Notes: generated by a model from the sequence alone, not told the origin. Positions 1-33,514 are shown, counted from the stretch's first letter. The stretch is 33,514 bases of DNA from a bacterium (GCA_025774545.1 JALGVU010000039.1:1-33514); one strand, 5' to 3'. Made by a program: numbers and translations.

Positions 1-1383
1 GGCGGGCACGTCGGTCAGGCGGTCGCGGGCGTCGCCAAGCGGGCCGGCTTCCGCGTCGTCGTGGTCGACGACCGCGCCGAGGTCGTCAGCCGCGAGCGAT
101 TCCCGTCCGCCGACGCCCGACACGTCGGTGGGACCGAGCTTCTTCGCGACGCGCTCGCGGTCGACGAGTCGACGTTCGTCGTGGTCGTCACGCGGGGACA
201 CCGGTTCGATCGCGCGTGGGTCGAGGCCGTTCTCGAATCCCGGCCGCGGTACCTCGGGATGATCGGGAGCGTAGAGAAGGTCGCGGGGTCCTTCGAGGCG
301 CTCGCCGCGAGCGGGGTCTCCCGGCTGGCGCTCGACGCGATCCACGCCCCGATCGGACTCGACATCGGGGCCGAGACGCCCGACGAGATCGCGGTCGCGG
401 TCGTCGCCGAGATCATCGCCGTCAGACACGGCATCTCCGACACGGCGATGCTCAAGGAGAAGGGCGAGCACAAGGGGAAGAACCGCCCGCAGGCTCGGAG
501 CCGAGGTGTGAACGTGACCACCGACTCGCTCGTCGTCGTGAAGGGCGCCGGCGATCTCGGAAGCGGGGTCGTCCACGCGCTCTTCCGCGCTGGCTACCGG
601 GTCGTCGCGCTCGAGAGCGAGCGGCCGACGGCCGTTCGGCGGGCCGCCGCCTTCGCGCAGGCGGTCTTCGACAGAGAGACCGTCGTCGCGGGCGTGACGG
701 CCAGACGGGTCGAGCTCGGCGACCTTGAGAGTGACCCCGGCGCGAAGGGCTGGGTGCCGGTCGTCGTCGATCCCGACGGAGCGGCGATCGATCGCTTGGC
801 GCCCGACGCCGTCGTGGACGCGCGGATGGCGAAGAGGAACCTGGGAACGCGGCGCGACGACGCGGCGCTCACGGTCGCGCTCGGCCCCGGATTCGTCGCG
901 GGCGCCGACGTCGATCTCGTCGTCGAGACGCAGCGTGGGGACTCGCTCGGCCGCATCATCGAAGAGGGCGCGGCGCTCCCGAACACGGGGGTGCCGGGCG
1001 AGGTCGGGGGCGCCACGCTCGCGCGGCTTCTGGTGGCGCCGGCCGCGGGGGCGTTCGTCCCCGAGGTCGCGATCGGGGACGAGGTCCGGAAGGACGACGT
1101 CGTCGGGACGGTCGCGGGGACGCCCGTCCGAGCCGGGCTCACGGGCGTCGTGAGGGGCCTCGTCGCGGAGGGGATCCGGCTGCCAGCCGGGGGCAAGGTC
1201 GGCGACGTCGACCCGCGCGGAAGCGCGGTCGATCCGGCGGAGATGTCCGACAAGGCACGTGCGCTGGGCCGCGCCGTGCTCGGGGCGCTTGCGAGCCGGG
1301 GACTCCGACCGGGCGGCAGACCCGGGGGCACGCCAGACGACAGGCCGACCGACGGGCCGGATGGCGGGCCGGACGGTGGATAG
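1..1383 (+). CDS. XdhC-type Rossmann domain fused to YqeB-type molybdenum hydroxylase accessory protein (5' partial)
   Basis: The frame is open from base 1, so the true start lies upstream. The visible part begins GGHVGQAVAGVAKRAGF, an NAD(P)-type Rossmann glycine loop, and continues as the C-terminal domain of XdhC, the factor that helps insert sulfurated molybdenum cofactor into xanthine-dehydrogenase-type enzymes. From about base 520 a second domain starts (VVVKGAGDLGSGVVHALF). It matches the YqeB/EF2563 family of selenium-dependent molybdenum hydroxylase accessory proteins and runs to about base 1240. The tail is a low-complexity Gly/Pro/Asp stretch. In E. coli the two functions are separate genes; here no stop separates them, although in-frame GTG codons at 508 and 514 could allow internal initiation. 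The 3' end overlaps the FAD-subunit gene. Domain calls are good; whether it acts as a single fused protein is inference. Confidence 0.8.
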   Translation, partial: GGHVGQAVAGVAKRAGFRVVVVDDRAEVVSRERFPSADARHVGGTELLRDALAVDESTFVVVVTRGHRFDRAWVEAVLESRPRYLGMIGSVEKVAGSFEALAASGVSRLALDAIHAPIGLDIGAETPDEIAVAVVAEIIAVRHGISDTAMLKEKGEHKGKNRPQARSRGVNVTTDSLVVVKGAGDLGSGVVHALFRAGYRVVALESERPTAVRRAAAFAQAVFDRETVVAGVTARRVELGDLESDPGAKGWVPVVVDPDGAAIDRLAPDAVVDARMAKRNLGTRRDDAALTVALGPGFVAGADVDLVVETQRGDSLGRIIEEGAALPNTGVPGEVGGATLARLLVAPAAGAFVPEVAIGDEVRKDDVVGTVAGTPVRAGLTGVVRGLVAEGIRLPAGGKVGDVDPRGSAVDPAEMSDKARALGRAVLGALASRGLRPGGRPGGTPDDRPTDGPDGGPDGG

Positions 1384-2284
1384 GCCGGCGTCGGCATGCG
1401 CGCCTCGCTGGGAGTCACCGGCGACGCTTGCGGAAGCCGCGGAGATCCTCCGCGACGCGGCCGGCTCCGCCCGCGCGATCGCAGGGGGCACCGACCTCGC
1501 CGTCCGGATCAGGCGCGCGGAGGAGCGTCCGGACGTGCTCGTCGATCTCGGCCGCATCGAGAACTCGGACGGGGTCGAACTTCGTCCCGAGGCCGGCGCG
1601 ATCGGGCGGATGGAGATCGGAGCGCTCGCGACGCACGCGACACTCGCCGAGCACCCGCTCGTCCGAGAGCACGCGAACGTGCTGGCCGAGGCCTGCAGGA
1701 CGGTAGGTGCGCCCCAGGTCCGCTCGCGCGGCACGATCGGAGGCAACCTCGCGAACGCGTCTCCCGCCGCGGACGGTGTGGTGGCGCTCCTGGCGCTCGA
1801 CGCGGCCGTGTGGGTTCAGTCGGCGTCGTCGTGCGCGGGCGACGCGGGCGCCGTGCCGATCGTCGACTTTCTGACGGGGCCCGGCGAATCCGTGCTCCGC
1901 GACGACGAGCTCATCGGTGGGATCGTCTTCGACCGCCCTTCGCCTGCCGCGAGAAGCGTCTATGTCAAGGCGGGCCAGCGGAACGCGCTCGCCATCGCGA
2001 TCGCGTCGGTCGCCGCGATCTTCGAGCCAGATGCTGGCATCGTCCGGATCGCGCTCGGATCGGTGGCGCCGACGCCCGTGAGGGCCGGCGACGCGGAGGC
2101 CCTCTTCGAATCCGATTGGCGCGGCGGCGCGGACCCGGAGACGCTCTTCGACGCCGTTGCTGCCGCTGCCGCTGCCGCGTCGAGCCCGATCGACGACGTC
2201 CGGGCGACCGCGCGGTACCGGCGCATCTTGACCGAGGCGCTGACGCGGTCGGCGCTCGACAGGATCTGTCTCAGGAAGGCGTGA
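1361..2284 (+). CDS. FAD-binding subunit of a xanthine dehydrogenase/CO-dehydrogenase-type molybdenum hydroxylase
   Basis: The protein is about 307 residues, close to the usual 290 for XdhB/CoxM-type medium subunits. It carries the FAD-binding signatures AIAGGTDL near the N terminus and RSRGTIGGNLANASPAADG in the middle, followed by a typical CO-dehydrogenase flavoprotein C-terminal domain. The subunit passes electrons from the Fe-S subunit to FAD during hydroxylation of purines or similar heterocycles. The ATG at 1361 overlaps the end of the XdhC/YqeB gene by 23 bases, suggesting coupled translation; GTG 1376 is an alternative start. Neither the molybdopterin-binding nor the 2Fe-2S subunit is in the window; they may lie upstream. 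The substrate cannot be read from this subunit, but adenine deaminase, transcarbamylases and a nucleoside importer downstream favour hypoxanthine or xanthine. Confidence 0.85.
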   Translation: MAGRTVDRPASACAPRWESPATLAEAAEILRDAAGSARAIAGGTDLAVRIRRAEERPDVLVDLGRIENSDGVELRPEAGAIGRMEIGALATHATLAEHPLVREHANVLAEACRTVGAPQVRSRGTIGGNLANASPAADGVVALLALDAAVWVQSASSCAGDAGAVPIVDFLTGPGESVLRDDELIGGIVFDRPSPAARSVYVKAGQRNALAIAIASVAAIFEPDAGIVRIALGSVAPTPVRAGDAEALFESDWRGGADPETLFDAVAAAAAAASSPIDDVRATARYRRILTEALTRSALDRICLRKA

Positions 2285-2291
2285 CGCAGGG

Positions 2292-2314
2292 GACCGCGGC
2301 GCGGTGCCGCGGTC
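2292..2314 (+). other. GC-rich intercistronic hairpin after the FAD-subunit gene
   Basis: Nine perfectly complementary bases (GACCGCGGC at 2292-2300 and GCCGCGGTC at 2306-2314) flank a 5-base loop, starting 7 bases after the stop codon. No T-run follows, so it is not a canonical intrinsic terminator. It could be a Rho-linked end, an mRNA-stabilising structure or a processing site between the oxidase-type genes and the transcarbamylase genes. The rest of the 124-base gap to the next gene shows only a ribosome binding site. Confidence 0.4.
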
Positions 2315-2408
2315 ACGGGAGCAGGAGGGCGCGCCGAGCGCGCACGCCGCCACCCGAGTCCCAGGCGGCGACCGCGCTCCTTCGGTACGCGCCAACAGGG
2401 AGGAATCG

Positions 2409-3479
2409 ATGTTCGACGAGCGTTTCAAGGGCAGGGACTTCATCACGATCCTGGACTACACAAGGGACGAGGTCGAAACCGTTCTCGACTTCGCGACGGA
2501 GCTCAAGGAGAGGTTCAAGAAGGGGCAGCCGCACAAGTACCTCGAGGACCGCACCCTCTTCATGATCTTCTACAACCAGTCGCTCCGGACCCGCAACAGC
2601 TTCGAGGCAGGGATGACGCAGCTCGGTGGGCACGCGCATTTCCTCGATCCAGGCACGATCTACGCCCCGGCGCTCGAGGGCGACGAGGTCGCGTACTCGA
2701 CGGAGCGGGTCTCCGACGTCGCGCGGGTGCTGGCGCGGATGGGCCACGGGATCTCGATCAGGATCTACGGCGACCCGGTCGAGTGGATCTACGGGAAGGC
2801 GAACCGCATCGTGCGCGAGTTCGCGCGCTGGGCCGACATCCCCGTGATCAACATGGAGTGCGACATCTACCACCCGTGCCAGGCGATGGCCGACATCCTG
2901 ACCGTTCGGGAGCAGTTCGGCACGTTCAAGGGGATCAAGTTCGTCATGAGCTGGGCCTACAGCCCGTCGGTCCACAAGCCGCTCTCGGTGCCGCAGAGCG
3001 CCATCGTCGCGGCGGCGACGGTCGGCTGCGACGTCGTGCTCGCGCACCCCGAGGGGCTGGAGCTCGACGACCGAATCCTCGCGGCCGCGCGCAAGAGGGC
3101 CGAGGAGTCCGGCGGCTCGTTCGAGATCTCGAACGACATGCGGGAGGCCTTCGCGGGCGCGCACGTCGTCTATCCGAAGGCCTGGACCTCGAAGGAGTTC
3201 ATCCCGCCGATCGCCGAGAAGCCGATGCTCGAGGAGACGCAGGCGCTCTTCGACGCGAACAAGGACTGGATCTGCGACGACGCGAAGCTCGCGCTCGCAG
3301 ACAAGGACGTGAAGTACATGCACTGCCTGCCGTGCGACCGCGGCTTCGAGGTCACGAACGAAGTGATCGACGGGCCGCACTCGGTCGTCTTCGACGAGGC
3401 GGAGAACAGGCTCCACGCGCAGAAGGCGATCATGGCCCTCACGATGGACGAGGTGGGAGGGGGCCCCGATGTCGGTTGA
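2409..3479 (+). CDS. Aspartate/ornithine carbamoyltransferase-family protein, HCLP type (YgeW- or acetylornithine-transcarbamylase-like)
   Basis: The protein has 356 residues. It carries the carbamoyl-phosphate loop S58-L-R-T-R62, the catalytic H155-P-C-Q158 motif and the H305-C-L-P308 loop of ornithine-type enzymes. The segment FVMSWAYSPSVHKPLSVP resembles the proline-rich knot region of acetyl- and succinylornithine transcarbamylases and the related catabolic YgeW group. The ATG at 2409 follows GGGAGG at good spacing, so upstream in-frame codons are not used. Its last 11 bases overlap the next, paralogous gene. In the catabolic direction such enzymes phosphorolyse a carbamoylated substrate to carbamoyl phosphate, which fits the carbamate kinase two genes on. 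A biosynthetic arginine role is possible, but no arg gene is nearby. The substrate is unknown. Confidence 0.85.
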   Translation: MFDERFKGRDFITILDYTRDEVETVLDFATELKERFKKGQPHKYLEDRTLFMIFYNQSLRTRNSFEAGMTQLGGHAHFLDPGTIYAPALEGDEVAYSTERVSDVARVLARMGHGISIRIYGDPVEWIYGKANRIVREFARWADIPVINMECDIYHPCQAMADILTVREQFGTFKGIKFVMSWAYSPSVHKPLSVPQSAIVAAATVGCDVVLAHPEGLELDDRILAAARKRAEESGGSFEISNDMREAFAGAHVVYPKAWTSKEFIPPIAEKPMLEETQALFDANKDWICDDAKLALADKDVKYMHCLPCDRGFEVTNEVIDGPHSVVFDEAENRLHAQKAIMALTMDEVGGGPDVG

Positions 3480-4476
3480 TCTCAAGGGGCGGGACCTCAT
3501 CTGCACGCAGGATTGGAGCGTTCCCGAGCTCGAGGCGACACTCGAGCTCGCCGCCCGGATGAAGAGGGAGCGCTACGCCGAGGACCACGCGCGAATTCTC
3601 AGGTCTCGGACGTTCATGATGATGTTCTACAACTCGTCGCTCAGGACGCGGCAGTCGTTCGAGGCGGCGGCGACCGAGCTCGGCGGCCACGCGCAGTTCC
3701 TCGAGCCCTCGAAGCTCAGGCTCCGAACCGCGACGCAGCGCGGCGAGGTCCTGCTCGATACCGCCAACGTGATGGCCCGCTACTCGTGCGGCATCGGGAT
3801 CAGGATCCTCGAGGATTCGGTCGAAGGGTACGGCGACGGGGACCGGTTTCTCCGGGAGTTCGCGGAGATCGCGGACGTCCCGATCGTGAGCATGGCGCAC
3901 GACAAGTTCCACCCTTGCCAGGGGCTGGCGGACGTGCAGGGCCTCCGGGAGCACATGGGCGAGACGCGGGGGAAGACCCTCCTTCAGGTCTGGGGGTACT
4001 CGCCGATGGTCCGCTCGTGGAGCTCCGTGCAGGAGAGCGTCCTCGTGAACTCGCGGTTGGGCATGAACGTGCGGCTCGCGTATCCTGCGGGCTTCGATCT
4101 CGATCCCGAGGTCATCGGACAGACGGAGGCGAACTGCCGGGAGAACGGGACGACGTTCGAAGTCACGCACGATCAGGAGGAGGCCTACGAGGGCGTCGAC
4201 GTCGTCTACTCGCGCCACTGGATGCACCCGAGCCGCTACACCGAGGGCCGGGAGGCCGACCAGCGACGCTCGGAGGAGCATCGCGACTGGCGCGCCACGT
4301 CTGAGCGGATGAAGAGGACGAACGATGCGTGCTTCATCCACCCGATGCCGATCGACCGGGGGAACGAGGCCGACGACGACGTGTGCGACGCCGAGCGCTC
4401 GATCATCTACGACGTGGCCGAGAACCGGCTGCACGCTCAGAAGGCCATCATGGCGCTCACGATGGGAGACGGGTAG
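3469..4476 (+). CDS. Second aspartate/ornithine carbamoyltransferase-family protein, HPMP type
   Basis: The protein has 335 residues and is clearly paralogous to its upstream neighbour. It has S57-L-R-T-R61 for carbamoyl phosphate, H148-P-C-Q151, and the same C-terminal signature ENRLHAQKAIMALTM. The substrate-side loop, however, is H291-P-M-P294 instead of HCLP, closer to the HPxP of aspartate-type enzymes, and the region after HPCQ has also diverged. The start ATG lies inside the end of the upstream gene (11-base overlap) behind a GGGAGGGGG ribosome binding site, so the two should be made together. Possible explanations are two substrates, or a hetero-oligomer, since family members form trimers with shared active sites. 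The basic fold and carbamoyl-phosphate chemistry are well supported; the acceptor is not known. Confidence 0.83.
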   Translation: MSVDLKGRDLICTQDWSVPELEATLELAARMKRERYAEDHARILRSRTFMMMFYNSSLRTRQSFEAAATELGGHAQFLEPSKLRLRTATQRGEVLLDTANVMARYSCGIGIRILEDSVEGYGDGDRFLREFAEIADVPIVSMAHDKFHPCQGLADVQGLREHMGETRGKTLLQVWGYSPMVRSWSSVQESVLVNSRLGMNVRLAYPAGFDLDPEVIGQTEANCRENGTTFEVTHDQEEAYEGVDVVYSRHWMHPSRYTEGREADQRRSEEHRDWRATSERMKRTNDACFIHPMPIDRGNEADDDVCDAERSIIYDVAENRLHAQKAIMALTMGDG

Positions 4477-4486
4477 GGCGGAGGCG

Positions 4487-4590
4487 GCGCCGGACGACAC
4501 GGGGCGAAAGCGCCGGATGACACGGGGCGAAGGCGCCGGACGACACGGGGCGAAGGCGCCGGATGACACGGGGCGAAGGCGCCGGACGAT
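4487..4590 (+). repeat. Tandem 23-bp repeat, four full copies plus a partial copy
   Basis: Four contiguous 23-base units start at 4487, 4510, 4533 and 4556, and a 12-base partial unit starts at 4579. The unit begins GCGCCGGAYGACACGG and ends GGCGAAG. Base 9 alternates C, T, C, T, C along the array, so the higher-order period is 46 bases. Each unit can fold a small CGCC/GGCG hairpin. It occupies nearly all of the 141-base gap between the second transcarbamylase and carbamate kinase. The unit length is not a multiple of three and no ribosome binding site opens a frame through it, so it is probably non-coding. Confidence 0.9.
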
Positions 4591-4617
4591 GCGACGAAAC
4601 ACGACGAGAGGGTACAC

Positions 4618-5556
4618 ATGGGCAAACTGGCTGTCGTTGCCGTGGGAGGCAACTCGATCACGAAGGTCGGACAGCGCGGGACCATCCCCGAGCAGTTCGC
4701 GAACGCCCGGGAGACGAGCCGCCACATCGCGGACATGATCGCCCGGGGCTACGACGTCGTGGTGACGCACGGCAACGGTCCGCAGGTCGGGAACATCCTT
4801 CTCCGAGCGGAGATGGCGACGACGGTCCTGCCGCCGCTCCCGCTCGACACCTGCGGCGCCGATTCGCAGGGCGGTATGGGCTACATGATCCAGCAGGTCT
4901 TGGGAGGGGAGCTCGCGGCACGGGGAATCGAGAGGACCGTCGCCACGGTCGTGACGCAGGTCGTCGTCGACAGGTCCGACCCCGCGTTCGAGAAACCCTC
5001 GAAGCCGATCGGCCCGTTCTACACGCGTGAGGAAGCCGAGAGGAAAGAGCGAGAGGAAGGCTGGAACGTCATCGAGGACGCCAACAGGGGCTGGAGGCGG
5101 GTCGTGCCGTCGCCGCTCCCGAAGAGGGTCGTCGAAGCGGCGGCCATCGAGGCGCTCCTCAAGGCAGGCTGCGTCGTCATCGCCGTCGGAGGCGGCGGGA
5201 TCCCCGTCGTCGAGGAGGACGGCGGCCTCGTCGGAGTCGAGGCGGTGATCGACAAGGACCACGCGTCGCGCCTTCTCGCCAACGACATCGGCGCCCAGCT
5301 TCTGCTCATCTCGACGGACATCGAGAGGGTCGCGCTCAACTTCGGGGCCGAGAACCAGAGCTGGATCAAGGATCTCCGCATCGAGAGCGCGAGGAAGTAC
5401 TACGAGGAGGGGCACTTCGCTCCGGGCAGCATGGGACCGAAGATCCTCGCCGGCATCGCGTTCATCGAGGGCGGCGGCGAGGAGGTCATCATCACGAATC
5501 CCGAGTCGATCGGGAGGGCGATCGACGGCGAGACCGGAACCAGGATGACGAGGTAG
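4618..5556 (+). CDS. arcC: Carbamate kinase
   Basis: This 312-residue protein has the amino acid kinase fold and the typical length of carbamate kinase. Family features include the N-terminal VAVGGNSI phosphate loop, THGNGPQVGN, the GYMIQQ segment, VIAVGGGGIPVV, the DKDHASRLLA motif and the C-terminal ITNPESI. It catalyses carbamoyl phosphate + ADP to carbamate + ATP; carbamate then decays to ammonia and CO2. Next to two transcarbamylases it probably harvests ATP from carbamoyl phosphate made by phosphorolysis of a ureido compound. There is no arginine deiminase nearby, so the classical arginine pathway is not indicated. In E. coli the carbamate kinase homologue YqeA likewise sits with ygeW and xanthine dehydrogenase genes. 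The start follows a GAGAGGG ribosome binding site. Confidence 0.93.
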   Translation: MGKLAVVAVGGNSITKVGQRGTIPEQFANARETSRHIADMIARGYDVVVTHGNGPQVGNILLRAEMATTVLPPLPLDTCGADSQGGMGYMIQQVLGGELAARGIERTVATVVTQVVVDRSDPAFEKPSKPIGPFYTREEAERKEREEGWNVIEDANRGWRRVVPSPLPKRVVEAAAIEALLKAGCVVIAVGGGGIPVVEEDGGLVGVEAVIDKDHASRLLANDIGAQLLLISTDIERVALNFGAENQSWIKDLRIESARKYYEEGHFAPGSMGPKILAGIAFIEGGGEEVIITNPESIGRAIDGETGTRMTR

Positions 5557-5631
5557 GAGAGGCACACACGTGCTTCGGGGCGATCCCCGGCGCCACCGCT
5601 CACCGGCCGGGAGACTGGGCAGGGTGAAACG

Positions 5632-7341
5632 ATGAAAGAGCTCGCGAAGATCATCAGAGTGGCGCGCGGGAAGATGCCTGCCGATCTCGTTCTCAAGAAC
5701 GCGCGGATCGTGAACGTGTTCTCGGCGGAGACGTACCGGGGGAACATCGCGATCTGGAACGGCAGGATCGTCGGGATCGGGGACTACGAGGGGAAGAAGG
5801 AAGAGGACATGGACGGCGCCTTCGTCCTGCCCGGCCTGATCGACGGACACATGCACATCGAGAGCACGATGGTGCGCGTGCAGGAGTTCGCCCGATCGGT
5901 CGTTCCGCGCGGCACGACGTCGGTCATCTGCGATCCGCACGAGATTGCGAACGTCCACGGTCTCGAGGGGATCCACTACATCCTGAACTCGAGCAAGTAC
6001 AGCCCGGTCAACATCTACGTCATGCTGAGCTCCTGTGTCCCCGCGACCGAGTTCGAGACGAGCGGCGCGAACCTCCGCGGATTCGATCTCTACCCGCTCC
6101 TACGTGAGAAGTGGGTGCTGGGTCTGGGTGAGGTGATGAATTACCCGGGCGTGCTCCTCGAGGACGAAGGGCTCCTGGACAAGATCTCCATGACGCACGA
6201 CAAGCGGATCGACGGGCACGCGCCGGGCCTGACGGGCAAGGACCTGAACGCGTACGTCGCGGCCGGCGTCTCGTCGGACCACGAGAGCACGTCGATCGAC
6301 GAGGTGCTCGAGAAGCTCAGGCTCGGCATGTACATCATGATCCGGGAGGGCTCGGTCACGAAGAACCTCCGCGACCTCCTGCCCGCCGTCACCACGGAGA
6401 ACCTCTCGAGGTGCTTCTTCGTCACCGACGATCGTCATCCGAAGGACCTTCTCGAGAAGGGGCACGTCGATCACATGGTCAAGATGGCCATCAAGGAGGG
6501 GCTCGATCCGATCTCCGCGATCCGCCTCGCGACGATCAACACGGCCCAGTACTTCAATCTCAAGGACCTGGGCGCCATCGCTCCCGGCTACGTCGCGGAT
6601 CTCGTGGTCGTCGACGGCCTGAAGCGCTTCAACGTCAGAGCGGTCTACAAGAGCGGGCGCGTCGTCGCGCGGAACGGCGAGATGGTCGTGCGTCCCCAGA
6701 AACTGCCCGAGATCACGCTCCGGAGTTCGATCAACATCAAGTGGCTCGCGGTCGAGGACTTCGACATCGAAGCAAAGGGAACGCGCGTCCGTGTGATCAA
6801 TCTCGTTCCCGACCAGATCATCACGAGGGGGAGCGTCGAGCGCGCGAAGGTAGAGAACGGCCGCGTGATCGCGGACATTGAGAGGGATCTCCTGCCGCTG
6901 GCCGTCGTGGAGCGGCACCTCGCGAGCGACAACATCGGGCACGGCATCGTCAAGGGATTCGGTCTCAAGAGGGGGGCAATCGCGAGCTCGGTGGCGCACG
7001 ATTCCCACAACATCGTTGTGGTCGGGACGAGCAGCGAGGACATGCTCGCCGCGGTCGTCGAGATCTCGAAGATGCGGGGCGGTCTCGCCGTTGTGAACAA
7101 GGGCAAGCTCGTCGCTGGCCTCGCCCTGCCGATCGCCGGGCTCATGTCCGAGGGCTCGCTCAAGGAGGTCGTCAAGGGGCTCGACGACGTGCGTCGGGCG
7201 GCGAAGCGCCTCGGATCCGCGGTCAGCGACCCGTTCATGGCCATGTCGTTCCTCTCGCTTCCCGTCATCCCCGAGCTCAAGGTCACCGACAGGGGGCTCT
7301 TCGACGTGAACGAGTTCGCGCTCACGGATCTCTTCGTCTGA
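5632..7341 (+). CDS. ade: Adenine deaminase
   Basis: The protein has 569 residues, the usual size for the bacterial Ade family of the amidohydrolase superfamily. The metal-binding motif GHMHIEST (H73, H75) is followed by SVICDPHEIANV, the central DGHAPGLTGKDLNAY and SSDHEST segments, FVTDDRHP carrying the late metal-binding aspartate, and the Ade-specific C-terminal domain with AHDSHNIVVVGTS. It converts adenine to hypoxanthine and ammonia in the cytoplasm. Hypoxanthine is a substrate for the xanthine-dehydrogenase-type enzyme suggested by the genes at the start of the window, so this gene is the best clue to the cluster's purpose. ATG 5632 follows GGGCAGGGTG. The 75-base gap upstream holds one weak CGGGG/CCCCG hairpin at 5576-5589. 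Confidence 0.93.
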   Translation: MKELAKIIRVARGKMPADLVLKNARIVNVFSAETYRGNIAIWNGRIVGIGDYEGKKEEDMDGAFVLPGLIDGHMHIESTMVRVQEFARSVVPRGTTSVICDPHEIANVHGLEGIHYILNSSKYSPVNIYVMLSSCVPATEFETSGANLRGFDLYPLLREKWVLGLGEVMNYPGVLLEDEGLLDKISMTHDKRIDGHAPGLTGKDLNAYVAAGVSSDHESTSIDEVLEKLRLGMYIMIREGSVTKNLRDLLPAVTTENLSRCFFVTDDRHPKDLLEKGHVDHMVKMAIKEGLDPISAIRLATINTAQYFNLKDLGAIAPGYVADLVVVDGLKRFNVRAVYKSGRVVARNGEMVVRPQKLPEITLRSSINIKWLAVEDFDIEAKGTRVRVINLVPDQIITRGSVERAKVENGRVIADIERDLLPLAVVERHLASDNIGHGIVKGFGLKRGAIASSVAHDSHNIVVVGTSSEDMLAAVVEISKMRGGLAVVNKGKLVAGLALPIAGLMSEGSLKEVVKGLDDVRRAAKRLGSAVSDPFMAMSFLSLPVIPELKVTDRGLFDVNEFALTDLFV

Positions 7342-7365
7342 TGCGGCCCTGAACGAGGAGCGACC

Positions 7366-8610
7366 GTGTACCGGCGGGTCTACATCGTTCTCTTCATGGC
7401 CGTCTTCGCCTCAACCATGGGGGTCGGGTTCATCGGCCCCCTCTTGCCGCTCTACGCCCGTGATCTCGGGGCGGCCGGTCTCACGCTCGGCATGATCTTC
7501 GCCGGGTTCTCCATGTCCCGCTTCATCCTGACGCCCTTCATCGGCAGGCTCTCCGACAAGCTCGGCAGGAAGATCTTCCTCGTCACCGGGCTCGCGATCC
7601 TCTCGCTCTTCTCGCTCGCCTACATCAGGGCGGAGACGGTCGCGCAACTGATCCTCGTCCGCGCGCTGCACGGCGCCTCGGCCGGGATGGTGATCCCGGT
7701 AGCCCAGGCCTACATCGGCGAGATCTCGCCGAAGGGGCGAGAGGGCGCCTACATGGGGACCTTCACGCTCTCGCTCTTCCTCGCCTTCGGCATCGGGCCG
7801 CTCCTCGGCGGGCCGCTGGCGGACCGCTTCGGGATGACGGTGCCGTTCGTCGTGATGGGAACCCTCGCCGCCGTCGCCTTTCTCCTGACGCTCATCTTCC
7901 TTCCGGAACTCGGGCTCCACAAGGAGCGCTGGAAGCGGCGCGTTCCCATGACGGTCTTCCTCGCCGAGCCCCTGGTGATTGCGCTCCTCCTGTTCCGCTC
8001 GGTCGTGTCGTTCGGACGGGGCCTCGTGATTCCGTTCCTCCCGTTCGTCGCCGAGTCGCTGGGGGCGTCGCTCTCGGTCATCGGCGTGCTGCTCGCCACG
8101 AACATCCTGCTCGCGGGGGTGCTCCAGGTCCCGTTCGGCCGGCTCGCCGACAGGGTGTCGCGGCCGCTTCTCATGGGACTCGGGATCATCGCAAGCGCGG
8201 CCGTCATCTTCGCGATCCCGTTCTGCAAGACCATCGGATCGCTCTTCGTGCTCCAGGCCGCCACGGGCGCCGCGGGTGCGCTCGGCTTCCCCGCGGGGCT
8301 CGCCGTGGCGACGCAGTGCGGGAGGCGGTTCAACGGCATGGGCACCATGATGGCTATCTACAACCTCGGGATGAGCGTCGGCCTCATTCTCGGGCCGCTC
8401 GCCGGCGGGGCCATCGAGGGGATCTTCGGGCTTGACTTCGTCTTCAAGGGTGGTTCTCTAGTGGTGGTGGCGGGGTTCGTCGCGTATCTCCTGATGATGC
8501 GGCGGGCGAAGCGCCTTGGGTCGTTCCGGCTTCTCGAGGACCCGCAGGAACCTGGGGGCGACGGCGAGGTCACGACGGACCACGAGCGGGAGGCCGTCCC
8601 CGCGGGCTAG
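7366..8610 (+). CDS. Major facilitator superfamily transporter
   Basis: This 414-residue protein has about twelve hydrophobic segments and begins at GTG 7366 behind GAACGAGGAGCG. It carries the MFS loop 2-3 signature GRLSDKLGRK, repeated in weaker form in the second half (FGRLADRVSRP), and the TM5-type motif GFGIGP-like GIGPLLGGPLADRFG. This places it in the DHA1/drug:H+ antiporter-like group. The short cytoplasmic C-terminal tail is charged. It starts only 24 bases after adenine deaminase, so it is probably cotranscribed. It could import a purine base, export an end product, or be an unrelated efflux pump; sequence alone does not decide. Confidence 0.85.
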   Translation: MYRRVYIVLFMAVFASTMGVGFIGPLLPLYARDLGAAGLTLGMIFAGFSMSRFILTPFIGRLSDKLGRKIFLVTGLAILSLFSLAYIRAETVAQLILVRALHGASAGMVIPVAQAYIGEISPKGREGAYMGTFTLSLFLAFGIGPLLGGPLADRFGMTVPFVVMGTLAAVAFLLTLIFLPELGLHKERWKRRVPMTVFLAEPLVIALLLFRSVVSFGRGLVIPFLPFVAESLGASLSVIGVLLATNILLAGVLQVPFGRLADRVSRPLLMGLGIIASAAVIFAIPFCKTIGSLFVLQAATGAAGALGFPAGLAVATQCGRRFNGMGTMMAIYNLGMSVGLILGPLAGGAIEGIFGLDFVFKGGSLVVVAGFVAYLLMMRRAKRLGSFRLLEDPQEPGGDGEVTTDHEREAVPAG

Positions 8611-8628
8611 CAGGCGCGGCCGGACCGC

Positions 8629-8718
8629 CCCGACCAAGCCCGCACGCCGGAGCCGGCGCGAGCGGCCGTCCCGACCAAGCCCGCACGCCGGAGCCGGCGC
8701 GAGCGAGCCGGCGCGACC
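8629..8718 (+). repeat. Direct repeat of 36 bp with an internal inverted repeat
   Basis: Two identical 36-base copies lie at 8629-8664 and 8670-8705, offset by 41 bases. A partial third copy (GAGCCGGCGCGACC) ends at 8718. Each copy contains CGCCG-GAGC-CGGCG, which can form a small hairpin. The array fills half of the 173-base gap between the MFS gene and the nucleoside-binding lipoprotein gene. Its function is unknown: it could be a transcript-end or mRNA-stability structure, or simply a duplicated spacer. The remaining gap shows only the AAAGGAGAG ribosome binding site. Confidence 0.85.
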
Positions 8719-8783
8719 AGGTCGCACGGGAGATCGCCGCCCTGGGTCCCGCTCTGCGTGCTACCGCGAAAGGAGAGCTCACG

Positions 8784-9794
8784 ATGAGGAACGTCACAGC
8801 AGTCGCGATCGTCCTCTGTCTCGTCCTCACGGTGACGGGATGCAGAGAGCCGAAGGAGGCGCAGACCGAGGGCGTCTTCCGGGTCGGGATGGTCTTCGAC
8901 GTCGGAGGGAAGGGCGACAAGTCGTTCAACGACTCGGCGTACCGAGGTCTCCTCCACGCCGCCGACGAGTTCGGGGTCGAGCACACCGAGTTCGAGCCCG
9001 GACAGGACGCCGATCGCGAGACGGGGCTGCGGAAGCTGGCGCAGGCCAAGTACGACGTGATCATCGGCGTCGGGTTCCTGTTCAGCGAGGCCATGAGGAG
9101 CGTCGCCGTCGACTATCCGAACGTCCGTTTCGCGTGCGTCGACTTCGACGTGCGGCCGGACGAGACGCTCCCCCAGAACCTCGCCGGACTCAGGTTCCGC
9201 GAGGAGGAGGGGTCGTTCCTGGTCGGCGTGCTCGCCGCCATGCACACAGAGACCGGGCGGATCGGGTTCATCGGAGGCATGGACATCCCGCTCATCCACA
9301 AGTTCGAGGCCGGCTACATCGCCGGCGCCCGGCACGCGCGGCCCAGCGTCTCGACGACGGTGGCCTACACCGGGACGACGCCGCAGGCCTTCGCCGATCC
9401 GGCGAAGGGCAAGGAGCTGGCGCTTCTGCAGTACGGGCGCGGCGTCGACGTGATCTACCACGCGTCCGGCAGTACGGGGAACGGCGTCATCGAGGCGGCG
9501 AAGGAGGCCGGGAAGTACGCCATCGGCGTCGACTCGAACCAGAACTACATGGCGCCGGGGCACGTTCTCACGAGCATGGTGAAGCGGGTCGACAACGCCG
9601 TCTACATGACGGTGAAGTCCGTGCTCGATGGGACGTTCGCGGGAGGCGTCCGTGAGTTTGGGCTCGCGGACGACGGCATAGCCTACGCCGTCGACCAGTA
9701 CAACGAGGGCCTCATCACCGACGAGATGGCCGCGGCCGTCGAGGAAGCCAAGGCGGCGATCATCGCAGGCTCGATCGTCGTCCCGAAGGAGTAG
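8784..9794 (+). CDS. BMP/PnrA-family nucleoside-binding lipoprotein (ABC transporter)
   Basis: The 336-residue precursor has a lipoprotein signal ending LTVTGC, with the lipidated cysteine at residue 20. The mature part is a basic-membrane-protein (BMP) periplasmic-binding fold: VGMVFDVGGKGDKSFND at its start, then ARGAD-type segments, GFIGGMDIP and YHASGSTGNGVIEAAKE. Members of this family (PnrA in Treponema, BmpA, and the RnsB or NupN proteins) bind purine and other nucleosides. It is followed at 32 bases by its ATPase and then by two permeases of the matching family, so the operon is a complete importer apart from the inserted murJ. The purine genes upstream support nucleosides as cargo; affinity cannot be read from the sequence. 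Confidence 0.9.
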   Translation: MRNVTAVAIVLCLVLTVTGCREPKEAQTEGVFRVGMVFDVGGKGDKSFNDSAYRGLLHAADEFGVEHTEFEPGQDADRETGLRKLAQAKYDVIIGVGFLFSEAMRSVAVDYPNVRFACVDFDVRPDETLPQNLAGLRFREEEGSFLVGVLAAMHTETGRIGFIGGMDIPLIHKFEAGYIAGARHARPSVSTTVAYTGTTPQAFADPAKGKELALLQYGRGVDVIYHASGSTGNGVIEAAKEAGKYAIGVDSNQNYMAPGHVLTSMVKRVDNAVYMTVKSVLDGTFAGGVREFGLADDGIAYAVDQYNEGLITDEMAAAVEEAKAAIIAGSIVVPKE

Positions 9795-9826
9795 CACCGA
9801 CCTCGTCACCCGAGGAGCTCCGAGGC

Positions 9827-11404
9827 ATGGCCGCTGCGAACGCGATCGAGATGCGCGGGATCACGAAAGGATACCCGCGCGTCCTCGCTAACGACCGGGT
9901 CGATCTCGACGTCCGCAAGGGCGAGATCCACGCCATCGTCGGTGAGAACGGGGCCGGCAAGTCGACCCTCATGAAGATCCTCTACGGCCTGACACCGCCC
10001 GACGCGGGCGAGATCAGGCTCGAGGGGACGAGGCTGAACAAGCACCGCCCGTCCGACGCAATCCGGGCGGGCCTCGGCATGGTGCACCAGCACTTCATGC
10101 TCGTCGACACTCTGACGGTGGCCGAGAACGTCGTTCTCGGCGAAGAGCCGAGGGTCGCCGGGATCATGATCGACGCGGCCGCGGCGAGGGAGCGCGTCGA
10201 GAAGCTCTCCTCGCAGTACGGCTTCGAACTCGACCCCGACGAGTACATCGAGAACCTCTCCGTCGGCCTCGAGCAGCGCGTCGAGATCGTCAAGGTCCTC
10301 TACCGCGGCGCGAGGATCCTCATCCTGGACGAGCCGACCGGCGTGCTCACGCCGCAGGAGGTGAGCGAGCTCTTCGTCATCCTCCGAGCGCTCCGCGAGG
10401 CCGGATGCACGATCGTCTTCATCACGCACAAGCTCGACGAGGTGATCGAGCTCGCCGACCGGGTGACCGTCATGCGCGACGGGCGCGTGACCGGCGTCGT
10501 CGAGGCGGCCGAGACGACGAAGGAGGACCTCGCCCGGATGATGGTTGGGCGCGACGTCCTCCTTCGCGTGGAGAAGGCGCCGGCGACGGCCGGTGATACC
10601 GTGCTCGCAGTGAGAGGCCTCGCGGCCGTCGGACGGAAGGGAACGAAGGTCCTCGAGGACGTCGATCTCGAGATCCGCGCGGGCGAGGTGCTCGGCGTGG
10701 CGGGCGTTCAGGGGAATGGCCAGACGGAGCTCGTCGAGGTCCTGACGGGCTTGAGGAAGGCCCACGCGGGCGAGGTGCTCCTGGGGGGGGCCGACGTCAC
10801 CGGCCTCACGCCGCGCGCGATACGAGACCTCGGCGTGGCGCACATCCCGGAGGACCGTCAGGCGCGCGGTCTCGTCCTCGAGTTCACGGTCGCCGAGAAC
10901 CTCGTCCTGGGCCGCCATCATCGCGAGCCGTTCTCCCGGCGCGGCGTCCTGCGCCTCGACGCGATCCGCGAGCACGCGTCCGAGCTGATCCGCGAGAACG
11001 ACCTCAGACCACCCGATCCCGACGTCGCCGCCGGCACTCTCTCCGGCGGGAACCAGCAGAAGGTGATCGTCGCGCGCGAGTTCGACGGCGAGCCCACGCT
11101 TCTCGTGGCGTCGCAGCCGACGAGGGGCGTCGACATCGGGGCCGTCGAGTTCGTTCACCAGAGCCTCCTCGAGATGAGGGACAGGGGAGCGGCGGTGCTC
11201 CTCGTCTCGGCGGAGCTCTCGGAGATCATGACGCTCTCCGATCGCATCGCCGTGATGTACGGCGGGAGGATCGTCGCGACGTTCGAGTCCGGAGAGGTCG
11301 ACGAGGAGACCCTCGGACTCGCCATGACCGGGGCCTGGACAGGAGGCGCGACCGCGCGGAGCGACGGCGATCGCCGGGCGACTCCGGAGGTGACGGCCGC
11401 GTGA
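9827..11404 (+). CDS. Nucleoside ABC transporter ATP-binding protein (two ABC domains)
   Basis: The 525-residue protein has tandem ABC cassettes, as in the sugar/nucleoside (CUT2 or BMP) importers. The first has a complete Walker A GENGAGKST (39-47), a degenerate signature LSVG (144-147) and Walker B LILDEPTG with D168-E169. The second has a degenerate Walker A GVQGNGQTE (293-301), an intact LSGGNQQ signature (405-411) and a Walker B region reading LLVASQPTRG. This asymmetric pattern is normal for the family and is not a sign of decay. It powers nucleoside uptake with the flanking lipoprotein and permeases. The start ATG 9827 follows GGAGCTCCGAGG, and the stop overlaps the next gene's GTG by four bases. 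Confidence 0.93.
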   Translation: MAAANAIEMRGITKGYPRVLANDRVDLDVRKGEIHAIVGENGAGKSTLMKILYGLTPPDAGEIRLEGTRLNKHRPSDAIRAGLGMVHQHFMLVDTLTVAENVVLGEEPRVAGIMIDAAAARERVEKLSSQYGFELDPDEYIENLSVGLEQRVEIVKVLYRGARILILDEPTGVLTPQEVSELFVILRALREAGCTIVFITHKLDEVIELADRVTVMRDGRVTGVVEAAETTKEDLARMMVGRDVLLRVEKAPATAGDTVLAVRGLAAVGRKGTKVLEDVDLEIRAGEVLGVAGVQGNGQTELVEVLTGLRKAHAGEVLLGGADVTGLTPRAIRDLGVAHIPEDRQARGLVLEFTVAENLVLGRHHREPFSRRGVLRLDAIREHASELIRENDLRPPDPDVAAGTLSGGNQQKVIVAREFDGEPTLLVASQPTRGVDIGAVEFVHQSLLEMRDRGAAVLLVSAELSEIMTLSDRIAVMYGGRIVATFESGEVDEETLGLAMTGAWTGGATARSDGDRRATPEVTAA

Positions 11405-12534
11405 AGAGGCTCGCGAGGTTCACGAGCGTTCTCTCGCCGGTCGCCGCGGTCGCGGCGGCGTTTCTGGTCGGCGGCCTGGTCGTCCTGGCGATCGGGGAGA
11501 GCCCGCTCAGGATCTACGGGATCCTCTTCCGCGGCGCGTTCGGGAGCGTCGACGGTGTCGGGCTCGTCCTCTTCAACGCGTGTCCCCTCATCTTCGCCGG
11601 GCTCGCGGTTGCCTTCGCCTTCCGCGCCGGCCTCTTCAACATCGGCGGGGAGGGCCAGCTCTACATAGGATCGTTCCTGTGCGCGTGGGCGGGCCTCTCC
11701 GTCTCGTCGCTCACGCCCTGGCTCGCGATTCCGCTGCTCGTCGTCGCCGCGGCCGCCGGGGGGGCGTTGTGGGCGTCGATCCCCGGGTTCCTGAAGGCGC
11801 GCTTCGGCGTCCACGAGGTCATCAACACGATCATGATGAACTTCATCGCGATCGGGCTCACGAGCTATCTCGTGGTCAACGTCTTCAAGGAAGCGGGGCA
11901 GATGACGCCGCAGACGCCGAAGATCCTGGCGTCGGCCCATCTCCCGCGGCTGGCCGGCGCGGCCCGCGCGCTCGGGATTCCGCTTCCCGACGCAAACCCC
12001 CTGAACGCGTCGATCCTGATCGCGCTCGCCGCCGTCGGGCTCGCGTGGTTCATCCTCTATAGAACGACTCTCGGGTACGAGATCCGCGCCGTCGGCCTGA
12101 ACGCCGCCGCCGCAGAGAACGCGGGTATTAACGTCAGGCGCACGCTCGTGCTCGCGATGCTCCTGTCGGGGGCGTTCGCCGGTCTCGTGGCGACGAACGA
12201 GGTGATGGGGTTCCGGCACCGCTTCCTCGATAACTTCTCGGGCGGCATCGGGTTCATGGGGATCGCCGTGGCGCTCCTCGGGAAGAACACGCCCGTAGGC
12301 GTGCTCCTCGCGGCGCTTCTCTTCGGGGTGCTGAACACCGGCGCGCTCGAGGTCGACGTCTTCACCGACGTTCCGAGGGAACTCATACTCGTTCTCCAAG
12401 CGATCACCATCATCCTCGTCGTGGTCGGGAACGAGGTCCTGACGCGGCGGCTCGAGCAGCGGGTGAGACCTGCCGAGGCCACGGGCGCGGACGGGAACGC
12501 CGACGCCGGCGCGGCCACCGGGGAGGCGGCATGA
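11401..12534 (+). CDS. Nucleoside ABC transporter permease 1
   Basis: The 377-residue integral membrane protein has eight or more hydrophobic segments. The stretch FNIGGEGQLYIGSF is the hallmark of the first permease in BMP-type nucleoside importers (YufP/NupP-like), as are VHEVINTIMMNFIA and AVGLNAAAAENAGI. It begins at GTG 11401 in a GTGA overlap with the ATPase stop, and ends in an ATGA overlap with murJ, so three genes are translationally coupled. It forms half of the membrane channel with the permease encoded at 14250. The C-terminal tail is a charged, alanine-rich cytoplasmic extension. Confidence 0.92.
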   Translation: MKRLARFTSVLSPVAAVAAAFLVGGLVVLAIGESPLRIYGILFRGAFGSVDGVGLVLFNACPLIFAGLAVAFAFRAGLFNIGGEGQLYIGSFLCAWAGLSVSSLTPWLAIPLLVVAAAAGGALWASIPGFLKARFGVHEVINTIMMNFIAIGLTSYLVVNVFKEAGQMTPQTPKILASAHLPRLAGAARALGIPLPDANPLNASILIALAAVGLAWFILYRTTLGYEIRAVGLNAAAAENAGINVRRTLVLAMLLSGAFAGLVATNEVMGFRHRFLDNFSGGIGFMGIAVALLGKNTPVGVLLAALLFGVLNTGALEVDVFTDVPRELILVLQAITIILVVVGNEVLTRRLEQRVRPAEATGADGNADAGAATGEAA

Positions 12535-14228
12535 GCGAGCCCGCGGGGAACCGCAGGGTGTCGAGGGTCGTCGTCTCGGCGGCGTGGGTCGTCGGCTTCG
12601 CGATGATCGCGAAGGGATTCGCACTCTTCAAGGACGTGGTCATCGCCTCGCAGTTCGGGACGAGCTGGGTCATGGACGCGTATCTCGTCGCGTTCACGAT
12701 CCCCGCGATCATCACGAACTGGTTCCGGTCGCCGATCCGCTCAGGTTTCGTGCCGCTGTTCACCGAGCGCCTCGAGCATCACGGCGAGGCCGACGCGTGG
12801 CGCGAGGGCGGGACCTTCCTCGGCAACTTCCTCGTCGTGACGTTCGTGATCGCCGCCGTCGCCTTCATCACGGCGTCGCCGATCGTCTCCGCGGTGGCGC
12901 CGGGGTTCACGCCTGAAAGCCACGACCTGTCCGTCTCGCTCGTGAGGATCATGCTCGTCACGGTGGTGCTCGCCGCGCTCAACGGAACGTTCAGGAACTT
13001 CCTCCACGTCTACGGCAACTTCGCCCTGCCGGCGATGACGGCCCCGGTCACCAACATCATTCTGATCATAGCGGCGGTCTTCTTCACCGGCCGTTTCGGC
13101 ATCCACGCTCTCGCCTACGGCATCGCGCTCGGGAGCCTGGCGCACGCGCTCATCCAGGCCCCGATCGTCTGGCAGCACCGAGAGCACTTCCGGTTCCGCG
13201 TCGACTTCAGGAGCCCGATGTTCTGGGGCACCCTCAAGCTCGCGGCGCCGCTCTTCATCGGCATGGCCGGCGCCAAGCTCGACGAGGTGATCGACAGGAT
13301 CTTCGCGTCGCAGCTCACCGAAGGGAGCATCTCAGGCCTCGCGTACGCGATCCGCCTGATCGATCTCCCGCGTGAGATGCTCATCGTCGCGTTCTGGACC
13401 GTGCTCTTCCCGTTCTTCTCGCGGCTCGCCGCGAAGAACCAGATCGACGCGCTCTCCGAGCGGATGAACGCCTCGATGCGCATCTCGTTTTTCATCCTCC
13501 TGCCGGTCTCGGTCGCGATGGCGCTGCTCGGGGAGCCGTTCGTGAGGCTCCTCTTCCAGAGGGGAGCGTTCGACGAGCAATCGGTGAACTACACGGTCTC
13601 GGCGCTCCTGCTCTACACGCCGACGATCTGGGCGCAGGGGCTCTCGAGCACCATGCTCTCGGGCTACGTCGCGGTGAAGGACACGAAGACGCCGACGATC
13701 GCGGGCTTCATCCGCCTCGGCGTCAAGATCGGTCTCGTGTTCCTCTTCGTGGGACCCTTCCAGCACGCTGGGATCGCGCTGTCGACCTCGCTGTCGCACG
13801 CGTTCAAGCTCGTGCTCTTCATCGTGCTTCTACCCAAGCCCTTGAGGGGCGGCAGGTATCCGCAGATGTTCAGGGCGTTCGGGGGGACAGCGCTTGCGAC
13901 AGGTGTCATGGCGATCGCGCTCTACTTGCTCGGGAAGGCGACCCTCGGGATGGACATTCCCGATTCGCTCGGAGCGCGCATCGCGTTCCTCGGAGGCATG
14001 GCGCTCGCGGGGGCGCTCGTCTTCGCGGGGGCGGCCCACGTCTTCGCTCGGCGGGAGCTCGCGGAGACGTGGGACGGCGCACGGTCCGGAATCGCCGGGA
14101 TCTTGAAGCGGGACCGCGGCAAGAAGGGGCCCGGCGGGGGCCCCGGCCCCAGTACCGGCGGAGCCGGCGAGGAGGGTCCGGTCCCGGGTTCAGGCGGGGC
14201 CGACTGGGACGGCTCCGGTTCCGCGTAA
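12531..14228 (+). CDS. murJ: Lipid II flippase MurJ (MviN family)
   Basis: The 565-residue membrane protein has about 13-14 hydrophobic segments. It carries the MurJ features of an N-terminal helix with a conserved basic patch, WFRSPIRSGFVPLFTE after the first helices, and the RLLFQRGAFDEQS signature. MurJ flips lipid-linked peptidoglycan precursor across the inner membrane. A Gly/Pro-rich tail of about 40 residues follows the last helix and is probably disordered. The gene is embedded between the two nucleoside permease genes. It overlaps the first by four bases (ATGA at 12531) and lies 21 bases before the second, so it should be coexpressed with the transporter. The family assignment is firm; a link between cell-wall synthesis and nucleoside uptake is not known and may be incidental. 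Confidence 0.9.
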   Translation: MSEPAGNRRVSRVVVSAAWVVGFAMIAKGFALFKDVVIASQFGTSWVMDAYLVAFTIPAIITNWFRSPIRSGFVPLFTERLEHHGEADAWREGGTFLGNFLVVTFVIAAVAFITASPIVSAVAPGFTPESHDLSVSLVRIMLVTVVLAALNGTFRNFLHVYGNFALPAMTAPVTNIILIIAAVFFTGRFGIHALAYGIALGSLAHALIQAPIVWQHREHFRFRVDFRSPMFWGTLKLAAPLFIGMAGAKLDEVIDRIFASQLTEGSISGLAYAIRLIDLPREMLIVAFWTVLFPFFSRLAAKNQIDALSERMNASMRISFFILLPVSVAMALLGEPFVRLLFQRGAFDEQSVNYTVSALLLYTPTIWAQGLSSTMLSGYVAVKDTKTPTIAGFIRLGVKIGLVFLFVGPFQHAGIALSTSLSHAFKLVLFIVLLPKPLRGGRYPQMFRAFGGTALATGVMAIALYLLGKATLGMDIPDSLGARIAFLGGMALAGALVFAGAAHVFARRELAETWDGARSGIAGILKRDRGKKGPGGGPGPSTGGAGEEGPVPGSGGADWDGSGSA

Positions 14229-14249
14229 CGACTTGAGAGGTACGACGCG

Positions 14250-15152
14250 ATGTTCGAACTGGCGATCTTCGACGCCGCACTGAGAATGGCGACGCCACTC
14301 ATCCTGACCGCGCTCGGCGGTCTCTTCTCCGAGAGGTCGGGCGTCATCAACATCGCGCTCGAGGGGATTCTCCTGACGGGCGCCTTCGCGAGCATCGTGG
14401 CGACGTTCTACACGGGCGACCCGTGGGTCGGCGCGTTCGCCGGCATCCTCGCAGGTGTTCTCGTCTCCCTCATTCACGCGATCGTGTCGATCGTCTTCAA
14501 GGCCGACCAGATCGTGAGCGGCGTCGCCATCAACCTGCTCGCGATGGGGGCGACGCAGTTCCTGACGTGGATCATCTGGGGCAGCTCCGCAAACTCGCCG
14601 CCCGTCGCCGGAATGGCCCACTGGACGCTGCCTGAATCGTGGGGCGCTCTCGCGCGCGGGGTGAACGCGGTGATCGGTCACTATCCGCCGCTCGTCTACG
14701 TCGCGCTCGCCGCCGTGTTCGTCTCGCACCTCGTTCTCTGGCGGACTCCCTTCGGCCTCAGGCTGCGCGCGACCGGCGAGCACCCGGAGGCCGTCGAGAC
14801 GCTCGGCGTGAACGTGAGGAAGATGCGATTCGCGGGCGTGCTCCTCTCCGGGGCGCTCGCAGGGCTCGGCGGGGCCTTCCTCGCTCTCAACACGCACCAG
14901 TTCGTGAAGAACATGTCGGCCGGGCGGGGGTACATCGCCCTGGCCGCGATGATATTCGGGAAGTGGAACCCGCTGGGCGCGCTCGCCGCGTGCCTCCTCT
15001 TTGGCTACGCGGAGGCCGTTCAGATGGGGCTCCAGGGGCGCGGTGTCCCCACGCAGTTTGTGCAGATGATCCCCTACGTGCTCACCATGGTCGCGCTGGT
15101 CGGCGTCATCGGACGGACGCGGCCTCCCGCGGCGAGCGGGAAGCCCTACTAG
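14250..15152 (+). CDS. Nucleoside ABC transporter permease 2
   Basis: The 300-residue membrane protein matches the shorter second permease of BMP-type nucleoside importers (YufQ/NupQ-like). It shows the family's TALGGLFSERSGVINIALEG segment at the N terminus, FKADQIVSGVAINLLAMG, and TGEHPEAVETLGVNVRK between membrane helices. It pairs with the permease encoded at 11401. The ATG at 14250 follows GAGAGGTACGACGC. Separation from its partner by murJ is unusual, since the two permease genes are normally adjacent. The next gene starts 33 bases downstream and may be cotranscribed. Confidence 0.92.
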   Translation: MFELAIFDAALRMATPLILTALGGLFSERSGVINIALEGILLTGAFASIVATFYTGDPWVGAFAGILAGVLVSLIHAIVSIVFKADQIVSGVAINLLAMGATQFLTWIIWGSSANSPPVAGMAHWTLPESWGALARGVNAVIGHYPPLVYVALAAVFVSHLVLWRTPFGLRLRATGEHPEAVETLGVNVRKMRFAGVLLSGALAGLGGAFLALNTHQFVKNMSAGRGYIALAAMIFGKWNPLGALAACLLFGYAEAVQMGLQGRGVPTQFVQMIPYVLTMVALVGVIGRTRPPAASGKPY

Positions 15153-15184
15153 CGAGATCTCGAGGAGCGATCGGAGGCGCGACG

Positions 15185-17161
15185 ATGAGACGACCGGCCG
15201 GGTATCGGAAGAGGCCGCGCGGGACCTCGATGGGCGCGGCGTTCCTCGTCGCGATTCTCGCGCCGCTTCCGCACGGGGCGACCGCCGGTTCGCTCGAGGA
15301 CGTGGCCTTCGCCGACCTCGAACCCATCGACTTCTACGCGGCGCCGCTTCTGACGCGGGACCTCAGGCTCACGGGCTTCGAGGGCCCGAAGGCCGTGCTC
15401 GAGTTCGAGACGCGCGAGCCGACGCCCCCGGCGGTCGTGCGGTACGGCCCGTACTTCGCCGTCGGCGGAATCGAGGGCGCGGCGTACCGCAAGGTGGCCA
15501 CCGAGCGGCTCGAGGACGAGTCGGCGACCGAGCACCGCGTCCTGGTCGACTTCTCGAAACTCGAGTCTCCTCTCTACGACGACGGCTACATCGAGGGTGG
15601 GGGAGGCGTCGTGGCGTGCCGGCTCGACGTGTACGATCCCGAGTACGGAAGCGTGCGGACCTACGACCGGCGGTTCCGCTACACGCGGACCGGGCCTCGG
15701 AAGACGGCCGAGACGATGGTGCTCGGCCCCTTCGTCGACCGCGTCGGCCCGACCTCGTTCGTGGTCTCGTGGCAGACCGACGTCCCGTCGCGAGGGGCCG
15801 TCGTCCTCGAAGGGGTCACGTTCGTCGGCGGGAAGGAGGCGGTGGTCCACGAGGTCGAGGTCGCGGATCTCGAGCCGGGAACGACCTACGAGTACCGCGT
15901 CCGCTACGGGAGCGACGACTTCACGACGCGTCCCCACGCCGTGACGACGGCGCCTGCGCCCGGCGGCGAGGGCTTCCGCTTCGCCTTCGCGTCCGACAGC
16001 CGCGGCGGGGTCGGTGGGGGGGAGCACGCGATCGAGGGCGTGAACCACGCGGGCCTCAGGGCCGTCCTGGCCGGCGCGCGCACTCGCGGCGCGGACCTCG
16101 TTCTGTTCGGTGGCGACCTCATCGACGGGTACACGAGCTCGCAGAGGGTCTTCGAGAGCCAACTCGACTCGTGGAAGCGCGGGGCGGGCGTCGTCGCGTC
16201 GTCGCTTCCCATCTACGAGGGAATGGGAAACCACGAGGAGGTCGGCGACTACTACGCCGTCGACGATCCCGAGCGGCCGAACAAGCGCATCATCATGCAC
16301 CGTGACCGCGCGGGCGCGAGGAGCGCGGAGGCGATCTTCTCGCGCTCGTTCGTGAACCCCGAGGGCAGCTGCTACGGGTTCTCTCCGCGCCCCGAGACGC
16401 GCGAGACCGCGGCCGGCCCCGCGACCGGGCCCGACTACGGCGAGTCTGTCTACTCGTTCAATCACGGGAACTGCCACTTCGTCTCGGTGAACTCGAACTA
16501 CTGGTTCACGGGTCTTCAGATGGGAGACGGAACGACCCGCTACCCGAGCGACAAGGACGGGACGGCGCTCGCGCTCGGTATCCTCGCCGGGAATCGCGAG
16601 GGCTATCTTCTTCCCGGTCAGCTCGCGTGGCTCGAGGAGGATCTCAAGGCGGCGCAGCAGGACGACGACGTCGACTGGATCTTCGTCTTCACGCACGAGC
16701 CCGCGTTTCCGAACGGCGGGCATCTCTACGACGCCATGTTCTGGGGCGAAGCGGGGAAGGGCTTCGAAGGCGGCCTGAACGACCACGACGTTCCCCTGGG
16801 CGACGTCCTCGACATGCGCGATCGCTTCTGGTCGATCCTCGCGCGCAACGACAAGGTCGTCGCGCTCATGTGCGGCGACGAGCACAACTACTCGAGGACC
16901 CTCATCGACGCCGACGTCGATCCCTCGTACTCGCGGGCCGTTTGGCAGATCGTGAGCGGCGGCTCGGGCGCCCCGTTCTACGTCCAGGACACGTCGGTCC
17001 CGTGGGCCGGCAGCGTCCACGCGTTCTCGCCGGTCAACCACTACTGCCTCTTCGACGTCCGGGACGGCCGTGTGTCGCTCGAGGTCTACTCGACCGACGG
17101 CGTGCTTCTGGACAGCCTCGAGGGTCTGACCGAACATGCGCGCGATCCCGGCGGAAGGTGA
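15185..17161 (+). CDS. Exported metallophosphoesterase with purple-acid-phosphatase-like N-terminal fibronectin domain
   Basis: The 658-residue protein starts at ATG 15185 after GATCGGAGGCG; longer in-frame extensions run through the upstream permease gene and are rejected. A signal peptide is likely (hydrophobic residues 17-34, cleavage near ATAG). Residues 175-255 form a fibronectin-III-like domain typical of purple acid phosphatases (SFVVSWQTD, LEPGTTYEYRVRYG). The calcineurin-type phosphoesterase core follows with metal ligands D271 (SDSRG), D311 (GGDLIDG), N349-H350 (GNHE), H504 (THEPA) and H567 (GDEHN). About 150 residues before the FN3 domain are not assigned. It probably removes phosphate from an extracellular or periplasmic ester, and nucleotides would fit the context, but specificity is not readable. 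Confidence 0.85.
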   Translation: MRRPAGYRKRPRGTSMGAAFLVAILAPLPHGATAGSLEDVAFADLEPIDFYAAPLLTRDLRLTGFEGPKAVLEFETREPTPPAVVRYGPYFAVGGIEGAAYRKVATERLEDESATEHRVLVDFSKLESPLYDDGYIEGGGGVVACRLDVYDPEYGSVRTYDRRFRYTRTGPRKTAETMVLGPFVDRVGPTSFVVSWQTDVPSRGAVVLEGVTFVGGKEAVVHEVEVADLEPGTTYEYRVRYGSDDFTTRPHAVTTAPAPGGEGFRFAFASDSRGGVGGGEHAIEGVNHAGLRAVLAGARTRGADLVLFGGDLIDGYTSSQRVFESQLDSWKRGAGVVASSLPIYEGMGNHEEVGDYYAVDDPERPNKRIIMHRDRAGARSAEAIFSRSFVNPEGSCYGFSPRPETRETAAGPATGPDYGESVYSFNHGNCHFVSVNSNYWFTGLQMGDGTTRYPSDKDGTALALGILAGNREGYLLPGQLAWLEEDLKAAQQDDDVDWIFVFTHEPAFPNGGHLYDAMFWGEAGKGFEGGLNDHDVPLGDVLDMRDRFWSILARNDKVVALMCGDEHNYSRTLIDADVDPSYSRAVWQIVSGGSGAPFYVQDTSVPWAGSVHAFSPVNHYCLFDVRDGRVSLEVYSTDGVLLDSLEGLTEHARDPGGR

Positions 17162-17176
17162 CGGGCGGGTGCCCGC
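17162..17176 (+). terminator. Weak hairpin after the metallophosphoesterase gene
   Basis: The stop codon is followed directly by CGGGC-GGGT-GCCCG and then CGCTT. The stem is five base pairs and there is almost no T-run, so this is only a candidate transcript end. It is supported by the strong promoter-like sequence about 160 bases downstream, which implies a new transcription unit. Confidence 0.25.
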
Positions 17177-17336
17177 GCTTCCCCGCGGCTCGGAGCGGCC
17201 GCGTCGCTCGTGGCGCCCGCCGCCGAAACGTCGAACGCTGGCGGTCGGAACCTGAGAGTGCCAATCCCGGATGCGCGGGGGCCCGACCGCGCGGGCTTCC
17301 GCGGCCCGCGATCCCTCGCCACGGTGTGCTCCCTCC

Positions 17337-17366
17337 TTGACTTCCGTTCCTGAATGCTCCTACAAT
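17337..17366 (+). promoter_or_regulatory. Sigma70-type promoter upstream of the metallo-beta-lactamase gene
   Basis: TTGACT at 17337-17342 and TACAAT at 17361-17366 each match five of six consensus bases, with an 18-base spacer. Transcription would start near 17373, leaving about 67 bases of leader before ATG 17440. The local A+T content is clearly higher than in the neighbouring DNA. No operator could be recognised. Confidence 0.6.
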
Positions 17367-17439
17367 CATTGATCCGGCGGCAACGCCGGGGCGCCGCGTA
17401 ACGACCCACCTGTGTCGCGAACAGAAGGAGCACGCCACA

Positions 17440-18656
17440 ATGGCAAGAGGCATACTCTGGCCCGTTGTCCTCGTTGCTCTCACCCTCCTCGTCCTCGCAG
17501 GATGCAGCGAGAAGGAAGTGAACCCGTTCGATCCGTCCCAGGATCCGGATCCGCCGATCGTCACGAGCTTCTCGTACGCAGACGGCGAGGCCACGTGGAC
17601 GACCGACGAGGAGGCGCTCTGCGTCTTCGAGTACGGTCCGGTCGGGGGCTCGTTCGATCACTACGCCTACGAGTCCACGAAGGACCACGCCGAGTCGCAC
17701 CGCGTCACGCTGCTCGGAATGGAGGAGGGGCAGGAGTACCAGATCCGCGTCCGCAGCCTCGACCGCGCCGGCAACGAGGCGCACGAGTCGGCCGTCGATC
17801 TTCCCGAGTCGATCGTGGGCGTCGCGTTCCGGGACGAGACGATGACGCTCTCCATGATCGACGTGGGATGGGGGCTCTGCATGGTGCTCACGACCCCCGG
17901 CGGAGCGAACGTGATGATCGACGCGGGGAGCCGCGAGCACCGGGACGACGTGGTCGACTTCCTGAACGACCACGGGATCGACGAGCTCGATGCCGCGGTC
18001 GTGACGCACCACCACTCAGATCACTACGGCGGGTATCTCGACGACACCGAGGGCGACGTGACGATCCCCGGCATCCTCGATCTCTACTGGGTCGGCTCGA
18101 TGGTCTTCCCTGACGAGACGCATCTGCTCGATCCGCCGGTCGGCTCTCTCCTGAGCGAGATCGGCGAGCACGGCATTCCGATCACCTACGTCAAGCAGGG
18201 CGACGCTCATCGAACCTCGACGCGCTCCAGTGGGACGCGACCCCCGGGTTCTCGGTCGAGGTGCTCTCCGCGGGCGTCGGAACACAGCTGGTTCCCCCCG
18301 AGCAGCAGGCGACGATGGAGCTCTCCGGGAACAACGACTCGATCGCGCTCAGGCTCACCTTCGGCGACGTCTCGTACGTCACCATGGGGGACGGCGAGTA
18401 CTTCATCGAGCGCTACATCGTGGACGAGTACGGAAGAAGCGGCGTCAGGGCCGATCTCTTCCAGGTCGCTCACCACGCGAGCGACGACGCGACCTCCGCG
18501 TTCTGGCTCGATAACCTGTCCCCGCGGATCGGCCTCATCTCGAACGCCATGGCCGAGGCGCCGCTCGAGAAGGAGATCGTGCTGAACGGGATCCGCTCGG
18601 TCGACGCCGACTACTTCGTGACCGATCGCATCTTCCCGAACACGCCGCCGTGGTAG
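17440..18656 (+). pseudogene. ComEC-like metallo-beta-lactamase lipoprotein, broken by a frameshift
   Basis: The first part starts at ATG 17440 behind AGAAGGAG and encodes a lipoprotein signal ending LVLAGC (Cys22). A fibronectin-like domain (about 38-120) follows, then a metallo-beta-lactamase fold with metal motif H190-H-H192-S-D194-H195. Protein-like sequence stops near base 18205. It resumes in the -1 frame (SSNLDALQWDATPGFSVEVL and onward to FPNTPPW), ending at stop 18654-18656. The original frame runs on as low-quality Arg/Ser sequence to 18585. One lost base near 18206 would explain everything, as a real mutation or as a sequencing or assembly error. The restored protein would have about 405 residues. 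Related MBL domains occur in ComEC and in secreted nuclease-like proteins; the substrate is unknown. Confidence 0.75.
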
Positions 18657-18695
18657 CAGGGCTCGAACACTACCGGCCGCAAGCGGGGCGGTGAC

Positions 18696-19670
18696 GTGAG
18701 CTGGCTCTCGACGCTCAGACGCAAGAAGTTCATGGATCCACTGACGGCCGCGCTCTATCTCGTGCCGGCGGGCGCGGTGGTCGTCATCTTCCGGATGCTC
18801 CCGATCGCGTCGGCGTTCGTCCTGTCCTTCTTCGACGTCAAGATGGGACGGATCAGGGGATTCGTCGGGCTCGCTCAGTACGCCAAGCTGCTGCAGGATC
18901 CGACGTTCTGGAGCTCGCTCGGGACGACGGCCTACTACGTCGCGGGCGTAGTGCCGCTGAGCCTCTTCCTCGCTCTCCTCGCCGCCGTGCTCCTCAATCA
19001 GAAGATCCGCGGGCTCGGCTTCTACCGAACCGTCTACTTCCTCCCCGTCGTCACGTCGCTCGTGGCGGTGTCGATGGTCTGGAAGTGGATCTTCCACCCT
19101 CGCCTCGGGCTCCTGAACTACTTCTTCGAACTCGTGGGCGGCGGGTCGCTCCAGTGGCTCGACGAGCCGCGCGGGATCTTCGAGATGATCGCGGGAGGCC
19201 TAGGTTGGAGCTGGTGGCCCGACGGGTTCGCGGGGCCGAGCCTCGCTCTGATCGCGGTCATCATCGTCGCCGTCTGGAGGGGGATCGGGTACAACATCGT
19301 GATCTTCCTGGCCGGGCTCCAGAACATCCCGGGCCAGTACTACGAGGCCGCGCGGATCGACGGCGCGAGCCCCGCGCAGGTTTTCTGGAAGGTCACGTGG
19401 CCGCTCCTTTCGCCCACGACCTTCTACGTGCTCCTCTCGACGACGATCGTGTCGTTCCAGGTCTTCACGCAGATCTACCTCATGACCGGCCCTCCGGTCG
19501 GCGGACCGATGGGCACCACCAAGGTCATCGTCTACTACCTGTTCGAGAGGGGCTTCGACGCCGGCGGCAACATGGGTTACGCGAGCGCCGTCGCGCTCGT
19601 GCTCTTCGTCATCATCCTGTCGCTCACGCTGATCCAGCGGCGCGTGGTCGAGCGGCGGGTCTACTACTAG
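18696..19670 (+). CDS. CUT1-type ABC transporter permease (MalF/UgpA-like)
   Basis: The 324-residue membrane protein has six or more hydrophobic segments and begins at GTG 18696 after GGGGCGGTGAC. The EAA motif that contacts the ATPase is clear: YYEAARIDGASPAQVFWKVT. The order permease-permease-binding protein downstream is typical of carbohydrate or glycerol-3-phosphate importers. A loop of about 50 residues between two middle helices (WLDEPRGIFEMIAGGLGWSW and neighbours) is somewhat longer than in compact family members. No ATPase gene of this transporter is in the window, so a shared MsmK/UgpC-like ATPase encoded elsewhere is likely. The cargo is not identifiable. Confidence 0.9.
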   Translation: MSWLSTLRRKKFMDPLTAALYLVPAGAVVVIFRMLPIASAFVLSFFDVKMGRIRGFVGLAQYAKLLQDPTFWSSLGTTAYYVAGVVPLSLFLALLAAVLLNQKIRGLGFYRTVYFLPVVTSLVAVSMVWKWIFHPRLGLLNYFFELVGGGSLQWLDEPRGIFEMIAGGLGWSWWPDGFAGPSLALIAVIIVAVWRGIGYNIVIFLAGLQNIPGQYYEAARIDGASPAQVFWKVTWPLLSPTTFYVLLSTTIVSFQVFTQIYLMTGPPVGGPMGTTKVIVYYLFERGFDAGGNMGYASAVALVLFVIILSLTLIQRRVVERRVYY

Positions 19671-19672
19671 GG

Positions 19673-19694
19673 GAGCCCCCGGGCGGCGGGGCTC
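19673..19694 (+). other. Intercistronic hairpin between the two CUT1 permease genes
   Basis: GAGCCCC at 19673-19679 pairs perfectly with GGGGCTC at 19688-19694 around an 8-base loop, two bases after the upstream stop codon. There is no T-run. It may tune the ratio of the two permeases or stabilise the upstream message. Confidence 0.35.
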
Positions 19695-19753
19695 GAGGGT
19701 ACGCGCGGCGGGCGATGACCGGCGGCGCGACGTTCGGAAGGGAACGAGGAACG

Positions 19754-20770
19754 ATGGAGACGACCGTGAGCGCGCGCGACCGGGAGCTCAACGCGGCGTT
19801 CCGCACGCGTCGGAGCCTCTCTCGCGCGGGCGTCTACGCGCTCCTCTGGATCGGCGTCGTGGTCATGGTGGTGCCGTTCGTGTGGATGATCACGACGTCG
19901 CTCAAGTCTCCCATCGAGATCCTCGAGTTCCCCCCGACGTGGATCCCGACCGGCCACTTCGTCGAGGCGGCACCCGGCGTCTGGAGCGAGGTCAACATCG
20001 TGTCGCGGAACGCCGCCGCCGGAACGATCTCGGTCAGGCCCCTGGGCGGCGGCCCGGAGACGACCGTGGACGGCGCGGCCGTTCGGGACAGGTTCAGGTT
20101 CCGGCTCGAGAACTACGCCGAGGCGTGGAGGCAGGCGCCGTTCGCCAGGTACTACTTCAACACGATACTGGTCACGATCTTCGTGGTCGCGGGAGTGCTC
20201 GTCACCTCGGCGCTCGCGGCCTACGCGTTCGCGCGGATGAAGTTCTGGGGAAGGGACAACATCTTCGTCCTCTTCCTCTCGATGATGATGGTGCCGCAGC
20301 CGGTCTACATCGTGCCGTCGTACATCATCCTCGTGAAGCTCGGCTGGATCGACACCTATCAGGCGCTGATCGTGCCGTGGCTGGCGCACATCTTCAGCAT
20401 CTTCCTCCTGCGGCAGCACTTCAAGACGATCCCCGCCGATCTCTACGATGCCGCGATCATCGACGGCTGCAGCCGCTTCGCCTTCCTGTGGCGGATCATG
20501 CTTCCGCTCTCGAAGGCCGTGCTCGTCGCCGTCGTGATCTTCGCGGTGGTCGGAACGTGGAACTCGTTCCTGTGGCCGCTCGTGATGACGAACACGACCG
20601 CAGTCCGCCCGCTCCAGGTCGGCCTCGCGCGGTTCTCGCAGGAGCAGGGCACGAACCACGAGCTCATGATGGCCGCGGCGACGTTCTCGATCGCGCCTCT
20701 CATCGTCGCGTACTTCTTCGCTCAGAAGCAGATCATCCAGAGCCTGGCCACCTCGGGCATGAAGACCTAG
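19754..20770 (+). CDS. CUT1-type ABC transporter permease (MalG/UgpE-like)
   Basis: The 338-residue protein starts at ATG 19754, directly behind GAGGAACG; ATG 19715 in the same frame lacks such a site. It has six predicted membrane helices and the EAA motif LYDAAIIDGCSRFAFLWRIM. It pairs with the permease just upstream. After the first helix (PFVWMITTSLK) there is an unusual exported-side insertion, roughly residues 56-118 (from FVEAAPGVWSEVN to the start of the canonical NYAEAW segment). That insertion reads like a small beta-rich domain absent from compact MalG proteins. The solute-binding protein gene follows after 41 bases. Confidence 0.9.
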   Translation: METTVSARDRELNAAFRTRRSLSRAGVYALLWIGVVVMVVPFVWMITTSLKSPIEILEFPPTWIPTGHFVEAAPGVWSEVNIVSRNAAAGTISVRPLGGGPETTVDGAAVRDRFRFRLENYAEAWRQAPFARYYFNTILVTIFVVAGVLVTSALAAYAFARMKFWGRDNIFVLFLSMMMVPQPVYIVPSYIILVKLGWIDTYQALIVPWLAHIFSIFLLRQHFKTIPADLYDAAIIDGCSRFAFLWRIMLPLSKAVLVAVVIFAVVGTWNSFLWPLVMTNTTAVRPLQVGLARFSQEQGTNHELMMAAATFSIAPLIVAYFFAQKQIIQSLATSGMKT

Positions 20771-20811
20771 TCGTGGCCGGTCGGCAGAGGGCAAACCGCG
20801 GAGGTATCGGC

Positions 20812-22086
20812 ATGGGAAGGAAGCTCCTCTTGGTGGCGGTGGTCGGCGTCGCCGCGGTGTTCGCGGTGGCGGGTTGCTCCAAGCAGGAAGATGGCGACGG
20901 CGTCGTCGAGGTCCAGTTCTGGCACGCGATGGGTGGTCCCCTGGGCGACACGCTCGACGGGCTGGTCGCCGAATTCAACGAGACCCATCCCGACATCAAC
21001 ATCGAGTCGGTGAGCATGGGGCGCTACCAGGCGCTGTCGCAGAAGATCATGGCCGCCGTCGCGGCCGGCGAGCCCCCGGTTCTCGCCCAGGCGTACGAGG
21101 CGTGGACCGGCGAGCTCATCGAGAACGGAAGCGCCGAGCCGCTCGATCCCTACATCGAGGGACCGAACGGTCTCTCGCCGGGGGAGCTCGCCGACTTCGT
21201 CCCGGGGCTCCTCGAGAACAACACGTGGGACGGGACGATCTACTCGTTCCCGTTCAACAAGAGCGTGCGGGCGATCTACTGGAACAAGAACCTGTTCGAG
21301 GCGGCCGGGCTCGACCGCGCTCCGACCGACTGGGACGAGTACGGGAGCATGGCGAGGACGCTCACGAGGGATCTCGACGGCGACGGTGAGACCGACCAGT
21401 GGGGGACCGCCGGCCAGATCAGCGCGTGGATGTTCGAGAACCTGCTGATCCAGAACGGGGGCGAGATCCTGACCCCCGACGGCGCGCGCGCCGCCTTCGA
21501 CAGCGCCGAGGGCATCGAGGCGCTCGAGTTCATGGTCAGGCTCCTGACCGACTACGGCAAGGTCACGTCCGGCTACGAGTACCAGAACGATTTCCAGGCC
21601 GGGAAGGTGGGGATGATCGAGGGCTCGACCGTGTCGCTCTCCTACATGGAGGGGAAGTACACGTTTGACATGGCGGTGGCGCCTCTTCCGCACGGGAAGG
21701 AGCGCGGCTGCTTCGTCGCGGGCACGAACGTCGTCATCTTCTCGGAGGCGCCGAAGGCGAAGAAGGACGCCGCCTGGACGTTCATCAAGTGGTTCACGAG
21801 TCCCGAGGTCACCGCGCGGTGGGCGATCGGGACCGGCTACGCTCCGGTCCGGATGAGCGCCCTCGAGTCCGAGAGCATGCAGGCGCGGTTCGAGGAGATC
21901 GAGGGGCTCCGCGAGGTGCTCGCGCAGCTCGAGTTCGCGTCGTACGAGCCGCGGTCGGCCGCGTGGTACGCGGGCCGGAAGTATCTCGAGGAGGGCGGCG
22001 TCGAGAGCGCCCTGAGGAAGCAGAAGGACCCCTCGACCGCGCTTGCCGAAGCGGCCGTGGCGGTCAACGCGGAGCTCGGGGGATAG
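20812..22086 (+). CDS. CUT1-type extracellular solute-binding lipoprotein (UgpB/MalE-like)
   Basis: The 424-residue precursor starts at ATG 20812 behind GGAGGTATCGGC, with a lipoprotein signal ending FAVAGC (Cys22). The mature protein opens VEVQFWHAMGGPLGDTLDGL and continues through FNETHPDINIE and EPPVLAQAYEAW. It then has SFPFNKSVRAIYWNKNLFEAAGL, a family hallmark here divided by SVRA, and a C-terminal AAWTFIKWFTSPE segment. This is the cluster-1 periplasmic-binding fold used for sugars and glycerol-3-phosphate derivatives. It completes the importer encoded by the two genes upstream. Given the phosphatase and nucleotidase neighbours, a glycerophospho-type cargo is possible but not shown. 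Confidence 0.9.
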   Translation: MGRKLLLVAVVGVAAVFAVAGCSKQEDGDGVVEVQFWHAMGGPLGDTLDGLVAEFNETHPDINIESVSMGRYQALSQKIMAAVAAGEPPVLAQAYEAWTGELIENGSAEPLDPYIEGPNGLSPGELADFVPGLLENNTWDGTIYSFPFNKSVRAIYWNKNLFEAAGLDRAPTDWDEYGSMARTLTRDLDGDGETDQWGTAGQISAWMFENLLIQNGGEILTPDGARAAFDSAEGIEALEFMVRLLTDYGKVTSGYEYQNDFQAGKVGMIEGSTVSLSYMEGKYTFDMAVAPLPHGKERGCFVAGTNVVIFSEAPKAKKDAAWTFIKWFTSPEVTARWAIGTGYAPVRMSALESESMQARFEEIEGLREVLAQLEFASYEPRSAAWYAGRKYLEEGGVESALRKQKDPSTALAEAAVAVNAELGG

Positions 22087-22148
22087 ACGAGCACGCGCGG
22101 CAGAGGGATTGCGAACAGAGAGAGGACGCGACGGTGAGGGAGGTATCG

Positions 22149-23261
22149 ATGACACGAGAGAAGAGCGGCCCGCTCCTTCTGATGGCGGCGCTCGCGGTGC
22201 TGACTGTGCTCGCAGGCGGGGCCCATGCGACGACGATCTGCGACGTGCAGAGATACGATGCGATGGGGCTGTCGCCCTTCCTGGGCGAGACTGTGACGGT
22301 GCGGGGGGTGGTCACGATACCGCCGGGCTACTTCCAGTCGAATTACACGTCGTTCTACATCGAAGACGACGGATGCGGCGTGAATGTCTTCACGTTCGGC
22401 TCGCTCACAGTCGAGCCTGCCTTGGGTGACACGGTCCTGGTGACCGGCGAGGTGGAAGAGTACATCTCAGCTTCCAGCGGGGGCGGAGCGACGACCGAGG
22501 TGGTGCTGGACCCGAACAACCCGGATGAGAGCATCGAGTTCCTGTCGATCGGCAACACGCCGCCCGAGCCGACGGTGATGGGCCTCGCGCGGCTCGGCGT
22601 CGAGTCGAACGAGGGACGTCTCGTCCGAACGATCGGGAAGATCGTCAACGTCGAGTACGTAAGTGTCATCGGGCAGTGGAGCATGGACATTGTCGAGCCG
22701 TGGTCCGAGGAGAGCTTCGAGGTCTTCCAGAGCTTCAACGACAGCATAAGCTTCGAGGGGCTCGAGGTCGGGGACACCGTCGACGTGACGGGTTTCGTCA
22801 CGCAGTTCGACCGGACCCCTCCGCGTCTCTCCGACTACCAGTTCGCGCCGAGATTCCAACACGAGATTCGGCGCGCAATTCCTCCCGATCCTCCCGACCC
22901 GCTCTTCTGGGGGAACGCGTCGCTCGACATTCCGGCGTCGACGTTCCGGCCGGATCTCGGGGAGATCCTCCCGATTCACTACATGGCTCCGGACCTGGGC
23001 CGCGCGATGATCGAGATCTACGACCTGCAGGGAAGGAGAGTCCGGACGCTCACCGACGCGACCTACGAGGGGACGTCGGCGGTGCCGGGGCACTACCAGG
23101 AGGGCTACTTCGACGAGGGCGTCAGAGGCTGGGACGGGCGCGACGATCTCAGGCGGCTCGTGCCCGCGGGCGTCTACATCTGCCGTCTCGAGGTCGCCGA
23201 CGGCGACGGACGCGTGACGTCCGCGACCGCTCCCGCCGTCGTGGCGGTACGGCTCGACTAG
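22149..23261 (+). CDS. Exported OB-fold protein with FlgD-like Ig C-terminus
   Basis: The 370-residue protein starts at ATG 22149 behind GGGAGG. It has a signal peptide (hydrophobic LLLMAALAVLTVLAGG, cleavage near AHA). Two OB-fold-like modules follow: one around residues 35-110 (ETVTVRGVVTIPPGYF and GDTVLVTGEVEEY) and one around 135-225 (GRLVRTIGKIVNVEY, GDTVDVTGFVTQF). The last 95 residues are a FlgD-like Ig domain (IEIYDLQGRRVRTL, WDGRDDLRRLVPAGVYICRL), often a C-terminal export or sorting module in FCB bacteria. The whole architecture corresponds to the last 310 or so residues of the larger protein encoded next. OB modules of this kind occur in secreted nuclease-type proteins such as YhcR, but no catalytic residues are visible here. 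The function is unassigned. Confidence 0.75.
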   Translation: MTREKSGPLLLMAALAVLTVLAGGAHATTICDVQRYDAMGLSPFLGETVTVRGVVTIPPGYFQSNYTSFYIEDDGCGVNVFTFGSLTVEPALGDTVLVTGEVEEYISASSGGGATTEVVLDPNNPDESIEFLSIGNTPPEPTVMGLARLGVESNEGRLVRTIGKIVNVEYVSVIGQWSMDIVEPWSEESFEVFQSFNDSISFEGLEVGDTVDVTGFVTQFDRTPPRLSDYQFAPRFQHEIRRAIPPDPPDPLFWGNASLDIPASTFRPDLGEILPIHYMAPDLGRAMIEIYDLQGRRVRTLTDATYEGTSAVPGHYQEGYFDEGVRGWDGRDDLRRLVPAGVYICRLEVADGDGRVTSATAPAVVAVRLD

Positions 23262-23387
23262 CGGTCCGGGCGGCAGACTCACACTCGAGCCGAGGCGCGC
23301 CGTCGAGCATACCGTCGACGAGCGTCGATGCGAGAGACCGAACACACGGGTACTCACGAGAGTCGACACGATCGAAAGGACGAATCC

Positions 23388-26300
23388 ATGGAGAAGGGTT
23401 GGGCATTCATCGTTGCCCTCGCTCTGGTGGCGATGCCGCTCGCTGCGCTCGGTGACGTGATTCCCATCTCGGACGTCAACGCCGACGACGAGATGGGCGC
23501 GCCGGTGCTCGGGGGCGAAACCGTGACCGTCGCGGGAATCGTGACCGTCGGGACGGGGACGCTCGCGGCCAACACCGACATCTTCGTGCAGGACGGTACG
23601 GGCGGCGTCAACGTCACCCAGAGCTTCGGGGCGTCGCCGGTCGTGGCGCTCGGCGACAGCGTGCTGGTGACGGGGGTGGTGGGCTCCCTGGCCGGGTCCG
23701 GCACGCGGACACTGATCAAGGCGAGCACGTCCGCCGACCCCGCCGCGAGGATCACGATCCTCTCGAGCGGCAACCCGCTGCCGGCGCCCGTGGTCGTGAC
23801 GCCGCGCGGGCTCGCGTCTGAGTCGGGGGAGGAGTTCGAGGGACTCTACGTGGTCGTGCACGGTGTCTCGATCTGGCACGCCGACGCGTGGCCCGAGGAC
23901 CTCTGCTCGGAGGACCAATCGGTGCGCGTCGCTGACAGCGACACGACGTGCCGGATCTGGTTCGACGCCGACACCGACCTCTGCGGCTCCCCCGCGCCGC
24001 ACGAGCCGTTCGACGTCGTCGGCGTCGCGGTCCCGCCGCCGCGGGATCAGGCTGGATGGTCCGGACACGGCGTACTGCCGCCGACTCGGGCGCACGTGCG
24101 CTCCCGAGGTTCCGGGAGCGGCTTCGCCGGCACCGAGGCTGCGACGGTCTACGCCGGGCAGACGATCGGCCTCACGGTGAGCCTCGAGGGCGAGACCGAC
24201 GTCCTCGGGCGCGTGGAAGTGGGGATCCCCGACGGATGGACCTTCTCCGGGGAGCCGTCCCACGTCACGCTTTCGGGGGCCGCGTTCGCGACCGCCCGCG
24301 TCGTTCCCGACAGCACGTCGGCGACGCTCATCACCGTCGCGGACGCCGGACTCACGGTAGGAGTCGAGGGCACGATCGCGATTGCGAATCTCGGCACTCC
24401 GGCGAGCGCCGGCCCCTCGGTGTTCGCCGTCTCGACGGCGCTCGTGGGAGGCGAGTTGGCGCCGATCGGCGCCCCTCCGGTCGTGGACGTCTGGACGCTC
24501 GCCGCGAGCGGTGCGGTGCTCATCAACGAGATCTACTCGAATGGCGCGACGAGCTCTGGACAGGCGAACGACTCGTCGGAGTTCATTGAGCTTCGGAACA
24601 CGACCGCCGCGCCCATCGACCTCACCGGCTGGGTTCTGACCGACATGGACAATTCGGGCTCGTGCTCGGGCTCGAACCTCTGGGGGTTCCCGGACGGCAC
24701 GACGATCGGCGCGGGGGAGTACCTGGCGATCGCCAAGGACGCCAAGATACTCTCGAAGGGATTCCAGCCGCGCTTCGGGTTCTATCCGGACTTCGAGCTT
24801 CTCGACGAGGACAACTCGATCGAGCGCCTCTTCGACAACTCGAACGCGCCGAACATGCTCCTCGTCTCAGCGGCCGACGGGGACGACAACACGACCCAGG
24901 AGATGATGTACCTCGGCGGAGACGCCAGCACGGGCGCCGTGGTCGCGGGGGTCGCCTCGTACGAGGTGATCCTCCTGTACTCCGATCCTGAGCTTGCGAA
25001 CCTCGTCGACGCGGTCGAGTACCGCAACCCGCTCTTCTGGGACGCCGACGCCTGCGCCGGCGCGCCGGGGCTCGGCGGACCGAACGACGCCTGGGCTCTC
25101 GGGGCACCTCCCGTCGACTACTCCCTCGGGCGCGACGAGGCGGCCGCCGATACCGATTCGAGCGCCGACGACTTCGTCCTCTGCTCGGAGGCCACGCCCG
25201 GCGCGGCCAACGTCCTCGGCGACGCGGTTCCGCCCGTGGCGAGCGTGGAGCCTGCCTCGGGCTCGCTCCTCGTCCTGGCGTACAACGAGCCCGTCGATGC
25301 CGCCGACGTATCGAACGCCAACAACTACGCGATCGACGGCGGCGCCACGGTGCGACAGGCTTGGGTATCGGCCGACAGGATGACGGCCGTCCTCCGAACC
25401 TCCCCCCAGACACCCGAGTCGCTCTACGCCCTCACGATCACGGGGGTGCACGATCTTGCGGGCAACCCGGTCGCCGCCGAGCCGCTCCCGTTCGAGGGAT
25501 CGGACGCCGTGACGATCGCGGAGGTCCAGGCGTTCGACGAGACCGGCTACTCGACCCTTCGCGGTGAGCAGGTGACCGTCGCCGGCTTCACGACCGTTCC
25601 GCCGGGCGTCTTTCAGCCCGATCGGACGAGCATGTTCGTCCAGGATACGGACGGGTGGGGGATCAACCTCTACTCTCCGAACGTCATGGGGGTTCCACCC
25701 CGCTTCGGAGACCTCCTGCGGGCGACGGGCACCGTCGAGGAATACGTGAGCGCGTCGAACAACGCCGGCGCGACGACCGAGATCGCCCAGGTGAGCATCG
25801 ACATCCTCGCGAGGGGGTTCGACGTCGTTCGACCCATCGTGATCCCGACGGGCGACGTCGGGCGCGAGGAGCGGGAGGGGCAGTACGTGAGGACCTCCGG
25901 CATCGTCGTACGGCTCGACGGCTTCGCCTATTACATCGACGACGGCTCCGGGTCGATCCAGGTCTACCAGAACTTCACGGATCTCGACTTCTCCGTCTTC
26001 GCGATCGGCGACAGCGTGGAGGTCACGGGCCTCGTTCTGCAGTACGACTACAGCGCGCCGTACTTCAGCGGCTACGAGCTGGCGCCGCGGTACCAGAGCG
26101 ACATGGTGATACTCGAGGCACACTACGCCGGCAGCGCCACCATCGACGGAGAGGCAAAGGTCCTCGACATCGACGCCGGTGAGACCGTGGAGATCACCTA
26201 CAACGCGCCGAAGGCGTCACACGTCACGGTCCGCGTCTACGATCTCAAGGGACGGGGGATCGCCACCCTCTTCGATGGCACCAGCCTCGGCCCCTCGCGT

Positions 26301-26441
26301 TCCACGTGGGACGGGAGGGACGACGAGGGGAGGAAGGTCCCGCCGGGCGTCTACATCTGCCACGTCCTGGCGAGCGCGCGCGCGGGGGGGGACGGAACCA
26401 CCGAGGCCATCCCGATCGTCGTGGGAAGGAGCCTCGACTGA
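23388..26441 (+). CDS. Large exported multidomain protein: OB-folds, lamin-tail domain, Ig-like domain and FlgD-like C-terminus
   Basis: The 1017-residue protein starts at ATG 23388 after AAAGGACGAATCC and has a signal peptide (to about ALGD, residue 23). In order it shows OB-fold-like modules near 35-115 and 150-220, and an Ig-like region near 245-360. A lamin-tail domain begins about residue 377 (VLINEIYSNG, FIELRNTTAAPIDLTGWVLTD) and runs to about 600. After it come an SbsA-type Ig domain near 612-700 (LLVLAYNEPVDAADVSNANN), two more OB-like modules near 705-790 and 828-890, and a FlgD-like Ig domain at 911-1017 (WDGRDDEGRKVPPGVYICHV). Bacterial lamin-tail domains are known to accompany OB-folds and exported hydrolases. 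No hydrolase motif is visible, so it may be a binding or scaffold protein. Confidence 0.75.
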   Translation: MEKGWAFIVALALVAMPLAALGDVIPISDVNADDEMGAPVLGGETVTVAGIVTVGTGTLAANTDIFVQDGTGGVNVTQSFGASPVVALGDSVLVTGVVGSLAGSGTRTLIKASTSADPAARITILSSGNPLPAPVVVTPRGLASESGEEFEGLYVVVHGVSIWHADAWPEDLCSEDQSVRVADSDTTCRIWFDADTDLCGSPAPHEPFDVVGVAVPPPRDQAGWSGHGVLPPTRAHVRSRGSGSGFAGTEAATVYAGQTIGLTVSLEGETDVLGRVEVGIPDGWTFSGEPSHVTLSGAAFATARVVPDSTSATLITVADAGLTVGVEGTIAIANLGTPASAGPSVFAVSTALVGGELAPIGAPPVVDVWTLAASGAVLINEIYSNGATSSGQANDSSEFIELRNTTAAPIDLTGWVLTDMDNSGSCSGSNLWGFPDGTTIGAGEYLAIAKDAKILSKGFQPRFGFYPDFELLDEDNSIERLFDNSNAPNMLLVSAADGDDNTTQEMMYLGGDASTGAVVAGVASYEVILLYSDPELANLVDAVEYRNPLFWDADACAGAPGLGGPNDAWALGAPPVDYSLGRDEAAADTDSSADDFVLCSEATPGAANVLGDAVPPVASVEPASGSLLVLAYNEPVDAADVSNANNYAIDGGATVRQAWVSADRMTAVLRTSPQTPESLYALTITGVHDLAGNPVAAEPLPFEGSDAVTIAEVQAFDETGYSTLRGEQVTVAGFTTVPPGVFQPDRTSMFVQDTDGWGINLYSPNVMGVPPRFGDLLRATGTVEEYVSASNNAGATTEIAQVSIDILARGFDVVRPIVIPTGDVGREEREGQYVRTSGIVVRLDGFAYYIDDGSGSIQVYQNFTDLDFSVFAIGDSVEVTGLVLQYDYSAPYFSGYELAPRYQSDMVILEAHYAGSATIDGEAKVLDIDAGETVEITYNAPKASHVTVRVYDLKGRGIATLFDGTSLGPSRSTWDGRDDEGRKVPPGVYICHVLASARAGGDGTTEAIPIVVGRSLD

Positions 26442-26497
26442 TGATACGAAACGAGAGAAACGACATACCGCGCTTCATGATCGCAAAGGAGGCGAGT

Positions 26498-27379
26498 GTG
26501 AAGAGGCTAGAAATGGCGGTCGCTGCGGTGACCGTTGTGCTCCTCCTCCTGCCGTGCGCGGCGGGGGCATCCGGGGTGTTCGACAACCTGATCCTGTCGC
26601 CGCGGGCGCGGGGGATGGCCGGAGCGTTCGTCGCGGTCTCCGATGATGAGACTGCGCTCTTCACGAACCCGGCCGGTCTCGCGGGACAGGAGGGGTACGG
26701 CATCTACGGCAGCTACGTCGACCTCTACGGGTACGACTTCCTCGATCTCGGCTCCGTGGCCGCACGCATCCCGACCGCATGGGGCACGTTCGCGGTCGGA
26801 GGCAGGCTTCTGTCGGCCGAGTATCAGGGCGTCGACCTCACGAGCGAGTACACCTTCGCGGTGGGCCACGGGTTCACCCTGATGGAGGACGTCCACTCCT
26901 CACTCTCGTTCGGCTACGCGGTCAACCTCTACGGTCTCTCGTACGACGCCCTGTCCGTGGGGGGTGAGGATCTGGGATCGGCGAACACGCTGGGCCTCGA
27001 CGTCGGCGTCCTCGGTACCCTCAGGGGGCGGACGCGCTTCGGCTTCTTCATGAAGAACATCAACAACCCGAAGCTGGGCGATCCGGACGCGGAGGATCTG
27101 CCGCAGTGGTTCACCGCCGGCGTTGCCCACAGCCCTTACGGCGGTGTCGAAACGAGCCTCGAGCTCCAGAAGCAGGACGACGAGGACTTGAGGGCCTGCT
27201 TCGGTGTGGAGTTCGAGGTCGGCGACTACGTCAGCGTCCGGGGCGGCCTCCAGAACCAGCCGAACAGGCTGTCGGTCGGGTTCGGGACGCATTGGCAGGG
27301 GATTCGCGTCGACTACAGCTACACGTCGCACGCCGTCCTGCCCGGTTCGCATCACTTCGCGTTGGGCTACTCGTTCTAG
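26498..27379 (+). CDS. PorV/PorQ-like outer-membrane beta-barrel protein
   Basis: GTG 26498 sits five bases after a perfect AAAGGAGG, so it is preferred over the ATG at 26441, which overlaps the upstream stop codon. The 293-residue precursor has a signal peptide ending around AAGAS. It then shows the family's N-terminal SPRARGMAGAFVAVSDDE and ALFTNPAGLAG, followed by alternating short amphipathic strands and a C-terminal aromatic residue (HHFALGYSF) typical of outer-membrane barrels. Related PorV/PorQ proteins in Bacteroidota act in type IX secretion, but the same fold occurs in FCB phyla without a proven T9SS. Here it lies between exported FlgD-Ig proteins and another barrel protein, compatible with a role in surface delivery. 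That role is inference. Confidence 0.75.
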   Translation: MKRLEMAVAAVTVVLLLLPCAAGASGVFDNLILSPRARGMAGAFVAVSDDETALFTNPAGLAGQEGYGIYGSYVDLYGYDFLDLGSVAARIPTAWGTFAVGGRLLSAEYQGVDLTSEYTFAVGHGFTLMEDVHSSLSFGYAVNLYGLSYDALSVGGEDLGSANTLGLDVGVLGTLRGRTRFGFFMKNINNPKLGDPDAEDLPQWFTAGVAHSPYGGVETSLELQKQDDEDLRACFGVEFEVGDYVSVRGGLQNQPNRLSVGFGTHWQGIRVDYSYTSHAVLPGSHHFALGYSF

Positions 27380-27440
27380 GATCGTTCACACGAAACCAGC
27401 GGGGCGGGTACCCGCGACGAGCAACGACACGGGAGGCACG

Positions 27441-29918
27441 ATGAAGCGACGAAGAGCCGTGGGACTCCTGGCCGCTCTTGCCGGCCTGGGGCTTCTGGCG
27501 GCGGCGCCCGCGGCGGCGGTCGACCAGCTCGACCTCAACCAGGCGAGCTTCGAGGAGATCGCGCGGCTCCCCATCTCCGAGGAGGACGCGCGCACGATCT
27601 GGAACCATCGGGAGTACCGGGCGTACTTCTCGAGCATCTACGAGCTCCGGAAGCTCCCCGGCATCACCCAGGAGGAGTTCAACAGGGTGAAGCCGCTCGT
27701 GAAGATCGTGCCGGTCCTGATCGAGGACGAGGAACTCGTCAGGACGAACGAGATCTACTACCGGATCCGGCAGTGGGAGGCGGAGGAGGGCGCGAGCGAG
27801 GCGCTGGTCGATCACTGGATCGACCTCGCCAAGGACCCGGTGAACGTTAACGCGGCGAGCTACTGGGAGATCGCCAATCTCCAGACGCTCGCCCCACCGG
27901 ACGCCGCCGCGATCTACCGGCACACGCGGCGCAACCGGGTCGAGCGGCGGACGCAGCTCAGGAACATCCCCGGACTCACCTACTGGGGTTACTACAACGC
28001 GCGCAATTTCGTCCGCTACAAGGACCCGACCGAGCAGAAGGCGCTCCGGGGCAGCTACCAGTTCAGGGCCTACAACTCCCCGTCGATCTTCGACGTGGAG
28101 GAGACACTCAAGGAGAACAGGCACGAGGCCGAGGGGATGTACGATTCCTGGTGGGACCGCCTGTCGATGGGCGACGCCGGCCCCATCTACCAGCACAAGC
28201 TGCGCCTGAGATGGGGGAGAGACATCCGGGCCGGGGCGCTCGCGTACTACGGCCTCGGCGCCGACGATACGCCCGACGCCTTCAAGTACCACGTGACCTT
28301 CCGGGACAAGAACCTGGGGCCGGTTCACTTCGACAACATCATCGTCGGGAACTACGCCGTCGCCTTCGGACAGGGTCTGGTCATGCAGAACACGGATTTC
28401 TTCAAGCCGAGGAACTCCGGCTACAGCTGGGACAAGCGCTACGTAGGGATCCTGGGCGACGTGTCGCAGACCCAGGAGTTCCAGCTGCATGGGGTGGCGA
28501 CAGAGTTCGACGTCGGGAACGTCCGCAGCGTGCTGTTCTACTCGGACGACTGGAAGGACGCGGTCCTGAATCCCGACGGCACGGCGAACCAGTATCTGAT
28601 CATGTCGCCGCGCATCGAGAACGACGACCTCGCCGCGGGCGGTCTCCGGCCGATGCGCGACGTGCTGCACGAGCAGACCCTGGGCGCGAACTTCAAGTAC
28701 ATCCTGGGCGCCGGGACGTGGGTCGGAGTCTCGGGATACGAGGCGCGCTACAACAAGTACTTCAGGGCCGCCTACGATCCCACCGCGGCGTCGAACAGGA
28801 CCTGGATGGTACCGGACTCCGACGAGGACAAGCTCGTCGCCACGGACAGCGAGTACTTGAGCTCGTACTCGAGTCCCGGCAAGTTCCGGCGCGTGTTCGG
28901 AGCGGAGTTCCAGTGGGTCCACGACAACGCCGCCTTCGCGGGGGAGTACGCGACGCTCGACGCGGACGGCGAGATGCTCGAGTTCGGCGACGACCCGAAG
29001 GCCGTGGTCCTGAACGGCTACGCGTCGTACAGCAATCTGAGCTTCCTCGCCGTCTACCGGGACTACGACCTCGAGTTCGACAACCCTTACAGCCGGGCCT
29101 TCTCGGAGTACAAACGTTTCAAGGGCACGGTCCTCGAGGACCAGTACTACCTGCAGGACCCGATCTACGGTCTTCTCTACGAGAACTCGGTCGCGCCGCA
29201 GGCGGAGCGGGGGCTCTACGTCAGCTCGCGCTACCGTTTCTCCCACCGGCTGACGCCGTCGTTCGAGTACGACGTGTGGGAGCGGAAGGCGGACGGGGCC
29301 GAGTACAACCGCCTCGTGTTGAGAATGCGCTTCCAGCCGATCTACAACATCGTGATGAACCTCAGGCAGAAGTGGCAGGGACGCCTGGGGTCGAACTGGC
29401 TGTCGCCTCAGAGCTACGATCAGGTCGAGACGCGCTTCCGCCTGGAATACCGGCTGTCGAAGTACGACGAGGTCGAGTTCCTCCTGTCGCGCGCTTGGAT
29501 CAACTGGCCCCCGAGGCCGCGGCTCTCGGACAACGTGGACGCCGACGGCCTGCATCCCGAGATCGGGTCGGCCGCGGTTCCCTCGTACGCGCTGGGCGGC
29601 GCGGTCACCCACAACTTCAACGACTTCCTCCGGGTGACGGGCTCGATCATCTACTACGACGGCTTCCTGTGGGTCTTCGAGGACGGGGAGTTCACGGTGG
29701 TCGACGGGAAGTCGGTCCGGTACTGGATCTCGATCTCCGATCGGATCTCGGACCACTTGGCGCTCCGGCTGCGCTGGACGAACGACCACGGCTATCCGAT
29801 CACGTACCTCGACGCGAGGGACTACAACACGAACCCTGCCGGCAATCCTGAGCCGGACGGTTGGTACGTGAGGGGAGACGTCGGGGCGTTCCGGCTGCAG
29901 CTCGACTACTCGTGGTAG
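27441..29918 (+). CDS. Exported helix-hairpin-helix protein with C-terminal beta-barrel-like region
   Basis: The 825-residue protein starts at ATG 27441 behind GGGAGG and has a signal peptide (residues 1-26, ending AAA). Two ComEA-type helix-hairpin-helix modules follow, at about 28-86 (LDLNQASFEEIARLP, YELRKLPGI) and 133-191 (VNVNAASYWEIANLQ, QLRNIPGL). The remaining 600 or so residues are rich in Tyr, Trp, Phe and Asp with alternating strand patterns and end in LQLDYSW, as in an outer-membrane barrel. Similar HhH-plus-barrel proteins are common as uncharacterised proteins in Bacteroidota and relatives. HhH modules bind DNA in ComEA, so surface DNA binding or uptake is possible, but it has not been shown for this architecture. 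A 12-base palindrome, GCGGGTACCCGC, lies upstream at 27404-27415. Confidence 0.75.
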   Translation: MKRRRAVGLLAALAGLGLLAAAPAAAVDQLDLNQASFEEIARLPISEEDARTIWNHREYRAYFSSIYELRKLPGITQEEFNRVKPLVKIVPVLIEDEELVRTNEIYYRIRQWEAEEGASEALVDHWIDLAKDPVNVNAASYWEIANLQTLAPPDAAAIYRHTRRNRVERRTQLRNIPGLTYWGYYNARNFVRYKDPTEQKALRGSYQFRAYNSPSIFDVEETLKENRHEAEGMYDSWWDRLSMGDAGPIYQHKLRLRWGRDIRAGALAYYGLGADDTPDAFKYHVTFRDKNLGPVHFDNIIVGNYAVAFGQGLVMQNTDFFKPRNSGYSWDKRYVGILGDVSQTQEFQLHGVATEFDVGNVRSVLFYSDDWKDAVLNPDGTANQYLIMSPRIENDDLAAGGLRPMRDVLHEQTLGANFKYILGAGTWVGVSGYEARYNKYFRAAYDPTAASNRTWMVPDSDEDKLVATDSEYLSSYSSPGKFRRVFGAEFQWVHDNAAFAGEYATLDADGEMLEFGDDPKAVVLNGYASYSNLSFLAVYRDYDLEFDNPYSRAFSEYKRFKGTVLEDQYYLQDPIYGLLYENSVAPQAERGLYVSSRYRFSHRLTPSFEYDVWERKADGAEYNRLVLRMRFQPIYNIVMNLRQKWQGRLGSNWLSPQSYDQVETRFRLEYRLSKYDEVEFLLSRAWINWPPRPRLSDNVDADGLHPEIGSAAVPSYALGGAVTHNFNDFLRVTGSIIYYDGFLWVFEDGEFTVVDGKSVRYWISISDRISDHLALRLRWTNDHGYPITYLDARDYNTNPAGNPEPDGWYVRGDVGAFRLQLDYSW

Positions 29919-29986
29919 GCCGGAGGGAAGCCATGACGAGAAACACGAACGTCACACACGGATCGAGAGGACAAGGGAGGCCGATC

Positions 29987-31267
29987 ATGCGATGGACAGG
30001 TGTGCTCGCAACGCTCCTGGCACTCGCCCTCGTGGCCGGGAACGCCATGGCATACAACCTCGCGGAGTGGCAGTACGGCAATCCGGTGAGGTCGCTCGAC
30101 GGCAGGGCGCTGGCGATGGGAGGCGCGGGGCTGGCCTCGTCCGACGGTGCGCGGGGCATGAGGCTCAATCCGGCGCTTCTCGGGAAGGCCTCACGGATCG
30201 AGGTTGCGGTTGGAGCCCTCGCGGTCGCTGCGGAGGAGTCGCGCGAGGTGCCGCTCCACGACAGCTTCGACGGGATCATCGCCTACAACACGTACGCGAT
30301 GAACATCGGGCTCTACGATCACTACTCGGTGGCCGCGGCCTTCAACATGGCCGAGATCTCCGCGCTCCACGATTGGGCGCCGACCGTGGGGATCGGCTAC
30401 GGTCCGAGGCTCGACATGAACTACGAGTATCACGTCCAGTTCAGGAACAACGACACGCAGGCCCAGCCGACCGATCGCGTCATCGCGGACTACTACGCCG
30501 ACGCCAGTGGCGGAGTGAGCGCGTTCACGATCGCCCTCGCGCAGGAAGTCGCGCCTGAGGTCTTCGTGGGCGTGGGTGTCGATCTCCTGTACGGCGACTG
30601 GAACGCCGAGACGCGGTGGGTCTTCCCGCCGAACTCCGACGACGAGGACGAGGACTCGAAGACCAGCTACGATGGCGGGTCGGGCGCCCAGTTCACGCTC
30701 GGCGTGCTCGTCGAGCGCCTCCACCGAGTCGACCTGGCCCTCGTCTATCGCTCGCCGTTCACGATGAAGGGCAACTACAGGTCGAGAGAGCTGGGAGCCG
30801 CGGAAGCGGTCGAGGGTGACTTCGAGTACGAGTACCCGTACTCGCTCGGATTCGGGCTCGAGTATCATCCGCGAAACGAGATCATGACGACCGTCTCGCT
30901 CGATATCGAATACACGCGGTGGTCGGAGCTCGATGAATACCGCACCCGTGACATCGGTGCGGGTGAGGACCCCGTGGTCATCGAGATCGACGATCCGGAC
31001 CTCGACGACACGGTCGTCTACCGGGCGGGCGTCGAGCACGCCTTCTTCGACGACACGTTCGCGCGGTTTGGATTCATGTACCAGCCGTCCTATGTTCATA
31101 ACAGCGACACGCGAGCCGCATTCAGCGTGGGACTCGGGGTCGACATCCTGGATGTGCGGGTCGACATCGGCGGGCAGGTCGGCCTCAGGGAGTACTACAT
31201 CGATGAGGGCGGCAGGGTTCGCGAGACGACGACGCAGCTGGTGGCGACGGCCTTCCACACGTTCTAG
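29987..31267 (+). CDS. FadL/OmpP1-like outer-membrane protein
   Basis: The 426-residue precursor has a signal peptide (VLATLLALALVAGNAMA). The N-terminal RSLDGRALAMGGAGLA and MRLNPALLG resemble the conserved start of FadL/OmpP1 transport barrels. A series of amphipathic strands follows and the protein ends TAFHTF, with a terminal Phe expected by the barrel assembly machinery. ATG 29987 has AAGGGAGG at good spacing. ATG 29933 also has a plausible site and would add 18 residues before the signal. FadL proteins pass hydrophobic or aromatic compounds across the outer membrane; the cargo here is unknown. An acidic loop around residues 210-225 (DDEDEDSKTS) is notable and could bind cations. Confidence 0.72.
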   Translation: MRWTGVLATLLALALVAGNAMAYNLAEWQYGNPVRSLDGRALAMGGAGLASSDGARGMRLNPALLGKASRIEVAVGALAVAAEESREVPLHDSFDGIIAYNTYAMNIGLYDHYSVAAAFNMAEISALHDWAPTVGIGYGPRLDMNYEYHVQFRNNDTQAQPTDRVIADYYADASGGVSAFTIALAQEVAPEVFVGVGVDLLYGDWNAETRWVFPPNSDDEDEDSKTSYDGGSGAQFTLGVLVERLHRVDLALVYRSPFTMKGNYRSRELGAAEAVEGDFEYEYPYSLGFGLEYHPRNEIMTTVSLDIEYTRWSELDEYRTRDIGAGEDPVVIEIDDPDLDDTVVYRAGVEHAFFDDTFARFGFMYQPSYVHNSDTRAAFSVGLGVDILDVRVDIGGQVGLREYYIDEGGRVRETTTQLVATAFHTF

Positions 31268-31383
31268 CGCTCATCGCCCGCGTTGCGTGGACCGCGCGGC
31301 GCCGATCGAGGTGGTGTTGGCGCCGCCCCTGACGGAACAGCGGGTGAGATGCCCCGGGGTGCATCAGTGAGGAGTGGACGACG

Positions 31384-33141
31384 ATGAATGGAATGAGGAT
31401 GAAGCTGCCGGTGCTCCTGGCGCTCCTCGTGATCGCCGCGGGCGGATTCGCCCCGGCGGCGGCCGACGACGGCGTCACGACGCTCTCGGTGATCTTCACG
31501 AATGACACGCACGGCGGAATCGACCGGACCGGCGCGACGTTCATGAATCGGGAGTTCCCGCCGCCCCTGGGGGGCGGCGCGTCCGCCGCGGCCTACATCG
31601 GGCAGCTGAGGGAGAGAGCGTCGGCCGAGGGGAACCACGTCCTCGTGGTGGATCAGGGCGACATCTTCCAGGGGACGCCGGTCGGGAACTACCGCAAGGG
31701 CGAGTCGGTGGTCGAGTTCTTCAATCACGTGGGCGTCGACCTCTGGACGGTGGGGAACCACGACTTCGACGAGGGCGCCGAGAACCTCTGGCACCTGATC
31801 GACATGTCCGAGATGCCGGTCCTCTCGGCGAATCTCGTCTGGAACGAGACGGGCGAACCCGTCGAGCACGTCGAGCCCTACGTGATCAAGGAGTACGACG
31901 GGGTCAAGATCGCCATCATCGGACTGACCACGACCGACACGCCGAAGATGACCTTCCCCGGGCACGTCGAGAGCGTCGCCTTCCTTCCGGAGATCGACAC
32001 CGCGGCCAAGTACGTGGAGGAGGTGCGGCAGAAGGGGGCCGACATCGTCTTCGTGTCGGCCCACATGGGCATTCCGTACGATCCCGAGGCCGGATACGAG
32101 GCGATCATCGAGGAGGAAGAGGAGCAGCTTCTGCTCGGCGGCGAGCGCGAGCCGGTGGAGGAAGGCACCTGGGGCGCGAACGCCATGGAGATCGCTCACA
32201 GCGTGCCCGGCATCGACGTCTTCTTCGCCGGCCACATCCACAAGGGATTCGACAAGCCGTGGGAGGAGCCGTCGACCCACACGATTCTCTTCCAGACCTA
32301 CGGACGCGGCTCGGGCGTCGGGCACGTCGATCTTCTCATCGACACCGCGTCGAAGTCGCTCGTCGGCTACGAGCTTCCGAGCTACCGAGGCGATCTCATC
32401 ACGCTCTTCGAGGACGAGTGGTGGCCGGACGCCGAGACGGCCGACATGGTTGGGCGGATGGTCGACGAGGCCGAAGAGGGCATGGACGAGGTGATCGGAT
32501 TCAGCGAGACCGATCTCACGCGGGGCGGCGAGGGCGAGACACGGATGGGTAATCTCGTGTGCGACGCCATGCGCGAGGAGGTCACGGCCGACTTCGCCTT
32601 CACGAATCTGGGCGGCATCCGCGACGAGATTCCGGCCGGCCCCGTGACCCCGCGCCAGGTCTTCCGCGTTCTCCCGTTCGGGAACAGCCTCATGGTCTTC
32701 GAGGTCGACGGGCGCTTCCTGAAGGAGATCATCGAGTACCGCGTGAGCGCCGACCACCACGGCGTCTACATGTCCGGCGGGAAGATCGTCTATAACAAGA
32801 CGCGGCCGGACTACGACCGGATCACGTCGTTCACGGTGGGAGGGGAGCCGTGGAGCCCGAGTAGGACGTACCGCGTCGTGACCACCGACTTCCTCGCCGC
32901 GGGGAACGCTGGGCTCTACATGCTCCCGACGGTCCCCGAGACGCAGAAGAGGCGGACGTCGACGACGTGCATGGACGCCGTCGTCCACTTCATCGCGCGC
33001 CACACGCCCATACACGTCGAGCTCGACGGCCGCTGGGCCCGCAACGACGACGCGACGGTCGACGCGGCGCTCGTCGAGGCCATGAAGGACATGGAGCCCC
33101 TCGTGCCTCCCGACGAAGAGGCGGAGGGCGCATACCAATAG
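31384..33141 (+). CDS. Exported 5'-nucleotidase/UshA-family phosphohydrolase
   Basis: The 585-residue precursor starts at ATG 31384 after GTGAGGAGTGG, with ATG 31393 an equally possible in-frame start. A signal peptide ends near PAAA. The calcineurin-type metal site is complete: D41-T-H43, D90-Q-G-D93, G124-N-H126-D, then SAHMG and GHIHKG. From about residue 372 the C-terminal substrate-binding domain of 5'-nucleotidases follows (ETRMGNLVCDAM, FTNLGGIRDEIPAG, RVLPFGNSLMVFEVDG). Such enzymes dephosphorylate extracellular nucleotides to nucleosides, or cleave UDP-sugars or 2',3'-cyclic nucleotides. A nucleoside product would suit the BMP-type importer upstream. The exact substrate cannot be fixed from the sequence. 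The 116-base gap before the gene holds only an imperfect GATGC/GCATC hairpin at 31348-31365. Confidence 0.88.
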   Translation: MNGMRMKLPVLLALLVIAAGGFAPAAADDGVTTLSVIFTNDTHGGIDRTGATFMNREFPPPLGGGASAAAYIGQLRERASAEGNHVLVVDQGDIFQGTPVGNYRKGESVVEFFNHVGVDLWTVGNHDFDEGAENLWHLIDMSEMPVLSANLVWNETGEPVEHVEPYVIKEYDGVKIAIIGLTTTDTPKMTFPGHVESVAFLPEIDTAAKYVEEVRQKGADIVFVSAHMGIPYDPEAGYEAIIEEEEEQLLLGGEREPVEEGTWGANAMEIAHSVPGIDVFFAGHIHKGFDKPWEEPSTHTILFQTYGRGSGVGHVDLLIDTASKSLVGYELPSYRGDLITLFEDEWWPDAETADMVGRMVDEAEEGMDEVIGFSETDLTRGGEGETRMGNLVCDAMREEVTADFAFTNLGGIRDEIPAGPVTPRQVFRVLPFGNSLMVFEVDGRFLKEIIEYRVSADHHGVYMSGGKIVYNKTRPDYDRITSFTVGGEPWSPSRTYRVVTTDFLAAGNAGLYMLPTVPETQKRRTSTTCMDAVVHFIARHTPIHVELDGRWARNDDATVDAALVEAMKDMEPLVPPDEEAEGAYQ

Positions 33142-33167
33142 TCGGGACGGCCAGACGGTGCACGGGT

Positions 33168-33209
33168 GCGGGCCCGCCGGGGAGCCGGAGCGCGGGCCCG
33201 CGCGTTTCT
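33168..33209 (+). terminator. Terminator-like hairpin after the 5'-nucleotidase gene
   Basis: GCGGGCCCGC occurs at 33168-33177 and again at 33192-33201. Because the 10-base arm is its own reverse complement, the two copies form a perfect stem around a 14-base loop, followed by GCGTTTCT. The T-run is short, but the position, 26 bases after the stop codon and 24 bases before a strong promoter, supports a transcript end. Confidence 0.55.
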
Positions 33210-33232
33210 GAGCGAGCATTCGTGATCTACGC

Positions 33233-33261
33233 TGGACAATCGCTCCCGAATGTGCTATAGT
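33233..33261 (+). promoter_or_regulatory. Strong sigma70-type promoter with extended -10
   Basis: TGGACA at 33233-33238 and TATAGT at 33256-33261 are 17 bases apart. TG at 33253-33254 gives the extended -10 form TGNTATAGT. Transcription should start near 33268, leaving about a 160-base leader before the gene at 33428. This is the best promoter match in the window. Confidence 0.7.
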
Positions 33262-33427
33262 GTTATGATGTGAGGGAATGCGCCCCCGCGGCGAGTCGTT
33301 CTTGGGCCCGGCGCGCGGGGCGAAGAGGATAGACACGTGAAAAGGAGGCACGTCGACGAAGCACGATCAGGCAGGTAACCCCCTGCGAAACGGCGTTTTC
33401 TCTGAGGATCCAAAGGAGGACGGAGGC
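33262..33427 (+). other. Long 5' leader with possible structure and a small open frame
   Basis: The leader between the promoter and the last gene contains complementary GC-rich arms near 33280 (CGCCCCCGCG) and 33311 (CGCGCGGGGCG). It also contains a short hairpin GCAGG/CCTGC near 33371-33386. A GTG-started frame of 13 codons (33337-33378, reading KRRHVDEARSGR after the start) follows a GAAGAGG sequence. These could be an attenuator or simply untranslated sequence. No known riboswitch consensus was recognised. Confidence 0.25.
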
Positions 33428-33514
33428 ATGAGACACGTAGCATTCTTGGCCGTCGCGGTCCTGGTTGCAGCCTGCGGGACCGGCATGGCCGCCATCGTGA
33501 TCAACGAGATCTAC
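33428..33514 (+). CDS. Exported protein beginning a lamin-tail domain (3' partial)
   Basis: The gene starts at ATG 33428 behind AAAGGAGGACGGAGGC and is cut by the window end after 29 codons. The signal peptide is HVAFLAVAVLVAACGTGMAA, and the mature start IVINEIY is the typical first strand of a lamin-tail domain. It matches VLINEIY in the large protein encoded at 23388. A lipoprotein cleavage at VAAC is an alternative but would leave five residues before the domain. The rest of the protein, including any catalytic part, is outside the window. Confidence 0.7.
   Translation, partial: MRHVAFLAVAVLVAACGTGMAAIVINEIY

Follow-up and report, generated by a model that had tools for sequence, protein, structure and literature searches.

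Uric acid can be degraded reductively, through yanthine, ureidomethylhydantoin and 2,3-diureidopropionate (DUPA) (PMC12507026, PMC12990295), by a pathway described in 2025. DUPA carries two ureido groups, of which one is phosphorolysed by YgeW and the other hydrolysed by YgeY, and YgeX leads to pyruvate (PMC12507026, PMC12990295). The order and identity of the two ureido-cleavage steps are an open question in the pathway (PMC12990295), and phosphorolysis of a ureido group is thermodynamically unfavourable, as noted for YgeW (PMC12507026). Transcarbamylases have also been described in other settings. The UGTCase of Rubrobacter replaces a hydrolase, allantoate amidohydrolase, and adjoins carbamate kinase (PMC4016543), and DPTCases, found in zwittermicin and viomycin clusters, carbamoylate diaminopropionate to beta-ureidoalanine (albizziin) (PMC4581275).

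We analysed a bacterial DNA stretch of 33,514 nucleotides (the window) in which two transcarbamylase genes, here named TC1 and TC2, lie in tandem ahead of a carbamate kinase gene. Our preferred reading, to which we give a probability a little over one half, is that they belong to a variant of the reductive uric-acid pathway in which both enzymes, as homotrimers working in the catabolic direction, would phosphorolyse DUPA.

YgeW, the knotted YTCase of the E. coli uric-acid cluster, has a Pro-rich loop (AYSPSxxKPLSVPQ), five residue equivalents and the HCLP motif in common with TC1, and keeps the same gene company as the pair (HyuA, SsnA, carbamate kinase, Xdh, YqeB and MocA). However, it is only 33% identical to TC1 and 29% to TC2, its C-terminal extension is missing in both, and its system combines one transcarbamylase with YgeY, whereas here there are two transcarbamylases and no YgeY. 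The likeness to UGTCase is that a step of purine breakdown done elsewhere by a hydrolase is done by phosphorolysis, with carbamate kinase next (PMC4016543); UGTCase differs in being ATCase-like, with an H[ST]LP motif and no Pro-rich loop, and in acting on allantoate in an oxidative pathway. The DPTCase reaction is the reverse of a step proposed here, but those enzymes form an unknotted group with an HDLP motif and work in the biosynthetic direction. AOTCase from Xanthomonas campestris is the nearest solved knotted fold for the models of both proteins, with which it shares the Pro-rich loop and the extended 120's region; its W77 has an equivalent in neither, TC2 has R249 for its K252 and no equivalent of its E144, and its context is biosynthetic. 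Finally, in the C. difficile variant the PreA/PydA-type UacX replaces YgfK (PMC12507026), as in Eisenbacteria relatives of the window, but that variant retains YgeY and YgeX and uses the amidohydrolase UacY for YgeW, while here there are two transcarbamylases and YgeY is absent.

The transcarbamylase pair and its gene neighbourhood

The window is one entire contig (C351) of a 4.1 Mb genome in 512 contigs, 96% complete. The named close relatives of this genome are Candidatus Eisenbacteria and Effluviviaceae MAGs, and it is itself an Eisenbacteria-type MAG; 20 genomes made up our family comparison set. TC1 (2409..3479, + strand, 356 aa) was recognised as a Pro-rich-loop transcarbamylase, putatively of the knotted type, with an HCLPCD motif from its Pfam domains, residues, tree position and AlphaFold2 model, and TC2 (3469..4476, + strand, 335 aa) as a second, divergent member of the Pro-rich-loop kind with the motif HPMPIDRG. 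As the initial annotation had claimed, their reading frames overlap by 11 bases (3469..3479, + strand), both proteins carry the SLRTR, HPCQ and ENRLHAQKAIM motifs, they differ at the substrate loop (HCLP in TC1, HPMP in TC2), and a carbamate kinase gene, whose product would make ATP from carbamoyl phosphate and ADP, adjoins them 141 bases 3' of TC2 (4618..5556, + strand; NCBIfam TIGR00746 arcC, 392.5 bits, cut-off 358).

TC1 and TC2 are 39.9% identical across 343 aa, and each contains both Pfam domains, OTCace_N and OTCace, complete. Compared with four relatives, dN/dS was 0.13-0.20 for TC1 and 0.12-0.18 for TC2. The tandem is found in 17 of the 20 family genomes, and both genes were partly recovered in an eighteenth. 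Since dN/dS is low in both genes and the tandem recurs in most of the family, the pair is not a chance arrangement. A degenerate copy was also considered, and rejected because catalytic residues are retained and dN/dS is low in TC1 and TC2 alike.

The overlap itself is restricted to the window and three of its close relatives. In other Eisenbacteria ~10-23 bases separate the genes, depending on start codon choice, the spacing reaches kilobases in other phyla, and TC2 has its own GGAGG-type site 5' of its ATG. Coupled translation, which had been proposed for the pair, is therefore possible but not a conserved feature, and we no longer regard it as a key property of a locus whose overlap is local to four related genomes. 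Catabolic loci had also been said to carry usually a single ygeW. That is generally so, yet a different sort of adjacent pair has already been published in Nocardioides, where a pseudo-ATCase adjoins ygeW (PMC4016543).

On the 5' side of TC1, on the same strand, are the C-terminal part of XdhC fused in one frame with YqeB, for molybdenum hydroxylase maturation (1..1383, truncated by the contig start; NCBIfam TIGR03309 YqeB, 300.9 bits, cut-off 220; NF045664 XdhC-related, 129 bits), and the FAD-binding subunit of a xanthine-dehydrogenase-type enzyme (1259..2284, with its true start probably at ~1397). The latter matches the FAD gene of the relatives in position and order, and a relative's FAD-gene protein matches XdhB models and Pfam FAD_binding_5. 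Carbamate kinase is followed, also on the + strand, by adenine deaminase (5632..7341; NCBIfam TIGR01178, 649 bits, cut-off 472), an MFS transporter present in most relatives' clusters (7366..8610; MFS families, all below equivalog cut-off) and a BMP-type ABC transporter (8784..12534; NCBIfam BMP/B6-type ABC families, below cut-off) consisting of a binding protein (8784-9794), an ATPase (9827-11404) and a permease (11401-12534). An additional permease is encoded at 14250-15152 (Pfam BPD_transp_2), and the transporter is probably specific for purine nucleosides. A MurJ-family flippase gene (12531-14228; Pfam MurJ, 270 bits) lies within this ABC operon, between the two permease genes, a layout repeated in G003 (L025 693-2354) and G001 (L038 4522-6132).

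In relatives, a single stretch contains PreT-PreA, HyuA, SsnA, a ThrC-like lyase, the 2Fe-2S and FAD subunits of Xdh, MocA, XdhC, YqeB, TC1, TC2, carbamate kinase and adenine deaminase. The HyuA and SsnA of these relatives, close to Xdh-type genes and a transcarbamylase, score above the TIGR02033 and TIGR03314 cut-offs, respectively, and molybdenum subunits are found elsewhere in the genomes, outside the cluster. PreT-PreA directly precedes the SsnA/HyuA region in G014, where PreA adjoins HyuA, and PreA is on the same contig in G003 and G011. A search of the 512 contigs of the window's own MAG found no PreA, and its SsnA and HyuA are on separate contigs. Homologues of SsnA occur in 16 of the 20 family genomes and those of HyuA in 16 of 20, the window genome included, and G004 and G019 have neither the TC1-TC2 pair nor SsnA. 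Judged by sequence, the neighbourhood of the pair appears to be the gene set of the reductive uric-acid pathway, and the PreA-type reductase of the relatives probably corresponds to C. difficile UacX. Of the 48 TC2-bearing genomes searched, 44 have an SsnA-family match, above cut-off in 27 (against 1 of 14 controls), which is evidence for TC2 tracking the uric-acid pathway.

Other genes recur in these clusters. An aminotransferase, a split transketolase and a PCC-domain protein belong to the relatives' cluster; the transketolase N and C parts, the PCC-domain protein and the aminotransferase, of class I, can be seen inside the Eisenbacteria purine cluster at L027 13668-14915, L033 3986-7419 and L149 17862-19901, and L171-L173 have PCC and aminotransferase genes at the equivalent place. 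A CysK-like PLP enzyme of 490 aa is encoded near TC1-TC2 in 11 loci (e.g. L073 7250-8722, L065 7155-8621) and is, together with the ThrC-like protein, a candidate diaminopropionate lyase.

The E. coli YgeY query gave no match in seven of eight Eisenbacteria genomes searched, the eighth yielding a single trivial hit, and for YgeX only weak PLP-fold matches were found in the Eisenbacteria genomes searched. Two other lineages, WOR-3 (L065/L166) and L073/L167, also gave no YgeY-family match; both have PreT, PreA, SsnA, a ThrC-like gene and TC1-TC2-carbamate kinase-HyuA. YgeY is above cut-off in 19 of the 48 TC2-bearing genomes, and Chloroflexota (L058, L061, L071) have TC2 near an M20 hydrolase with no TC1 nearby. 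TC1 and TC2 are accompanied by a YgeY above cut-off in at least seven genomes, as near neighbours in L068 and L099, and therefore TC1/TC2 is not everywhere a replacement of YgeY. In L171-L173 the order FAD-YgeY-(RarA-like AAA gene)-carbamate kinase-adenine deaminase stands against the Eisenbacteria order FAD-TC1-TC2-carbamate kinase-adenine deaminase. We dropped this positional swap as proof of replacement, because the L171-L173 genomes hold the TC1-TC2 pair elsewhere too. The AAA gene between YgeY and carbamate kinase in the purine cluster of these related MAGs encodes, as judged by eye from sequence, a RarA/MgsA-type protein (L171 6229-7575, L173 16801-18153). In our literature searches, no paper beyond PMC12507026 connected a pair of transcarbamylases with Eisenbacteria or Elusimicrobia.

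Active sites, fold and phylogeny of TC1 and TC2

The features that define the transcarbamylase superfamily (SxRT, HPxQ and HxxP motifs, the conserved beta4 Arg and the two Pfam domains) are present in TC1 and TC2. We took the carbamoyl-phosphate residues and the second-substrate residues of YgeW from PMC4581275 and mapped them by alignment. Every carbamoyl-phosphate residue is retained in both proteins (S, R and T of SxRT, the strand-4 Arg, H and Q of HPxQ and the Arg of the C-terminal region), while at the second position of HxxP TC1 has Cys and TC2 has Pro. For YgeW, the residues proposed to bind the second substrate are K270, Q160, S200, K203, D334 and E344 (PMC4581275). TC1 has five of the six, with K257, S187, K190, D310 and E314 for K270, S200, K203, D334 and E344, and E150 at Q160. 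TC2 shares just the D334 and E344 equivalents, and has R249, A143, M180 and R182 at the columns of K270, Q160, S200 and K203. Across the TC2 family, R182 and R249 are invariant at positions that are Lys in YgeW, and the S200 column holds M or L. Arg84 of the TC2 80's loop is also invariant; its position is that of the residue lent by the neighbouring subunit to the carbamoyl-phosphate site, and it therefore suits a TC2 homotrimer. Since the second-substrate and 80's-loop residues are fixed within each family and differ between the two, the comparison favours TC1 and TC2 acting on two related but different substrates.

The Pro-rich loop insertion is SWAYSPSVHKPLSVPQ in TC1, where it follows the pattern WAYSPSxxKPLSVPQ as in YgeW, and VWGYSPMVRSWSSVQE in TC2; OTC, PTC and ATC are without it. 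Both proteins have an extended 120's region, as in knotted transcarbamylases, and in the 240's loop they have YPKAW and YSRHW instead of the RxQ of ATC or the DxxxSMG of OTC. AlphaFold2 models (pLDDT 94.1 for TC1 and 93.3 for TC2) superpose on AOTC structures with an rmsd of 2.0 and 2.4, and on P. furiosus OTC with 3.6 and 2.9, respectively; the best PDB match of TC2 is the AOTC 3kzk. The AOTC W77 column is A86 in TC1 and L85 in TC2. With the NCBIfam YgeW models TIGR03316/NF005538 TC1 scores 163.8/170.6 bits and TC2 122.4/124.8, both far below the cut-offs of 500/453, and with the N-acetylornithine transcarbamylase model NF003384 (cut-off 288) TC1 is just above, at 291.8, and TC2 below, at 243.7.

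In a tree of 95 sequences that included OTC, PTC, ATC, YgeW and AOTC, TC1 is a single clade (22 rows, support 100/96), as is TC2 (53 rows, 100/100). OTC, PTC and ATC fall outside them and YgeW and AOTC near, the branch of AOTC being long and its position uncertain. The depth of the two clades led us to reject a recent duplication. TC1 and TC2 are each an old, monophyletic family of the Pro-rich-loop kind, and their range takes in both bacterial phyla and Asgard archaea, with members in Eisenbacteria, Elusimicrobia, Chloroflexota, WOR-3, Auribacterota, Myxococcota, a Bacillota MAG, Thorarchaeota and Heimdallarchaeota. Outside Eisenbacteria the TC1-TC2 tandem occurs in Elusimicrobia, WOR-3, Chloroflexota and Thorarchaeota; the genes are separated in Heimdallarchaeota, and L094, L098 and L100 have them on opposite strands or with kilobases between them. 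In the locus stretches examined, Myxococcota, Chloroflexota and Auribacterota have TC2 with carbamate kinase and no TC1 nearby. The TC2 motif is HPMP[IV]DR in bacteria and HCGPVDR in Thorarchaeota (L075, L078, L081-L083, L086, L088, L089, L091, L093, L100); in those Thorarchaeota genomes SsnA-like proteins are mostly below cut-off, and no strong YgeY was found. We know of no characterised member of the TC2 family, and curated models go no further than assigning its members to acetylornithine or ornithine enzymes.

A third transcarbamylase clade, TC3 (HCLPAKR; L057 1438-2508, L059 5753-6823, L063 8393-9460, L070 662-1675), lies beside TC2 in Elusimicrobia and Auribacterota. It is related to an HPLP transcarbamylase of Pusillibacter faecalis, encoded on a conjugative plasmid from the human gut (NZ_AP023421.1; L182 3316-6984) in a consecutive row with preA and a HyuA-like amidohydrolase. 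This row adjoins a cytosine permease and a nitrilase-type hydrolase and is possibly a phosphorolytic pyrimidine pathway.

The window genome has four transcarbamylases: the TC1-TC2 pair, an ornithine type (argF) on C6 and an aspartate type (pyrB) on C494. Because argF and pyrB are separate, we reject a biosynthetic role of the pair, and together with the purine cluster their presence supports the catabolic, purine-related role first suggested from the sequence. Two outcomes were to refute that suggestion, a firm grouping of one copy with biosynthetic acetylornithine enzymes in genomes without argF and a loss of catalytic residues in one copy. Neither came about: argF is present, neither copy groups firmly with AOTC, which joins TC1 weakly (84/33), and the carbamoyl-phosphate site is complete in both. 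That these are acetylornithine enzymes of biosynthesis mistaken for catabolic ones is thus largely refuted, and we consider it very improbable. TC1 does pass the acetylornithine cut-off, if barely, and AOTC is among the nearest folds, but argF elsewhere in the genome, the purine cluster, the missing W77 equivalent in TC1 and the weak join in the tree all speak against it.

Proposed removal of the two ureido groups

In the route we propose, an Xdh-type reductase, a PreA/UacX-type reductase, SsnA and HyuA would convert purines to 2,3-diureidopropionate. TC1 and TC2, as two separate homotrimers running in the catabolic direction, would each use phosphate to take off one ureido group, so that 2,3-diaminopropionate is left and two carbamoyl phosphates are formed, from which carbamate kinase would produce two ATP with CO2 and ammonia. 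The ThrC-like PLP lyase would be the likely final step, to pyruvate, and the second transcarbamylase would stand in for the YgeY hydrolase of E. coli. Since DUPA has two ureido groups and the cluster contains a carbamate kinase and a pair of transcarbamylases but no YgeY, phosphorolysis of both groups, yielding two ATP, is suggested. UGTCase (PMC4016543) is a precedent for a transcarbamylase taking over from a hydrolase in purine degradation, and DPTCase (PMC4581275) for one that couples diaminopropionate with carbamoyl phosphate. Against the route stand the unfavourable thermodynamics of ureido phosphorolysis (PMC12507026), the genomes that combine TC1 and TC2 with YgeY, the TC2-carbamate kinase loci with no TC1 nearby, and the failure to find PreA in the window's own MAG. 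More tentatively, this may amount to a doubly phosphorolytic variant in which both ureido groups pass through carbamoyl phosphate to ATP, with a better energy yield from purines for Eisenbacteria, WOR-3 and possibly Asgard archaea, and in which TC2 could be a catabolic diaminopropionate transcarbamylase.

The initial annotation left a choice between two substrates and a mixed trimer. Two substrates is the better half, given two ancient clades with fixed residues of their own, whereas a mixed trimer coupled by translation finds no specific support in an overlap that is local, in genes that several lineages keep apart or on opposite strands, and in TC2-carbamate kinase loci with no TC1 nearby. 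A mixed trimer, or an obligate TC1-TC2 complex, might still perform a single YgeW-type step and leave the second ureido group to an unrecognised hydrolase. The tandem or near-tandem layout maintained across several phyla would agree with this, as would active sites that sit between subunits (PMC4581275) and the several genomes with TC1, TC2 and YgeY. We nevertheless think it improbable, since the 80's loop is fixed within each family and differs between the two, both carbamoyl-phosphate sites are complete, L094, L098 and L100 have the genes kilobases apart or on opposite strands, and many loci have TC2 with no TC1 nearby.

The assignment of the two enzymes within our preferred route is tentative, and their roles may be reversed, stereochemical or lineage-dependent, because some genomes have TC1, TC2 and YgeY and the Chloroflexota have TC2 near an M20 hydrolase. 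TC2 would then be the general YgeW-type enzyme, for the first ureido group, and TC1 the stand-in for YgeY, or the two would differ in D/L stereochemistry and not in position. Those Chloroflexota loci (L058, L061, L071), with no TC1 nearby, favour such an exchange, and HPMP resembles the HPxP of aspartate transcarbamylases, whose target is an alpha-amino group, a resemblance we take as a lead only. It is TC1, not TC2, that retains the second-substrate residues of YgeW, and we regard an exchange as unlikely, though worth keeping in mind. Another reading would have one of the pair, probably TC2, phosphorolyse N-carbamoyl-beta-alanine produced by PreTA and dihydropyrimidinase, in a cluster for purines and pyrimidines. 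PreA and HyuA families also act on pyrimidines, and the Pusillibacter plasmid places preA, amidohydrolase and transcarbamylase in a row by a cytosine permease and a nitrilase-type hydrolase. But SsnA, the Xdh subunits, MocA/YqeB and adenine deaminase are purine markers, TC2 co-occurs with the SsnA family in those 44 of 48 genomes, and the Pusillibacter enzyme groups with TC3, outside TC1 and TC2, so that we give this reading little credence.

We are thus dealing with a real, conserved pair in a known type of pathway, for which a new division of labour is plausible. If both transcarbamylases do phosphorolyse DUPA, the ATP recovered at the ureido-cleavage stage would be doubled, and two separable enzymes could settle which ureido group leaves first. 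It would also assign a role to the widespread TC2 family, with its 53 sequences from many phyla and Asgard archaea.
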